From Leucobacter chironomi DSM 19883 (GTDB taxonomy: Bacteria > Actinomycetota > Actinomycetes > Actinomycetales > Microbacteriaceae): a DNA stretch of 64,000 nucleotides. The stretch spans positions 62,001-126,000 of the forward strand of contig NZ_ATXU01000004.1 of NCBI RefSeq assembly GCF_000421845.1, read 5' to 3'. The notes beneath the pieces are model-generated. The model saw only the letters and a program-made list of their open reading frames with translations, was not told the origin of the DNA and made no database searches. Below, one piece after another: positions 1 through 64,000 of the stretch. A program made the translations under genes and the position numbers. Each line of letters starts with the position of its first letter. Positions within the stretch are counted from its first letter, which is position 1.

Positions 1-238
1 GAGCGGCGTCGAGCGCGATCGGCCCCCAGCCGCAACCGATGTCGAGCACGGGCCCGGCGGGGGCGGCGTCGAGGCCGGGCGCGGTGCGCAGCAGCACCTC
101 GGTGCCGCGGTCGAGGTGGTCGGGGCTGAACACGCCGCCCGCGGTGAGCACGGTGCGGGGCGAGCCGCCGAGCACCGCTTCGATCTCGCGGGGGCGGAAG
201 TCGCCGGAGGGCGCCTCGGAGAAGTAGTGCTGGGTCAC
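1..238 (-). CDS. Class I SAM-dependent methyltransferase, RsmC-like (3' part outside window)
   Basis: The leftward frame starts at GTG 238 and runs off the left edge, leaving about 79 N-terminal codons. It reads VTQHYFSEAPSGDF at the start and later PVLDIGCGWGPIALD, which is the glycine-rich SAM-binding motif I of class I methyltransferases. Starts of the form HYFSEAP followed by a motif I near residue 70 are typical of the small RsmC/YbiN-like enzymes often annotated as 16S rRNA guanine N2-methyltransferases. The substrate cannot be fixed from this fragment. It is divergent from hflX, with 191 bp between them. A GATACT hexamer lies 6 nt before the GTG on this strand, so the message may be leaderless. 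Confidence 0.8.
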   Translation of the reverse strand, partial: MTQHYFSEAPSGDFRPREIEAVLGGSPRTVLTAGGVFSPDHLDRGTEVLLRTAPGLDAAPAGPVLDIGCGWGPIALDAA

Positions 239-429
239 CCCCTCAGTATCCCAGGCCGCGAGATCGGTCGTGACCGGCAGGTTCTTCGGATCACGCCGAT
301 GCCGCGGATCCGGCTCCGCGTCCCGATCCGAGATATCGGTGAGCCCCGAAACACGGTCGAGTGCGGCGGATCGCGCTGTGGGCGAACGACCGACACGCGC
401 GGGGCGATCCGACGTACACTGGAGGCCAG

Positions 430-2100
430 ATGACAGAACGTTTCACCGAAGAATCAGACCTCGACGACGCCGTCGCGAACGACCCGGCGGATCACGGCGG
501 CGTCGCCGACGCAGAGCGTGCTGCGCGCCAGGAAGCGCCCTCGGACGCGGACCCCGCCCCCTCCGACAGCACCGACCCTCTCGACCGGCTGCTCGCGCGC
601 GCGGCGCGCGGCGGCTCGGCTACCGTGATCCGCGACTCGAGCGAGCGCGGGTCCGGCGTCGACAACCTGACGGGAGGCGCGCAGGCGCTCGGCGACGCCG
701 CTCACGATCGGCTCGCCGAAGACCTCGAACTCATCCGCCTCGAACGCGAGGAGCGCGCCTCGCTCACTCGTGTGGGCGGCCTCTCCACCGAACTCGAAGA
801 CGTCACCGAGGTGGAGTATCGCCAGCTGCGGCTCGAGAACGCGGTGCTCATCGGCGTGTACACGGGCTCGGCCCGCAACGGGCTCGACGACGCCGAGAAC
901 TCGCTGCGCGAGCTGGCCGCCCTCGCCGAAACGGCGGGAGCGCGCGTGCTCGACGGCTTGCTGCAGCGCCGTGCGAACCCCGACCCCGCCACCTACCTCG
1001 GCAAGGGCAAAGCGCAGGAGCTCGCAGAGCTCGTGGCCGCGGTCGGCGCCGACACCGTCGTGGCCGACACCGAGCTGGCCCCCAGCCAGCGCCGCGCGCT
1101 CGAAGACGTCGTGAAGGTGAAGGTGATCGACCGCACCGCGGTGATCCTCGACATCTTCAGCCAGCACGCGAAGAGCCGCGAGGGCAAGGCCCAGGTCGAG
1201 CTCGCGCAGCTCCAGTACCTGCTGCCGCGTCTGCGCGGCTGGGGCGAGTCGATGTCGCGCCAGGCCGGCGGCCAGGTCGGTTCGGCCGGTGCGGGCATGG
1301 GCTCTCGCGGCCCGGGCGAGACCAAGATGGAGCTGGATCGCCGCAAGATCCACACCCGCATGGCGAAGCTGCGCAAGCAGATCGCAGGCTTCGCCCCGGC
1401 GCGCGATGCGAAGCGCGCGAACCGCAAGCGGGGCGAGGTGCCGTCGGTGGCGATCGCGGGCTACACGAACGCGGGCAAGTCGAGTCTGCTGAACCGGCTC
1501 ACGGGCACGCAGGAGCTCGTGCAGAACCAGCTCTTCGCCACGCTCGACACGGCCGTGCGCCACGCCGAGACCGCCGACGGGCGCAGCTTCACCTACGCCG
1601 ACACTGTCGGCTTCGTGCGCAATCTGCCGCATCAGCTGGTCGAGGCGTTCCGTTCGACCTTCGAGGAGGTGGGCGACGCCGACGTGATCCTGCACGTGGT
1701 CGACGGTTCGCACCCCGATCCCGCAGCCCAGCTGCGCACGGTGCGCGAGGTGATCGCGGAGGTCGACGCGCAGGGCATCCCCGAGATCGTGGTGTTCAAC
1801 AAGGCCGATCTCCTCGACGACTCGCAGCGTCTCGTGCTGCACGGGCTCGCGTCCGATGCGGTGTTCGTGTCGGCGCGGTCGGGCGAGGGCATCGAGGAGC
1901 TGCGGCGGCGGATCGATGCGGCGCTGCCGGTTCCGGATCGCGAGGTCACCGTCGTGGTGCCGTACGACCGCGGCGAACTCGTCGCCGAGCTGCACGAGCG
2001 CAACCGCGTGCTGTCGACGGAGTACGTCGAGCAGGGCACGCGGGTGCGCGCGTACGTGACGGGCGAGATGCTCGCGAAGCTGGAACCCTATCTGGCCTAG
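430..2100 (+). CDS. hflX: GTPase HflX, ribosome-splitting factor
   Basis: 556 residues. HflX is a 50S-associated GTPase that splits stalled or stress-arrested ribosomes. An acidic, low-complexity N-terminal extension (about residues 1-95) precedes the HflX N-terminal domain. The glycine-rich helical linker (GPGETKMELDRRKIHTRM, near 315-330) is diagnostic. The G domain has the P-loop GYTNAGKS at 344-351, the switch region FATLDTAVRHAE, G3 DTVGF followed by the family's RNLPHQLVEAF, and G4 NKAD. ATG 430 is chosen because GGAGG lies at 421-425 and a TACACT -10-like hexamer at 415-420; a longer open frame upstream has no such signals. The extension makes it longer than the usual 430-500 residues. 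It appears monocistronic. Confidence 0.95.
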   Translation: MTERFTEESDLDDAVANDPADHGGVADAERAARQEAPSDADPAPSDSTDPLDRLLARAARGGSATVIRDSSERGSGVDNLTGGAQALGDAAHDRLAEDLELIRLEREERASLTRVGGLSTELEDVTEVEYRQLRLENAVLIGVYTGSARNGLDDAENSLRELAALAETAGARVLDGLLQRRANPDPATYLGKGKAQELAELVAAVGADTVVADTELAPSQRRALEDVVKVKVIDRTAVILDIFSQHAKSREGKAQVELAQLQYLLPRLRGWGESMSRQAGGQVGSAGAGMGSRGPGETKMELDRRKIHTRMAKLRKQIAGFAPARDAKRANRKRGEVPSVAIAGYTNAGKSSLLNRLTGTQELVQNQLFATLDTAVRHAETADGRSFTYADTVGFVRNLPHQLVEAFRSTFEEVGDADVILHVVDGSHPDPAAQLRTVREVIAEVDAQGIPEIVVFNKADLLDDSQRLVLHGLASDAVFVSARSGEGIEELRRRIDAALPVPDREVTVVVPYDRGELVAELHERNRVLSTEYVEQGTRVRAYVTGEMLAKLEPYLA

Positions 2101-2106
2101 GCGGAT

Positions 2107-2133
2107 CCGCTCGCGCGACTGCGCGCCGAGCGG
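2107..2133 (+). terminator. GC-rich hairpin after hflX
   Basis: An inverted repeat 6 nt after the hflX stop pairs CCGCTCGCGCG with CGCGCCGAGCGG around a short loop, with one bulge. No T-run follows, so it would be a GC-rich actinobacterial-type terminator or an mRNA 3' end stabiliser. Confidence 0.45.
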
Positions 2134-2251
2134 TCGTAACACTTCGTAGTTCATACGGCGCAACATGCGGGCTCCGCGTCGGTGGTGCGGGATAGCGTGT
2201 GGAGCACCGGACAGCTTCCGGCATCCCACGCCCCCGAACCGAAGGACCCGC

Positions 2252-4600
2252 ATGTCCGCAACGACGCCTCTGCCCAACGCCACGATCCTCGGATACCCGC
2301 GCCTCGGCCGCCGCCGCGAACTGAAGCGGGCCATCGAGTCCTACTGGAAGGGCAGCACCGGCGAAGCAGAGCTCGTCGAGACGGCGCGCGAGCTGCGCGC
2401 CGCGACGCGCTCCCGGCTCGTCGAGCTCGGCCTGCCCGCGACGGGCGGAGCGGTGCCCGAGAGCTTCAGCTTCTACGATCAGGTGCTCGACGCGACCCTC
2501 GCGCTCGGCGCGATCCCGGGGCGCTTCGCCGATGTCGTCGCCGGTGCGAGCGATCTCGACGTCTACTTCGCTCTTGCGCGCGGCGACAAGGACCACCAGC
2601 CGCTCGAGATGACCAAGTGGTTCGACACGAACTACCACTACAGCGTGCCCGAGATCGACGAGCGCACCTCCTTCGCCGCGAACCCGGCCGCCCTCGTGGC
2701 GCAGCTCGTCGAGGCCGCTCAGCAGGGCATCGCATCGCGCCCCGTGCTCGTCGGCCCGGTCACCTACCTGCTGCTCGCGAAGGCGTCCGATGACGCCGCG
2801 CCGGGTTTCCGCCCGATCGACCGTCTCGACGAGGTCGTCGCGGTCTACGCCGAGCTGCTGGGCGCGCTCGCCGCGGCAGGGGCCGGCTGGGTGCAGCTCG
2901 ACGAGCCCGCCCTCGTCTCCGACTCCCTCGCCGTGCCGCGCGAGGAGGCGCTCGCACTGGCCGAGCGCGCGTACGGCGTGCTCGGCGCCGCCGCGACGGC
3001 CGGCGACGCCGTTCAACGCCCGCAGATCCTGCTCACGGCCCCCTACGGCGATTCCTCGGCTGCGCTGCTGCGCCTCGCCGCTCTGCCCGTCGAGGCGGTG
3101 CAGACGGACCTCGTGCGCGGCACGCTGCCGATCGAGGCCCACGACTCCGGCGCGCTCGCCCGCGCCTTCGAGGGCACGCAGCTCGTCGCGGGCGTCGTCG
3201 ACGGCCGCAACATCTGGCGCACCGATCTGCGTAAGGCCTTCGGCACCGCCGAGGCGCTGCGGGCGTCGGGCGTCGACGTCGTCATCGGCACCTCCAACAA
3301 CCTCCAGCACGTGCCGCACGACGTGAACGACGAGACGAAGCTCGACGAGCGCCTGAAGTCGTGGCTCGCCTTCGCCGATCAGAAGGTCGAGCAGGCGGCG
3401 ATCCTCGCCCGCGGCCTCGCCGAGGGCGCTGCGGCCATCGAGGGCGAACTGGCCGAGGTCGATCGGGTGCTCGCGGATCGCGCAGCGGCGCCCGGGGTGC
3501 GCGTCGACGGCATCCGCGACCGCGTCTCGGCCGTGGCCGAGGCCGACCGCAGCCGCGCCGACGAGGGCGACCGGCGCGAGGCGCAGCGCGCGCTCGGCAT
3601 CCCCAGCCTCGCCACCACCACGATCGGCTCGTTCCCCCAGACCACCGAGATCCGCAAGGCCCGGGCCGCGTTCACGCGCGGCGAGATCGATCAGGCGGCC
3701 TACGACGGCTTCCTCCGCGAGGAGATCGAGCGCGTCATCCGGCTGCAGGAGCAGATCGGTCTCGACGTGCTCGTGCACGGCGAGGCCGAGCGCAACGACA
3801 TGGTGCAGTACTTCGCCGAACTGCTCGACGGCTTCGCGGTCACCGAGCACGGCTGGGTGCAGTCGTACGGCACGCGCGCCACGCGCCCCTCGCTCCTGTG
3901 GGGCGACGTGTCGCGGCCCGCCGCGATGACCGTCGCGTGGTCGGCGTACGCGCAGTCGCTCACCGACCGCCTCGTCAAGGGCATGCTGACGGGCCCCGTC
4001 ACGATCCTCGCGTGGTCGTTCGTGCGCGACGACCAGCCGCTCGCCGACACCGCCAATCAGGTGGCGCTCGCCCTGCGCGACGAGATCGACGACCTCGTCA
4101 AGGCCGGCATCAAGATCGTGCAGGTCGACGAGCCCGCCCTGCGCGAGCTGCTGCCGCTCGACGCCGACCGCCAGGCCGCCTACCTCGACTGGTCGGTCGG
4201 GGCGTTCCGCCTCGCGACGAGCGGCGCGGCGGCCGAGGTGCAGATCCACACGCACCTCTGCTACTCCGAGTTCGGCGAGATCATCGACGCCGTCGACGGT
4301 CTCGACGCCGATGTGACCTCGATCGAGGCGGCCCGCAGCCGCATGGACGTGGTGGAGCCCCTCGGCGATCACGGCTACTCGCGCGGCATCGGCCCGGGCG
4401 TCTACGACATCCACTCTCCGCGCGTGCCGAGCGTCGAGGAGCAGACCGACCTCATCCGCATCGCCGCGAACCGCATCCCCGGCGAGCAGCTGTGGGTGAA
4501 CCCGGACTGCGGCCTCAAGACCCGCGGCTACGAGGAGACCGTGGCGAGCCTCACGAACCTCGTGCGGGCGGCACAGGCGGTGCGCGAAGGAGCGGTGTGA
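2252..4600 (+). CDS. metE: Cobalamin-independent methionine synthase MetE
   Basis: 782 residues, the normal MetE size. It transfers the methyl group of 5-methyltetrahydropteroyl-polyglutamate to homocysteine, the last step of methionine synthesis, in the cytosol. The N-terminal half carries ILGYPRLGRRRELKRA, and the catalytic half begins near LATTTIGSFPQTTEIRKAR. Zinc/homocysteine ligands are visible as H668 and C670 (HTHLCYSEF) and C753 (NPDCGLKTRG). They keep the spacing of E. coli H641, C643 and C726. ATG 2252 follows AAGGA; a longer upstream frame has no MetE similarity. It is first gene of metE - MetE-like - metF, whose members overlap by 4 bp. A TAGCGT hexamer near 2193 may be the -10. 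I saw no SAM or B12 riboswitch in the 151-bp gap. Confidence 0.97.
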   Translation: MSATTPLPNATILGYPRLGRRRELKRAIESYWKGSTGEAELVETARELRAATRSRLVELGLPATGGAVPESFSFYDQVLDATLALGAIPGRFADVVAGASDLDVYFALARGDKDHQPLEMTKWFDTNYHYSVPEIDERTSFAANPAALVAQLVEAAQQGIASRPVLVGPVTYLLLAKASDDAAPGFRPIDRLDEVVAVYAELLGALAAAGAGWVQLDEPALVSDSLAVPREEALALAERAYGVLGAAATAGDAVQRPQILLTAPYGDSSAALLRLAALPVEAVQTDLVRGTLPIEAHDSGALARAFEGTQLVAGVVDGRNIWRTDLRKAFGTAEALRASGVDVVIGTSNNLQHVPHDVNDETKLDERLKSWLAFADQKVEQAAILARGLAEGAAAIEGELAEVDRVLADRAAAPGVRVDGIRDRVSAVAEADRSRADEGDRREAQRALGIPSLATTTIGSFPQTTEIRKARAAFTRGEIDQAAYDGFLREEIERVIRLQEQIGLDVLVHGEAERNDMVQYFAELLDGFAVTEHGWVQSYGTRATRPSLLWGDVSRPAAMTVAWSAYAQSLTDRLVKGMLTGPVTILAWSFVRDDQPLADTANQVALALRDEIDDLVKAGIKIVQVDEPALRELLPLDADRQAAYLDWSVGAFRLATSGAAAEVQIHTHLCYSEFGEIIDAVDGLDADVTSIEAARSRMDVVEPLGDHGYSRGIGPGVYDIHSPRVPSVEEQTDLIRIAANRIPGEQLWVNPDCGLKTRGYEETVASLTNLVRAAQAVREGAV

Positions 4601-5775
4601 CCCCGCGATCCGCTTCGCGGCCAGGGGGCGCTCGCGCCCCCTGGCCGGCCGACGGGCTCCCCACCGAGCCCGTCGGTTCGCTGCCGCGACCGGTGCGGCT
4701 GCAGCGGGCGGTGCTTGACGCCGAGACGGGTCTCGCCTCGCAGGCGGAGCTGCGCGCCGAGCAGGATCTTGCGGTGCGCGATACGCTCGGGCGCCTCGCC
4801 GCGACGGGCTCGCCGATCATCACCGACGGCGAGCAGCGACGGCACAGCTTCGCGAGCTATCCGCTCGGCACCGCGGATGTCGAGGAGGGGCCGGTCTTCG
4901 CGGTGTTCGCCGACGGCCACCACCGGGTGATCCCGAGTCTCGCGAGCGCGCCGTTCGCCTTCCGGGCGTGGGCGGCCGACGATGTCGCCGCGGCCCGTGA
5001 GCTCACCGAGCTGCCGCTCAAGCAGGCGGTGATCTCGCCGTCGATGCTGTCGCTCATGGTGCCTGACGCGGGCCTCGGCGACTACTCGCGCGACGACTTC
5101 CTGAGCGACGTCGTCGAGGGCTGCGCCGAGGACATCGCGCGCTGCTTCGACGCCGGCGCCTCGCGCATCACGATCGACTTCACCGAGGGCCGGCTCGCGC
5201 TGCGGCGCGATCTGCGCGCGCCGTGGGCGGGGCCCGAGGCGCTCGGGGGCTTCATCGAGCTCATTAACCGTGTGCTGGATCGCCTCGCGCCCGAGCAGCG
5301 GGCGGCGGTGGGCGTGCACACCTGTCCCGGCAACGACAACGACTCGGCGCACAGCGCCGACATCGACTACGCCGAGCTGATCCCCGAGCTGTTCCAGATC
5401 GAGGCGGGGTACTTCCTGGTGCAGGCCGCGGGGGAGAAAGATCCGGATCGCGTGGCCCGTCTCGTGGGGGCGCAGCTGCGCGGGCGGGCGTCGACCGGCG
5501 CCGCGCCGCGCGTGCTGATCGGCGTTACGAACCCCACCAACCCCCGGCTGGAGACGGCCGAGCAGATCCGGGATCAGCTCGTGCGCGCGGCGCGCTTCGT
5601 GCCGCCCGAGCTGCTCGGATCCACCGACGACTGCGGCTTCTCGCCGTACCTCATCGATGAGAAGCCGCGGCACGGTTCCCCTGATTTCGCCCGCGATGTC
5701 GCGTTCGCGAAGATCGCGGCGCGCGTTCGGGGTACCGAACTGGCCGCCGAGGCGCTGGCGGGGGCGGCATCGTGA
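4597..5775 (+). CDS. MetE C-terminal-domain-like protein (putative methyltransferase)
   Basis: 392 residues, about half a MetE. It matches stand-alone proteins related to the catalytic domain of cobalamin-independent methionine synthase. The N-terminal TEPVGSLPRP is the family signature. A zinc site is conserved as H241 and C243 (GVHTCPGND) and C346 (STDDCGFSP), so a thiol methyl transfer is plausible; methyl donor and acceptor are unknown. The GTG start overlaps the metE stop by 4 bp, and its own stop overlaps metF, so the three are surely co-transcribed. GTG 4597 is the only start upstream of the conserved N-terminus, which means a strong hairpin lies inside the first codons. It may be a backup methionine synthase using another methyl donor (inference). 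Confidence 0.85.
   Translation: MTPRSASRPGGARAPWPADGLPTEPVGSLPRPVRLQRAVLDAETGLASQAELRAEQDLAVRDTLGRLAATGSPIITDGEQRRHSFASYPLGTADVEEGPVFAVFADGHHRVIPSLASAPFAFRAWAADDVAAARELTELPLKQAVISPSMLSLMVPDAGLGDYSRDDFLSDVVEGCAEDIARCFDAGASRITIDFTEGRLALRRDLRAPWAGPEALGGFIELINRVLDRLAPEQRAAVGVHTCPGNDNDSAHSADIDYAELIPELFQIEAGYFLVQAAGEKDPDRVARLVGAQLRGRASTGAAPRVLIGVTNPTNPRLETAEQIRDQLVRAARFVPPELLGSTDDCGFSPYLIDEKPRHGSPDFARDVAFAKIAARVRGTELAAEALAGAAS
4618..4647 (+). repeat. Perfect 13-bp inverted repeat just inside the MetE-like gene
   Basis: Two perfect 13-bp arms flank a CTCG tetraloop, beginning about 20 nt after the GTG start. The RNA hairpin would be very stable and sits where ribosomes enter the second gene of the met operon. 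It could tune downstream translation or act as a partial transcription terminator; there is no T-tract. Confidence 0.7.
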
Positions 5776-6677
5776 GCCCGGTGCCGCTCGCGGGCAGCGC
5801 GCCCACCCGCGCCCGTTTCTCCTTCGAGGTGTTCCCCGCGCGCAGCGGGGCGGCGGCGCTCGCGCTCGGGCACGCCGTGCAGCACCTCTCGGCGGCGGGG
5901 CCCGACTTCATCTCGGTCACCTACGGGGCGAACGGATCCAACCGCGACGCCTCGCTCGACCTGCTGCGGTATCTGCGCGACCACACCGACGCGCTGCCGC
6001 TCGCCCACCTCACCACGGTCGGCGAGAGCCGCGACGCGGTGCGCGAGACGATCCATCGCATCATGGACGCCGGCGTGCACGACTTCCTCGCCCTGCGCGG
6101 AGACCCGCCGCGCGGCCTCGACGAGGGCGCCCCCGCCGTCGCGGGATCGCTGTCGTCGCGCGAACTGGTCGAGCTCATCGCCGAGGCCCGCGCCGAACGG
6201 CCGCCGCTCACGAGCGTCGGGCGCACCTCGGTCGCCGCGTACCCGAACGGCCATCCGCTGTCGCGTTCGCGCTCTGAGGACATCGACTGGCTCGTCGCGA
6301 AGCAGGAGGCGGGGGCGCAGTTCGCGATCACTCAGCTCTTCTTCCGGGCCGAGGAGTACCTGTCGTTCGTGAACGATGCCCAGCGGGCGGGGTTGCGCAT
6401 CCCGGTGCTGCCGGGCCTCATGCCGGTCTCGACGAGCGCCCAGCTGCGCAAGGTGGCCTCGCTGGCCGGTCGACCTGCCCCCGAGGGCTTGACCCGAGCG
6501 CTCGACGAGGCCGGGGGATACGCGCCCGAGCTGGGCGTCGAGCACACGCTCGAACTCGCCCGCGAGCTGCTCGCCGGGGGCGCGCCCTCGGTGCATCTCT
6601 ACACCTTCAACAGGCACGAGCAGGTGCTCTCGGTGCTGCGGGAGCTCGAACTGCTGACGCCGGATCCGGTCGCCTGA
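5772..6677 (+). CDS. metF: Methylenetetrahydrofolate reductase MetF
   Basis: 301 residues, the size of bacterial MetF. This flavoprotein reduces 5,10-methylene-THF to 5-methyl-THF, the methyl donor for MetE. Recognisable family sequence includes FSFEVFPARSG at the N-terminus (catalytic Glu of the FEFFPP-type motif), PDFISVTYGANGSNRD, a DFLALRGDPPRG segment and GAQFAITQLFF. The GTG start overlaps the preceding stop by 4 bp. Making the methyl donor in the same operon as MetE is a common bacterial arrangement. It ends 39 bp before the convergent lexA stop, with a hairpin between. Confidence 0.96.
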   Translation: MSPVPLAGSAPTRARFSFEVFPARSGAAALALGHAVQHLSAAGPDFISVTYGANGSNRDASLDLLRYLRDHTDALPLAHLTTVGESRDAVRETIHRIMDAGVHDFLALRGDPPRGLDEGAPAVAGSLSSRELVELIAEARAERPPLTSVGRTSVAAYPNGHPLSRSRSEDIDWLVAKQEAGAQFAITQLFFRAEEYLSFVNDAQRAGLRIPVLPGLMPVSTSAQLRKVASLAGRPAPEGLTRALDEAGGYAPELGVEHTLELARELLAGGAPSVHLYTFNRHEQVLSVLRELELLTPDPVA

Positions 6678-6684
6678 GGAGGGG

Positions 6685-6712
6685 CGGCGAGGCGGGGACG
6701 CCCCGCCGCCGC
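6685..6712. terminator. Hairpin between convergent metF and lexA
   Basis: GGCGGGG-ACG-CCCCGCC (6691-6707) forms a perfect 7-bp stem, extended outward with a bulge. It lies in the 39-bp convergent gap and could end transcription in either direction. Confidence 0.5.
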
Positions 6713-6716
6713 GCCG

Positions 6717-7376
6717 TCAGACGGAGCGGAAGACCGCGACGACGCGGCCCAGCACCTCGGCGTGGTCGCCGAGGATGGGCTCGAAGGCGCTGTTGCGGGG
6801 GAGGAGCCAGGTGTGGCCGTCGCGGCGGCGGAACACCTTGACCGTGGCCTCGCCGTCGAGCATGGCTGCGACGATGTCGCCGTTCTCGGCCTCGCGCTGC
6901 TGGCGCACGACGACGAAGTCGCCGTCGCAGATCGCGGCGTCGATCATGGAATCGCCGACCACGCGCAGCATGAACAGCTGCCCGTCGCCCACGAGCTGGC
7001 GGGGGAGCGGCACGATCTCTTCGACCTGCTGCTCGGCGGTGATGGGGACGCCGGCCGCGATCTGTCCGACGAGCGGCACGTAGGCGGCCTCCTCCACCTG
7101 CTGCGAGGGCGACTCGGCGATGGCCGCGCTGGTGCTCGCGAGCTCGACGAGGATCTCGAGTGCGCGGGGGCGGTTCGGGTCGCGTCGGATGTATCCGCCG
7201 AGCTCGAGACGGCTGAGCTGGTGCGTCACGCTCGAGAGCGAGGAGAGGCCGACCGCATCGCCGATCTCGCGCATGCTGGGCGGGTAGCCCCGGGTCTCGA
7301 CGGAGCGGGCGATGCATTCGAGGATCGCCTGCTGCTTCTCGCTGAGGGGCTTCCGGGAGTGGGGAGCGTCGCTCAT
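6717..7376 (-). CDS. lexA: SOS repressor LexA
   Basis: 219 residues. It represses DNA-damage genes and self-cleaves when RecA filaments form. The N-terminal winged helix reads [20 protein letters not shown] and [16 protein letters not shown]. The self-cleavage bond is Ala108-Gly109 (GQIAAGVPI). The catalytic dyad is Ser143 ([10 protein letters not shown]) and Lys180 (GEATVKVF), so the protease fold is intact. The gene is divergent from a LysM-domain gene across a 264-bp gap that contains three similar LexA-type boxes, so autoregulation together with SOS control of the neighbour is likely. Confidence 0.98.
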
Positions 7377-7492
7377 CGCTGTCCTTTCCGAGGCCCGAGG
7401 GCGGTGACGGGGAGGGCGGATCCATGAATGTCAGTGGTTGCTGATTCAGTGATGCCGTTGCTCGAAACCATAGCCCCTGCATTCGAACACCG

Positions 7493-7508
7493 CCAAACAC
7501 GTGTTCGA
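7493..7508. promoter_or_regulatory. Putative LexA (SOS) box 1
   Basis: CCAAACACGTGTTCGA. The right half GTTCGA is identical to the actinobacterial SOS consensus TCGAAC-N4-GTTCGA; the left half is degenerate. It lies in the lexA/LysM divergent gap, nearest to lexA. Confidence 0.65.
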
Positions 7509-7524
7509 GTGTCGCGGAAAAGAA

Positions 7525-7540
7525 CGAAACACATGTTCGA
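7525..7540. promoter_or_regulatory. Putative LexA (SOS) box 2
   Basis: CGAAACACATGTTCGA. It shares the layout AAAC-A-N2-T-GTTCG with the two flanking boxes and matches the actinobacterial SOS consensus in its right half. Confidence 0.7.
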
Positions 7541-7578
7541 ATCCGGTGCTTGCGGTTTCGAAAGATCGAAGATATATT

Positions 7579-7594
7579 CGAAACAGATGTTCGC
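7579..7594. promoter_or_regulatory. Putative LexA (SOS) box 3
   Basis: CGAAACAGATGTTCGC, 46 bp before the ATG of the LysM gene. This places it over the likely promoter of that gene, consistent with LexA repression. Confidence 0.68.
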
Positions 7595-7640
7595 CCCGAT
7601 GTGATACTCGCGGGCGTCGCAGAGAAACGGAGAAGCCACC

Positions 7641-8051
7641 ATGAGCGCACAGGCGGTTCTGCAGCACGATTCGTACGAGGCCCCCGCGGTGGGCGGCAGC
7701 GTGAAGCTGCGGCTCACCCGGCGTGGGCGCGTGGTGTTCGGCTCGCTGGTCACGGTGCTCGTGGCGGCGTTGCTGGCGCTGGTGGCGACCTTCGCGGCGC
7801 CTCAGGCGCTGGCCTCGGTCTCCGCGGCCGATCAGCAGCAGTTCCATTACGTGGTCGTACAACCCGGTGCGTCGCTCTGGTCGCTCGCGACCGAGCTCGA
7901 CCCCGCGGCCGATCCGCGCGACCTGGTCGCCGAGATCGTGCAGTTGAACCAGCTCGACGGATCCGGCATCGAGGCCGGCGAGGCGATCGCCGTGCCGCTG
8001 CGCTACTCGGACAGCCCCGTGGTGTTCCAGGCCGACGAGCTCGAGATCTGA
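7641..8051 (+). CDS. LysM-domain membrane protein next to lexA, probable SOS division inhibitor
   Basis: 136 residues. A basic cytosolic N-terminus is followed by one membrane helix at about 32-55 and an extracellular LysM peptidoglycan-binding module at about 69-115 (FHYVVVQPGASLWSLA). Small LysM membrane proteins encoded beside lexA and induced in SOS are known to block septation: YneA in Bacillus and Rv2719c (ChiZ) in Mycobacterium. Synteny and the LexA boxes support the same role here; no hydrolase domain follows the LysM. The start is supported by GGAGA about 10 nt upstream of ATG 7641. It is followed by hisC, which has its own promoter signal. Confidence 0.85.
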   Translation: MSAQAVLQHDSYEAPAVGGSVKLRLTRRGRVVFGSLVTVLVAALLALVATFAAPQALASVSAADQQQFHYVVVQPGASLWSLATELDPAADPRDLVAEIVQLNQLDGSGIEAGEAIAVPLRYSDSPVVFQADELEI

Positions 8052-8098
8052 CCGGTCCTTTCGCGTGCGGGGCTGACAGCTCCGCGGGGGCTTGGAAC

Positions 8099-8104
8099 TA
8101 GACT
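8099..8104 (+). promoter_or_regulatory. -10 element of leaderless hisC
   Basis: TAGACT ends 6 nt before the hisC GTG and there is no Shine-Dalgarno sequence, so the transcript probably begins at or next to the start codon. A weak CTGACA at 8073-8078 may be the -35, with a long 20-nt spacer. Confidence 0.6.
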
Positions 8105-8110
8105 GGTTCG

Positions 8111-9187
8111 GTGACCAGCCTGAGTGACCTTCCTCTCCGCGCCAACCTCGTCGGCAAGCAGCCGTACGGTGCTCCCCAGGATCCCGTGCCGGTGAGCCTC
8201 AACGTCAACGAGAATACGCATCCCATCCCCGAGGATGTTGTCGCCGATATCGTGGAGTCGCTCGCGACGGCGGTGCGCGGGGTGAACCGCTATCCGGATC
8301 GCGAGTTCACGGAGCTGCGCGAGGCGCTCGCCGGATACCTCGGCCACGGCTTGACCGCCGAACAGCTGTGGGCCGCCAACGGCTCGAACGAGGTGCTGCA
8401 GCAGGTGCTGCAAGCCTTCGGCGGTCCCGGCCGCTCGCTGCTGAGCTTCACCCCCACCTACTCCATGTACCCGCTGCTCGCCTCGGGCACCGATACCGCG
8501 TGGGTCTCCGTCCCGCGTCCGGCCGACTACGTGCTCACCCCCGAGCTCGTGGTCGGGGCGCTGCGCGAGCATCGCCCGGACATCGCCATCCTGTGCGGCC
8601 CGAACAACCCCACGGGAACCCCGCTCGACCGCGAAGTGATCCTTGCCGCCTACGACGCCTTCGACGGCATCCTCATCGTCGACGAGGCCTACCACGAGTT
8701 CGACGCGGAGCACGAGAGCGCGGTCACGCTGCTGCCCGAGCGTTACCGCCTGCTCGTCTCCCGCACCATGAGCAAGGCCTTCGCCTTCGCCGGCGTGCGG
8801 CTCGGCTATCTCGCCGCCGACCCCGCGGTGATCGACGCACTGCGTCTCGTGCGCCTGCCGTACCACCTGTCGGCACTGACGCAGGCCGCCGCAACGGCCG
8901 CGATCCGCCACTCCGGTGAGATGCTCGCGACCGTCGCCGACATCCGCGAGCAGCGCGACCGGCTCGCCGAAGCTCTCGAAGCCCTCGGCTACGAGGTGCA
9001 CCCCTCCGGCGCGAACTTCCTGCTCGTCGGCGGCTTCGCCGACCCCGACGGCGTCTTCGAATCGCTGCGCGCGCAGGGCATCCTGATCCGCAACCTCGGC
9101 ATCGAAGGACACTTGCGCATCACCGCAGGCACCGAAGCCGAGACCACGACCGTGATCGACGCCATCACCGCGCTGACGTCGCGCTGA
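8111..9187 (+). CDS. hisC: Histidinol-phosphate aminotransferase HisC
   Basis: 358 residues. A PLP-dependent class I/II aminotransferase that turns imidazole-acetol phosphate into L-histidinol phosphate. Visible landmarks are NVNENTHPIPEDV near the N-terminus, AANGSNEVLQQ, ILCGPNNPTGTPL, the cofactor Asp in LIVDEAYHEF and the PLP lysine in SRTMSKAFAFAGVRLGY. The GTG start is set by a leaderless promoter 6 nt upstream. In many relatives hisC abuts hisB; here a redox gene pair and palindromic DNA separate them. The related Phe/aromatic aminotransferase is the alternative, but the nearby his genes favour HisC. Confidence 0.93.
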   Translation: MTSLSDLPLRANLVGKQPYGAPQDPVPVSLNVNENTHPIPEDVVADIVESLATAVRGVNRYPDREFTELREALAGYLGHGLTAEQLWAANGSNEVLQQVLQAFGGPGRSLLSFTPTYSMYPLLASGTDTAWVSVPRPADYVLTPELVVGALREHRPDIAILCGPNNPTGTPLDREVILAAYDAFDGILIVDEAYHEFDAEHESAVTLLPERYRLLVSRTMSKAFAFAGVRLGYLAADPAVIDALRLVRLPYHLSALTQAAATAAIRHSGEMLATVADIREQRDRLAEALEALGYEVHPSGANFLLVGGFADPDGVFESLRAQGILIRNLGIEGHLRITAGTEAETTTVIDAITALTSR

Positions 9188-9240
9188 GGTCGCGCTGACG
9201 CCGCGCTGACGCCGTCGCGCTGACGCCGTGCTGACGCCGC
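9178..9240 (+). repeat. Short degenerate tandem repeat of CGCTGACGCCG around the hisC stop
   Basis: About five imperfect copies of an 8-11 bp unit containing GCTGACGCCG begin in the last hisC codons and run through the stop into the gap. The repeated TGA triplets look like slippage products of the end of hisC. No function is evident. Confidence 0.6.
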
Positions 9241-9277
9241 GCCTGCGGCGGCCCCGCCCGACATCCGCGCGCTCGTG

Positions 9278-9338
9278 GAATCGGGGTCACTTTTGGTCGC
9301 GTGTTGCGATGACACGCGGCCAAAAGTGACCCCGATTC
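9278..9338. repeat. Long intergenic palindrome, 27-bp arms with one mismatch
   Basis: Arms 9278-9304 and 9312-9338 are complementary at 26 of 27 positions around a 7-nt loop; the core of the arm reads GGGGTCACTTTTGG. There is no T-run and no convergent gene, so a simple terminator is not the obvious explanation. It sits where the DsbA/CcdA pair separates hisC from hisB. Confidence 0.85.
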
Positions 9339-9441
9339 GGTGGAGGCGGGGGCTGGGCGTCGGGTGAGGAAGCGCCATCCGCGGGCGACGTTCACATACA
9401 AGTGACAGCTATCTCTCGAGCGTGCGGATAGGCTTGGCGCG

Positions 9442-10533
9442 ATGTCTCAGCACGAAAACGACCGCTCGGCCGGCGCCGAGAGCACCTCGGGCGCAGCCGA
9501 AGATCTTCCGACGCCGCCCGCGACGACTCATGCGCCGCCGCCCGCTGAGCCTCAGCTCGCTGACCAGGCGTCCGCTGAGCCGCCGCTCGCTGAGCTGCCG
9601 GACCCTGCAGAAGCAGAAGCAGAAGCAGAAGCAGCAGCAGCAGAAGCGGAAGCAGAAGCAAAAGCAGAGGCCCAGGCCCAGTCCCGGATCCCGGCGACGC
9701 CGCCTCGCCGCGGCCCGGCAGAGGGGCTCGACCGCCGCACGCTCGAGCGGCGGTATCGCTTGATGCGCAACCTGGTCGTGCTGCTCGTGGCGCTCGTCGT
9801 GGTGCTCGTCGGGGTATCCGCCTCGCAGTTCGCGCAGCTGCGGAGCGGCGGTGCCGCCGCGGGAACGACGCAGGGAGCGAACGGCGCCGCAGAAGGCGTC
9901 GCCGGGGCCGCAGGCTCGGCGCAGGACGGATCCGCCGATTCCGCGAGCTGCGCCGCACCCGAACGTCGTGATCCGAATGACGTGATGGCGCTCGGCGATG
10001 TCGACGCGCCCGTGGTCATCGCGGAGTGGACCGACTTCCGCTGCCCCTACTGCGGGGTGTTCTCGCGCGACACCCTGCCGGTGCTGCTCGACGAGTACGT
10101 CGAGACGGGGCAGGTGCGCATCGAGGTGCACGACGTCGACTTCATCGACGGCGAGGTGTCGGCCCGGGTCGCGGTGGCGGCGAGAGCCGCGGGCGAGCAG
10201 GGGCGCTACTTCGAGTATCTTTTCGCCGTGTACGACGCGATGAGCCAGGATCGTCCCGCGATCACGGACGCGGTGCTCGTCGACTACGCGCGGCAGGCGG
10301 GCGTGGCCGACATCGAGCGCTTCACGAGCGATCTCGACAGCCCCCGCCTGCGCGAGGCGGTGCGGGCGAGCAGCGAACAGGCGAAGCAGCTGGGCGTCGG
10401 CTCGGTGCCGTTCTTCGCCGAGACCGCGAGCTGCCGGGTGCTGCAGGGGGCGCAGCCGATCGAGCAGTTCCGCAGCTTCCTGGACGCCGCGGTGACCGCC
10501 GCCGAGTCGGGCCGCAGCAAGACCGGCGAGTAG
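9442..10533 (+). CDS. Membrane-anchored DsbA-family thioredoxin-like protein
   Basis: 363 residues. A long cytosolic N-terminus (1-109) contains an Ala-Glu low-complexity stretch at about 56-80. One membrane helix follows at about 111-129, then an extracellular DsbA-like domain from about 180. The active-site motif is CPYC at 201-204 (TDFRCPYCGVFS), with the cis-Pro loop in VGSVPFF. It should form or isomerise disulfides in exported proteins. The next gene is a CcdA-type electron carrier 6 bp downstream, a natural redox partner. TAGGCT at 9429-9434 lies 7 nt before ATG 9442, suggesting a leaderless transcript. Confidence 0.85.
   Translation: MSQHENDRSAGAESTSGAAEDLPTPPATTHAPPPAEPQLADQASAEPPLAELPDPAEAEAEAEAAAAEAEAEAKAEAQAQSRIPATPPRRGPAEGLDRRTLERRYRLMRNLVVLLVALVVVLVGVSASQFAQLRSGGAAAGTTQGANGAAEGVAGAAGSAQDGSADSASCAAPERRDPNDVMALGDVDAPVVIAEWTDFRCPYCGVFSRDTLPVLLDEYVETGQVRIEVHDVDFIDGEVSARVAVAARAAGEQGRYFEYLFAVYDAMSQDRPAITDAVLVDYARQAGVADIERFTSDLDSPRLREAVRASSEQAKQLGVGSVPFFAETASCRVLQGAQPIEQFRSFLDAAVTAAESGRSKTGE
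9606..9669 (+). repeat. GAAGCA-type microsatellite encoding an Ala-Glu tract
   Basis: Imperfect head-to-tail GAAGCA and GCA units, noticeably richer in A and less GC-rich than the surroundings, encode alternating Glu and Ala in the DsbA-like protein. Units are multiples of 3, so copy changes would alter length, not frame. Confidence 0.8.
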
Positions 10534-10539
10534 AGCGAG

Positions 10540-11394
10540 GTGGAGCTCACCCTGCTCGGAGCCTTCCTCGGCGGCACGCTGACGCTGCTGAGCCCCTGCT
10601 CGGCGATGCTGCTGCCGGCGTTCTTCGCGTACGCGTTCAGCAGCCCCGGTGCGTTGATCGCGCGCACGGGGGTGTTCTTCCTCGGCCTCGCCACCTCGCT
10701 GGTGCCGCTCGGGCTGCTCGCCGGCAGCGTCGGTGCGTGGGTGACGCTGCACCGTGACGGCCTCATGACCGTCGCAGCCATCGTCGTGATCGTGCTGGGT
10801 GCCGCGATGATGCTCGGGATCCGCCTGCCGACGATGACCCGGCAGCGCGGCGCGAAGAGCACGTCGATCGCCTCGGTGTACCTGCTCGGCACCGTCTACG
10901 GCCTCGCCGGGGTGTGCGCCGGGCCGCTGCTCGGGGCGGCCCTCACCATGGCCGCGTACGGCGGCGACGCGCTGCTCGGCGGGCTGGTGATGCTCGTCTT
11001 CGCGGCGGGCATGGCCCTGCCGCTGCTGCTGCTCGCCCTGCTGTGGGAGCGGATCCCGGGCGTGCGGCGCCTGGTGCGCCCGCGCGAGCTCGTGATCGGC
11101 CGCTGGCGCAACGCGTGGAGCAGCGTCATCGGCGGCGCGCTCACGGCGGGCATCGGAGTGCTGCTGCTCGTCACCCGCGGCACGAGCGCGCTCGGCAGCG
11201 CACTCGGATACTCGGAGCAGGCGCGCATCGAGGGCTGGGTGCAGCAGGCGTCGGGCGCGATCCCGAACTGGGCGTTCCTCGTGGCGGTGCTCGTCGTCGG
11301 CGGCCTCTGGATCGCGGTGCGCCAGGCGCTGCGCCCCGATCCCGAGCCGAGCGGCGAGGCGCCGGCAGAGAACGCGACCCGCGATCCCCGATAG
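10540..11394 (+). CDS. CcdA/DsbD-type transmembrane thiol electron carrier
   Basis: 284 residues with six or seven predicted hydrophobic helices. The CcdA signature is present: one cysteine in each half, C20 ([11 protein letters not shown]) and C126 ([11 protein letters not shown]), each followed by small/Pro residues. Such proteins carry reducing equivalents from cytosolic thioredoxin to extracytoplasmic thioredoxin-fold partners. The GTG start is 6 bp after the DsbA-like gene, with GAGCGAGG upstream. The likely job is to keep that protein, or a cytochrome c maturation partner, reduced. The stop codon TAG is also the first half of the hisB -10 hexamer. Confidence 0.85.
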
Positions 11395-11397
11395 AAT
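11392..11397 (+). promoter_or_regulatory. -10 element of leaderless hisB, overlapping the ccdA-like stop
   Basis: TAGAAT, 7 nt before ATG 11405. The first three bases are the stop codon of the upstream gene. The 7-nt spacing matches other starts in this window and favours ATG 11405 over GTG 11399. Confidence 0.6.
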
Positions 11398-11404
11398 CGT
11401 GCGC

Positions 11405-12013
11405 ATGACCGCAGCAGCACGCACCGCCTCGCTCGAACGCTCCACGAGCGAGTCGCAGATCAGTCTGAGCCTCGACCTCGACGGCACCGGCGCCTCGGAC
11501 ATCGACACCGGTGTGCCCTTCTTCGATCACATGCTCACGGCCCTCGCCCGGCACTCGCTCACCGATCTCACGGTGCGCGCCACCGGCGACGTGCACATCG
11601 ACGTGCACCACACCGTCGAGGACACCGGCATCCTGCTCGGCCAGGCGATCCTCGAGGCGCTCGGCGACAAGAGCGGCATCTCGCGTTACGGCGACGCCTT
11701 CGTGCCCCTCGACGAGGCCCTCGCGCAGGCCGTGGTCGACATCTCGGGCCGCCCCTACCTCGTGCACTCGGGCGAGCCCGCGGGCTTCGAATTCCACCTC
11801 ATCGGCGGGCACTTCACCGGCTCGATGGTGCGTCACTTCTTCGAGGCGCTGGTGCTGAACGCGCGGCTCACGGTGCACCTGAAGCTGGTCGAGGGGCGGG
11901 ATCCGCACCACATCGCCGAGGCCGAGTTCAAGGCCTTCGCCCGCGCACTGCGCCAGGCGAAGGCGCTCGATCCGCTCGTCGCGGGCATCCCCTCCACCAA
12001 GGGAGCCCTGTGA
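11405..12013 (+). CDS. hisB: Imidazoleglycerol-phosphate dehydratase HisB
   Basis: 202 residues, a monofunctional HisB without the phosphatase domain found in enterics. It dehydrates imidazole-glycerol phosphate to imidazole-acetol phosphate. The metal-binding histidine motifs are present: [31 protein letters not shown] and, in the second half, [16 protein letters not shown] and [17 protein letters not shown] 11399 is two codons upstream in frame; ATG 11405 is preferred from promoter spacing. The stop overlaps hisH by 4 bp. Confidence 0.97.
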
Positions 12014-12669
12014 CGGGGAACGGCGTCGCCGAGGAGGCCTCGAGCAAGCGCGTCGTCGTCCTCGACTACGGTTCGGGCAATGTGCACTCGGCGGTGAAGG
12101 CGCTCGCGAAGGCGGGCGCCGAGGTCGAGCTGACCCGGGATCCGCGGGCGGTCGCCGAGGCCGACGGCCTGCTCGTGCCGGGCGTGGGCGCCTTCGACGC
12201 GGTGATGCAGCAGCTGCGCGCCGTGCGCGGCGACGAGATGATCGACCGCCGGCTCGCCGGGGGTCGCCCCGTGCTGGGTATCTGCGTGGGTGAGCAGGTG
12301 ATGTTCGAGCGCGGCGTCGAGCGCGGCATCGAGACCGAGGGGCTCGGCCAGTGGCCCGGCACCGTGCGTCGGCTCGAAGCCGGGGTGCTGCCGCACATGG
12401 GGTGGAGCACCGTCGAGGCGCCCGAGAACTCGGTGCTGTTCCGCGGCATCGCCCAGGAGCGCTTCTACTTCGTGCACAGCTATGCGGCCACCGAGTGGAC
12501 GCTCGAGGGCCGCGGCGAGGCCACGCGGCCGATCGTCACCTGGGCCGAGCACGGCGAGCGCTTCGTCGCCGCCGTCGAGAACGGCCCGCTGAGCGCCACC
12601 CAGTTCCACCCCGAGAAGTCCGGCGAAGCCGGCATCCAGCTGCTGCGCAACTGGATCTCGACCCTCTGA
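12010..12669 (+). CDS. hisH: Imidazole glycerol phosphate synthase, glutaminase subunit HisH
   Basis: 219 residues. This class I glutamine amidotransferase feeds ammonia to HisF for imidazole ring closure. The nucleophile is Cys92 ([12 protein letters not shown]), and the His-Glu pair is in TQFHPEKSG near the C-terminus. The N-terminus [13 protein letters not shown] is typical. Its start overlaps hisB by 4 bp and priA follows 40 bp later. HisF, its obligate partner, is not in this window and must be encoded elsewhere. Confidence 0.96.
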
Positions 12670-12709
12670 TCCTCGACCCCCACCCTCGTACCGAAGGAGC
12701 ACCGCACAC

Positions 12710-13456
12710 ATGAGCGAACTGGCGCAGGGCCCGAAGCTGCAGCTGCTGCCCGCGATCGACATGGTCGACGGCAAGGCGGTGCGACTCACCCAGGGCGAGG
12801 CCGGCACCGAGACCAACTACGGCAGCCCCGTTGATGCCGCGCTCGACTGGATCGAGCAGGGCGCCGAGTGGATCCACCTCGTCGACCTCGACGCAGCCTT
12901 CGGCCGCGGCAGCAACGTCGCGGTGGCGCGCAAGATCATCAAGCGCGCCGGCGACGTCAATATCGAGTTCTCGGGCGGCATCCGCGACGACGCGAGTCTC
13001 GAGGCGGCCCTCGAGATGGGGGCGCGCCGCGTCAACCTCGGCACGGCGGCGCTCGAGAACCCGGAGTGGACCCGCGCGGTGATCGCCCGCTACGGCGAGC
13101 AGATCGCGGTGGGTCTCGACGTGCGCGGGGAGACCCTCGCGGCCCGCGGTTGGACCGAGGACGGCGGCAATCTCTGGGATGTGCTGGAGCGACTGGAGGA
13201 CGCCGGCTGCTCGCGCTACGTGGTGACCGACGTCACCAAGGACGGCACGATGCGCGGCCCCAACGTCGATCTGCTGCGCAAGGTGTGCGCCCGCACCTCG
13301 CGCCCCGTGGTCGCCTCGGGCGGCGTGTCGAGCCTCGACGATCTGGTCGCGCTGCGCGAGATCGTGCCGCTCGGCGTGGAGGGCGCGATCATCGGGAAGG
13401 CCCTCTACGACGGCGCTTTCACGCTGCCCGCCGCGCTCGACGTGGCCGGTCGCTGA
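12710..13456 (+). CDS. priA: Phosphoribosyl isomerase HisA/PriA
   Basis: 248 residues, a (beta/alpha)8 barrel with two half-repeats. The N-terminal phosphate-site sequence [19 protein letters not shown] and the C-terminal [14 protein letters not shown] are diagnostic. It isomerises ProFAR in histidine synthesis; in most actinobacteria the same protein (PriA) also does the TrpF reaction. No trpF is seen here, but the window is too small to decide. GAAGGAG lies about 10 nt before ATG 12710. An sseB-like gene follows, as in relatives. Confidence 0.94.
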
Positions 13457-13480
13457 CGATCCGCGTTCACGCGAACACGC

Positions 13481-14362
13481 ATGGCCATCAGGAAGCTGCC
13501 CTCGACCGGTGACGCGCCGCGCTCGACCGGGGTGCCCGAGAGTCTCGTGCCGGGCGGCGCCGCCGACTCGGCCGGCTTCCCCTGGGACGGGCGCACCTTC
13601 GATCATCACGGCACTGCCTTCTCGGACGACGACGGTGCGACGCCGGCGGCGTGGGGGGCGGCGGTCGCGGGCGTGCGGCGGGCCGCGGCTCGGCTGACCG
13701 CGGGGGAGCCGGGGGCGGATCTCGATGCGCTCGCGGGGGCCCACGCCGATGCGATCGTGGCGCTCTCGGGGGTGCGCCTGCTGATTCCGCTGCTCGCGGA
13801 GGCGGGCGAGACGGGGCTGACGCCTGACGGTCGCACGGTCGAGAAGTCGCAGGAGCTGTCGATCGTGACGGTCGCCGCGCCCGACGGACGGCGGGTGATG
13901 CCGGTGTTCAGCTCGGTGGAGGCGATGCGTCACTGGCACGCCGAGGCGCGGCCGATCCCGGTCCCCGGCCCGCAGGTCGCGCTCGCCGCCGCGCAGGAGG
14001 AGACCGACCTCATCATCATCGATCCGGGCAGCCCCGCGCAGGAGTTCGGGGTCCGGCGCACCCAGTTGCAGGCTGCCGCGCTCGGCGAGCGCTGCGTGCC
14101 GGCCTGGGCGGATCCGCGGGTGCTGGAGGCGTTCCGGGCGTCGATGGCGGGGGAGCCTCGTGTCGCGGAGTTGCTGCTGGTGCCGGGCGATCCCGAGGCG
14201 CGACTGCTCGCGGCGGAGACGGATGTGGTGCTGCGCCTCGCGCCGGGACTGGCGCGGGAGGAGTTGCGGCAGATCGTCGCGGACGCGCAGCAGCGCTGGG
14301 CTGCGGACGCGATTATCGCGGAGCGCGTCGACTCGCTGCGGGTACGGCCCGTCGCGGCCTGA
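13481..14362 (+). CDS. SseB-family protein
   Basis: 293 residues. The middle reads LIPLLAEAGETG and VMPVFSSVEAMRHWH, the SseB N-terminal domain pattern, followed by DLIIIDPGSPAQEFGVRR and a C-terminal SseB-like region. The molecular role is unknown; enteric SseB relates to serine sensitivity. In actinobacteria it commonly follows hisA/priA, as here with a 24-bp gap, so it is probably the last gene of the his operon. Confidence 0.85.
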   Translation: MAIRKLPSTGDAPRSTGVPESLVPGGAADSAGFPWDGRTFDHHGTAFSDDDGATPAAWGAAVAGVRRAAARLTAGEPGADLDALAGAHADAIVALSGVRLLIPLLAEAGETGLTPDGRTVEKSQELSIVTVAAPDGRRVMPVFSSVEAMRHWHAEARPIPVPGPQVALAAAQEETDLIIIDPGSPAQEFGVRRTQLQAAALGERCVPAWADPRVLEAFRASMAGEPRVAELLLVPGDPEARLLAAETDVVLRLAPGLAREELRQIVADAQQRWAADAIIAERVDSLRVRPVAA

Positions 14363-14459
14363 CAGGCTCGGCCTGACGGATTCGGTGAGCTTTCGGGGCG
14401 CTGCTGCGCGATCGCGCCGGTCGCGGGCTCGCAAGTGAGCGTCGCCCTACGATCGGGGC

Positions 14460-15785
14460 ATGACTCAGCTGTCGCCCCGCGTCCGAATCGGCTACGCCCT
14501 CGGCGGGATCACCTCGGGCACCTACGGCACCGTGCCCGGCCTGATCCTCATCCCGTTCCTCACCGATCACCTGGGGGTGGCGGCGTCGCTCGCCGGCCTG
14601 ATCGTCTTCGCCCCGAAGGCGTGGGACTTCCTCCTCAATCCGATCGCGGGGCGGGTGAGCGACCGCTCGCGGCACCCGCGCGACCGCCGACGGCCCTTCG
14701 TGATCCGCGCGGGCGCGCTGCTGGCGGTCGTGTTCGTGGTGATCTTCATCGGCCCGACCGAGCCGCCGCTGCTCGCGGGCCTCTGGGTGCTGCTGATCTC
14801 GCTCGTCTGCGCCAGCGCCTACGCCTTCTTCCAGGTGCCCTTCCTCTCGATGGCGGCCGAGATTACCGACGACTACACCGAGCGCACGCGGCTCACCACC
14901 TGGCGGGTCGCGGTATTCAGCCTCGCGATCCTCGTCTCCGGGGCGGCCGCCCCGATGATCGTCGAAGCCGGTGACGGGATCGTCGGCTACCGGATCATGG
15001 CTGTCGTGATGGCGGTGCTGATCCTCTGCGGCGCGGTCGGGCTGTGGCTCGGCACCCGGGGCGTCGAGCTGACCCGCGACGAGGAGGCCGGGGGCCGGCT
15101 GGTGGAGCAGCTCGGCGTCGTGCTGCGCGATCGCGACGCGAGGCGGCTGGTCGCGGCGTTCGTGCTGCAGGCCGTCGCGATCGGCATGGTGCTCAGCGGA
15201 GTGGTCTACGTGGCGCGGCACGTGGTGGAGGATCCGAGCGTGGCGACGCTCGCCTTCGTGTGCTTCGTCGGGCCGGCCGTGCTGTTCGCGCCGCTCTGGT
15301 CGCGTCTGGGGGTACGGCTCGGCAAGAAACGGGGTTTCGCGGTGGCGACGGCGATCATGTCGCTCGGCCTGCTGGGCCTGGTGGCCACGCGGGCGGGCGA
15401 TATCGCGGTGCTGTACGCGGCGGCCGCGGTGGTGGGCGTGGGGTATGCGGGAGCGCAGATCTTCCCGCTCGCCATGCTGCCGGATGTCGCGGCGGAGGAC
15501 GCGCGGCGCTCGGGTGTGAACCGCATCGGCATGATCTCGGGGCTGTGGTCGGGCTTCGAACTGCTGGGCCTGGCGCTCGGGCCGGCGCTGCTCGGTCTGC
15601 TCCTCAGCCTGGGCGGGTACGTGGAGGGGGTGGGCCGTGCGGCGGCGCAGTCCGAGTCGGCGCAGTGGGCGATCGTGATCGGCGTCTCGGTCGTGCCCGC
15701 GCTGCTGTGCCTGGCGAGCCTGCTGCCGCTCTCGGGGTATCGGCTCGACGCGCAGCTGCGGGAGCGGGTGGCGCAGCAGCGGTAG
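14460..15785 (+). CDS. MFS transporter, GPH/sugar-type
   Basis: 441 residues with about twelve hydrophobic helices. LVIFAPKAWDFLLNPIAGRVSDRSRHPRDRRRPF is the cytosolic loop 2-3 region, close to the glycoside-pentoside-hexuronide:cation symporter branch. The second half repeats the fold with WSRLGVRLGKKRGF. Substrate is unknown. ATG 14460 stands 6 nt after TACGAT (14448-14453), so the message is probably leaderless and separate from the his operon. The convergent AsnC-type gene lies 86 bp downstream. Confidence 0.85.
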   Translation: MTQLSPRVRIGYALGGITSGTYGTVPGLILIPFLTDHLGVAASLAGLIVFAPKAWDFLLNPIAGRVSDRSRHPRDRRRPFVIRAGALLAVVFVVIFIGPTEPPLLAGLWVLLISLVCASAYAFFQVPFLSMAAEITDDYTERTRLTTWRVAVFSLAILVSGAAAPMIVEAGDGIVGYRIMAVVMAVLILCGAVGLWLGTRGVELTRDEEAGGRLVEQLGVVLRDRDARRLVAAFVLQAVAIGMVLSGVVYVARHVVEDPSVATLAFVCFVGPAVLFAPLWSRLGVRLGKKRGFAVATAIMSLGLLGLVATRAGDIAVLYAAAAVVGVGYAGAQIFPLAMLPDVAAEDARRSGVNRIGMISGLWSGFELLGLALGPALLGLLLSLGGYVEGVGRAAAQSESAQWAIVIGVSVVPALLCLASLLPLSGYRLDAQLRERVAQQR

Positions 15786-15804
15786 GGCGGATCGCGGCGC
15801 TGGC

Positions 15805-15840
15805 GCGCCGGGTGCGCCGGGTGCGCCGGGCGCGCCGGGT
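15805..15840 (+). repeat. Four tandem copies of a 9-bp unit GCGCCGGGT
   Basis: Four back-to-back units (the third ends in C) in the 86-bp gap between the convergent MFS and AsnC-type genes. Probably a slippage-prone minisatellite; no hairpin terminator is evident beside it. Confidence 0.75.
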
Positions 15841-15871
15841 GCGAGCGCGTCGCCCCGTCTCGTGCCAAGGT

Positions 15872-16951
15872 CTACCAGCGCACGTCGACCCGGCCCGTGG
15901 ACCGGTCCCACTCGTCGAGCAGGTGCCCGTTCCGCTTGCGGGCGCCCAGCACGGTCCAGCGGTCGACGATCTCGATGCCGTCGCCGAGGGCGCGCTCGAT
16001 CTCGGGGAGCGCGGTCAGTGTCGTCGCTCGCGCGCTGATGCAGAGCGGGGCGGGGCCCACGACCTGCAGCACCCGGTAGCAGTGGGGCAGTCGCCTGGCC
16101 CGTCCGCCCGCGGCGGACGGATCGGGGGAGGCCGCCCAGAGCATCGCGCCGCGCCGCAGCCCCGCGGCCCACGACGACAGGTCGCAGCCGAGCCCGAGCC
16201 GCCCGGATGCCGCGGCCCGGTCCACTGCGCGGCGAGCGGTGGCCTCGGAGACGCCGAGTCGCGAGGCCAGCGTCGCGGCGCTCGCGCGGGGGTCTTCGGC
16301 CAGCGCCTCGGTCAGTTCGGAGACGATCTCGGGTTTCGGGGGCTTCGGCGCGGGGCCGTGGCTCCGAGCGGCTGCGATCCGCTGCCCGCGGGGGTCGAGC
16401 GCGCCGGTGCGCCACGAGGAGTCCTCGGCGATCACGGCGGAGACGACGTGCATGTCCGGCGCGGTGGCACCCGCGCCGAGCGATGCGGCCTCGGTGAGCT
16501 CCTGCACGCGCCGTCCGAGGCTGCGGAGGCCGGATCCGGAGGCCACGAGCACCACGATCCCGGCGGAGGTCTCTTCGACGCTGAGCGCCCAGGGCGGCGC
16601 CGAGATCGCGTCGAGGTCGGCACCCGCACCGAGTCGCACCATCGCGAGGTCGGTGGTGGACTGCCACTGCGACGACTGCGGCCAGCAGCTGAGCCAGGCG
16701 AGGCGTTCTTCCTGCATCTGTTCCCAGCGGCGCGCCACCGTCGCGCTGTCGGCCCGCACGGCTGCGGCGACGCGGGTCCACGGTGTTCGGGCGTCGATCT
16801 GCAGCGCGTGCACGATCGCGAGGTCGAGCTCGTCGAGGAGGCGGGGCGGGGCGTCGCCTGCGGGGGCTGCGAAGCGCGCATGTGAAGGAAACGCCTTGTC
16901 TCTCGGAGGTTGCAGCAGGATCACGCCTGCCTGCCGGTGGAAACTGATCAT
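15872..16951 (-). CDS. Lrp/AsnC-type transcriptional regulator with two HTH domains
   Basis: 359 residues, about twice a simple AsnC protein. An N-terminal AsnC helix-turn-helix (LDELDLAIVHALQIDARTPWTRVAAAV, about 40-85) is followed by a ligand-domain-like region. A second HTH (RASAATLASRLGVSEATARRAV) sits near 220-240, with another ligand-binding-like half after it. Such double AsnC proteins are common in actinobacteria. It is divergent from the M28-like gene, with only 17 bp between start codons, so it probably controls that pair and itself. ATG 16951 is the first start in frame but lacks a clear promoter or ribosome site, so the true start may be slightly internal. Confidence 0.8.
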   Translation of the reverse strand: MISFHRQAGVILLQPPRDKAFPSHARFAAPAGDAPPRLLDELDLAIVHALQIDARTPWTRVAAAVRADSATVARRWEQMQEERLAWLSCWPQSSQWQSTTDLAMVRLGAGADLDAISAPPWALSVEETSAGIVVLVASGSGLRSLGRRVQELTEAASLGAGATAPDMHVVSAVIAEDSSWRTGALDPRGQRIAAARSHGPAPKPPKPEIVSELTEALAEDPRASAATLASRLGVSEATARRAVDRAAASGRLGLGCDLSSWAAGLRRGAMLWAASPDPSAAGGRARRLPHCYRVLQVVGPAPLCISARATTLTALPEIERALGDGIEIVDRWTVLGARKRNGHLLDEWDRSTGRVDVRW

Positions 16952-16956
16952 AGCCG

Positions 16957-16962
16957 TACGCT
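16957..16962 (+). promoter_or_regulatory. -10 element of the leaderless M28-like gene
   Basis: TACGCT, 6 nt before ATG 16969 and inside the 17-bp gap to the divergent AsnC-type gene. A regulator bound here would cover both starts. Confidence 0.55.
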
Positions 16963-16968
16963 CGGCGT

Positions 16969-18399
16969 ATGCATCTGCAAGAGACTGAGATCTTCAGCAC
17001 GATCGAGGAGCTGGTGGCCATGGCGCCGCGCGCCACGGGCACACCGGGCGGCGAGCGGGCCGCCGAGTACGTCTCGGAGCGCTTTGCGCGGGCGGGGCTC
17101 GAAACGGAGACGCTCGAGGTCGACTCCTACGCCTGGCGCAGCCGGGAGCACGGGCTCGAGGTCGAGGGGTGCCGCTTCGACTGCTCGCCCGTCCTGCACT
17201 CCGGGCTTGCGAGCCACGACTGGACCGGCACGGCCCGCCACGCCCTCGACGCCCCGATCGTCGACATCGGGGCGGATCACGTGCGCGCGCACGACGTGCG
17301 GGGCGCGGTGGTGCTCTTCGACCTCGCCTTCACGATGACCACGGCGCACACGCTCCCGTTCACCCGCTACCTCTACGACCCGGAGCATCTGGTGCGCCGC
17401 CGCGACGTGCTCGCCAGCCGCAACCCCTACGTCACCTCGCTGGCCCGCGTGATGCGCGACGCGGCGCGGGCGGGGGCCGTCGGGCTCATCGGCGTGCTGC
17501 GCGACTATCCCGAGTCGCACCGCTATCACAACGAGTACTACCGGCGCACCCTCTTCCCGCTGCCCGGCGTCTGGGTGACCCGCACCGCGGGGGAGGAACT
17601 GCGCCGCAGCCTCGCTCGGTCGGGCGGCGGATCCGGAGCGCGGCTCGTGCTCGAGGTCGAGCGCGAGCGGGTGGTCTCGCGCACCGTGCTCGGCGTGCTG
17701 CCCGGGCGCAGCCGGGAGACGGTCATGGTGCAGTCCCACCACGACTCGGTGAGCCCCGGCGCGGTCGAGGACGCTTCGGGCACCGCCGAGGTGATCGCCC
17801 TCGCCGAGCACTTCGCGGCTCGCGCCCGGGCCGGCGAGACGCGCGAGAAGACGCTGCTCTTCATCACATTCGACACGCATTTCACGGGCTACCATGCCCA
17901 CATGGAGTTCGCCCGACGGCACGTGCTCGCGGCCGACACGCGGTGGGACATCGTGTTCAACACGACGATCGAGCACGTCGGGCTGCGCGCGGTGCGCGGT
18001 GCCGACGGCGGTTTCGAGAGCGTGCCCGAGACGGAGCCCCGGGGTATCTTCCTGAACGTCAACCCGCGGTTCACGCAGCGCATCGCGCGGCTCGTGCGCC
18101 GGCACCGCCTCGTGTCGACGAGCCTGCTCGGCGCCACGGCGCTCGAGGCGTCCGCGAACGGCATCCCCACCGACGCCTCCTTCACCTTCGTCTCCGGCGT
18201 CCCCACGGTGAGTCTCGTGTCCGGCCCGCTCTACCTCTACGACGACGCCGACACGATCGACCGCATCGACGTCGCGCAGCTCGTTCCGGTGGCGCGGTTC
18301 TTCGCCGACGTCATCGACGACGCGGAGCAGCACCGCGGCTCGCTGCTCGGCATGCTGCCCGCCCCGCTGCGCCGACGCCTGCCCCGGGGGCACTGGTGA
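16969..18399 (+). CDS. M28-family aminopeptidase-like protein with degenerate zinc site
   Basis: 476 residues, no signal peptide. The fold is recognisable: ATGTPGGERAAEYVSERFA at the N-terminus, a protease-associated-like middle, then VMVQSHHDSVSPGAVEDASG, where H257 and D268 match the first two M28 zinc ligands. The next landmarks are altered. Where the family has the catalytic/ligand Glu-Glu pair, this protein has D302-T303-H304. The usual LDMIG Asp is Glu (TIEHVG), and the late YHTPEDT-type His is replaced in LYDDADTIDRID. It may be a non-peptidase homologue or a divergent amidohydrolase. Its stop overlaps the hydrolase gene by 4 bp, so the two act together. Confidence 0.75.
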   Translation: MHLQETEIFSTIEELVAMAPRATGTPGGERAAEYVSERFARAGLETETLEVDSYAWRSREHGLEVEGCRFDCSPVLHSGLASHDWTGTARHALDAPIVDIGADHVRAHDVRGAVVLFDLAFTMTTAHTLPFTRYLYDPEHLVRRRDVLASRNPYVTSLARVMRDAARAGAVGLIGVLRDYPESHRYHNEYYRRTLFPLPGVWVTRTAGEELRRSLARSGGGSGARLVLEVERERVVSRTVLGVLPGRSRETVMVQSHHDSVSPGAVEDASGTAEVIALAEHFAARARAGETREKTLLFITFDTHFTGYHAHMEFARRHVLAADTRWDIVFNTTIEHVGLRAVRGADGGFESVPETEPRGIFLNVNPRFTQRIARLVRRHRLVSTSLLGATALEASANGIPTDASFTFVSGVPTVSLVSGPLYLYDDADTIDRIDVAQLVPVARFFADVIDDAEQHRGSLLGMLPAPLRRRLPRGHW

Positions 18400-19445
18400 G
18401 CGGAGCGCTGCCGGGGCGGGCGATCGCCTTCCCCGCCCGGTCGGCGGGCGGTGCCGTGCACGAGCAGACGGGGCTGCTGCATCTGCCGCCCGGGCCGCCG
18501 CCGCGGGGCGGCTTCCCGGTGGTGGTCTACGGGCACATGACGACCGGGGGAGGCGCGTCCGCGGCGCCGAGCCGAGCCGAGTCCGGGCACGTCGAGTGGC
18601 GGCGGATCTCGCAGGGCGATGCGCTGTGCGCCCGCCTGCTGGGGCGCGGGATCGCCGTGCTGCGCCCCGACTACGAGGGGATCGGATCCGACGGCGTGCA
18701 CCCCTACCTGATCGGGGACTCGCTCGGCGAGTCGATGGTCGCGGCCATGCGCGCACGCCGCGCGGTCGACGAGCGGCTGGGCGACCGCTGGCTGCTCGCC
18801 GGTCACTCGGAGGGGGCGGTCGCCGCGCTGTTCGCCTCGGTCTCCGATCCGCCCGACCGAACGGCCGTCCTGCTCGGCACGGCGGCGTTCGCGCCCGTGA
18901 CGCGCATGGACCTGAGCATCGGCGCGGCGCGGCGCATGGGCCGAGGCGCGCCGGGTGCCGGCACGGTCTCAGCGCTGATCGGGCTCATGCTGCGCGGTGC
19001 CGCCGTCGAAGACGAGCGCCTGCACCGGCTCCTGCATGGGGCAGGGCTCAGCGACGCCGCCCGGGCGGTGTGGGATCATCTCGGCTCGCACACCCTGGTC
19101 GAGCTGATCCGGCCGGACTCCTGGGGCGGGATCGCCCCGTCGGGCATCGGGGGCGAGCAGGGGCGGGAGCTCTGGGCGCGGCTGCTCGCGTCGTTCCGGC
19201 GCAACGAGGTCGCGCGGCTGCGGCCCGGAGCGCAGCAGCCCCCGCTGCGCGTGGACGCCGCGCTGCTCGACGAGGTGGCCCCGGCGCCGCTGACGGGGGC
19301 GCTGCTGCGCGGCTACCGCCGCGCCGGCTTCGAGCTCACGAGCCGCTGGTGGCCGACCCACCACTCGGGCGTGATGCACGACGGGCGCGCGCCCTCGGAG
19401 GCGGCCGACTGGATCGCCGAGCGCTTCGTCGCGGCGCGGCAATAG
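18396..19445 (+). CDS. Alpha/beta hydrolase, secretory-lipase-like
   Basis: 349 residues. The fold is shown by FPVVVYGHMTTGG (oxyanion region), VLRPDYEGIGSDGVHPY and the nucleophile elbow LLAGHSEGAVAAL with Ser138. The late THHSGVMHD likely holds the catalytic His. PDYEGIG and a long insertion before the C-terminus resemble the fungal/actinobacterial secretory lipase family, but no signal peptide is present, so it acts in the cytosol. The GTG start overlaps the M28-like stop by 4 bp. Together they may process one ester- or amide-linked substrate imported by a neighbouring transporter (inference). Confidence 0.8.
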   Translation: MSGALPGRAIAFPARSAGGAVHEQTGLLHLPPGPPPRGGFPVVVYGHMTTGGGASAAPSRAESGHVEWRRISQGDALCARLLGRGIAVLRPDYEGIGSDGVHPYLIGDSLGESMVAAMRARRAVDERLGDRWLLAGHSEGAVAALFASVSDPPDRTAVLLGTAAFAPVTRMDLSIGAARRMGRGAPGAGTVSALIGLMLRGAAVEDERLHRLLHGAGLSDAARAVWDHLGSHTLVELIRPDSWGGIAPSGIGGEQGRELWARLLASFRRNEVARLRPGAQQPPLRVDAALLDEVAPAPLTGALLRGYRRAGFELTSRWWPTHHSGVMHDGRAPSEAADWIAERFVAARQ

Positions 19446-19565
19446 CCGCGCGCGCATCGCGGATCGCTGATCGCGGATCCGCCCGCGCCGCGCCGGGTTC
19501 GTGCGCGCGTCGGAGGCAGCTGTTACGCTCGCGTACACATCGAGCTCACAGCGAAGGAGCGCCAC

Positions 19566-21179
19566 ATGACATCCAGCACCCCGGCGGCAGTGCAGCCGCG
19601 CGCGGAGTGGACCGGGCAGATCGGCTTCATCGTCTCCGCCATCGGCTCCGCAGTGGGCCTCGGCAACATCTGGCGCTTCCCCGGCGTCGCCTACGAGAAC
19701 GGCGGCGGCGCCTTCCTCATCCCCTACATCGTCGCGCTGCTCACCGCGGGCATCCCGATCCTCTTCCTCGACTACGCCATCGGGCACCGCTTCCGAGGCT
19801 CCGCGCCGCTCGCCCTGCGCCGCCTCGCCGGCAAGCTGGGCGAGGGCATCGGCTGGTTCCAGGTGATGATCTGCGTGTTCATCGCCATCTACTACACGGC
19901 GGTGCTGGCCTGGGCTGCGAGCTACTTCGTCTTCTCGTTCAGCATGCCGTGGGGCGACGACGCGACCGGCTTCTTCGTGGGCGAGTACCTCAAGCTCTCC
20001 GACGCGCCCTTCACCATGGAGTTCGTGCCGGGCGTGCTCATCCCGCTCGTGCTGATGTGGATCATCACGCTCATCGTGCTGGGCGCCGGCGTGGTCAACG
20101 GCGTGCAGCGGCTCAACATGATCGCGATGCCGCTGCTGGTGATCGGCTTCCTCGTGCTCGTGGTGCGCGCGCTCATGCTGCCGGGCGCGGCCGAGGGGCT
20201 CAACGCCCTGTTCACGCCCGACTTCGCGGCCCTCGCCGATCCCGGCGTGTGGGTGGCAGCCTACAGTCAGATCTTCTTCTCGCTGTCGGTGGCCTTCGGC
20301 ATCATGATGACCTACGCCTCCTACCGCAAGCGTCGCTCGAACATGACCACGCCGGGCCTCGTCGTGGCGTTCGCGAACTCGTCGTTCGAGATCCTCGCGG
20401 GCATCGGCGTGTTCGCCACCCTCGGCTTCTTCGCCTACCAGCAGGGCATCGCGGTGAGCGAACTCGAAGGGCTCACCGGCGTCGGCCTCGCCTTCATGAC
20501 CTTCCCCGCGATCGTCGCCGAGATGCCGGGCGGCCCCTTCTTCGGCGCGCTGTTCTTCGGGTCCCTGACGCTCGCGGCGCTCACCTCGCTCATCTCGATC
20601 CTCGAGGTGGTCTTCGCCGGGGTGATCGACAAGTTCGGGATCAGCCGCAAGACCGCCGCCTACGGGCTCGGCGGGGTGCTCGCCGTCGTGTCGGTGCTGC
20701 TCTTCGGCACCACCTCGGGCCTCATCGCGCTCGACACGATCGATAACTGGGCGAACAACATCGGCATCGTCGCCTCGGCGGTCGTGATGACGATCACCGT
20801 GCTCTGGATCCGGCGCGCCGGCCGTGAGCTGAGCGGCCACCTCAGCGCGCTCTCCACCTTCAAAGTCGGCCGCATCTGGCTGTTCCTCGTCTCGGTGCTC
20901 GGGCCGGTGGTGCTCGGGTACATGCTCATCGCGACCGTGGTCTCCCTCATCGCCGAGCCCTACGAGGGCTACGACCCGGGATACCTGCTCGTGGTGGGCT
21001 GGGGCTCGGTGCTCCTGATGATCGTCGGGTCGATCGTGCTCACGGCGCTGCCGTGGAAGTTCGAGCCCGACCGTTTCACGCCCTGGCCGCCGCTCGACGC
21101 CTCCGGGCGTTCCGCGTCGCCTGGCAGTGTGTCACATCGAGCGGCCGACGCCGCCCAGACCGAGGGAGGTGCGCGATGA
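19566..21179 (+). CDS. Neurotransmitter:sodium symporter-family transporter, MetP-like
   Basis: 537 residues, twelve predicted helices. The NSS hallmark is helix 1, GFIVSAIGSAVGLGNIWRFP, which binds sodium and substrate, followed by YENGGGAFLIPY. The gene overlaps by 4 bp a 57-codon gene that looks like the MetS small subunit. In Corynebacterium glutamicum MetP plus MetS is a sodium-coupled methionine (and alanine) importer, so the same substrates are likely. GAAGGAG is about 10 nt upstream of the ATG. It lies convergent to azlDC. Confidence 0.9.
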   Translation: MTSSTPAAVQPRAEWTGQIGFIVSAIGSAVGLGNIWRFPGVAYENGGGAFLIPYIVALLTAGIPILFLDYAIGHRFRGSAPLALRRLAGKLGEGIGWFQVMICVFIAIYYTAVLAWAASYFVFSFSMPWGDDATGFFVGEYLKLSDAPFTMEFVPGVLIPLVLMWIITLIVLGAGVVNGVQRLNMIAMPLLVIGFLVLVVRALMLPGAAEGLNALFTPDFAALADPGVWVAAYSQIFFSLSVAFGIMMTYASYRKRRSNMTTPGLVVAFANSSFEILAGIGVFATLGFFAYQQGIAVSELEGLTGVGLAFMTFPAIVAEMPGGPFFGALFFGSLTLAALTSLISILEVVFAGVIDKFGISRKTAAYGLGGVLAVVSVLLFGTTSGLIALDTIDNWANNIGIVASAVVMTITVLWIRRAGRELSGHLSALSTFKVGRIWLFLVSVLGPVVLGYMLIATVVSLIAEPYEGYDPGYLLVVGWGSVLLMIVGSIVLTALPWKFEPDRFTPWPPLDASGRSASPGSVSHRAADAAQTEGGAR

Positions 21180-21349
21180 CCCCCGTCGCGATCCTGTTCC
21201 TGGTGCTCGCCGCCGCGATCGTGTGGGGCGGCCTCGTGGCGAGCGCCCTGTTCCTCGGGCGGCGCTCCGAGATCGCCGAGTACCCGCCCGGCGGTGACGA
21301 TCCGGCCGGCGAGGAGGTCTACGACCTGCCGCCCATCCGCGACACCTGA
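21176..21349 (+). CDS. MetS-like small subunit of NSS transporter
   Basis: 57 residues: one N-terminal membrane helix (about 4-27, PVAILFLVLAAAIVWGG) and an acidic cytosolic tail ending EEVYDLPPIRDT. Single-helix proteins of this size immediately after an NSS gene are the MetS-type subunits needed for MetP activity. ATG 21176 overlaps the transporter stop by 4 bp, with GGGAGG 7-12 nt upstream. Its stop codon is inside a hairpin shared with the convergent azlD gene. Confidence 0.85.
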   Translation: MTPVAILFLVLAAAIVWGGLVASALFLGRRSEIAEYPPGGDDPAGEEVYDLPPIRDT

Positions 21350-21380
21350 GCGACGCCGGGCAGAGAGCCCGGGTCGCTCA
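21347..21380. terminator. Bidirectional terminator hairpin overlapping two stop codons
   Basis: Arms TGAGCGACGCCGGGC (21347-21361) and GCCCGGGTCGCTCA (21367-21380) pair almost perfectly with one bulge and a 5-nt loop. The left arm begins with the stop of the MetS-like gene and the right arm ends with the stop of azlD on the other strand. Confidence 0.65.
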
Positions 21381-21710
21381 CCAGAGGTTGAGCAGCAGCA
21401 CGTAGCACGCGGTGCCGCCCGCGATGCTGAGCAGCGCCCGCCTGCCGAGGAGCAGATGCACGGCCACGGTCACCGCCGTGGCGATCGCGAGGGCCCAGAG
21501 CTCGCCCGGGCGGGCGATGATCTCGTCGCGCAGCACCACGACCACCAGGATCAGCAGCAGCCCGGCCGGCATCCAGGCGCCGAGCCGTTGCACGAGCTTC
21601 GACTTGCGCAGCGGCTTCAGCACGGCGAACGGGATGGCGCGCAGCCCCAGGGTGATGAGACCGCCGAGTGCGATCGCCGCGAGCAGGTACCAGACGGGCG
21701 CGTCAGGCAT
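21378..21710 (-). CDS. azlD: Branched-chain amino acid exporter small subunit AzlD
   Basis: 110 residues with three or four helices; LRAIPFAVLKPLRKSKLVQRLGAWMP is the AzlD-family core. It pairs with AzlC; the Corynebacterium counterpart BrnFE exports isoleucine, leucine, valine and methionine. ATG 21710 is preferred over ATG 21740 because GGAGG lies 5 nt upstream of it. It overlaps the azlC end by 8 bp. It stands tail to tail with a MetPS-type methionine importer. Confidence 0.88.
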   Translation of the reverse strand: MPDAPVWYLLAAIALGGLITLGLRAIPFAVLKPLRKSKLVQRLGAWMPAGLLLILVVVVLRDEIIARPGELWALAIATAVTVAVHLLLGRRALLSIAGGTACYVLLLNLW

Positions 21711-22455
21711 CGTCGTCGCCTCCGCTCCTCGTGCCGGCATCCGGACACCGGCGCCCCAACAGGTGACGTGCGATGAGCAGCACCGTGAAGATTACGAGGC
21801 CCGCGAGCAGCGCCGAGTCCGGCACGACCAGGATCGCGACGGTCACCGCCAGCCCGGCGAGCACGATCGACGGGATCTCGCGGCGGCTCCGCGCAGCATC
21901 GAGGGTCATCACGATGAACAGCGCGTACAGTGCGAACTCGAAGCCCTCGATGGGTTCGGGCAGCGAGGAGGCGACCGCCGCCCCGACGAGGCCGCCAGCC
22001 ACCCAGTACGCCTGCATGGCGAGCTGCCCGGTCACGATCCGGGTCGAGCTGAGCCGCTCGGGCGGCATCAGCGCGTAGGTGGCGTAGGCCTCGTCGATGA
22101 GCGCGTAGACGGAGTAGGCCCGCGGCCATCCCCGCCGCACCCGCGACAGCGGGAAGGAGAGCGCGTAGAAGACGTGCCGGAAGTTGAGCGCGAAGACGGT
22201 GGCGGCGATGGTGACGAGCGGTGTCGCCGAGGCGAGCATGCTGACCATCAGCAGTTCCACCGAGCCCGCGAAGATCCCCACCGAGAGCGCGGGGGCGAGC
22301 CACCACGGCAGGCCGGCCTGCACGACCAGCATGCCGAGCGCGACCCCGAGGGGGAAGATTCCGATCCCCACCCCGAGGGAGTCGCGCACGCCCTGCGCAA
22401 TCCCGGTACGCGGGCGATGCCCCGGCTCGGCGGCGTCGGCGGCGGTCGGAGGCAC
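21703..22455 (-). CDS. azlC: Branched-chain amino acid exporter large subunit AzlC
   Basis: 250 residues with six or seven helices. Family sequence is clear: GVRDSLGVGIGIFPLGVALGMLV, GSVELLMVSMLASATPL, ALNFRHVFYALSFPL and YALIDEAYATY. GTG 22455 is the only start close to the conserved region, 45 bp after the DUF1844 stop; a longer open frame upstream is not AzlC-like. Exports branched-chain amino acids, possibly methionine. Probably co-transcribed with azlD and perhaps with the upstream DUF1844 gene. Confidence 0.87.
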   Translation of the reverse strand: MPPTAADAAEPGHRPRTGIAQGVRDSLGVGIGIFPLGVALGMLVVQAGLPWWLAPALSVGIFAGSVELLMVSMLASATPLVTIAATVFALNFRHVFYALSFPLSRVRRGWPRAYSVYALIDEAYATYALMPPERLSSTRIVTGQLAMQAYWVAGGLVGAAVASSLPEPIEGFEFALYALFIVMTLDAARSRREIPSIVLAGLAVTVAILVVPDSALLAGLVIFTVLLIARHLLGRRCPDAGTRSGGDDDA

Positions 22456-22499
22456 GGCGGGTTCGCGCTTCGGGGTGAACGGTGGCGGGGGAGGCCCGC

Positions 22500-22877
22500 T
22501 CAGATGACCGAGCCGGTGTACTTCTCGCCCGGGCCGGCGCCGGGGGCGTCCGGGATTGCGGAGGCCTCGCGGAAGGCGAGCTGCACCGAGCGCAGCCCGT
22601 CGCGCAGCGGCCGCGCGTGCGAGTCGCTGATCTCGGGAGCGCCCGCGGTGATGAGGCCGGCCAGGGCGTTGATGAGCTTGCGCGCCTCGTCGAGGTCGGT
22701 CTGGTTCTCGGGATCGTCGGCGAGACCGCACTTGATCGCGGCGGCGCTGAGCAGGTTCACCGCGGCGGCGGTGATGACCTCGACGGCGGGCACCTCGGCG
22801 ATGTCGCGGGCCGCCTGGGCCGCGGCCTGCGCCTCGGCCTCGTGGATCGATGCGTCCTGCTGCGGGTTGTCGCTCAT
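22500..22877 (-). CDS. DUF1844 protein
   Basis: 125 residues. The core PAVEVITAAAVNLLSAAAIKCGL followed by DLDEARKLINALAGLI is the DUF1844 signature. Function is unknown; the family is cytosolic, small and helical. It is divergent from infC, an arrangement conserved in actinobacteria, which may suggest a translation link but does not prove it. AGGA precedes ATG 22877. The start is 32 bp from the infC -10. Confidence 0.85.
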   Translation of the reverse strand: MSDNPQQDASIHEAEAQAAAQAARDIAEVPAVEVITAAAVNLLSAAAIKCGLADDPENQTDLDEARKLINALAGLITAGAPEISDSHARPLRDGLRSVQLAFREASAIPDAPGAGPGEKYTGSVI

Positions 22878-22908
22878 GGTGTCCTGACTGTCTCGGGGAT
22901 ATCTGTGC

Positions 22909-23113
22909 TAAACTTGCCTGTGGTTCTCGGCTACTTGCCGAGATGCGGAAGAGGAGATTCTCCCACCCGGCACCGCCTTCAAGGTTACCGGGTAGTTGGC
23001 ACCACGCCGTTCGCGGCAGCTGAGAAGGGTGCGGGCAGCGCTTGCGCGGCCCTGATCTCCGTCCGTCGCTCCGAATCCGGGGCGCCCACCACCTGAGATC
23101 AGAGGAGCCGGCG
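22909..23113 (+). promoter_or_regulatory. infC promoter and long 5' leader
   Basis: TAAACT at 22909-22914 is a good -10, giving a leader of about 190 nt before infC. The leader has a small hairpin CTCGGC-TACTT-GCCGAG at 22926-22942. A long-range stem pairs TGATCTC (23053-23059) with GAGATCA (23095-23101), ending at the Shine-Dalgarno AGAGGAG (23101-23107). In other bacteria infC-rpmI-rplT leaders carry L20- or IF3-responsive control; this leader is a candidate for such control, but I cannot match it to a named RNA family. Confidence 0.55.
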
Positions 23114-23719
23114 ATCAGCGATCCCCGTACGAATGACAGAATCCGCGTCCCCGAGGTGCGACTGGTTGGACCCAGTGGCGAGCAGGTCGGGGTCGTCCCG
23201 ATCGAGACTGCGCTGCGCATGGCGGCCGACGCCGATCTCGATCTCGTTGAGGTCGCCCCGAACTCGAAGCCTCCCGTGGCGAAGATCATGGACTTCGGAA
23301 AGTTCAAGTACGAGGCGGCCCAGAAGCAGAAGGAAGCCCGTCGCAACCAGGCGAACACGGTTCTCAAAGAGGTCCGTTTCCGCCTGAAGATCGACAAGCA
23401 CGACTACGAGACCAAGACGAAGCGTGCGGTCGGCTTCCTGGCGCAGGGCGACAAGGTGAAGGCCATGATCCTGTTCCGCGGCCGCGAGCAGTCGCGTCCC
23501 GAGATGGGCGTGCGCCTGCTGCAGCAGTTCGCCGAGGACATTGCCGAGTTCGGCACCGTCGAGTCGCGACCCCGTATCGACGGCCGCAACATGGTCATGG
23601 TGATCACCCCGGTCAAGAACAAGTCCGAGGCGAAGGCCGAGCTGAACGCTCGCCGCGCCGAGGAGAAGGCCATCCGCAAGGCGGACAAGGCGGCTGGATC
23701 CGCCCCCGCCGGCGAGTAA
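23114..23719 (+). CDS. infC: Translation initiation factor IF-3, ATC start
   Basis: 201 residues. IF-3 keeps 30S subunits free and checks the start codon and initiator t[25 protein letters not shown] is the N-terminal domain, [20 protein letters not shown] the linker and [19 protein letters not shown] the C-terminal domain. No ATG, GTG or TTG is usefully placed. AGAGGAG at 23101-23107 is spaced 6 nt from ATC 23114, where the conserved protein begins. E. coli infC starts at ATT and IF-3 thereby represses its own translation; an ATC start implies the same feedback. It is first gene of infC-rpmI-rplT. Confidence 0.95.
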
Positions 23720-23797
23720 TCTACGGCGCACTGCCTCGCGCAGCTGCCCCGTGCAATACGCAGCCGTCCGCGGCGCGCACACAACAAGGAGAAATCG

Positions 23798-23992
23798 ATG
23801 CCCAAGCAGAAGACCCACTCGGGGGCCAAGAAGCGCTTCAAGCTCACCGGCTCCGGCAAGCTGATGAAGCAGCAGGCCGGCATGCGCCACAACCTCGAGG
23901 TGAAGTCCTCGAAGCGCAAGCGCCGCCTGAACGCTGAGCAGGTGCTCGCCAAGGGCGACGCCAAGCAGGCGATGAAGCTCCTCGGCCACTGA
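23798..23992 (+). CDS. rpmI: Ribosomal protein bL35
   Basis: 64 residues, strongly basic: [19 protein letters not shown] at the N-terminus is the bL35 signature. Part of the 50S subunit. AAGGAG lies about 10 nt before ATG 23798. Flanked by infC and rplT in the standard order. Confidence 0.98.
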
Positions 23993-24041
23993 GCCGCGAG
24001 CACCAAGCTTTCATCTGAGATTTTCGTAAGGAAGAACTGAA

Positions 24042-24425
24042 ATGGCTAGAGTCAAGCGGGCAGTCAACGCCCACAAGAAGCGTCGCGTCATCCTCGAGCG
24101 CGCCGAGGGCTACCGCGGACAGCGTTCGCGTCTGTACCGGAAGGCGAAGGAGCAGGTCACCCACTCGCTCGTCTACGCGTACAACGATCGCCGTAAGAAG
24201 AAGGGCGACTTCCGCCGCCTGTGGATCCAGCGCATCAATGCCGGTGCGCGCGCCAACGGCCTCACCTACAACCGCTTCATCCAGGGCCTCGGCCTCGCGG
24301 GTGTCGAGGTCGACCGCCGCATGCTCGCCGAGCTGGCCGTCAACGAGCCCGCCGCTTTCGCGACGCTCGTCGAGGTCGCGAAGAACGCCCTCCCCGAGGA
24401 CACCTCGGCTCCGAAGGCTGCGTAA
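24042..24425 (+). CDS. rplT: Ribosomal protein bL20
   Basis: 127 residues, basic, beginning [14 protein letters not shown] with the family's [16 protein letters not shown]. Needed for early 50S assembly; in other bacteria bL20 represses its own operon. GTAAGGAAG precedes ATG 24042. A strong terminator follows the stop. Confidence 0.98.
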
Positions 24426-24437
24426 GCGCCTGTCGTT

Positions 24438-24478
24438 CAGAAGAACCCCGTCACCGGCTCGGTGGCGGGGTTCTTCTG
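24438..24478 (+). terminator. Terminator of infC-rpmI-rplT
   Basis: 18-bp stem (24438-24455 with 24461-24478) with one G-T wobble and a 5-nt loop; the 3' arm ends in GTTCTTCTG, giving a modest U-rich tail. Confidence 0.8.
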
Positions 24479-24610
24479 CGTGAGGCGGTCCTGTTCTTCG
24501 GATCTCACCGTTCATTCGGACCGCCCGCCGTGTTCTGCTCCGAAAGAAGCGGGGGCTCCGAAGAACGAGTGGGCACTCAAGCAGAGACATCCCGCGGGTA
24601 GTGTGGACGG

Positions 24611-25420
24611 GTGAACGATGCGATCCTCAGCAATCCGAAGGCCCCCCGAGTGAAGCGGGCCGCCGCGCTCGCGCGCAAGAAGGAGCGGCACGAGCAGGGG
24701 CGCTTCCTAGTCGAGGGGCCGCAGGCGGTGCGCGAACTGCTCGCGCATCGGCCGGATCTCGCCGAGACGGTCTACGCCTCCACCGGCACCGAGCCCTGGC
24801 AGCACGAGGTGGATCGCCTCGCCTCGGACGCCGGCGTACGGATCGAGCGGGCGACCGACGAGGTGATCGCCGCGATGAGCGAGACGGTGAACCCCCAGGG
24901 CGTCGTCGCGGTGGCGCGCAGTTGGCGCACGGAAGTCGCGGATGCGCTGCGCGGTGCGCGGCTCGTCGCGATCCTGCACGAGATCCGCGATCCTGGCAAC
25001 GCGGGCACCGTGCTGCGAGCCGCCGACGCCGCCGGCGCCGACGCCGTCGTCTTCTCGGGGGAGAGCATCGACCCGTTCCACCCGAAGGTGGTGCGCTCGA
25101 CCACGGGCTCGCTGTTCCACCTGCCGGTCGCCGTAGCCTCCACGCTCGCGGAGGCTCTCGATGCCGCGCGCGACGCGGGCCTCACCTCGCTCGCCGCCGA
25201 TGTGCGCGGGGCGGAACTGCTCGAGGCGCGCGCGGAGGGGCTGCTCGCGGGCCCGGTCGCCTGGGTGTTCGGCAACGAGGCCCGCGGCCTCAGCGAAGCG
25301 GATCGCGCCATGACCGACCGCTCGCTCAAGCTGCCGATCTACGGCGCCGCGGAGTCGCTGAACCTCGCGACAGCCGCGAGCGTGCTGCTCTACGAGACCG
25401 CCTTCTCGCAGCGCGGCTAG
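24611..25420 (+). CDS. TrmH/SpoU-family RNA 2'-O-methyltransferase
   Basis: 269 residues. An N-terminal substrate-binding domain (GRFLVEGPQAVRELL) precedes the SPOUT methyltransferase domain. The three SpoU motifs are visible: ILHEIRDPGNAGTVLRAADA, WVFGNEARGLSEA and LKLPIYGAAESLNLATAASV. It methylates a ribose in rRNA or tRNA; the target is not known. GTG 24611 is 6 nt after TAGTGT (24599-24604), suggesting a leaderless message. It stands between rplT and pheS, as in many actinobacteria, although here about 6.5 kb of other genes intervene. Confidence 0.92.
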   Translation: MNDAILSNPKAPRVKRAAALARKKERHEQGRFLVEGPQAVRELLAHRPDLAETVYASTGTEPWQHEVDRLASDAGVRIERATDEVIAAMSETVNPQGVVAVARSWRTEVADALRGARLVAILHEIRDPGNAGTVLRAADAAGADAVVFSGESIDPFHPKVVRSTTGSLFHLPVAVASTLAEALDAARDAGLTSLAADVRGAELLEARAEGLLAGPVAWVFGNEARGLSEADRAMTDRSLKLPIYGAAESLNLATAASVLLYETAFSQRG

Positions 25421-25527
25421 GACTGCTCGCGCTGCGGGACCCGCAGGCCCGACGATCAGCCCCTGGTACCACTCGCGGGGTACCGCGGGCCGACGCGGCG
25501 CGGCGCGGGCGTCGTGAGGATGGAAGC

Positions 25528-25677
25528 ATGAAGCTCATCCAGCTCCTGCACCGGCCCGTCGTCCTCGTTCCGACCGCGCTCGTCACGGCCTGCCTGCTCG
25601 CCGCGGGCATCGCGTCGGGAGCCTGCGCCTACCTCGGGCACGCGACGCGGGCCCTCGCCGCGATCCCGCTGCCGTAG
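25528..25677 (+). CDS. Small hypothetical membrane peptide
   Basis: 49 residues, possibly real. A basic start (MKLIQLLHRPVV) is followed by one hydrophobic helix, LVTACLLAAGIASGACAYLG. GTGAGGATGGAAG gives a purine-rich ribosome site 4-10 nt before ATG 25528. I do not recognise the family. It could be a single-pass membrane peptide or a chance frame in high-GC DNA. Confidence 0.4.
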   Translation: MKLIQLLHRPVVLVPTALVTACLLAAGIASGACAYLGHATRALAAIPLP

Positions 25678-25769
25678 CCCGTGCCCCGGCGGGACGCCGG
25701 GTTCCTGCGCGCCCGGCGAGACGGGGCCCGCGAACCGTGCCGGGCGCTGACCGCCCGGCACGCGGTGCG

Positions 25770-27161
25770 CTAGGCGAAGAGCGACGCCCCGAGCATGTGC
25801 CCGGCCCGGAAGCCGGGCAGGATGGCGAAGACGGCAGAACCGACGTGCGTGACCCACTCGTTGAGCAGATCGGCCTCGTCGAGCCGCCGCTGGATCGGCA
25901 CGAACTGGGCGAGCGGATCCCGCTGGTAGCAGCCGAACAGCAGCCCGGCCTCGTGCCCCTCGTCGTAGTTCGCGGCCCGGCGGAAGATCCGCTCGGACGG
26001 GTCCTCGGAGTGGGCCCGGCGTATGTGCGCGGCCATCGGGATCACGCTCAGCCCCCGCTCGTCCTTCGCGGCGAAGTCGGCCGGCGTGCGCTCCCCGACG
26101 CCGTCGGGCGCGGTCAGCGGCGCGCCGTCCGACAGGCGGCGACCGATGGTCTGCTCGCGGCCGGGGCGATCCACCCGGTCCCAGGTGTCGAGCTCCATGC
26201 GGATCCTCCGCAGCACGAACGCGGAGCCGCCGGCGAGCCAGCCCGCGTCCCGGCCCAGCCACACGAGCCCGGTGAAACCCGGATCCGCCGGGGCCGGATT
26301 CACCGTGCCGTCGAGCTGGCCCATGAGGTTGCGCATCGTGGTGCCGTCATCTTCGGCACCGCGGGCGCGCCGGAAGCCGCGCTGCCGCCACAGCGGCTCG
26401 GCGAAGCTCGCGAGATCCCGGTCGAGCATGCGGGCGGCGTGCGAGATCGGCAGCGGATCGTCGGCCTCAATCGCGAGCAGCAGGTCGCCGCCGTCGAAGT
26501 CGCCGCTCAGCCGGTCTCGGGCGAATCCCGGCAGCGGACCGAGCCACTTCGGCCGTGCGGCGCCGGCGCGGTCGACGAGTTCCGGCCCCACCCCGACGGT
26601 CACCGTCAGCCGCGCGGGCCGTGCGGCCAGCTCGGGTTCGGGGTCGGCGAGCGGGGCTTCGCCCGAGGTGAGCCCCTCGATGTCTCCCGTCAGCACCCGG
26701 AACATGCGTCGCAGCGCCGCCGCGTCGGTGCCCGGCAGCAGGTGGTAGGCGGCGTAGTGCACGTGCGCGGCCGGCACGGTCGTGACGCCCGCCTGGTGCG
26801 CGCCGTGGCAGGGCAGCGCCTCGCCTCCGAAGCCCGGCAGTTCCCCGCCGGGCCCGAGCGAGGCCTCGGTCTCGGCCGCCGCAGCAGCACCCGGCGCGGG
26901 CGGCTCGGCCGAGCTCCGGGCCGCGCCCGCGCCGAGCGCTCCGCCCGCGCCCAGCACGGCCCCGAGCCCGGCCCCGAATGCGCCGCCCGTGAGCAGCGCC
27001 CGGCGACCGAGCTTCGGCGCGGCGGGCGGCCCCGCGGCGGGACGCGCTGCTGCGCGCCCCGCAGCGCCCGACCCCGCGCCGCCGTGTGCGGCGTCGCGGG
27101 TGTCGGGGCTCGTCGTGCGTGGTGCTGGATCGGTGCGCGGTTCGGGCTCAGTGCCCGGCAT
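25770..27161 (-). CDS. Tat-exported Dyp-type haem peroxidase
   Basis: 463 residues. A long Ala/Pro-rich N-terminus contains the twin-arginine signal LGRRALLTGG (R53-R54) and a hydrophobic stretch, so the folded haem enzyme goes out through Tat. The DyP signature GXXDG is GQLDG at 281-285 and the proximal haem ligand is His379 (AAHIRRAH). It oxidises dyes or other substrates with peroxide; EfeB-type iron roles are the alternative, but no efeU or efeO is nearby. It overlaps the PCuAC gene by 14 bp. In Streptomyces a DyP beside a PCuAC chaperone is linked to copper handling. Confidence 0.92.
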   Translation of the reverse strand: MPGTEPEPRTDPAPRTTSPDTRDAAHGGAGSGAAGRAAARPAAGPPAAPKLGRRALLTGGAFGAGLGAVLGAGGALGAGAARSSAEPPAPGAAAAAETEASLGPGGELPGFGGEALPCHGAHQAGVTTVPAAHVHYAAYHLLPGTDAAALRRMFRVLTGDIEGLTSGEAPLADPEPELAARPARLTVTVGVGPELVDRAGAARPKWLGPLPGFARDRLSGDFDGGDLLLAIEADDPLPISHAARMLDRDLASFAEPLWRQRGFRRARGAEDDGTTMRNLMGQLDGTVNPAPADPGFTGLVWLGRDAGWLAGGSAFVLRRIRMELDTWDRVDRPGREQTIGRRLSDGAPLTAPDGVGERTPADFAAKDERGLSVIPMAAHIRRAHSEDPSERIFRRAANYDEGHEAGLLFGCYQRDPLAQFVPIQRRLDEADLLNEWVTHVGSAVFAILPGFRAGHMLGASLFA

Positions 27162-27741
27162 GGCCGTCCTGCTCGCCGTGCTCGCCGGTGTCGTTCATGC
27201 CGTCGTGCTCGCCGGTGCCGCCGGACTCGCCGTGCTCGCCGTATCTCTCGTTCGCCCCCGAGTAGGCCTTCACGAGCACGGAGAACGACACACTGCTGCC
27301 GTCGGCTAAGGTCACCGTGATCGGCACTTCCTCGCCCGCGAGCAGTTCGGCCGTGAGACCCATGAGCATGATGTGGTCGCCGCCGGGAACGAACTCGATT
27401 GAGCCGCCCGCGGGCACGGTCACGTCGCCCGTGATCTCCTGCATCACCCCGGCCGAGGTCACCTCGTGCAGTTCGGCGCTGTCCGCCGCTTCGCTCTCGA
27501 CCGAGGCGATGACGAGGTCGTCGTCGCCGTGGTTCTCGAGGGTGCCGAAGACACCAGTCATGCCGCCCTGTTCGCCGGCTTTCGCCCAGCCGTCGACGAA
27601 GGCGGCGCTCGGCGCGTCCGCAGAGGCGCCGTCGCTCGCGGGCGCAGCGGTGGAGCATCCGGCGAGCAGCAGCGCGGCGGCGGAGAGCGCGGCCACGGTG
27701 CGGGCGGCGCGGCTGTGCGTGAGGGAGCGAAGGCGGGTCAT
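27148..27741 (-). CDS. PCu(A)C-domain copper chaperone lipoprotein
   Basis: 197 residues. A lipobox LLLAGC puts the lipidated Cys at 29. The PCuAC domain carries the copper set as SAELHEV, GVMQEI and GGDHIMLMG. The C-terminal tail is His-rich (GEHGESGG, GEHDGM, GEHGEQDGHAGH), likely extra copper binding. It should hold Cu(I) outside the membrane and hand it to cuproenzymes. ATG overlaps the copC stop by 4 bp and its end overlaps the DyP gene. Confidence 0.92.
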   Translation of the reverse strand: MTRLRSLTHSRAARTVAALSAAALLLAGCSTAAPASDGASADAPSAAFVDGWAKAGEQGGMTGVFGTLENHGDDDLVIASVESEAADSAELHEVTSAGVMQEITGDVTVPAGGSIEFVPGGDHIMLMGLTAELLAGEEVPITVTLADGSSVSFSVLVKAYSGANERYGEHGESGGTGEHDGMNDTGEHGEQDGHAGH

Positions 27742-28427
27742 GCGCGATCCTCCTCGTCCGAGGCGGCGTCGGCGCGCATGCCCTCGGCACGTCGGCGCTG
27801 GCCGATGAGCACGGCTGCGAGCGCCCCGCCGGCGACGAGCACCGCGCCGATGGAGATCGCGGCGATGGCGCCCGTCGACAGGCCGCCCGGCTCGTCGGAG
27901 GCCGAGCCGGTGCCGTGGTCGTGATCGGCACTGTTGTGATCGGCGCCGTCGGCGCCCTCCGCGGAGCCGCCCTCGGCGCCCTCATCGATTCGTGCGTCGG
28001 GCTCGACGATGACGGCCTCCTCGGCCTGCCAGGCGCTGGGCTCGGTGAGCCGCAGCACGAAGGCGCCGTCGATGGGGTGGCCGTCGCTCGACACGACGCG
28101 CCAGGCCACGTCGTAGTCGCCCTCGGGCAGATCCGCGGCGAGCGGCTGCACGACGTCGGGCCCCGAGACCTCGGGCGTCCCGTCGCTGATGTCCGCGCCG
28201 TCGGCGGAGGTGACGACGATCTCGGTGCCGACCTCGATGATGCTGTTGCTGAAGCTGAGGCGGATCCCGTCGACTCGGCCGTCGTCGGTGGCGACGATGC
28301 TGCGGTCGACGAGTTCGTCGTGGGCGAGCGCCGGTGAGGCGCCGCCGAGGGAGAGGCCGAGCGCGGCGAGCGCGGCGAGGCCCAGGGTTGCGACGCGGGC
28401 GCGGCGCGGTGAAGCAGTGGTGTGCAT
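27738..28427 (-). CDS. CopC-domain copper-binding protein, membrane anchored
   Basis: 229 residues. A signal peptide ends at ALA, leaving a mature N-terminal His (HDELVDRS), the amino-terminal copper brace expected in CopC. The domain continues to SSDGHPIDGAFVLRL. A His/Asp-rich linker (DHNSADHDHG) and one C-terminal helix (about 195-215) anchor it outside the cell. The YcnJ-type CopD half is absent. GAGAAAG precedes ATG 28427. Second gene of the leftward copper/DyP operon. Confidence 0.9.
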   Translation of the reverse strand: MHTTASPRRARVATLGLAALAALGLSLGGASPALAHDELVDRSIVATDDGRVDGIRLSFSNSIIEVGTEIVVTSADGADISDGTPEVSGPDVVQPLAADLPEGDYDVAWRVVSSDGHPIDGAFVLRLTEPSAWQAEEAVIVEPDARIDEGAEGGSAEGADGADHNSADHDHGTGSASDEPGGLSTGAIAAISIGAVLVAGGALAAVLIGQRRRAEGMRADAASDEEDRA

Positions 28428-28551
28428 GGTGGTCTTTCTCGTTCGGCCCGGGCAGCACGGCGGGCGCGCGATGCGCGGCGGTGCTCCGGGCGGAGTTCTG
28501 GTGAGTGGGGGTGTCGCCGTGCGTGCCCACAGCGCGAGCACGGGCGAACCC

Positions 28552-29208
28552 CTATGCGGAGAACGAGAGAGCGGGAGGCCCGCGGTGACTGATCGCGGAT
28601 CGGGCGGAGGTGCGCACGCGCAGCGGCGCGCGGAAGACGAGGGGGCGGATCGCGGGGCGCCGTGACACCGCGACGAGCCGGGGCGGTCGCTGCGGCAGCA
28701 CCCGGCGGACGAGGCGTGCGAGGGCCAGCCAGGCGTGCTCGCCGCGGTGCAGCAGCGCGACCGTGAGCACCGCGGCGATAGCGTGCCCGATCCACATCGC
28801 GGCATCGGCGGAGGCCGCGGTCGCGACGTCGGGTGCGAAGTTCTGCAGTGCGGCGAGGTGCGCGGCGTGCGGCGACGCCGGGGGACCGGCGGGGGCGGTG
28901 CCGACGAGGTCGATGCCCGCGAAGATCCAGTGGTAGAGGAACTGCGCGGTGCCGACGGCGGCGGCGAGCCGCCAGAGCGAGGCGATGCGGCCCGCGAGCG
29001 CGGTGCACAGCGGGAGGGCGAGAATCGCGGTCACCGCGACCGCCGGCCAGGTGATGGCGCCGCCGGCGATCCCGTGCGAGGCCGCGGCGAGCAGCGTGGC
29101 CGCGAGTGCGCCCGCCGTACCCCGCGCGGTGCGCGCGCCGCGGCTCATGGGGATGCGGTGCGAGACGGCGCTCCGATGAGCGCGCTCCTGCGGCCGCGGT
29201 CCCTGCAT
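28552..29208 (-). CDS. Membrane protein of unknown function heading the copper/DyP operon
   Basis: 218 residues with about four hydrophobic helices (near 30-48, 50-70, 75-95 and 130-152), His residues in loops ([34 protein letters not shown]) and a basic C-terminus. No family recognised. The position upstream of CopC, PCuAC and DyP genes suggests a role in copper entry or sensing (inference). ATG 29208 follows TAGACT by 7 nt on this strand, supporting a leaderless start; an in-frame ATG at 29148 is an alternative. Confidence 0.7.
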
Positions 29209-29215
29209 ACCCGCC

Positions 29216-29221
29216 AGTCTA
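29216..29221 (-). promoter_or_regulatory. -10 element of leaderless copper/DyP operon
   Basis: TAGACT read leftward, 7 nt before ATG 29208. Identical in sequence to the hisC hexamer. Confidence 0.55.
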
Positions 29222-29347
29222 CCGGGCGCCCAGCGCGGAAAGGGCCGCGCGGGTGACCTCGGCGAATCAGCAGAGATGGATCGGGCAGGCTGCGGGAGAA
29301 TAGGAAGGAGAGGCGCGCTGCGCCGCCGGTTTCGTCGAGGAGGGTGC

Positions 29348-30129
29348 ATGTCCCGCAGTGAGCAGACCCGGGAGATGACCGGCCGCATCGACCTGAACAG
29401 CGATCTCGGCGAGTCGGGCGGCGGGCGGGTGTTCGACGACGCCGCGGTGCTGCCCTCCATCTCGAGCGCGAACGTGGCGTGCGGGTTCCACGCGGGCGAG
29501 CCGGGAGGCATCCGCCTCACCTGTCGTCGCGCCGCCGAGCTGGGGGTGACGGTGGGGGCGCATCCTGGCTACCGCGACTTCGAGGGCTTCGGCCGCCGCT
29601 TCATGGACGTCGACCTGAGCGAGCTGACCGACGAGGTGATCTACCAGATCGGCGCGGTGCAGGCGGTGGCGCGCAGCGTGGGCACCGAGGTGCGCTACGT
29701 GAAGCCGCACGGTGGGCTCTACAACGCCATCGCGGTGCGCGAAGATCAGGCGCGCGCGGTGACGCGGGCCATTCTCGAGCTCGACGATTCGCTGCCGCTG
29801 ATGGTGCTGCCCGGCTCGGTGATCGAGCGGGTGGCGCGTGACTCGGGGCTGCGCACCGTCAGTGAGGCCTTCGCGGATCGCGGCTACCTGCCCGACGGCA
29901 CGCTCGTGCGCCGGGGGCTCCCCGGCGCGCTGCTCGCGCCGGAGGCTGCGGTCGCGCAGGCGCTGCGGATGGCCACCGAGGGGCGGATCGTCGCGCACGA
30001 CGGCACCGAGATCGCCATCGCCGCCGACAGCATCTGCCTGCACGGCGACGACCCGGCGGCGGTGCGGCTCGCCCGCGACATCCGCGCGGCGCTCGAGGGC
30101 GCGGGCGTCTCGATCCGGAGCTTCGCGTA

Positions 30130-30130
<1 letters not shown>
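29348..30130 (+). CDS. pxpA: 5-oxoprolinase subunit PxpA (LamB/YcsF family)
   Basis: 260 residues. [12 protein letters not shown] at the N-terminus, [30 protein letters not shown] and [11 protein letters not shown] are the LamB/YcsF hallmarks. With PxpB and PxpC it opens 5-oxoproline to glutamate using ATP, clearing a damage metabolite. GGAGG lies 6 nt before ATG 29348. The following gene starts within its stop codon and fuses the two partners. Confidence 0.95.
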
Positions 30131-33054
<2,924 letters not shown>

Positions 33055-33055
<1 letters not shown>

Positions 33056-35643
33056 TGCGCGTTCCACTCAGCTGGCTCGGCGAGTTCGTCTCGCTGCCCG
33101 ACGACGTCACCCCCGAGCAGGTGCACGCCGACCTCGTGCGCGTGGGCTTCGAAGAGGAATCGATCCGCCGCTTCGACGTCACCGGCCCCGTGGTCGTGGG
33201 CGAGGTGCTCTCGCGCGAGCCCGAGGAGCACTCCAACGGCAAGACCGTCAACTGGTGCCAGGTGCGGGTCGCCCCCGAAGGCGAGCGCGCCGCCGACGGC
33301 GGCGCAGACGTGCGCGGCATCGTCTGCGGTGCCCACAACTTCGAGGCGGGCGACAAGGTCGTGGCGACCCTGCCCGGAGCCGTGCTGCCCGGCGGCTTCG
33401 AGATCGCCGCCCGCAAGACCTACGGCCACGTCTCCGACGGCATGATCGCCTCGGCGCGCGAGCTCTCGCTCGGCGACGACCACGACGGCATCATCGTGCT
33501 CTCCCGACTGGGCTTCGACCCGGCGCAGCTCGTGCCCGGCACCGACGCGAAGGCGCTGCTCGGCATCGATCAGACCGCGGTCGAGATCAACGTGACCCCG
33601 GATCGCGGCTACGCCTTCTCGATCCGCGGCGTCGCCCGGGAGTACGCGCACGCCACGGGCGCGACCTTCGCGGATCCGGCGCTCGCGAGCGAGCCGGCAC
33701 CCGCTTCGGGCTTCCCCGTCACCTTCGCCGACGACGCGCCCATCCGCGGACGCGCGGGAGCGACAGGCTTCGTGACCCGAGTCGTGCGGGGCATCGACCA
33801 GTCGCGGCCCACCCCGGCCTGGATGGTGGCGCGCCTGCAGCTCGCCGGCATCCGCTCGCTGTCGCTCGAGGTCGACATCTCGAACTACGTGATGCTCGAA
33901 CTCGGCAACCCGCTGCACGCCTACGACCTCGCGAAGCTGCAGGGCGGCATCACCGTGCGCCGCGCGCAGGCCGGCGAGACCTTGGTGACGCTCGACGGCC
34001 AGGAGCGCGCGCTGCACCCCGAAGACCTCGTGATCGCCGACGACTCCGGCGCGATCGGCCTCGCGGGCGTCATGGGCGGCGAGTCGACCAAGGCCGATGA
34101 GCGCACGACCGACGTGCTCATCGAGGCCGCCACCTTCGACCCCGTGTCGATCGCCCGCTCCTCGCGCCGCCACAAGCTGCCGAGCGAAGCGTCCAAGCGC
34201 TTCGAGCGCGGCGTCGATCCGCTCGTGGCGCGCGCCGCCGCCCAGCGCATGGTCGACCTGCTCGTCGAGCTGGCGGGCGGCACCGCCGACGAGCTCGGCA
34301 GCGAGATCGTCGCGCGCTGGGAGGCGCCCGCCGTGCGCCTGCCGATGGCGAGCGTCAACGGCCTGCTCGGCGCCGACTACACCGACGACGAGATCCGCGG
34401 CTCGATCGAGATGATCGGCTGCACCGTCTCCGCGGCCGAGCCCGGTGCGCTGCTCGTCTCGCCGCCCAGCTGGCGCAGCGATCTGTCGCGCCCCGCCGAC
34501 CTCATCGAGGAGGTCGCGCGCATCGTCGGCTACGACCGCATCCCCTCGGAACTGCCCGTCGCCCCGGCCGGTCGCGGGCTCACCCGCGAGCAGCGCCTGC
34601 GCCGTCGCGCGGCGAACGTGGTGACCGCGGCCGGTCTCGACGAGGTGCAGAGCTACCCCTTCGTGTCGCGTGCGCAGCTCACCGCCTTCGGTGCGGGCGC
34701 CGAGTCCGGCGACATCGACGCCGACGCCCCGATCGACGCGGTGCGCCTCGCGAACCCGCTCGACGGCGAGGCGCCGTTCCTGCGCCGCTCGCTGCTGCCC
34801 GGCCTCGTGACCGCCGCACAGCGCAACGTGTCGCGCGGTGTGACCGATCTGGCGCTCGTCGAGTTCGGCGCGGTGTTCGAGCCGTCGACGCGCTCCGGGC
34901 AGGCCGGCACCGAGACCGTGCCGCCGCTCGCCGAGCGCCCCTCCGACGAGGTGCTGGCCGAGCTGAACGCCTCGATCCCGGCTCAGCCGCGCCGCGCCGC
35001 CGGCCTGCTGCTCGGCGACGCCGTCGCCAAGCAGCCCGGCGAGGCCGCGCGAGCCTTCGACTGGGCCGACGCGCTCGACGCGGCCCGCACGGTCGCCGCC
35101 GCGGTCTCCGCAGAGCTCGTGGTCTCGCAGGGAGCGCACCGCGCGTTCCACCCGGGCCGCACGGCCGAGCTGGCGATCCGCGTGTCCGACGACGCCGACG
35201 GCGACGAGGGCGGCCTCGAGGTCGTGGGCGTCGCGGGCGAGCTGCTGCCCGAGCTCGTGGCCGCGCACCACCTGCCCGGTCGCGTCGCCGCGTTCGAGAT
35301 CGACCTCGACCGCATCATCGCGCTCGCCCCGCGCGAGCCCGAGACCGCTCCGCTCTCGACCTACCCCGCCGCCACGCAGGATCTCACGCTGGTCGTCGGC
35401 GATGAGGTGCCCGCCGGCGACGTGCTCGCGGTGGTCGTGGCGGGAGCCGGCGAGCTGCTCGAACAGGCGCGCGTTGTCGACGACTACCGCGGCACCGGCA
35501 TCGAGCCGGGGCAGAAGGCGATCACGTTCGCGCTGCGATTCCGCGCAGCCGACCGCACCCTGAAGGCGGAAGAGGCGAGCGAGGCGAAGCTCGCGGGCGT
35601 GGCCGCAGCCGAGCTGGCCTTCGACGCCAAGCTGCGGGAGTAG
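33055..35643 (+). CDS. pheT: Phenylalanyl-tRNA synthetase beta subunit
   Basis: 862 residues. It starts MRVPLSWLGEFVSLP, has a tRNA-binding OB domain (VCGAHNF), the B3/4 editing region with LEVDISNYVMLELGNPLHAYD, a B5 region and the catalytic-like LVEFGAVFEP region, and ends with the ferredoxin-fold anticodon-binding domain (PAATQDLTLVVGDEVP to the C-terminus). The ATG lies in TAATG with the pheS stop, giving translational coupling. Confidence 0.98.
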
Positions 35644-35964
35644 GGAGCGGGGCTGGGCCTGGTCCGGTTCCTCCCTCTCGTCCTCCCGATCCTCTCGCGA
35701 AATTGCCCGCGCGTGCGCGGCACTGTTCCCGGATAGTGCTGCAGACGCGCGGGCGATTCGCTGTCTCGGGGCGGCTGGGGCGGTTGAGACGGTTGCGCGT
35801 CGGGCGCATGAGCCGTGCCGGCGGGTGCGGTGCAGCGCTCGGGGCTTGACCGGCGGCGCACGGCTGGGCGGAATGCTTGCCGGTGCTCCCGCTGGTCGGG
35901 TACGACTGGGGTCGGGGACGGCGCGCGCCGTTCACCGCAGGCCCGAGCACGAAGGAGCGTCGAA
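35644..35964. other. 321-bp gap between pheT and the RidA-like gene
   Basis: No credible open frame. It holds the long palindrome at 35697-35761 and, near its end, GAAGGAG at 35951-35957 serving the RidA-like gene. TACGACT near 35903 could be a -10. Nothing else stands out. Confidence 0.6.
35697..35761. repeat. Long imperfect palindrome after pheT
   Basis: Outer arms 35697-35714 (GCGAAATTGCCCGCGCGT) and 35745-35761 (ACGCGCGGGCGATTCGC) pair with two irregularities; the inner GGCACT and AGTGCT continue the stem across a few mismatches. It may end pheT transcription, but it has no T-run and resembles the other long palindromes in size. Confidence 0.7.
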
Positions 35965-36375
35965 GTGAGCGTTGAACTGTTCAGCCCGGAGGGGATGGCT
36001 CAGGAGGTGCCGTTCCGGCATGTGGCGGTCGGCACCGGCAGCCGCACGGTGTGCGTCGCCGGTCAGGTGTCGGCGAACGAGCAGGGCGAACCGGTCGCCC
36101 CGGGCGATCTGCCCGGTCAGGTGGCGCAGGCGCTGCGCAACGTCGCGGCGGGCCTCGCCGGGGCCGGTGCGAGCTTCTCCGACGTGGTGCGGTTGCGCTT
36201 CTACCTCACCGACTGGCGTACCGAGAAGCACGACGACTTCCTGGCCGGCATCGCGGAGGTCGCCGAGGAACTCGGGATCCCGCAGCCCATGCCGCCCTCC
36301 ACGCTCATCGGGGTGGCGGCGCTGTTCGAGCCGCACGTGCTCATCGAGATCGAAGCGACCGCCGTGCTCGACTGA
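35965..36375 (+). CDS. RidA/YjgF-family protein
   Basis: 136 residues, a single Rid domain: RTVCVAGQVSANEQG, QVAQALRNVAAGLAGAGASFSDVVRLRFYLTD and LIEIEATAVLD. Canonical RidA hydrolyses reactive enamine/imines made by PLP enzymes and needs a conserved Arg in a PARS-type motif. Here the segment is MPPSTLIGVAALF, without that Arg, so it belongs to another Rid subgroup whose reaction is unclear. GAAGGAG sits 7-13 nt before GTG 35965. Likely monocistronic. Confidence 0.88.
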   Translation: MSVELFSPEGMAQEVPFRHVAVGTGSRTVCVAGQVSANEQGEPVAPGDLPGQVAQALRNVAAGLAGAGASFSDVVRLRFYLTDWRTEKHDDFLAGIAEVAEELGIPQPMPPSTLIGVAALFEPHVLIEIEATAVLD

Positions 36376-36459
36376 TGCGGTGCGCCGACTGCGGGCCGAC
36401 CCGTTGTCAGTGTCAGTGGTTACGAGGATACTGAAAAGCATCATCGCGAGGAGGCGATC

Positions 36460-37386
36460 ATGACCGCTCAGAAGATCATTCCCAACATCTGGTGCAACCG
36501 CAACGCCGAACAGGTCGGCGATTTCTACGCGCGGGCGTTCCCGGGGGCCAGCTCGACGGTCGAGGCGCGCTACCCGAATGACGGCCTGCTCGACTTCCAG
36601 CTGGAGTTCGCGGGCGCGCCGCTCACCGTATCGGTCGACATCCCGGATCCGCGAGGCGCCGACACGACGCGCCTCACGCTCATCAACGCGGGCGACGAGT
36701 TCGCGCCGAACCCGTCGATCTCGTTCATGCTGAACTTCGATCCGCTCATGTTCGGGGGCGACGAAGACGCTGCGCGGGCGCAGCTCGACCAGCTGTGGGG
36801 CCTGCTCTCCGAGGGCGGCAGCGTGCTCATGGATCTGGGGGAGTACCCGTTCAGCCGACGCTACGGCTGGGTGCAGGATCGCTTCGGCGTGAGCTGGCAG
36901 CTCATGCTCACCGACCCCTCAGGTGAGCCGCGTCCGTTCATCGTGCCGTCGCTCATGTTCTCCGGGCGGGCGCAGAACCGGGCCTCGGAGGCCATCGATT
37001 TCTACGCTTCCGTGTTCGCCGACGCTGCGGCGGGCGGGCGCTTCCCCTACGGCGCGCCCTCGGGGCCGGCGAGCGCCGAGGCGCTCATGTACGGCGAGTT
37101 CCGCGTGGGCGAGCAGTGGTTCGCGGTCATGGATTCGGGTGTCGAGCAGCCGTTCGACTTCGGTTGCGGGGTGTCGCTCGAAGTGCAGTGCGCTGATCAG
37201 GCCGAGATCGACAGCCTGTGGGAAGCGCTCTCCGCGGTGCCCGAGGCCGAGCAGTGCGGCTGGCTGGCGGATCGCTTCGGCGTGAGCTGGCAGATCGTGC
37301 CCGCGAACATGGGGGAGCTGATGCAGCGCCCCGACGCCTACGAGCACATGATGGAGATGAAGAAGATCGTCATCGCCGATTTCTGA
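36460..37386 (+). CDS. VOC-superfamily protein, duplicated PhnB-like domain
   Basis: 308 residues made of two PhnB/glyoxalase-like halves, each with an xFYARAFPG/DFYASVFAD opening and a YGWVQDRFGVSWQLM/CGWLADRFGVSWQIV close. Such proteins are often misnamed 3-demethylubiquinone methyltransferases. The enzymatic role is unknown; typical VOC metal His/Glu positions are not evident. GAGGAGG lies about 8 nt before ATG 36460. Confidence 0.85.
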   Translation: MTAQKIIPNIWCNRNAEQVGDFYARAFPGASSTVEARYPNDGLLDFQLEFAGAPLTVSVDIPDPRGADTTRLTLINAGDEFAPNPSISFMLNFDPLMFGGDEDAARAQLDQLWGLLSEGGSVLMDLGEYPFSRRYGWVQDRFGVSWQLMLTDPSGEPRPFIVPSLMFSGRAQNRASEAIDFYASVFADAAAGGRFPYGAPSGPASAEALMYGEFRVGEQWFAVMDSGVEQPFDFGCGVSLEVQCADQAEIDSLWEALSAVPEAEQCGWLADRFGVSWQIVPANMGELMQRPDAYEHMMEMKKIVIADF

Positions 37387-37514
37387 CTCGTGGAGCCCAC
37401 CGCCACCGGCGCGGGCCGAGCAGCTTGTGCGCGGCTGCGTGCGCGGGGAAAGCGGTGCAGCGGAGTACACTCCGGAGAGCTGACGTGAGGCGGAAGAGGC
37501 GGAAGGGGGTCCGG

Positions 37515-38264
37515 ATGCGGGTGCGTGCGAGTTCGGTGAGCAAGGGGCCGGGCGGACGGGCGCTGCCTCCGACCGACGTGCACCTCGCCTCGGGCACGGC
37601 GGTGTTCGTCGAGGCCGAGACCGCGCAGCGCCCGACGGTGCTCGGGCTCATCGTCACCGGGCGCATGCGGCCCGATACCGGTGAGGTGACGATCGACGGC
37701 GCCCCGGATCCGCGGGCGCTGCGGCGGCGGCTCGCCCTCGTCGATGCGCCTGATGTGAGCGAGCCGCACGGAGACGTCCGCCTCGCCGAAGTCGTGGCCG
37801 AGGAGCTGATGTTCGCGGGGCGCCCCCGCGGACCCCTCGCGGTGCGGCGCGTGCTCGAAGCTCTGGGGGTCGCGCAGCACGCGCGCACCCCGATGGCGGA
37901 TCTCGCGCCGGGCGCCCGGGTGCGGGTGCTCTGCGAGCTCGCGCTCGAGCGTCCCGAGACCGACGGCCTCGTACTCGTCTCGCCGGATCGTCATGGCGGG
38001 GATCCGTCGGAGTGGTGGGCCATCGCCTGCGAGCTCGCGGAGCGGGGAGCTGCGATCCTGGTGATCGCGGGTCTCGCCTCCCGCGCGGCCATCACGGCCG
38101 CTCCCGGCGGGTGGGGCACGGGCGAGGTTGCCCCGCTGCGGGCCGGGCAGCTGGAGCATCCGGAGATCGCGGAACCGCAGGAGCACCAGGCCGCACGGGA
38201 ACCCCGGGAGCCCCGAGCACTCCCGGAGCATCCCGCGCACGCGACGGGGGAGGAGCGCCCGTGA
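37515..38264 (+). CDS. Degenerate ABC-ATPase-like protein paired with YhgE/Pip protein
   Basis: 249 residues. It keeps the outline of an ABC nucleotide-binding domain, with TGRMRPDTGEVTIDG after the P-loop position and LAPGARVRVLCELAL at the signature position. Catalytic motifs are lost: the P-loop position reads VEAETAQRPT (32-41), without GxGK; the LSGGQ position is DLAPGAR; the Walker B end is LVLVSPD (152-158), where Asp-Glu would be Ser-Pro. Hence it probably cannot hydrolyse ATP. The Pro/Glu-rich C-terminus (about 215-249) is disordered. The stop overlaps the YhgE/Pip start by 4 bp, so the two are partners. TACACT near 37466 may be the -10. Confidence 0.75.
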   Translation: MRVRASSVSKGPGGRALPPTDVHLASGTAVFVEAETAQRPTVLGLIVTGRMRPDTGEVTIDGAPDPRALRRRLALVDAPDVSEPHGDVRLAEVVAEELMFAGRPRGPLAVRRVLEALGVAQHARTPMADLAPGARVRVLCELALERPETDGLVLVSPDRHGGDPSEWWAIACELAERGAAILVIAGLASRAAITAAPGGWGTGEVAPLRAGQLEHPEIAEPQEHQAAREPREPRALPEHPAHATGEERP

Positions 38265-40156
38265 AGATCCCGCAGATGATCCGTTCGGAGTTCTCGCGGC
38301 TGTGGGCGACGCCCATGGCGCGCATCGCGTTCGTGGCGCTCATGTGCGTGCCGCTGCTCTACGGCGGCCTGTACCTGTGGGCGAATCAGGATCCCTACGC
38401 GAAGCTCGATCAGGTGCCCGTGGCGCTGGTGGTGGCCGATTCGGGTGTGCAGCAGGGCGATGCGCGGCGCACGATCGGCGAGGAGGTCGCCCGCAACCTC
38501 ATCGACGACGGCAGCTTCGACTGGCATCGAGTGTCGGCGCGCGAGGCGGAGCGCGGGGTGGAGGACGGCGCTTACGACTTCTCGGTGACCATCCCGGCTG
38601 ATTTCAGCGAGGCGCTCGGCTCGTCGAGCGGCGACGATCCGCATCGCGCCGAGGTGATCCTCACGACGAACGATGCCAACAGCTATCTGGCTTCCACGAT
38701 CGGCGAGCAGGCGGTGAAGCAGATCCGTCAGCAGGTGGTGCGGTCGGTGAACCAGGAGGCGGCGCGGTCGATGCTCGACGGCATGGCCGAGATCCGCGTC
38801 TCGCTCGTCGAGGCTCGCGACGGCGCTGCGCAGCTCGCCGACGGGGCCGTCACCGCGAAGGATGGTGCGCACCGGCTCGCGGCCGGCGCGCAGCAGGCTC
38901 ACGCGGGTTCGTCCGAGCTCTCGGGCGGGCTCGGTGCGCTGCGCGATGCCACCGCGCAGCTGCCGGCGCAGAGCGCGCAGCTCGCGAGCGGGGCCGCGCA
39001 GGTGGCCGACGGCAATGCGCAGGTGGCGCAGCTCGGTCGTGAGGTCGCGGGGGCCAGCGGTCAGGCGGTCGGCAGGCTCGCCGCCGACCGTGATGCGATT
39101 CTGGCGGATCTCGCCGCGGCCGGCGTCGATCCCGCCGTGGTGGCGGCGGTCGAGCAGCGGCTGAACGGCGTGGGGGCAGTGCTCGGCGAGGCGAACGACC
39201 GTGTGCAGGGTGCGAGTGCTCAGCTCGACGTGCTGGCCTCCGGGGCTCGGCAGGTGGCGGACGGATCGCGCGCGCTCGCCGATGCGAGTCCGCAGCTCGC
39301 CTCGGGGATCGCCTCGGCGGCGGACGGCGCCGCGCAGCTCGACAGCGGTCTCGGGGAGCTGGAGGCCGGCGCTCAGGCCCTCGACGGGGGGCTCGGATCG
39401 CTCGTGGACGGCACCGCGCAGCTGCGCGACGGACTCGCGCAGGGCGTGGAGCGGATTCCCGACAGCAGCGAGGCGCTGCGCGGTCGGCAGGCGGCGAACA
39501 TCGCGGATCCCGTCGACGTGCGCACCACGAAGGTGACCTCCGCGGGCACCTACGGCGCGGGTCTCGCCCCGTTCTTCGTGAGTCTCGCGGCGTGGATCGG
39601 CATCTACGCGCTCTTCCTGATCCTGAAACCGGTCTCGCGGCGCGCGGTCACCGCGCTCCACGCGCCTGTGCGGGTGGCGATCGCGGGGTGGGCGACGCCT
39701 GCGATGCTCGGCGCGGTGCAGATGCTCGCGCTGTTCGGGATCGTGGCGGGGTCGCTCGGTTTCGAGGTGACGCACCCCTTGCCCGCGTACGGGCTCATGG
39801 CGCTCGCGTCGGCGACCTTCGCCGCCATCATTCTCGCGCTCAACGTGTGGCTCGGCAGCGTCGGCCAGTTCCTCGGGCTCGTGCTGATGGTGCTGCAGCT
39901 CGTGACCGCGGGCGGCACCTTCCCGTGGCAGACGCTTCCGGCTCCGCTCGCGGCGCTGCACCACTACCTGCCGATGTCGTTCGCGGTCGACGGGCTGCGG
40001 CAGCTGATGTACGGCGGCGATCTCGGGCATGCGGGGGCCGATGCGGTGAAGCTGGCGCTGTTCCTCGTCGTGGCGGTGCTCCTGGCGGCGCTCGGCGTGG
40101 CGCGCATGATGCGATCGCGCACCCTGCGCGATCTGCAGCCGAGCCTCATCGGCTAG
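38261..40156 (+). CDS. YhgE/Pip-domain membrane protein
   Basis: 631 residues. An N-terminal helix (about 18-38), a long outside region (40-430) with many QLADGA/AAQVADG-type heptad-like repeats predicted to be extended coiled coil, and five C-terminal helices (430-620) form the YhgE/Pip layout. It is related to phage infection protein Pip and the EsaA/YueB components near type VII secretion; many members sit beside ABC-like ATPases. Here the ATPase is degenerate. No ESX genes are in this window. GTG start with GGAGG at 38249-38253. Confidence 0.88.
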   Translation: MKIPQMIRSEFSRLWATPMARIAFVALMCVPLLYGGLYLWANQDPYAKLDQVPVALVVADSGVQQGDARRTIGEEVARNLIDDGSFDWHRVSAREAERGVEDGAYDFSVTIPADFSEALGSSSGDDPHRAEVILTTNDANSYLASTIGEQAVKQIRQQVVRSVNQEAARSMLDGMAEIRVSLVEARDGAAQLADGAVTAKDGAHRLAAGAQQAHAGSSELSGGLGALRDATAQLPAQSAQLASGAAQVADGNAQVAQLGREVAGASGQAVGRLAADRDAILADLAAAGVDPAVVAAVEQRLNGVGAVLGEANDRVQGASAQLDVLASGARQVADGSRALADASPQLASGIASAADGAAQLDSGLGELEAGAQALDGGLGSLVDGTAQLRDGLAQGVERIPDSSEALRGRQAANIADPVDVRTTKVTSAGTYGAGLAPFFVSLAAWIGIYALFLILKPVSRRAVTALHAPVRVAIAGWATPAMLGAVQMLALFGIVAGSLGFEVTHPLPAYGLMALASATFAAIILALNVWLGSVGQFLGLVLMVLQLVTAGGTFPWQTLPAPLAALHHYLPMSFAVDGLRQLMYGGDLGHAGADAVKLALFLVVAVLLAALGVARMMRSRTLRDLQPSLIG

Positions 40157-40174
40157 GCCGACCGCTCCGGTTTT

Positions 40175-40235
40175 CGTATACACAAATGCGCAGTTCTCCG
40201 GGAAGTATTGCAAGAATACCTCCTTTGTGTATACG
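40175..40235. promoter_or_regulatory. Nested palindromic operator upstream of the GntR-prp operon
   Basis: Perfect 12-bp arms CGTATACACAAA (40175-40186) and TTTGTGTATACG (40224-40235) flank 37 bp that themselves hold GTATT-GCAAG-AATAC (40205-40219). Each arm contains the self-complementary GTATAC. The right arm overlaps the -10 hexamer TACGCT (40232-40237) of the GntR gene. Layout fits two GntR-type sites able to loop or bind cooperatively and autorepress. Confidence 0.75.
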
Positions 40236-40243
40236 CTGATGAG

Positions 40244-40912
40244 GTGAGTGAGCAGCCGATCCGCGCGAGCGACCGGGCCTATGCGGCCCTGCTGGAGGAG
40301 ATCCAGAGCGGCGCACTGCCCCCGGGCACCGTGATCGGCGAGGTCGAGCAGGCCGAGCGCGTCGGCGTGAGCCGCACGCCGATGCGCGAGGCGATCGGCC
40401 GTCTCTCGGCAGAGGGGCTCGTGCGACAGCAATCGCCCCGGGTGCTCGTCGTCTCCGGATTCGACGCCGCCGACATCCGGGCGCTCTTCGAGGCGCGCCG
40501 CGCCCTCGAAGAGACCGCGGCGCGGCTCGCCGCCCAGCGCGGAGACCGCTCCGCCTTCGCCGTGCTCGCCGCCGCCTTCGGCCGCGCCCACCCCGAGACG
40601 GGAGAGCTCGCCGCCGACGACTACTACGCCCTCATCGCCCGCTTCGACGCGGAGCTCGACGCCGCCGTCGACAACGCGTACCTCGTCAGCGCGCTGCGCA
40701 CGATCCGCACCCACCTCGCCCGTGCGCGCCGCCTCGCCCGCGACAACCGCGACCGCCTCGCCGCATCGGTCTCCGAGCACGCCCTCATCGCCGAAGCGAT
40801 ATCCCGCGGCGACGCCGAGCTCGCCGCGCACGCCACCCACGTGCACCTGCACCACGCCCTCAGCTCGATCCTGCACTCGATCGATCCGCCGTCCCCGGAA
40901 GGAACGCCATGA
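40244..40912 (+). CDS. GntR/FCD-family regulator of the methylcitrate operon
   Basis: 222 residues from GTG. The winged helix ([40 protein letters not shown]) is followed by an all-helical FCD ligand domain (residues about 75-215) with [13 protein letters not shown] and a late [12 protein letters not shown] regulators bind small organic acids, so methylcitrate or a related acid is the natural effector (inference). GTG 40244 is 6 nt after TACGCT; an ATG 12 codons upstream lies before this promoter and is less likely. Its stop overlaps prpD by 4 bp. Confidence 0.88.
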
Positions 40913-42447
40913 CCGTCACCCATCACGTCCGCGTCTACAAGAGCGAGGAAGAGCTGCCCCGCGAACAGCAGCTCGCCTGGAAGATCGCCGAGGTCGCCGC
41001 CGACCCCGTGGAAGTCGAGCCCGAGGTCGTCGACATGATCGTCAACCGCATCATCGACAACGCCTCCGTCGCTGCCGCGTCGCTCACGCGCGCACCGATC
41101 GTCGCGGCGCGCGCCCAGGCGCTCTCGCACCCCGTCTCGACCGGGGGAACCGGGGCTGCGATCTTCGGCCTGCCCATGACCGGAGCGGCCGCCGAGCTCA
41201 CGAGCCCCGAGTGGGCCGCCTGGGCGAACGGCGTGGCCGTGCGCGAACTCGACTACCACGACACCTTCCTCGCCGCGGAGTACTCCCACCCCGGCGACAA
41301 CATCCCGCCGATCCTCGCCGTGGCGCAGCACGTCGGCGCGGACGGCGCGGCGCTGGTCCGCGGCATCGCGACCGGCTACGAGATTCAGATGGACCTCGTG
41401 CGCGCGATCTGCCTCCACAAGCACAAGATCGACCACGTCGCCCACCTCGGCCCCTCGGCCGCGGCGGGCATCGGCACCCTGCTCGGCCTCGACGCCGCGA
41501 CCATCGCGCAGGCCGTCGCCCAGGGCCTGCACACCACGACCGCCACGCGCCAGAGCCGCAAGGGCGAGATCTCCACCTGGAAGGCCCACGCTCCCGCCTT
41601 CGCCGGCAAGATGGCGGTCGAGGCGGTCGACCGCGCCATGCGCGGCCAGACCTCGCCGAACCCCATCTACGAGGGTGAAGACGGCGTCATCGCGTGGATG
41701 CTCGACGGCCCGGATGCCTCCTACGAGGTGCCGCTGCCGGCCGCGGGCGAGCCGAAGCGCGCGATCCTCGACAGCTACACCAAGGAGCACTCCGCCGAGT
41801 ACCAGGCGCAGGCCTGGATCGACCTCGCCCGCAAGCTGCACCATGAGCGCCCCGAGCTCGCCGACCCGGCGAACGTCACCGCCATCGTGCTGCACACGAG
41901 CCACCACACGCACTACGTCATCGGATCCGGCGCGAACGACCCGCAGAAGTACGACCCGCAGGCCTCCCGGGAGACCCTCGACCACTCGATCCCGTACATC
42001 TTCGCCGTCGCGCTGCAGGACGGCGGCTGGCACCACGTCGACTCCTACACCCCCGAGCGGGCAGGCCGCCCCGACACCGTCGAGCTGTGGCACAAGGTCA
42101 CCACGGCCGAAGACGCCGAGTGGACGCGCCGCTACCACTCGGAGGATCCGGACGAGAAGTCGTTCGGCGGTCGCGTCGAGATCGAGCTCGCCGACGGCAC
42201 CAGGGTCGTCGACGAGATCGCCGTCGCCGACGCCCACCCGCTGGGCGCGCGCCCCTTCGCCCGCGAGCAGTACGTCGCGAAGTTCCGCCTGCTCGCCGAA
42301 CCGGTGCTCGACACCGCCGAGATCGACCGCTTCCTCGACCTCGTGCAGCGCCTGCCCGAGCTCACCGCCGCCGAGGTGCGCGAGCTGAACATCATCGCGC
42401 GAACCGGCGTGATCGATCTCGCCGCCGCACCGAAGGGGCTGTTCTGA
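40909..42447 (+). CDS. prpD: 2-Methylcitrate dehydratase PrpD (MmgE/PrpD family)
   Basis: 512 residues. MmgE/PrpD sequence throughout: [67 protein letters not shown] and [14 protein letters not shown]. It dehydrates 2-methylcitrate on the way to 2-methylisocitrate in propionyl-CoA breakdown. The ATG overlaps the regulator stop; prpB starts on its stop codon. Confidence 0.95.
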
Positions 42448-43346
42448 TGCTGTACGCCACCACCACCCCTGCCGAGAAGCGCTATCACTTCCGGGAGCGG
42501 CTCGCCAGCGGCGAACTGCTGCGCTTCCCCGGCGCCTTCAACCCGCTCTCGGCTCGCCTCATCGAGCGCAAGGGCTTCGACGGCGTCTACATCTCGGGCG
42601 CCGTGCTCTCCGCCGATCTCGGGCTGCCCGACATCGGCCTCACCACGCTCACCGAGGTCGCCGGGCGCTCGCAGCAGATCGCCCGCATGACCGAACTGCC
42701 CGCGATCGTCGACGCCGACACCGGCTTCGGCGAGCCCATGAACGTGGCGCGCACGATCCAGACCCTCGAAGACGCCGGGCTCGCCGGCACCCACATCGAG
42801 GATCAGGTCAACCCGAAGCGCTGCGGCCACCTCGACAACAAGTCGGTGGTGGACGAGGCCACCGCGACGAAGCGCATCCGCGCAGCCGTCGACGCGCGCC
42901 GCGATCCGAACTTCCTCATCATGGCGCGCACCGACATCCGCGCCGCCGAGGGGCTCGCCGCGGCGGTCGACCGGGCGAAGGCCCTCGTCGACGCCGGCGC
43001 CGACGCCATCTTCCCCGAGGCGATGCGCACCCTGGAAGAGTTCGAGGCGATGCGGAAGGCGCTCGACGTGCCGATCCTCGCGAACATGACCGAGTTCGGC
43101 AAGAGCGAGCTGTTCTCCTCGCAGCAGCTCGCCGATATCGGCGTGAACATCGTGATCTGGCCGGTGTCGATGCTGCGGATCGCGATGGGCGCGACCGGCC
43201 GGGCGCTCGACACGCTGAACCAGGAGGGGCGCCTCACCTCGAAACTCGACGAGATGCAGCACCGGGCCGAGCTGTACGAGCTCATCGACTACGAGGGCTA
43301 CAACCACTTCGACACCAGCGTCTTCAACTTCACGGTCGAGCGCTAG
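42447..43346 (+). CDS. prpB: 2-Methylisocitrate lyase PrpB
   Basis: 299 residues. The isocitrate-lyase-superfamily active-site motif is EDQVNPKRCGHLDNK (KKCGH type with Cys nucleophile/acid), with the metal-binding DADTGFGEPMNVART. It cleaves 2-methylisocitrate to pyruvate and succinate. The shorter PrpB form, not isocitrate lyase. ATG shares one base with the prpD stop. Confidence 0.96.
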   Translation: MLYATTTPAEKRYHFRERLASGELLRFPGAFNPLSARLIERKGFDGVYISGAVLSADLGLPDIGLTTLTEVAGRSQQIARMTELPAIVDADTGFGEPMNVARTIQTLEDAGLAGTHIEDQVNPKRCGHLDNKSVVDEATATKRIRAAVDARRDPNFLIMARTDIRAAEGLAAAVDRAKALVDAGADAIFPEAMRTLEEFEAMRKALDVPILANMTEFGKSELFSSQQLADIGVNIVIWPVSMLRIAMGATGRALDTLNQEGRLTSKLDEMQHRAELYELIDYEGYNHFDTSVFNFTVER

Positions 43347-43392
43347 CGCCAGGCGCATCACTTCGCAGCAGAGCACGAGCAAAGGAGCCATC

Positions 43393-44580
43393 ATGACCGA
43401 TCCCGACATCAGGAAGGGCCTCGCGGGTGTCGTAGCCGACGTCACCGCCGTCTCGAAGGTGAACCCGGAGACGAACAGCCTGCTGTACCGCGGCTACCCG
43501 GTGCAGGAGCTCGCCGCGACCCAGCCCTTCGAGGCCGTCGCCTACCTGCTCTGGAACGGCGAGCTGCCGACCGCGCCTCAGCTGGCCGAGCTCCGGACGC
43601 TCGAGCGCGAGCACCGGGCCCTCCCCGGCGACGTGCGGGCGGCCATCGATCTGCTGCCGCTGGAAGCTCACCCGATGGACGAGGTGCGCACGGCGGTGAG
43701 CGTGATCGGCGCTCTCGACACGGCCGGCTCCGGCTCGGTGCTCGACGCCTCGGGCAGCCCCGCACAGAACCTCGACCGCTCGATCCGGCTCTACGCGGTG
43801 CTGCCCGCGATCGTCGCCTACGGCCAGCGCCGCCGCCGCGGACAGGGAGTCGTGGAGCCCCGGGACGATCTCGACTATGCCGCGAACTTCCTCTGGATGA
43901 CCTTCGGAGAGGATCCCCACGAGGCGGTGGTCGACGCCTTCAACCGCTCGATGGTGCTGTACGCCGAGCACTCCTTCAACGCGTCGACCTTCACCGCCCG
44001 GGTGGTCACCTCGACGCTTTCCGACCTCTACTCCGCGGTCGTGGCCGCCATCGGCGCCCTCAAGGGGCCCCTGCACGGCGGCGCGAACGAGGCCGTGCTG
44101 CACATCATGGACGAGATCGGCGACGCCGCGAACGTGGTGCCGTGGCTCGACCGTGCGCTCGCCGAGAAGCGCAAGATCATGGGCTTCGGGCACCGGGTCT
44201 ACAAGAAGGGCGACTCGCGCGTCCCCACGATGAAGGCGGCGCTCGACACGCTCGTCGAGCACTACGACCGCGCCGACGTGGCCGAGCTCTACGAGGCGCT
44301 CGAACGGGAGTTCGTATCGCGCAAGGGGATCTACCCCAATCTGGACTACCCCTCGGGCCCCGCCTACAACCTCATCGGCTTCGACACGCTCACCTTCACG
44401 CCGCTCTTCATCGCGTCGCGCGTCACCGGCTGGACGGCGCACATCATGGAGCAGGCGGCCTCGAACGCGCTGATCCGCCCCCTCTCCGCCTACAACGGAC
44501 CCGAGGAGCGTCACATCGCGGGATACGTGCCGACCGACGAGGAGCTCGCGGCGGCGGAGCGTGCCGCCGAAGCCGGCTGA
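43393..44580 (+). CDS. prpC: 2-Methylcitrate synthase PrpC
   Basis: 395 residues, citrate synthase fold. [19 protein letters not shown] and [21 protein letters not shown] hold the catalytic His residues; [20 protein letters not shown] is near the C-terminus. Placement after prpD-prpB and a separate gltA at 57.5 kb support 2-methylcitrate synthase (propionyl-CoA plus oxaloacetate). AAAGGAG precedes ATG 43393. Confidence 0.93.
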
Positions 44581-44651
44581 GCGGCCGCGGTAACGTGGGG
44601 GAGGATCCCGGACGGGATCCGCGACGAGACCAGCCGAGCAAGGGAGCAGCG

Positions 44652-45428
44652 ATGACCGAGTACACGACGATCCGGACTGAGACGCAGGGACGGGTCGCGA
44701 CGATCACCCTGCACCGGCCCGAGGCGCTCAACGCCCTGAACTCGACGCTCGTGCGCGAGCTCATCGAGGCGGCGCTCGCCTTCGACGCCGACCCCGGCAT
44801 CGGCGCGATCGTGATCACCGGATCCGAGAGGGCCTTCGCCGCGGGCGCCGACATCAAGGAGATGGCCGAGCGTGGCTACGCCGACATGTACCTGGGCGGG
44901 CCGTTCCCCGGGTGGGGCGGCTTCGAACGCATGCGCACGCCCGTGATCGCCGCGGTCGCGGGCTTCGCGCTCGGCGGCGGCTGCGAGCTCGCGATGATGT
45001 GCGACATCATCATCGCCGCCCACACCGCGAAGTTCGGCCAGCCCGAGATCAACCTGGGCGTGCTGCCCGGCTTCGGCGGCTCGCAGCGCCTGCCGCGCGC
45101 GATCGGCAAGTACAAGGCCGCCGAGATGGTGCTGACTGGCCGCTTGATGGGCGCCGAGGAGGCGGAGCGCTCGGGGCTCGTGTCGCGCGTGGTGCCCGCC
45201 GACGAACTCCTGGCCGAAGCGGCGCAGACGGCCGAGACGATCGCGTCGAAGTCGCTGCCCGCGGTGTACGCCGCGAAGGAGGCGCTGCAGGTCGCGCAGG
45301 AGACCCCGCTCTCGGAAGGGCTGCGCTTCGAGCGTCAGGCCTTCGCGGCCGCGTTCGCGACCGATGACCAGAAGGAGGGCATGCGCGCCTTCGCCGAGAA
45401 GCGCGCCCCCGAGTTCACGCACCGCTGA
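44652..45428 (+). CDS. Enoyl-CoA hydratase (crotonase family)
   Basis: 258 residues. The oxyanion hole [11 protein letters not shown] and [15 protein letters not shown], and catalytic Glu112 and Glu132 ([19 protein letters not shown]), are spaced as in rat crotonase. It hydrates enoyl-CoA to 3-hydroxyacyl-CoA in beta-oxidation or related amino acid breakdown, sources of propionyl-CoA for the adjacent prp operon. AGGGAG is 7-12 nt upstream of ATG 44652. A 71-bp gap separates it from prpC. Confidence 0.94.
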
Positions 45429-45517
45429 GCTTCGGCCGCGGCGGGCCGGCAGCGCGGGCGGCACCCGACCCGAGCCGCGAGGTGCCAGAATAGACGGGTG
45501 ACGATGGAGGGCGCGAG

Positions 45518-46591
45518 ATGACCTATTCAGTGGCGGTGGCCGGGGCGAGCGGGTACGCCGGAGGCGAGCTGCTGCGCCTGCTCGCCGCGCACCCGGAGTT
45601 CGAGATCCGCACGGTCACGGGGCACTCCACGGCGGGGCGCCCCCTCATCGAGTCCCAGCCGCATCTGCGCTCGCTCTCTCACCTCGTGCTGCAGCCGACC
45701 GAGCCCGCGGTGCTCGACGGCCACGACGTCGTCTTCTTCGCCCTGCCGCACGGCGCATCGGGCGAGCTCACCGCGCAGCTGCGCGATGTGCGCCTCGTGA
45801 TCGACTGCGGTGCCGACCACAGGCTCGTCGACGCCGCCGACTGGGCGGCGTTCTACGGCGGCGAGCACCACGGCGCCTGGGAGTACGGCGTGCCCGAGCT
45901 CATCAAGGCCGAGCTCGCCGCCGACGGCACCCCGATCTGGACGCGGCAGCGCGAATACCTGGCCGGGGCGACGCGGATCGCGGCGCCCGGATGCAACGCG
46001 TCGACTGTCGCGCTCTCGCTCGCCCCCGGCATCGCCGCGGGCGTGATCGACCCTCGCGACATCGTGAGCGTGCTCGCCGTCGGGCCGAGCGGCGCGGGCA
46101 AGGCCGCGAAGACGCACCTGCTGGGGGCCGAGCTCATGGGCACCGCGAACCCCTATGCCGTAGGCGGCACGCACCGGCACATCCCTGAGATCCGGCAGGC
46201 GCTGCGCGGGGCGGGCGCCTCGGTCGAACCCAGCATCAGCTTCACGCCCGTGCTCGTGCCGATGAGCCGCGGCATCCTCGCGACCTCGACCGCTCGGCTC
46301 GTGCCGGGCGTCACCGCGCAGCAGGTTCGCAGCGCCTGGGAAGACGCCTACACCGCCGAGCCCTTCGTGCAGCTGTTGCCCGAGGGCGCGTTCCCGCGCA
46401 CCGCCGACACTCTCGGAGCCAACACCTGCCTGATGGGCCTCGCGATCGACGAGGCCGCGGGCCGCGTGGTGGTGGTGGCCGCCCTCGACAACCTCGCGAA
46501 GGGCACCGCCGGCGCCGCGATCCAGTCGGCGAACATCGCCCTCGGTATCCACGAGACCACCGGCCTGCCGGTGAACGGCGTCGCCCCGTGA
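45518..46591 (+). CDS. argC: N-acetyl-gamma-glutamyl-phosphate reductase ArgC
   Basis: 357 residues. NADP-binding [18 protein letters not shown] and the catalytic Cys159 ([13 protein letters not shown]). It reduces N-acetylglutamyl phosphate to the semialdehyde in arginine synthesis. GGAGGG lies about 8-13 nt before ATG 45518; TAGACG at 45491-45496 is a possible -10. First gene of argC-argJ-argB. Confidence 0.97.
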
Positions 46592-46623
46592 CGGGCGCGC
46601 ACGCAGCAGAAGAAGGAGCAGCA

Positions 46624-47781
46624 GTGAGCGTCACCGCACCCCAGGGCTTCACCTCGGCGGGAATCGCCGTCGGCCTGAAGAGCACCGGCAAGCCCGACCT
46701 CGCCCTCGTCGTCAACGACGGACCCGAGCCGGCCTCCGCCGTCGTGTTCACGAGCAACCGCGCCCAGGCGAATCCCATCCTGTGGAGCCGCAAGGTGGCC
46801 CAGAACGGCCCCGCTCGCGCGATCATCCTCAACTCGGGCGGCGCGAACTGCTTCACCGGCGACTTCGGCTACGAGACGACCAGGCTCACCGCCGAAGCCG
46901 TCGCCGCCGCGATCGGCGACGCCGACGCCGAGCAGATCCTGGTCTGCTCCACCGGCCTCATCGGCACCGGCGACCAGGCCTTCCGCGACAAGATCGTGAG
47001 CAACGTGCCGTCTCTCGCCGCCGCGCTCGCCGCCGACGACACGACCGCGCCCGCCGCGATCCTCACCACCGACTCGGTCGAGAAGACCGCCGTGCACGTG
47101 GGCGAGGGATGGACGATCGGCGCCATGGCGAAGGGCGCGGGCATGCTCGCACCGGGCCTCGCGACCATGCTCGTCGTGATCACCACCGATGCTCTGCTCG
47201 ACGGCGACGCCCTCGACCGGGCGCTGCGCCGCGCCACGGGCGCGAGCTTCGACAGGCTCGACAGCGACGGCTGCATGTCGACGAACGACCAGGTGACGCT
47301 GCTCGCGAGCGGCGCGTCGGGCGTCGTGCCCGACGCTGACGCCTTCGCCGATGCTCTGGCCGCCGTCTGCGACAGCCTCGCCGCGCAGCTGCAGGCAGAC
47401 GCCGAGGGTGCGAGCCACGACATCGACATCGAGGTGCGAGGCGCCGCGAGCGAGGCCGACGCCGTCGAGGTCGGCCGATCCGTCGCCCGCAACAACCTGT
47501 TCAAAGCCGCGATCTTCGGCAACGACCCGAACTGGGGCCGCGTGCTCGCCGCGATCGGCACCACCGAGGCGGCCTTCGACCCGTATCAGGTCGACGTGAG
47601 CTTCAACGGCGTGCGCCTCTGCCACGCGGGCGGCCCTGACCGCCCCGTCGAGGAGTGCGACCTGACGCCCCGCCGCACGCACGTCGAGATCGACCTGTTC
47701 TCCGGCGATCACACCGCCACGATCCGCACCAACGACCTCACGCACGACTACGTGCACGAGAACTCGGCGTACTCCAGTTAG
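46624..47781 (+). CDS. argJ: Glutamate N-acetyltransferase ArgJ
   Basis: 385 residues. An Ntn-type precursor that self-cleaves before Thr181 ([14 protein letters not shown]) into two chains. ArgJ recycles acetyl groups from N-acetylornithine to glutamate. GTG 46624 is chosen because AAGGAG lies at 46613-46618; GTG 46588 upstream has no ribosome site. Confidence 0.96.
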
Positions 47782-47788
47782 GCAGATC

Positions 47789-48691
47789 ATGACCACCACC
47801 ACGAGAACCCTCGACCACGAGCAGGCGGCCGGCAAGGCGCAGGTGCTCATCGAGTCGCTGCCGTGGCTCAAGAAGTTCCGCGGCAGGATCATGGTGATCA
47901 AGTTCGGCGGCAACGCGATGGTCGATGACGCCCTGCTCGCCGCCTTCGCCGAGGACGTGGTGTACCTGCGGCACACGGGGATCCTGCCCGTCGTCGTGCA
48001 CGGAGGCGGTCCGCAGATCAACGCGATGCTGGCGCGGCTCGGCATCGAGAGCGAGTTCAAGGGCGGTTACCGCGTCACCACGCCCGAGACGATGGACGTG
48101 GTGCGCATGGTGCTCACCGGCAAGGTGAACCCCGAGCTCGTCGACGAGATCAACGCGCACGGGCCGCTCGCCGCGGGCACTACGGGGGAGGATGCGGGGC
48201 TCTTCATCGGCCGCCGGCGCCCACCCGTCGAAGTCGACGGCGAGCTGGTCGATCTGGGGCTCGTGGGCGACGTCGTCGACGTGCGCCCGGAGCCGGTGCT
48301 GGCGCTGCTCGAAGCGGGGCTGATCCCGGTGGTGTCGTCGATCGCGCCCGATGTCGATCGCCCGGGCGACTCCCTCAATGTCAACGCCGACGCGGCGGCG
48401 TCTGCGCTCGCGGCGGCGCTCGGCGCCGAGAAGCTGGTGATCCTCACCGATGTGGCGGGCCTCTACGCGAACTGGCCCGACCTCGACTCGCTCGTGTCGA
48501 GCATCTCGGCGAGCGAGCTCGAGACGCTGCTGCCGTCGCTCGAAAGCGGCATGATCCCGAAGATGCGCGCCTGCCTCGACGCCGTGCGCGGCGGGGTGCC
48601 GAAGGCCGCGATCATCGACGGCCGCGAACCGCACTCGGTGCTGCTCGAGATCTTCACGGAGCGCGGCATCGGTACGGAGGTCACTCCCTAG
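47789..48691 (+). CDS. argB: Acetylglutamate kinase ArgB
   Basis: 300 residues. [13 protein letters not shown] and [19 protein letters not shown] form the phosphate-binding loops of the amino acid kinase fold. It phosphorylates N-acetylglutamate and is usually feedback inhibited by arginine. It lies 7 bp after argJ. The usual next genes (argD, argF, argR) do not follow in this window. Confidence 0.97.
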
Positions 48692-48924
48692 GGCGGGCGG
48701 ATCGGCGCCTCCGGCGCCACGGCTCCGTTCCCGGCGCCACGGGGCGGTCTAGGCCTGGTTCGGGCCCGCCCCCGATCCGCCCCGACCCGCGCCGGATCCA
48801 CCGCACCCCGCACCCCGCAGCCCCCGTCTAGCATCCGTACGCGCCTGCTGGCAAGGCCCTTTCCGCGGCTACGGCTGATGCGTAGCGTGAGCCGTGACAG
48901 GACTGCGGAGATGGAGTGTGTGTC

Positions 48925-50232
48925 ATGGCTATGCGACGGAATCGACGGATCTGGGCAGTGGCGGCTGGAGTCTCGGCGGCGGCGCTCGCGCTCACGGGTT
49001 GCGGCTCGGGAGGCGGCGGTGGTGCCGACGGCGGGGACGGCGAATTCTCGGGGGAGACACTGAATGTGGTGGCGGCCTGGTCGGGCGCGGAGCAGAAGAA
49101 CTTCGAGGCGGTGCTCGACGAGTTCAGCTCGCGCACCGGGGCGAAGGTGAACTACACGAGCTTCGGCGACAACGGCCCCACCTACATCCAGGGGCAGCTC
49201 GAGGGCGGCACCCCGCCGAACGTGGCGGTGCTGGGCCAGCCGGCGCTCATGCAGTCGCTCGCGCAGGACGGCGACATCAAGCCGGTCGGCGACGGCGTGC
49301 GATCGGCGGTCGAGGAGAACTACGCGCAGGACTGGATCGACCTCGGCTCGGTCGACGGCGAGCTCTACGGCGTGTGGTTCAAGGGCGCGAACAAGTCGAC
49401 GGTCTGGTACAACGCCGATATCTACGAGGAGGCCGGTGCGACGGAGCCCGAGGACTGGGACGACTTCATGACCCAGCTCGGCCTGGTGAGCGACGCCGGC
49501 TACGCGGGCATCTCGATCGGCGCGGACGTGGGCTGGCCGCTCACCGACTGGTTCGAGAACGTGTACCTGCGCACGGCGGGGCCGGAGAAGTACGATCAGC
49601 TGACGAAGCACGAGATCCCGTGGACGGACGACTCGGTGAAGGAGGCGCTCGGCGTGCTCGGCGAGCTGTGGGGGAGCGACCTCGTGCAGCCGGGCGGAGA
49701 TCAGCGCGACTTCCCGACGAGCGTGACCGAGGTCTTCGGTTCCGACCCGCAGGCGGGCACGGTGTTCGAGGGCGACTTCGTGGCGGGCAACATCGCGGCG
49801 GACGGCAACTCGACGGTCGGCGAGAACGCGCTCTTCTACGACTTCCCCTCGGTGAACGGCTCGGCGCCGTCGGTGGTGGGCGGCGGCGATGTCGCGGTCC
49901 AGTTCGACGACGGCGCGGCGACGACGGCGCTCATGGAGTACCTCGCCTCGCCTGAGGCGGCGGAGATCTGGGTGCCGAACGGCGGCCTGACCTCCCCGAA
50001 CGGCTCGGTCGACACCTCGCTGTACCCGGATGACGTCTCCCGTCAGATCGCTGAGGCGCTGACCGGGGCCGAGGAGCTGCGCTTCGACATGTCGGATCTC
50101 ACGCCGAGCGCCTTCGGCGGCACGCCGGGGCAGGGGTTCTGGCAGGAGATGATCTCCTTCTACCAGAACCCGAGCGACATCGACGGCACGGCGCAGCGGC
50201 TCGAAGACGCCGCCGTCAAGGCATACCAGTAG
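48925..50232 (+). CDS. Sugar ABC transporter solute-binding lipoprotein
   Basis: 435 residues. The lipobox is ALALTGCGSGG (Cys about 26), then a family-1 extracellular binding fold: ETLNVVAAWSGAEQKNFEAVLDEFSSR, GVWFKGANKSTVWYNADIYEEAG and MEYLASPEAAEIW. Alpha-glucoside-type ligand is likely because GH65 and phosphoglucomutase-like genes follow. ATG 48925 has GGAG 8 nt upstream; GTG 48916 and ATG 48931 are alternatives. It leads a five-gene operon without an ATPase. The 233-bp upstream gap holds a GGCGCC-TCC-GGCGCC hairpin after argB and no clear operator. Confidence 0.93.
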   Translation: MAMRRNRRIWAVAAGVSAAALALTGCGSGGGGGADGGDGEFSGETLNVVAAWSGAEQKNFEAVLDEFSSRTGAKVNYTSFGDNGPTYIQGQLEGGTPPNVAVLGQPALMQSLAQDGDIKPVGDGVRSAVEENYAQDWIDLGSVDGELYGVWFKGANKSTVWYNADIYEEAGATEPEDWDDFMTQLGLVSDAGYAGISIGADVGWPLTDWFENVYLRTAGPEKYDQLTKHEIPWTDDSVKEALGVLGELWGSDLVQPGGDQRDFPTSVTEVFGSDPQAGTVFEGDFVAGNIAADGNSTVGENALFYDFPSVNGSAPSVVGGGDVAVQFDDGAATTALMEYLASPEAAEIWVPNGGLTSPNGSVDTSLYPDDVSRQIAEALTGAEELRFDMSDLTPSAFGGTPGQGFWQEMISFYQNPSDIDGTAQRLEDAAVKAYQ

Positions 50233-50244
50233 GCCGGCGCGGTC

Positions 50245-51600
50245 ATGAGTCGCACGCTCACGGTGCCGGTCCCGATCCGAGATCGCGAACGCACGCTTCG
50301 CGGTGGCGGATCGGCCCGGCGCTGGCTGGTGGTGGCCTCGTTCCTGGGGCCGGGCCTCGTCGTGCTCGGCGCCCTCGTCGTGTACCCGATTGTCTATACG
50401 GTCGTGCGCTCCTTCTTCGACAAGAGCGGCACCGCCTTCGTGGGGTGGCAGAACTACGTCACGATGTTCACGAACGACACCACGTTCACGGCGATCCGCA
50501 ACAACCTGATGTGGGTGGTGGTTGCGCCGGTGACGGTGACGATCATCGGCCTCATATTCGCGGTGCTCGTCGACAAGCTGGGGTGGAAGACGGCGTTCCG
50601 GCTGATCGTGTTCATGCCGATGGCGATCTCGATGCTCGCAGCCGGTGTCATCTTCCGCGGCATGTTCCAGGAGAGTCCGCAGCTGGGCGTGGTGAACGCG
50701 GCCATCGTGGGCGTGCAGAGCCTGTTCGGCGAGCAGTCGAGCTATCCGGGGGCGAAACCGCGCGACGGTGCAGGTCTTGCAGCGGAGAGCGGGATCATCG
50801 CCACCGCCGAGCCGGTGGCTCCGGGGTCGGTGCAGAACTTCCCGCTGACCGGGATCAGGCAGAGCGCGCTGCCGGAGGACGCGGCGGACGCCCGCACCGC
50901 TGCAGAGCCCGGCGGCACGGAGATCTCTGGCACCGTGTTCCTCGACGTGATCCGCGGCGGGGGAGGCACGGACGGCGAGATCGAGGCCGGCAAGAAGGGG
51001 CTCGCGGGGGTGCGGGTGGATGCGGTCGCCGAGGACGGCTCGATCCACGGCTACGCGACGACAGGAGCCGGCGGCGCGTTCACGATCGAGGGCCTCGACG
51101 CGGGGGAGCAGTACCGCGTCGCCCTGCCGGCCGCGAACTTCGACGCGGGCGCCCAGGGGGTGTCGTGGCTCAGCGCCTCGTTCATCAACGTGGTGGTGAT
51201 TCTCGCGTACGTCTGGATCTGGGCGGGTTTCGCGATGGTGATGATCGCCTCGGGCCTGTCGGCGATGGATCGCTCGTTGCAGGAGGCCGCCCGCACGGAC
51301 GGCGCGAACGAATGGCAGGTGTTCACGCGGATCACGGCGCCGCTGCTCGCGCCCGTGCTGGTGGTCGTCTTCGTGACGCTCATCATCAACGTGCTGAAGA
51401 TCTTCGACCTGGTCTACGTGATTCCGCCGGGCGCTTCGAAGCCTGCGGCGAACGTGATCGCGGTAGAGATGTGGACGGTCTCGTTCGGCGGCGGCAGCAA
51501 CCAGGGATTGGGTTCGGCGCTCGCGATCCTGCTGCTGGTGCTCGTGCTGCCCTCGATGATCATCAACGTGCGCAGATTCCGAGAGGAGCGGAGCCGATGA
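50245..51600 (+). CDS. Sugar ABC permease with an inserted Cna-B/SdrD-like domain
   Basis: 451 residues, against 290-320 for a normal MalF-type permease of this class. Helices lie at about 28-56, 88-110, 118-140 and then 312-336 onward, with the EAA loop QEAARTDGANEWQVFTRITAPL near 346-367. Residues about 160-305 are an insertion after helix 3 that should face outward. Its second part (226-300) reads like a small beta-sandwich: ISGTVFLDV, GKKGLAGVRVDAVAEDGS, YATTGAGGAFTIEGLDAGEQYRV. This is the pattern of SdrD-B/Cna-B or carboxypeptidase-regulatory-like domains. It may contact the binding protein or the cell wall. The stop overlaps the next permease by 4 bp. Confidence 0.9.
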   Translation: MSRTLTVPVPIRDRERTLRGGGSARRWLVVASFLGPGLVVLGALVVYPIVYTVVRSFFDKSGTAFVGWQNYVTMFTNDTTFTAIRNNLMWVVVAPVTVTIIGLIFAVLVDKLGWKTAFRLIVFMPMAISMLAAGVIFRGMFQESPQLGVVNAAIVGVQSLFGEQSSYPGAKPRDGAGLAAESGIIATAEPVAPGSVQNFPLTGIRQSALPEDAADARTAAEPGGTEISGTVFLDVIRGGGGTDGEIEAGKKGLAGVRVDAVAEDGSIHGYATTGAGGAFTIEGLDAGEQYRVALPAANFDAGAQGVSWLSASFINVVVILAYVWIWAGFAMVMIASGLSAMDRSLQEAARTDGANEWQVFTRITAPLLAPVLVVVFVTLIINVLKIFDLVYVIPPGASKPAANVIAVEMWTVSFGGGSNQGLGSALAILLLVLVLPSMIINVRRFREERSR

Positions 51601-52472
51601 GCGTTGCAACCGCACCGGGCAAGCCCCGCGCCGGCCGGATGATCGCCGCGGCTCTGAGCCGCGGCATCGTGAACGCGATCCTGCTGATCGTGGCGGTCTT
51701 CTGGCTGGTGCCCACGATCGGCCTGCTGCTCACCTCGTTCCGCAGCGCGGGCGACAACGCATCGAGCGGCTGGTGGACGGTGCTCACGAAGCCGGCCGAG
51801 CTCACGATCGAGAACTACTCGAATCTGCTGTCGAACCCGGTCATCACGGGTTCGTTCTGGAACACGATCGTCATCGCGGTGCCGACGACGGTGCTCGTGG
51901 TGGTGCTCGGCGCGCTCGCCGCATACGCCTTCGCCTGGCTGCATTTTCCGGGGCGCGACTGGCTGTTCATCGCCGTGATCGTGCTGCTCGCCGTGCCGCT
52001 GCAGGTGGCGCTGATCCCGCTCGCCAGGCTGTTCGGCTCGCTCGGCATCTTCGGCAGCGTGCTCGGGGTGATCCTGTTCCACACGGCCTTCGGTCTGCCG
52101 TTCGCGATCTTCCTGCTGCGCAACTTCTTCATCCAGGTGCCGGAGGAGATGCTCGAGGCGGCGCGCATCGACGGTGCTCGGGATTGGCGGATCTTCTTCC
52201 AGATCATGATGCCGCTCGCGCTGCCGGCGATCGCGTCACTGGCCATCTTCCAGTTCTTGTGGACCTGGAACGACATGCTCGTCGCGCTGATCTTCACGAA
52301 CACCGATTCGCAGCCGTTGACGGTGGCGATCCAGTCGCAGCTGCGGCAGTTCGGTGCGAACATCGATGTGCTGTCGGCGGGGGCCTTCTTGTCCATGCTG
52401 GTTCCGCTGATAGTGTTTTTCGCATTCCAGCGATACTTCGTACAGGCGCTGCTGGCGGGGTCGCAGAAGTAG
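51597..52472 (+). CDS. Sugar ABC permease, MalG type
   Basis: 291 residues, six helices. The EAA loop is EEMLEAARIDGARDWRIFFQIMMPL. It pairs with the preceding permease. No nucleotide-binding subunit lies in the operon, so a shared MsiK-type ATPase encoded elsewhere is expected, as known for many actinobacterial sugar importers. ATG overlaps the previous stop by 4 bp. Confidence 0.95.
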   Translation: MSVATAPGKPRAGRMIAAALSRGIVNAILLIVAVFWLVPTIGLLLTSFRSAGDNASSGWWTVLTKPAELTIENYSNLLSNPVITGSFWNTIVIAVPTTVLVVVLGALAAYAFAWLHFPGRDWLFIAVIVLLAVPLQVALIPLARLFGSLGIFGSVLGVILFHTAFGLPFAIFLLRNFFIQVPEEMLEAARIDGARDWRIFFQIMMPLALPAIASLAIFQFLWTWNDMLVALIFTNTDSQPLTVAIQSQLRQFGANIDVLSAGAFLSMLVPLIVFFAFQRYFVQALLAGSQK

Positions 52473-52491
52473 TTCCGGGAGGGCACACCGT

Positions 52492-53196
52492 TTGATCGAC
52501 CGTTACGACGCCTACCTGTTCGATTTGGATGGGGTCATCACGCCGACCGTCGACCTGCACATGAGAGCGTGGGCCGAGACCTTCGACCGATTGTTCGCCG
52601 CTCTGGGGCAGGCGCCGTATCGCGAGAGCGAGTACTACGAGTCGCTCGACGGTCGGCCCCGCTTCGAGGGGGTGGCGACACTGCTGCGGGCGCGCGGCAT
52701 CGTGCTGCCCGAGGGCGAACCCGGCGATGACGGCTTCGAGAGCGTGATCGGGGTGGGCAACCGCAAGAACCGGGTGTTCACCGAGGTGCTGCAGCGCGAC
52801 GGCATCGACCCCTACCCGGGGTCGTTGCGGCTGCTCGACAGACTCGCGGCGCTGGGGCGCCCGCTGGCCGTGGTGTCGAGCTCGCGCAATGCGGAGGCGG
52901 TGCTGCGCGCAGCAGGGCTGCGGGATCGCTTCGAGGCGGTGGTCGACGGGGTCGTCGCCAAGCGGGAGGGTCTGCCGGGGAAGCCCGCGCCGGACACCTT
53001 CCTGCGGGGCGCCGAGCTGCTGGGGGCGGAGCCGGAGCGCACGGCGGTGTTCGAGGACGCCGCGTCGGGAGTCGCTGCGGCGCACGCGGGCCGCTTCGGC
53101 CTGGTGGTCGGGGTGGATCGCGGTGCGGGGGCGGCGATGCTCACGGATGCGGGGGCGGACCTGGTGGTGGCGGATCTGGAGGAGCTTGCACGATGA
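52492..53196 (+). CDS. HAD hydrolase, beta-phosphoglucomutase-like
   Basis: 234 residues. Motif I FDLDGVITPTVDLH with the nucleophile and acid Asp pair, a helical cap, VVSSSRNAEAVLRAAG (motif II), GKPAPDTFLRGAELLG (motif III) and VFEDAASGVAAAHAG (motif IV). Beside GH65 it most likely converts beta-glucose 1-phosphate to glucose 6-phosphate. The start is TTG 52492, with GGGAGGG at 52477-52483; no ATG or GTG precedes the conserved DAYLFDLDG. The stop overlaps the GH65 gene by 4 bp. Confidence 0.9.
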   Translation: MIDRYDAYLFDLDGVITPTVDLHMRAWAETFDRLFAALGQAPYRESEYYESLDGRPRFEGVATLLRARGIVLPEGEPGDDGFESVIGVGNRKNRVFTEVLQRDGIDPYPGSLRLLDRLAALGRPLAVVSSSRNAEAVLRAAGLRDRFEAVVDGVVAKREGLPGKPAPDTFLRGAELLGAEPERTAVFEDAASGVAAAHAGRFGLVVGVDRGAGAAMLTDAGADLVVADLEELAR

Positions 53197-55730
53197 ACCC
53201 GGAACTCTTCGACATTCCCGTGGAGGACCTGCACCGCGACTTCGGCGAGGACCCGTGGCGGCTCGTGGTGCGCGGCATCGACGGCTCGCACGCGGCCGAG
53301 GACGAGACGCTGTTCTCGCTCGCGAACGGCTACCTGGGGCTGCGCGGCAATCATGAGGAGGGGCTGCCGCTCGGCAGCCACGGCACCTTCATCAACGGTC
53401 TGCACGAGACGTGGCGCATCCGCCACGCTGAGAACGCGTACGGCTTCGCCGAGCACGGGCAGACGATCGTGAACGCACCCGACGTGAAGACGATCCGCAT
53501 CTACGTCGACGACGAGCGGCTCAACCTGGAATCGTCGGAGATTCTCGATGTGCAGCGCGTGCTCGACCTGCGCGCCGGCACCCTCACCCGCACGCTGCTG
53601 TGGCTCACCCCCACCGGCAAGCGGGTGCGCGTGGAGACGCGGCGCATGGTGTCGTTCGCGTCGCGGCACCTCGCGACGATCGAGATGCGCGTCACCGTGC
53701 TCGACGCCGACGCGGATCTCACCATCTCCAGCCTCATCATCAACCGGCAGGATCTGCGGCGCGTGCGCGCCGAGAAGGAGGCCACGGGCATCGCGGACCC
53801 CCGCAAGAGCGAGCAGCTGACGGAGGAGCGGATCCTCGACCCCGGCCCTGCCCGTCACGAGGGCGGCCGCAGCGTGCTGAGCTACCGGGTGCACGATTCG
53901 GGCATGACGATGGGGGTGGGCGTCGACCACGACTTCGACGGGGGCGACGCGAGCGAGTGGCAGACCCGCGTCGAGACCTCCTCGGACCGGGTGCGGCACC
54001 TGTTCCAGGGCACCGCCAGGCAGGGGCGCACGGTGCGGCTCGTGAAGACGGCGGCCTACCACTCCTCGGCGACGGCGGGCCCGGAGGAACTGCTCGACCG
54101 CTGCGTGCACACGCTCGCGAAGGTCGCCCCGGAGCCGCCCGAGCTGCGGTGGCAGCGCCAGCGGGAGTTCCTCGACGCGTTCTGGGATCGCAGCGACGTG
54201 CAGGTCGAGGCGGAGCCGGGGGTGCAGCAGGCGATCCGTTGGAACCTGTTCCAGCTCGCACAGGCGGCGGCGCGCGCCGACGGGCGCGGGATCCCGGCGA
54301 AGGGCCTCACCGGATCGGGGTACAGCGGCCACTACTTCTGGGATTCCGAGATCTACGTGCTGCCGTTCCTGAGCTACACGACGCCGCTGTGGGCGCGCAA
54401 TGCGCTGCGCTCTCGGGAGCGGATGCTGGATCAGGCGCGGCGCCGCGCGGTCACGCTGAACGAGGACGGCGCGCTGTTCCCGTGGCGCACGATCAACGGC
54501 GAGGAGGCGAGCGCCTACTACGCCGCGGGCACGGCCGCATACCACATCAACGCCGACATCACCTATGCGCTGGCGCGGTACGTCTTCGCGACGGGCGACT
54601 TCGAGTACCTGCTGTCCGGAGCGTGCGACATCCCCATCGAGACGGCCCGCCTGTGGCGCAGCCTGGGCTTCTGGCGCACGGGGCGCGACGGGGTGAGGCG
54701 CTTCCACATCCACGGCGTCACCGGCCCCGACGAATACACGACCGTGGTGAACGACAACCTCTTCACCAACGTCATGGCGCGCTTCAACCTGCGCGTCGCC
54801 GTGCACATGGTGCGCCGGCTCGAACGGGAGGCTCCGGAGGTCTACGCCGGGCTGCTCGACCGCCTGCGCCTCGACCCCGACGAGGTGCTGGCCTGGGAGG
54901 AGGCGGCCGATGCGATGAGCGTGCCCTACTCGGAGGAGATGGGGATCCACCCGCAGGACGCCCACTTCCTCGACCGCGAGGTGTGGGATCTGGCGGCGAC
55001 GCCGCCCGAGCAGAAGCCGCTGCTGCTGCACTTCCACCCGCTCGTGATCTACCGCTTCCAGGTGCTCAAGCAGGCCGACGTGGTGCTGGCCCTGCTGCTC
55101 GCGGGCGACGATTTCACCCGCGACGAGAAGCTGCGCGACTTCGAGTACTACGACGCGCTCACCACGGGCGATTCGACGCTCTCGGCCGTGGTGCAGTCGA
55201 TCATCGCCGCCGAGGTGGGGTATCCCGAGCTGGCGTACCGCTACTTCGAGCACGCCCTGCGCGTCGACCTCGACGACCTGCACCGCAACTCGGCAGACGG
55301 GGTGCACATCGCCTCCACGGGCGGCGTCTGGATGATGCTCGTGCAGGGGTTCGCGGGGCTGCGCGACTCCGCCGGGAGGCAGCTCGCCTTCGATCCGCGG
55401 CTGCCCGTGCACTGGGATTCGCTGCGCTTCAAACTGGTCTGGCGCGGCTGCCGGATCGCGGTCGAGCTGCGGCGGGATCGCATCGCGTTCGAGATGATCG
55501 AGGGGGAGACGCCCGTCGTGGTGAGCGTGCGCGGCGAGCAGGTCGAGATCGGCCCGCGCGGGCGGCGGGAGGTGGCGCTCGCCGACCAGGGCCCTGATCT
55601 CGGCCCGTTCCGCGGTCTCTCGGCGGGGATGCTGCCGCGGGAGGGCGACACGGGCGTGCTGCCGCCGCTGTACCCCGACGTGCCCGCGGTGACCACGGAG
55701 ATCCCCACGCGCGACTACTCCGAGCTCTGA
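53193..55730 (+). CDS. Glycoside hydrolase family 65 disaccharide phosphorylase
   Basis: 845 residues. GH65 layout: N-terminal beta-sandwich (ETLFSLANGYLGLRGNHEEG), an (alpha/alpha)6 barrel from about 320 to 700, and a C-terminal beta domain. The general acid is Glu514 (GVTGPDEYTTVVNDN). RNSADGVHIASTGGVW near 690 is the phosphate-side region. It splits a glucosyl disaccharide with phosphate to beta-glucose 1-phosphate plus sugar; maltose, trehalose, kojibiose or nigerose cannot be told apart here. The partner mutase overlaps upstream. Confidence 0.93.
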   Translation: MNPELFDIPVEDLHRDFGEDPWRLVVRGIDGSHAAEDETLFSLANGYLGLRGNHEEGLPLGSHGTFINGLHETWRIRHAENAYGFAEHGQTIVNAPDVKTIRIYVDDERLNLESSEILDVQRVLDLRAGTLTRTLLWLTPTGKRVRVETRRMVSFASRHLATIEMRVTVLDADADLTISSLIINRQDLRRVRAEKEATGIADPRKSEQLTEERILDPGPARHEGGRSVLSYRVHDSGMTMGVGVDHDFDGGDASEWQTRVETSSDRVRHLFQGTARQGRTVRLVKTAAYHSSATAGPEELLDRCVHTLAKVAPEPPELRWQRQREFLDAFWDRSDVQVEAEPGVQQAIRWNLFQLAQAAARADGRGIPAKGLTGSGYSGHYFWDSEIYVLPFLSYTTPLWARNALRSRERMLDQARRRAVTLNEDGALFPWRTINGEEASAYYAAGTAAYHINADITYALARYVFATGDFEYLLSGACDIPIETARLWRSLGFWRTGRDGVRRFHIHGVTGPDEYTTVVNDNLFTNVMARFNLRVAVHMVRRLEREAPEVYAGLLDRLRLDPDEVLAWEEAADAMSVPYSEEMGIHPQDAHFLDREVWDLAATPPEQKPLLLHFHPLVIYRFQVLKQADVVLALLLAGDDFTRDEKLRDFEYYDALTTGDSTLSAVVQSIIAAEVGYPELAYRYFEHALRVDLDDLHRNSADGVHIASTGGVWMMLVQGFAGLRDSAGRQLAFDPRLPVHWDSLRFKLVWRGCRIAVELRRDRIAFEMIEGETPVVVSVRGEQVEIGPRGRREVALADQGPDLGPFRGLSAGMLPREGDTGVLPPLYPDVPAVTTEIPTRDYSEL

Positions 55731-55886
55731 GCGCGGGAGTCCGGGGCGGTGATCCGCCGGGGAGTAGGATAGGGGCGTTACGAGCCGAGTGAAGACGGTC
55801 GGCTGAGGCGAATGGTGATCCGTCGCCGTTCGACCGCTGCGGCGAGTGCCGCGGCCTGATGGAGTGAAACGAAAGGTAGGGGCATC

Positions 55887-56207
55887 GTGACCTATGTGAT
55901 CGCTCTTCCGTGCGTCGACGTGAAGGATCGTGCCTGCGTCGACGAGTGCCCGGTCGACTGCATCTACGAGGGCGAGCGCTCGCTCTACATCCACCCGGAC
56001 GAGTGCGTCGACTGCGGTGCGTGCGAGCCGGTCTGCCCCGTCGAGGCCATCTACTACGAAGACGACCTCCCCGAGGAGTGGGCCGACTACTACAAGGCCA
56101 ACGTCGAGTTCTTCGACGAGATCGGCTCGCCCGGCGGGGCGGCGAAGGTCGGCGTCTACGACTTCGATCACCCGATCATCGCGGCGCTGCCGCCGCAGGG
56201 CGAGTAG
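55887..56207 (+). CDS. fdxA: 7Fe ferredoxin (3Fe-4S/4Fe-4S)
   Basis: 106 residues, the size of actinobacterial FdxA/FdxC. Cysteines at 9, 17, 21, 25 and 40, 43, 46, 50 ([17 protein letters not shown] and [12 protein letters not shown]) fit one 3Fe-4S and one 4Fe-4S cluster. Electron carrier for P450s or other redox enzymes. GAAAGG lies about 10 nt before GTG 55887; TAGGAT near 55765 may be the -10, giving a leader over 100 nt. It precedes dapC by 4 bp, as in Mycobacterium. Confidence 0.96.
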
Positions 56208-56211
56208 CCGC

Positions 56212-57324
56212 ATGCGCGGCCCGCTTCCCGACTACCCCTGGGACGCGATGGCGCCCTACGCCGAGCAGGCCGCGCGCCACCCCGGGGGCGCGCTGAACCT
56301 CTCCGTGGGGTCTCCCGTCGACCCGGCGCCGCAGAGCGTGCGCGAGGCGCTCGCCGCGGCGACCGACGCGCACGGCTACCCGGCGACCGCCGGCACCCCG
56401 CGGCTGCGCGAGGCGATCGCCGAGTGGTTCTCGCGCCGCCGCGGGGTCGCGGTGGACCCCGGCGCGGTGCTGCCCACGGTCGGCTCGAAAGAGCTGGTCG
56501 CCCTGATGCCGTTCCTGCTGGGGCTCGGCGCAGACGAGGCGGTCGTCTTCCCCCGGATCGCCTACCCGAGCTACGCGATGGGTGCGGCCCTCGTGGGCGC
56601 CGAGGCGGTCCCCTCCGACGACCCGGCGGAGTGGCCGGAGCACACCCGCCTGGTGTGGATCAACTCGCCGTCGAACCCCGACGGCCGCGTGCTGGGCGTC
56701 GACGCGCTGCGCGCCGCCGTGGCGCGGGCGCGCGAGCTCGGCGCCGTGATCGTCGGCGACGAGTGCTACGCCGAGTTCGGCTGGGAGTCGCCGTGGCGAT
56801 CGGAGCGAATCCCCTCGATCCTCGATCCCCGCGTCGTCGGCGACGATCACCGCGGCGTGCTCGCGGCGTACTCGCTGAGCAAGCAGTCGAATCTCGCGGG
56901 GTACCGTGCCGCGTTCGTGGCCGGCGATCCGCAGCTCATCGACCGCCTGCTCACCGTGCGCAAGCATGCCGGGCTCATGGCGCCCGCACCGGTGCAGGCC
57001 GCGATGGTGGCGGCGCTCGGAGACGAGACGCACGTCGACGAGCAGCGCGAGCGGTACCGGGCGCGACGCGAGGTGCTGCGGCCGGCGCTCGAGGCGGCGG
57101 GCTACCGGGTGGAGGGGAGCGAGGCGGGCCTGTACCTCTGGGTCACCCGCGACGCCGACGCCTGGGACGCCGTGGCGGAGTTCGCGGGGCTCGGCATCGT
57201 GGTGGGGTCGGGGCACTTCTACGGATCCCACTCGCCGCGCCACGTGCGACTCGCCCTCACCGCGAGCGACGAGGCCATCGCGGCTGCGGCGCACCGGATC
57301 CGCGAGGCTGCGGCGGGGGCGTGA
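56212..57324 (+). CDS. dapC: N-succinyldiaminopimelate aminotransferase DapC
   Basis: 370 residues, PLP class I aminotransferase: LNLSVGSPVDPAPQSVREAL, WINSPSNPDGRVLG, IVGDECYAEF and the PLP lysine in YSLSKQSNLAGYRAAF. Following fdxA is the conserved position of actinobacterial dapC. It converts N-succinyl-2-amino-6-oxopimelate to N-succinyl-LL-DAP for lysine and cell wall. Start ATG 56212 is 4 nt after the fdxA stop. Confidence 0.94.
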   Translation: MRGPLPDYPWDAMAPYAEQAARHPGGALNLSVGSPVDPAPQSVREALAAATDAHGYPATAGTPRLREAIAEWFSRRRGVAVDPGAVLPTVGSKELVALMPFLLGLGADEAVVFPRIAYPSYAMGAALVGAEAVPSDDPAEWPEHTRLVWINSPSNPDGRVLGVDALRAAVARARELGAVIVGDECYAEFGWESPWRSERIPSILDPRVVGDDHRGVLAAYSLSKQSNLAGYRAAFVAGDPQLIDRLLTVRKHAGLMAPAPVQAAMVAALGDETHVDEQRERYRARREVLRPALEAAGYRVEGSEAGLYLWVTRDADAWDAVAEFAGLGIVVGSGHFYGSHSPRHVRLALTASDEAIAAAAHRIREAAAGA

Positions 57325-57487
57325 CCGCGAGCGCGGTCGAATCGCAATTTGCTCGACGTCAAGATATTCTAGGTGGCGGCACAGCGAATCGACGGTGTGC
57401 ACGTTCGCTCCCACGGAGCCGATAGGGTGATAAGAACGAAGGCGTCTACCCGATGCCTTTCCGTATGAGACCTCACGAGGAGACGAC

Positions 57488-58786
<1,299 letters not shown>

Positions 58787-58801
58787 TCGGCCGCTCGCAC
58801 T

Positions 58802-58844
58802 GACACCTCCTCGCCGGGCTCGCCGAGCCCGGCGGGGAGGTGTC
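58802..58844 (+). terminator. gltA terminator
   Basis: 19-bp stem (58802-58820 with 58826-58844) with one mismatch, a 5-nt loop and GTTTCT after it. Confidence 0.8.
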
Positions 58845-58928
58845 GTTTCTGCGCGGTGCGCCGCGCCGCGAGGTGTGCTGCTGGTTCGTCCGCGATGCCG
58901 GTGGCGTCGGGACTCACCTCACCGAAGC

Positions 58929-58982
58929 GATCGCAGTTCAGGCGGAGGAAATGCGCTGACCTCCTCCGCCTGAACTGCGATC
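58929..58982. repeat. Perfect 21-bp inverted repeat between gltA and dapD
   Basis: Arms 58929-58949 and 58962-58982 are perfectly complementary around a 12-nt loop; the arm core is GCAGTTCAGGCGGAGG. It is separate from the gltA terminator and 77 bp from the dapD stop. In a convergent gap it could terminate dapD, but it resembles the long palindromes elsewhere in the window. Confidence 0.85.
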
Positions 58983-59058
58983 TCCGGTCTGAGCTGCGAG
59001 CCCGTGCGAGCGGCGGCCCGGCAGGCCCGTTGGCCCGTGGGCCGCCGGGTGCGGCGAG

Positions 59059-60015
59059 CTACGCGTGCAGCTCTGAGTTCAGCTCGATGCCGGCGCCCTC
59101 GCGGGGCAGCGCCTCGACGCCACCGGTGCGCGAGTTGCGGCGGAACAGCAGCTGCGGCAGACCCGACAGCTCCACGGCCTTCACCTCGACGGGCTCGCCG
59201 CCCGACTGAGCCGTGCCCTTCGGCAGCACCACCTTGGTGCCGGCCGTCACGTAGAGGCCCGCCTCGACGACGCTGTCGTCGCCCAGCGAGATGCCGATGC
59301 CCGAGTTCGCGCCCAGCAGGGCCCGTTCGCCGATCGTGATCCGCTGCGTGCCGCCGCCCGAGAGCGTGCCCATGATCGAAGCGCCGCCCCCGATGTCGGA
59401 ACCGTCGCCCACGACGACGCCCTGCGAGATGCGACCCTCCACCATCGAGGCACCCAGCGTGCCCGCGTTGAAGTTCACGAAGCCCTCGTGCATCACCGTG
59501 GTGCCCGGCGCGAGATGCGCGCCGAGGCGCACCCGCGACGCGTCGGCGATGCGCACCCCCTCAGGCACGACGTAGTCGGTGAGGCGCGGGAATTTGTCGA
59601 GCCCGACCGCGGTGATGCCCGCGCGCTTCAGCCGCGGCAGGCGCTCCGCGTACACCTCGGGCAGCATCGGGCCGGCCGTGGTCCACGCCACGTTCGGCAG
59701 CTTGCCGAAGATGCCGTCGAGGTTGATGCTGTTGGGGCGCACCAGGCAGTGGGAGAGCAGGTGCAGGCGCAGGTAGGCGTCCTCGGTGGAGGCCGGGGCC
59801 GCATCCAGATCGATCTCCACGTTCACCGGGCGCAGCTCAACCCCGCGCAGCTCGTCGGCGCCGGCGAGCTCCTCCAACTCGGCGGGAGCGATCCAGCGAT
59901 CGCGATCCGTCGGCCGTTCGCCCAGCGCGGGCGAGGGGAACCAGGCGTCGAGTACCGTGCCGTCGGCTGCGGTGGTGGCGATACCGGCGGACCATGCAAA
60001 GCGGGAGTCAGTCAT
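59059..60015 (-). CDS. dapD: Tetrahydrodipicolinate N-succinyltransferase DapD
   Basis: 318 residues, the actinobacterial DapD type. The left-handed beta-helix hexapeptides are clear ([62 protein letters not shown]). It succinylates tetrahydrodipicolinate in DAP/lysine synthesis. ATG 60015 is 7 nt from TAGCCT on this strand; a longer frame upstream overlaps dapE and is not real. Divergent from dapE. Confidence 0.96.
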
Positions 60016-60045
60016 GGGATCTAGGCTACCGTTAGGCTGGGTCGG
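60016..60045. promoter_or_regulatory. Back-to-back leaderless promoters of dapD and dapE
   Basis: Only 30 bp separate the two start codons. TAGGCT (60033-60038) lies 7 nt before dapE GTG 60046; leftward TAGCCT (60028-60023) lies 7 nt before dapD ATG 60015. The -10 hexamers are 4 bp apart, so the polymerases would compete. Confidence 0.65.
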
Positions 60046-61167
60046 GTGAACGCCGATCCGTCCCTCGCCTCCGCCCTCCGACTCGATCCGGCCCTCGGAG
60101 CCGTCGAGCTCACCCGCCAGCTGTGCGACATCCCGTCGGTGTCCGGCGACGAGCGGGCCATCGCCGACGCGGTCGAGGCGGTGCTGCGCGAGCGCGCCCC
60201 GCACCTGCGGATCACCCGCGACGGCGACACCATCGTCGCGCGCACGGAGCTGGGCCGCGAGCGCCGCGTCGCGATCGCCGGACACCTCGACACCGTGCCC
60301 ATCAACGACAACCTGCCGGTGCGCGATGAGATCGACCCCGCGACGGGGGAGACGTCGATCTGGGGTCGCGGCACGGTCGATATGAAGGCCGGCGTCGCCG
60401 TGCAGCTCGCGCTCGCGGTCGAGCTCGCCGAGCCCGCAGTCGACCTCACGTGGATCTGGTACGACCATGAGGAAGTCGCGTCGGAGCTGAGCGGCCTCGG
60501 GCGGGCGATGCGCAACCACCCCCAGCTCTTCGCCGCCGACTTCGCGATCCTCGGCGAGCCCTCCAACGGGACCATCGAGGGCGGCTGCAACGGCACGCTG
60601 CGTGCGCGGATCACGGTGCACGGCAAGCGCGCCCACTCGGCGCGCAGCTGGATGGGCGTGAACGCGATCCAGCGGGCTGGTGCGCTGCTCGACCGGCTCG
60701 CCCGTTACGAGGCCGAACGCATCGTCGTCGACGGGCTCGAGTACCGCGAGGGCCTGAACGCGGTGCGCATCGAGGGCGGTGTCGCCGGTAATGTGATCCC
60801 CGACCGCTGCAGCTTCGAAGTCAATTACCGCTTCGCCCCCAGCCGATCCACCGATGAGGCCGCACAGGTGGTGCGCGAGTTCTTCTCGGATGCCGACGAG
60901 GTCGAGATCGTGGATCTCGCGCCCGGCGCGCGCCCCGGCCTGGACGCGCCCCTCGCGCAGCGCTTCGTCGCGGCTGTCGGGGCCGAGCCCACGGCGAAGT
61001 TCGGCTGGACCGACGTGGCACGTTTCTCGGCGCTCGGCATCCCCGCAGTCAACTTCGGTCCGGGCGACGCACTGCTCGCGCACGCCGACGACGAACGGGT
61101 GCCCGTGAGCCAGATCGAGTTCACCGAGCGGGCGCTGCGCGCCTGGTTGCAGAGCGACGAAGCGTAA
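60046..61167 (+). CDS. dapE: Succinyl-diaminopimelate desuccinylase DapE
   Basis: 373 residues, M20-family metallohydrolase. [14 protein letters not shown] holds the first zinc His and bridging Asp; [13 protein letters not shown] follows, then [15 protein letters not shown] with the catalytic and ligand glutamates. It releases succinate from N-succinyl-LL-DAP. GTG start without ribosome site, set by the leaderless promoter. DapC, DapD and DapE in 5 kb show the succinylase branch. Confidence 0.95.
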
Positions 61168-61244
61168 TCGGCGGTAAGCGGGTTGGCCCTCATCTACGGC
61201 GGCCCGATAAACTGGACATCAACCATAACTTTCGAGGAGGCGTC

Positions 61245-61415
61245 ATGGCTGCAATGAAACCGAGGACTGGGGACGGACCCATGGAGGCGGTTCGTGAGAG
61301 TCGGCTGATCGTCGTGCGCGTACCGCTGGAGGGCGGCGGCCGTCTCGTGGTGTCGGTCAACGACCAGGAGGCCACCGAGCTGCGCGACGTGCTGTCGTCG
61401 GTGCTCGACGGCTGA
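61245..61415 (+). CDS. DUF3117 small protein
   Basis: 56 residues: AAMKPRTGDGPMEAVRESR, then LIVVRVPLEGGGRLVVSVN and a C-terminal helix. This conserved actinobacterial family is of unknown function and is usually near dapE and tatB, as here. GAGGAGG is 4-10 nt upstream of ATG 61245. A terminator follows. Confidence 0.9.
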   Translation: MAAMKPRTGDGPMEAVRESRLIVVRVPLEGGGRLVVSVNDQEATELRDVLSSVLDG

Positions 61416-61443
61416 GCCGGTCGAAGCCTAGGCGCAGAACCTA

Positions 61444-61481
61444 GAGGAGCCCCGGGAATCTTCGGATTCCCGGGGCTCCTC
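61444..61481 (+). terminator. Terminator after DUF3117 gene
   Basis: Perfect 17-bp stem (61444-61460 with 61465-61481) with a TTCG tetraloop. Confidence 0.8.
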
Positions 61482-61556
61482 GCTGTCTGCGGCGGCTGCA
61501 GCGGCGCCGTGCCGCGCCGCACAGTGCGGCGGTGCTGTGCCTTGCTGCGGTGCGCG

Positions 61557-62189
61557 TCAGCCGTCGAGCCGCACGAGGGTGAGCACGCCGTCACCTGCGG
61601 GGGAGAGCGTGGGCGCGATCGCCGGCGACTCGGCCACGAGAGCGAGCAGATCGCGGCACGCGACGGTCGCCTCGTCGCGGGCGGCCGGATCCGGCACCCG
61701 GCCGTGGGCGAAGACCCCCGGCACCACGATGCAGCCGCCGGGGCGCACGATGCCGAGCGCGTGCTCGAAGTGCTCGAGCAGCAGCCGCGGCTCCGCATCG
61801 AGCAGCACCAGATCGTAGGCGGCGAGGTTCAGTCGCTGCATGACGTGGCGGGCATCGCCCTCGATCAGACGCTGCCGCGACGACGGCACCCCCGCCTCCG
61901 CGAACACGGTGCGCGCCTCGCGCAGGTGCTCCGGTTCGATCTCGATCGAGGTGAGAGTGGCTTCGGGCACGTAGCGCAGCAGCGCGAGACCGCTCACCCC
62001 GACGCCTGTGCCGACTTCGCAGATCGCCTGCGCGCGGGTGAGCGCGGTGAGGGCCGAGAGCTGCGCGGCGGTGGATCGGCTGACCGGCTCCAGCCCGAGC
62101 TCGAGCGACAGGCGGCGCGCGCGCACGATCGCGTCGGTCTCGCCCGGATACTGCTCGGCGTACTGCCAGTTGCGTTCGAGCTTGCTCAC
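61557..62189 (-). CDS. O-methyltransferase family 3-like (Rv1220c type)
   Basis: 210 residues. SAM-binding EVGTGVGVSGLALLRYV, LTSIEIEPEH, EGDARHVM and LVLLDAEP fit the caffeoyl-CoA/catechol O-methyltransferase family. Substrate unknown. GTG 62189 has GGAGGAG upstream. It is divergent from tatB, as its mycobacterial counterpart lies near sigE and tatB. Confidence 0.9.
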   Translation of the reverse strand: MSKLERNWQYAEQYPGETDAIVRARRLSLELGLEPVSRSTAAQLSALTALTRAQAICEVGTGVGVSGLALLRYVPEATLTSIEIEPEHLREARTVFAEAGVPSSRQRLIEGDARHVMQRLNLAAYDLVLLDAEPRLLLEHFEHALGIVRPGGCIVVPGVFAHGRVPDPAARDEATVACRDLLALVAESPAIAPTLSPAGDGVLTLVRLDG

Positions 62190-62268
62190 GATCTCCTCCG
62201 GTGTGCTGCGGCATCCTCGCGCCGATGCGTTCTAGCGTAGCGCGACCTCGACCAGGTCCTCCGAGCGC

Positions 62269-62274
62269 TACGAT
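62269..62274 (+). promoter_or_regulatory. -10 element of tatB
   Basis: TACGAT, 8 nt before ATG 62283 (5 nt before the in-frame GTG 62280). No ribosome site is visible, so a leaderless message is likely. Confidence 0.5.
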
Positions 62275-62282
62275 AGTGGGTG

Positions 62283-62669
62283 ATGGGCCTCACGATAGAC
62301 AAAATCCTGGTGATCATGGTGATCGCCTTGTTTGTGCTGGGTCCCGACCGCCTGCCGGTCTATGCCAAGAAGCTCGGGGAGTTCGTGCGCGGGGCGAAGC
62401 GCATGGCCGACGGCGCCAAGGAGCGTCTGCGCGACGAGATGGGGCCGGAGTTCGACGAGGTCGACTGGAAGCAGCTGGACCCCAGGCAGTACGATCCGCG
62501 ACGCATCATCCGCGACGCGCTCGTCGAAGATGAACGAGAGGCGCGTGCCGCCGCTCGACGCGCCCGGGCTGCCGAGGTGGCCCAGAACCGGCGGGCGGTC
62601 TCGGGAACCGCCGACGCCGGAACAGACGCACCACCAGGGGGGCTGCACTACGACGAGGAGGCCACGTGA
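62283..62669 (+). CDS. tatB: Twin-arginine translocase subunit TatB
   Basis: 128 residues. A short N-terminal helix with GPDRLPVYAKKLGEFVRGAKRMADGAKERL gives the TatA/B hinge and amphipathic helix, followed by a charged tail. The hinge GPDRLP and length favour TatB over TatA. An Asp (DKILVIM) takes the place of the usual early Glu. With TatA and TatC elsewhere it exports folded proteins such as the DyP peroxidase in this window. GTG 62280 is an alternative start. Its stop overlaps the next gene by 4 bp. Confidence 0.88.
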   Translation: MGLTIDKILVIMVIALFVLGPDRLPVYAKKLGEFVRGAKRMADGAKERLRDEMGPEFDEVDWKQLDPRQYDPRRIIRDALVEDEREARAAARRARAAEVAQNRRAVSGTADAGTDAPPGGLHYDEEAT

Positions 62670-64000
62670 GCGCACCGGGCGCAGCCCCGAATGCTATCAG
62701 CGCAGAGCTGCGAGAGCAGTTCAGCGCATCGGATAGCGAGTTCAACGAGATCATCTCTGCCCTCAATAGCTTCTCCATCGTTGCGGTCACCGATCGGCGA
62801 GGCATCATCATGCACGCCAACGATCGTTTCTGCGAGATCTCGAAGTACTCGCGCGAGGAGCTGATTGGCCAGACCCACAGCATCATCAACTCCGGCTACC
62901 ATCCGCGGGAGTTCTTCAAGGAGATGTGGCGGGTCATCGGCCGCGGCGACGTCTGGAAGAACGAGATCTGCAATCGTGCCAAGGACGGCAGCGAGTACTG
63001 GGTCGACACCACCATCATTCCGCTGCTCGACGGCGACGGGCGGCCGCAGCGGTACATCAGCATCCGCACCGAGGAGACCCAGCGCCACCTCGCCGAGGAG
63101 CAGGCGCACAAACTGGCCTATTGCGACCGGGCGACCGGGCTCTCGAACCGGGCATCGATGCTGCTGATGATCGGCACCGCCATGTCGCGGATGCCGGGGT
63201 GCGAGTTCAGCGGCTTCATCGCGGCCAGCGTCGACGACCTCTCCGTCGTCAACGACGCCTTCGGCTACGAAGTCGGAGACCGCCTGCTGCTCGACGCTGC
63301 GCAGAAGCTCACTGTACTGGGCGAAGACGGGCTGAGCGTGGCCAGGATCGGATCGAACACCTTCGCCGTGCTGCTGCCACGCATCGGCAGCGACCACCGC
63401 CTCGCTGAGCAGCAGGCCGCCGAGGTCGTGCACCGGGTGCTCGCGCTCCTGAGCGGCCCCGTCGATCTCGGTTCCGGCGTCGTCGTTGACGCCTCGGCGA
63501 GCGTCGGCTACGTGCTGTGGGCGGCGCCCGGCATCAGGCAGCGCCGCCACGACCAGGAGAACGGCGAGGCCGCCACGGCCGACGGCTACATCGAGACCGC
63601 CGACCCGCACGAGGTCATCAAGTGCGCCGACATCGCCCGGAAGCGTGCCCGTCGCGCCGGCGGGCACCGGCGCATGCGGCACTTCCGCCAGAGCATGCTC
63701 GACGACGCGCAGCAGCGCGTGCACCTCGTCTCCGAGCTGCGGCGTGGCATCGAGAACCGCGAGCTGCGACTCTTCGCCCAGCCGATCGTCGACCGCGAAC
63801 GTCGGGTGATCGGCGAAGAGGGGCTGATCCGCTGGCTCAGCCCGGCGCGCGGGCTCGTGCCGCCCGGAGACTTCATCCCGCTCGCCGAGCAGACCGGCAT
63901 CATCGTCGAGATCGGCGAGTGGGTACTCGACGAGGCCTGCCGCGTGCTCGCCGCCTGGAAGGACGACCCGGAGCGCCAGCACCTCACCTTATCCGTGAAC
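62666..64000 (+). CDS. PAS-GGDEF-EAL protein, truncated by window edge
   Basis: At least 445 residues; the C-terminus is outside. PAS at about 35-150 (FSIVAVTDRRGIIMHANDRFCEISKYSREELIG). A GGDEF domain at about 155-285 keeps VNDAFGYEVGDRLLLDAAQKL, but the GGDEF loop is RIGSNTF, so cyclase activity is probably lost. The EAL domain begins FAQPIVDRERRVIGEEGLIRW, where EGL stands for EAL, and continues FIPLAEQTGIIVEIGEW; it may be an active c-di-GMP phosphodiesterase. GTG overlaps the tatB stop. No signal peptide or helices before PAS, so a cytosolic sensor. Confidence 0.9.
   Translation, partial: MSAPGAAPNAISAELREQFSASDSEFNEIISALNSFSIVAVTDRRGIIMHANDRFCEISKYSREELIGQTHSIINSGYHPREFFKEMWRVIGRGDVWKNEICNRAKDGSEYWVDTTIIPLLDGDGRPQRYISIRTEETQRHLAEEQAHKLAYCDRATGLSNRASMLLMIGTAMSRMPGCEFSGFIAASVDDLSVVNDAFGYEVGDRLLLDAAQKLTVLGEDGLSVARIGSNTFAVLLPRIGSDHRLAEQQAAEVVHRVLALLSGPVDLGSGVVVDASASVGYVLWAAPGIRQRRHDQENGEAATADGYIETADPHEVIKCADIARKRARRAGGHRRMRHFRQSMLDDAQQRVHLVSELRRGIENRELRLFAQPIVDRERRVIGEEGLIRWLSPARGLVPPGDFIPLAEQTGIIVEIGEWVLDEACRVLAAWKDDPERQHLTLSVN

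Follow-up and report, generated by a model that had tools for sequence, protein, structure and literature searches.

Introduction

Recruitment and orientation of the substrate-binding protein (SBP) by type I importers is known mainly from the P2 domain of Escherichia coli MalF and from short scoop loops. In the sections of PMC3150292 that were available, MalF-P2 covers residues 91-271, residues of P2 contact MalE, and the EAA motif is given as the contact with MalK. The available part of PMC12136057 describes a periplasmic scoop loop as a frequent means by which type I importers contact the SBP. The AglEFG importers are represented by aglFG of Streptomyces coelicolor and by alphaproteobacterial agl operons. 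SCO2979/2980 are named as aglFG, an α-glucoside permease assigned in silico, in the part of PMC7581861 at hand (citing Bertram et al. 2004), and the accessible text of PMC3937824 lists SCO2979 among teichoic-acid genes, with SCO2981-2983 as glycosyltransferases.

The locus analysed here lies in a window of 64,000 nucleotides (the whole stretch of DNA that was analysed) from Leucobacter chironomi DSM 19883. It is similar to the AglEFG importers in the permease core, in the order SBP-permease-permease and in the presence of nearby α-glucoside genes. It differs in that its AglF-type permease contains an additional domain in the P3 loop; the Rhodovulum permease, labelled AglF in this analysis, is 326 aa long and has no insert, and the same is true of the Leptolinea permease and other insert-less relatives. 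The system is of a known kind, a type I carbohydrate importer, and the SdrD_B-related P3 domain is what is new. No description of such a domain was found in the literature consulted, most of it open access.

The gene and its operon

The features of the locus, all on the forward strand (+), are as follows.

48916..50232, +, substrate-binding lipoprotein (SBP, AglE-like); SBP_bac_8, E 4e-9
50245..51600, +, AglF/MalF-type permease with P3 insert; ORF, Pfam and structure matches
50320..50718, +, permease residues 26-158, core helices 1-3 and most of a short helix at 149-161
50734..50922, +, first half of the insert, residues 164-226, conserved YPGAxPR ... AG....PLvG
50923..51156, +, second half of the insert, residues 227-304, SdrD_B/CarboxypepD_reg-like β-domain, GTVFLD...GGGG...NF
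51175..51570, +, permease residues 311-442, core helices 4-6, BPD_transp_1 match
51283..51342, +, EAA coupling loop EAARTDGANEWQVFTRITAP, between core helices 4 and 5; from the sequence and the MalF alignment
51597..52472, +, second permease (AglG-like); BPD_transp_1, E 8e-21
52492..53196, +, HAD hydrolase of the β-phosphoglucomutase family; TIGR02009, 156.6 bits, cut-off 153.35
53193..55730, +, GH65 glycoside hydrolase/phosphorylase; Glyco_hydro_65m, E 1e-109

The permease gene (50245-51600) is a single intact ORF of 451 aa with zero internal stops, and its stop is overlapped by the start of the second permease (ATGA). For the SBP, the ATG at 48925 is a more likely start than the one at 48916, and a lipobox, LTGC, was read by eye at the N-terminus. 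The HAD hydrolase scored under the cut-off of the β-phosphoglucomutase (bPGM) equivalog TIGR01990. The importer is probably an SBP-dependent one for α-glucosides, with the permease as its AglF-type membrane subunit. Because of the neighbouring β-phosphoglucomutase (PGM) and GH65 genes and the kinship with aglFG, an α-linked glucodisaccharide is the likely substrate. No ATPase gene was present within the operon; the one OB_MalK match in the whole genome, indicating a MalK-type ATPase, was located on contig 7 (C7:160073).

The other SdrD_B-like matches of the genome (147387-147548 and 151411-151575) are also on contig 7, in open frames of 1,316 and 1,271 aa and about 9-13 kb from the MalK-type match. 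Upstream in the window, the cassette comes after genes that by eye resemble argC, argJ and argB (45518-48691). At L048, L054 and other Microbacteriaceae loci, the short genes 5' of the SBP resemble, again by eye, those of ribosomal proteins L10 and L7/L12.

Position and limits of the insert

Hydropathy peaks placed the six core helices at about residues 28-46, 91-109, 118-136, 316-334, 363-381 and 422-440, and Pfam BPD_transp_1 covered residues 311-440 with 59.9 bits, above its cut-off of 26.4. A phmmer search against solved structures aligned residues 63-159 to residues 222-325 of the MalF chain 3fh6_F and residues 315-446 to residues 335-476, leaving about 155 permease residues in the place of about ten in MalF. 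The insert of about 145 aa (residues about 162-307) splits core helix 3 from core helix 4, which is the P3 position of MalF. It contains no membrane helix; the highest 19-residue hydropathy mean was 0.89 for stretches starting at residues 160-282. The extra β-domain that the original prediction had placed after helix 3 was supported by hydropathy, alignment and fold prediction. An insert is present where bounds of 160-305 had been claimed, with a real extent nearer 162-307 and a first half that lacks the adhesin-like repeat. A frameshift or annotation artefact was ruled out, as the ORF is intact and the insert is found in 100 of 100 close relatives.

In the MalF/AglF permease family the EAA loop is cytoplasmic. 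The motif EAARTDGA of the permease aligns with EASAMDGA of MalF, and since this loop is cytoplasmic and follows helix 4, the insert, which precedes helix 4, should be extracytoplasmic. The analysis thus supports the expectation that it lies outside the membrane, a conclusion drawn from the order of the helices and the place of the EAA loop. The model of the whole permease had a pLDDT of 75.4 and a pTM of only 0.50, so the orientation of the insert cannot be read from it. The best structural matches of the whole permease were AlgM1 and SugA of LpqY-SugABC, the mycobacterial trehalose importer; the SugA chains are 305-307 aa long and have no P3 domain.

Fold, family and conservation of the insert

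AlphaFold2 prediction of the insert alone, from 52 aligned inserts, gave eight strands with a mean pLDDT of 92.5 and a pTM of 0.87. The insert of the window protein scored below the Pfam cut-offs both for SdrD_B (PF17210; 24.5 bits, cut-off 29.7, E 3e-5) and for CarboxypepD_reg (23.9 bits, cut-off 32.3, E 5e-5). Among the 52 aligned inserts, CarboxypepD_reg matched 41 and SdrD_B 35 at E<=0.01, with best values of 3e-11 and 2e-12, respectively. Searched against solved chains, the insert profile matched SdrD 10ps_A with E 1e-13 over two B repeats, the best single stretch reaching 1.4e-6, and this in the second half only. Further matches were to other SdrD chains, Uro-adherence factor A and NOMO2 (E 4e-4 to 3e-3). 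In VIA-align comparisons SdrD 10ps and 8vdk reached a Z of 5.3, with an rmsd of 2.5 for 73 residues, a Z that may mean no more than a common arrangement, and other β-folds followed at Z 4.8 and below. Foldseek with the insert alone gave zero matches at E<=0.001. With structural scores this modest, it is mainly by sequence that the second half is assigned to SdrD_B; the profile matches relate it to the SdrD_B/CarboxypepD_reg superfamily, and the structure agrees only modestly. The first half (164-226) has conserved motifs and matched no Pfam family in the search with 52 inserts.

Ten residues were invariant across the 52 insert rows: P168, A170, L201, G229, D234, G238, G277, N298, F299 and G305. 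SdrD_B domains have an acidic calcium loop, and Cna-B domains have Lys-Asn isopeptide residues. In the 52 rows D234 is invariant, but the next loop is a conserved GGGG and not acidic. Likewise, N298 is invariant, yet no column held Lys at the 80% level, so a Cna-B-type Lys-Asn isopeptide is not indicated. Compared with the B domains of SdrD of Staphylococcus aureus, which the second half resembles by profile, with the modest Z of 5.3 in structure, the insert differs in sitting in a permease, in having GGGG in place of the acidic metal loop and in carrying an extra first half. Of the Cna-B/SdrD-like repeat that had been predicted, the SdrD_B kinship held for the second half in profile searches, although below the Pfam cut-offs in the window protein itself.

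The insert is under purifying selection in the genus. For 11 same-genus sequences the median pairwise dN/dS was 0.10 in the membrane core, 0.17 in the second half of the insert and 0.35 in the first half, where the value may be inflated by ungapped alignment shifts. Together with the constant length in 100 of 100 relatives, this speaks against a chance feature.

Distribution and ancestry

Insert length was 143-150 aa in all 100 aligned close relatives, which are distinct ORFs with E<1e-100 against the full protein, the window protein included and the split gene of L018 left out. The next matches, from 5e-49 downward, were without the insert. The gene was found in 18 of 54 Leucobacter genomes, one of them with a split gene, and at E<=1e-30 in 14 of 249 genomes of a family sample, including the genome itself and two others of its genus. 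The genus that includes G404 is Streptomyces, two of its loci being 100% identical to named Streptomyces records. Of its 121 genomes, 120 were matched by the family profile at E<=1e-80, and as many by the insert profile on its own at E<=1e-20. At least 550 of at least 592 contig stretches matched by pattern encode relatives, of which the best 80 were kept. In a plasmid collection 97 records matched; the 11 that covered at least 80% of the query were all from Streptomyces or Nonomuraea. The annotated plasmid copies viewed were named merely ABC transporter permease subunit or sugar ABC transporter permease.

The insert profile matched 50 of 346 genomes in a phylum sample, partial matches included. 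Thirty phylum loci were fetched: 21 of them (L122-L142, including that of the window) were permeases and eight (L144-L151) were partial matches in other long ORFs, only L146 matching the query, in the insert part. At L143 (G411) the permease is spread over three frames and at L018 (G022) over two overlapping frames; these are pseudogenes or sequencing errors.

Of 80 named loci, 74 yielded the SBP and both permeases; of the remaining six, five are cut by locus ends and one, L056, has two cassettes. PGM and GH65 genes lay downstream in 4 of the 80, all Leucobacter, though 65 extend at least 3.5 kb beyond the second permease. GH65 was therefore ruled out as a defining partner, and GH65-linked permeases, which the original prediction had proposed for a survey, are the wrong class. 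Other neighbours were a GH13 gene, found upstream in each of three plasmid copies from Streptomyces that were viewed, and a glycosyltransferase/CDP-glycerol glycerophosphotransferase gene, downstream in L069 (Streptomyces); BLAST links the latter to a downstream gene in 27 named loci. The neighbourhood of SCO2979, as given in the accessible text of PMC3937824, resembles L069, and the insert-bearing Streptomyces loci are probably SCO2979 orthologues. In the insert-less Leptolinea relative the second permease is followed by an amylosucrase gene, and the Rhodovulum permease belongs to an agl-like set with an α-amylase-family gene.

In a quick tree with long outgroup branches, built without the insert columns, 41 insert-bearing rows fell on one side of a branch with SH-aLRT 96, 35 insert-less AglF-type rows were grouped (SH-aLRT 93), and so were six other permeases (SH-aLRT 99). 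At the insert-less junctions (15 of the 35 rows viewed) four residues stand where the window protein has 134. The simplest reading of the tree and alignments is probably a single ancestral insertion in the P3 loop; one loss on the insert-less side of the tree is the alternative.

In the phylum relatives L187 and L189-L194, AglF-like permeases lie in ORFs that measure 588-881 aa from stop to stop, that of L192 being truncated at the end of its locus. They have extra N-terminal hydrophobic stretches and, by eye, a different, hydrophobic expansion in the P3 region. P3 may be a recurrent expansion site.

Possible role of the insert

An ordinary MalF P2-type loop, named in advance as the finding that would overturn the original prediction, is likewise extracytoplasmic and of similar size (residues 91-271 in the part of PMC3150292 available). 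P2 lies between core helices 1 and 2, however, whereas the insert lies between helices 3 and 4, and when the insert profile was compared with E. coli MalF 90-280 by hhalign, the probability was 0.7% over 37 columns. Loop position and profile comparison together ruled this reading out, leaving it practically no chance. Long loops between core helices 1 and 2 were seen in the second permeases of L207 (Rhodovulum; 384 aa) and L153 (Leptolinea; 369 aa), and such a loop is absent from the second permease of the window. A swap, with the domain in AglF here and in AglG elsewhere, was rejected as not general, as no long loop was present in 19 second permeases of insert-less loci that were viewed. The loop measure based on regular expressions missed 27 of 61 second permeases of insert-bearing loci.

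By likeness to MalF-P2, the insert is a putative docking domain for the binding lipoprotein, a role to which we give slightly less than an even chance. Both are extracytoplasmic domains of a MalF-type subunit for which a similar role is suggested, but they differ in loop (P2 versus P3) and share no sequence similarity. A composite β-domain inserted between core helices 3 and 4 would stand at the outer side of the transporter, next to the entrance of the translocation path. By contacting the lipid-anchored SBP there, it would hold or orient that protein for delivery of the sugar. MalF-P2 acts in this way on MalE; the insert would do so from a different loop and with a different fold and origin.

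Co-variation was measured as the partial correlation of pairwise distances in 74 sets, with the core and, for the SBP, the second permease removed. Across all sets, the insert correlated with the SBP at 0.38 and with the second permease at 0.16. In 50 mostly Streptomyces sets the values were 0.61 (0 of 500 permutations as high) and -0.02. In 22 other sets, mostly Microbacteriaceae with some Propionibacteriaceae and Actinomycetaceae, they were 0.15 (55 of 500 permutations as high) and 0.40. Given the 0.15 in the latter sets, insert-SBP co-variation is not general, and the higher correlation may be driven by paralogue groups. The docking proposed originally is thus favoured by the 50 sets and not by the 22, and co-variation supports a contact with the SBP in one subset only. 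The insert-less relatives, which evidently manage without the domain, also count against docking.

The 22 sets, where the insert follows the second permease better than the SBP, would instead fit a structural role, in which the domain packs on the extracytoplasmic face of both permeases and there stabilises the entrance of the pore or seals it, with no specific contact to the SBP. Conservation of insert length and fold agrees with such a role. Against it, in the 50 mostly Streptomyces sets it is the SBP, not the second permease, that the insert follows, and AglF relatives exist without the domain; we regard it as unlikely. That the insert is an accessory carbohydrate-binding module, binding sugar at the cell surface or sensing it there, is improbable. 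An extracytoplasmic β-domain within a sugar importer would be suitably placed for this, and some carbohydrate-binding modules were found at Z 3-4, although amid many other β-folds. Conserved aromatic columns are few (161, 167, 232, 279 and 299), no carbohydrate-binding family is among the eight Pfam families that matched the 52 inserts, and no carbohydrate-binding-module row outranked the others in VIA-align; for substrate sensing by the insert, as once suggested, nothing in favour was found. Tethering of the transporter to the wall, as adhesin relatives might suggest, is more doubtful still. The kinship with SdrD_B and the downstream gene of L069 with its 27 BLAST-linked counterparts could point that way, but the missing Lys column speaks against a Cna-B-type isopeptide, the Pfam matches of the 52 inserts include no wall-binding family, and neighbour genes vary between groups. 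This part of the original prediction gained nothing in its favour.

For the docking domain, a fuller account is offered tentatively and with more doubt than belief: an adhesin-type β-domain would have been captured once in P3 of an actinobacterial α-glucoside importer and become an SBP-docking device, convergent with MalF-P2 and near-universal in Streptomyces. A conserved domain that folds separately, sits in another loop and occurs in 120 of the 121 Streptomyces genomes sampled would offer a second test of the docking principle. L060 and L063 each hold insert-bearing and insert-less cassettes together in one locus, so the effect of the domain is directly comparable there. In L056 the two SBP-permease-permease cassettes are in tandem, with the insert-bearing permeases at about 2143-3568 and 5874-7314.
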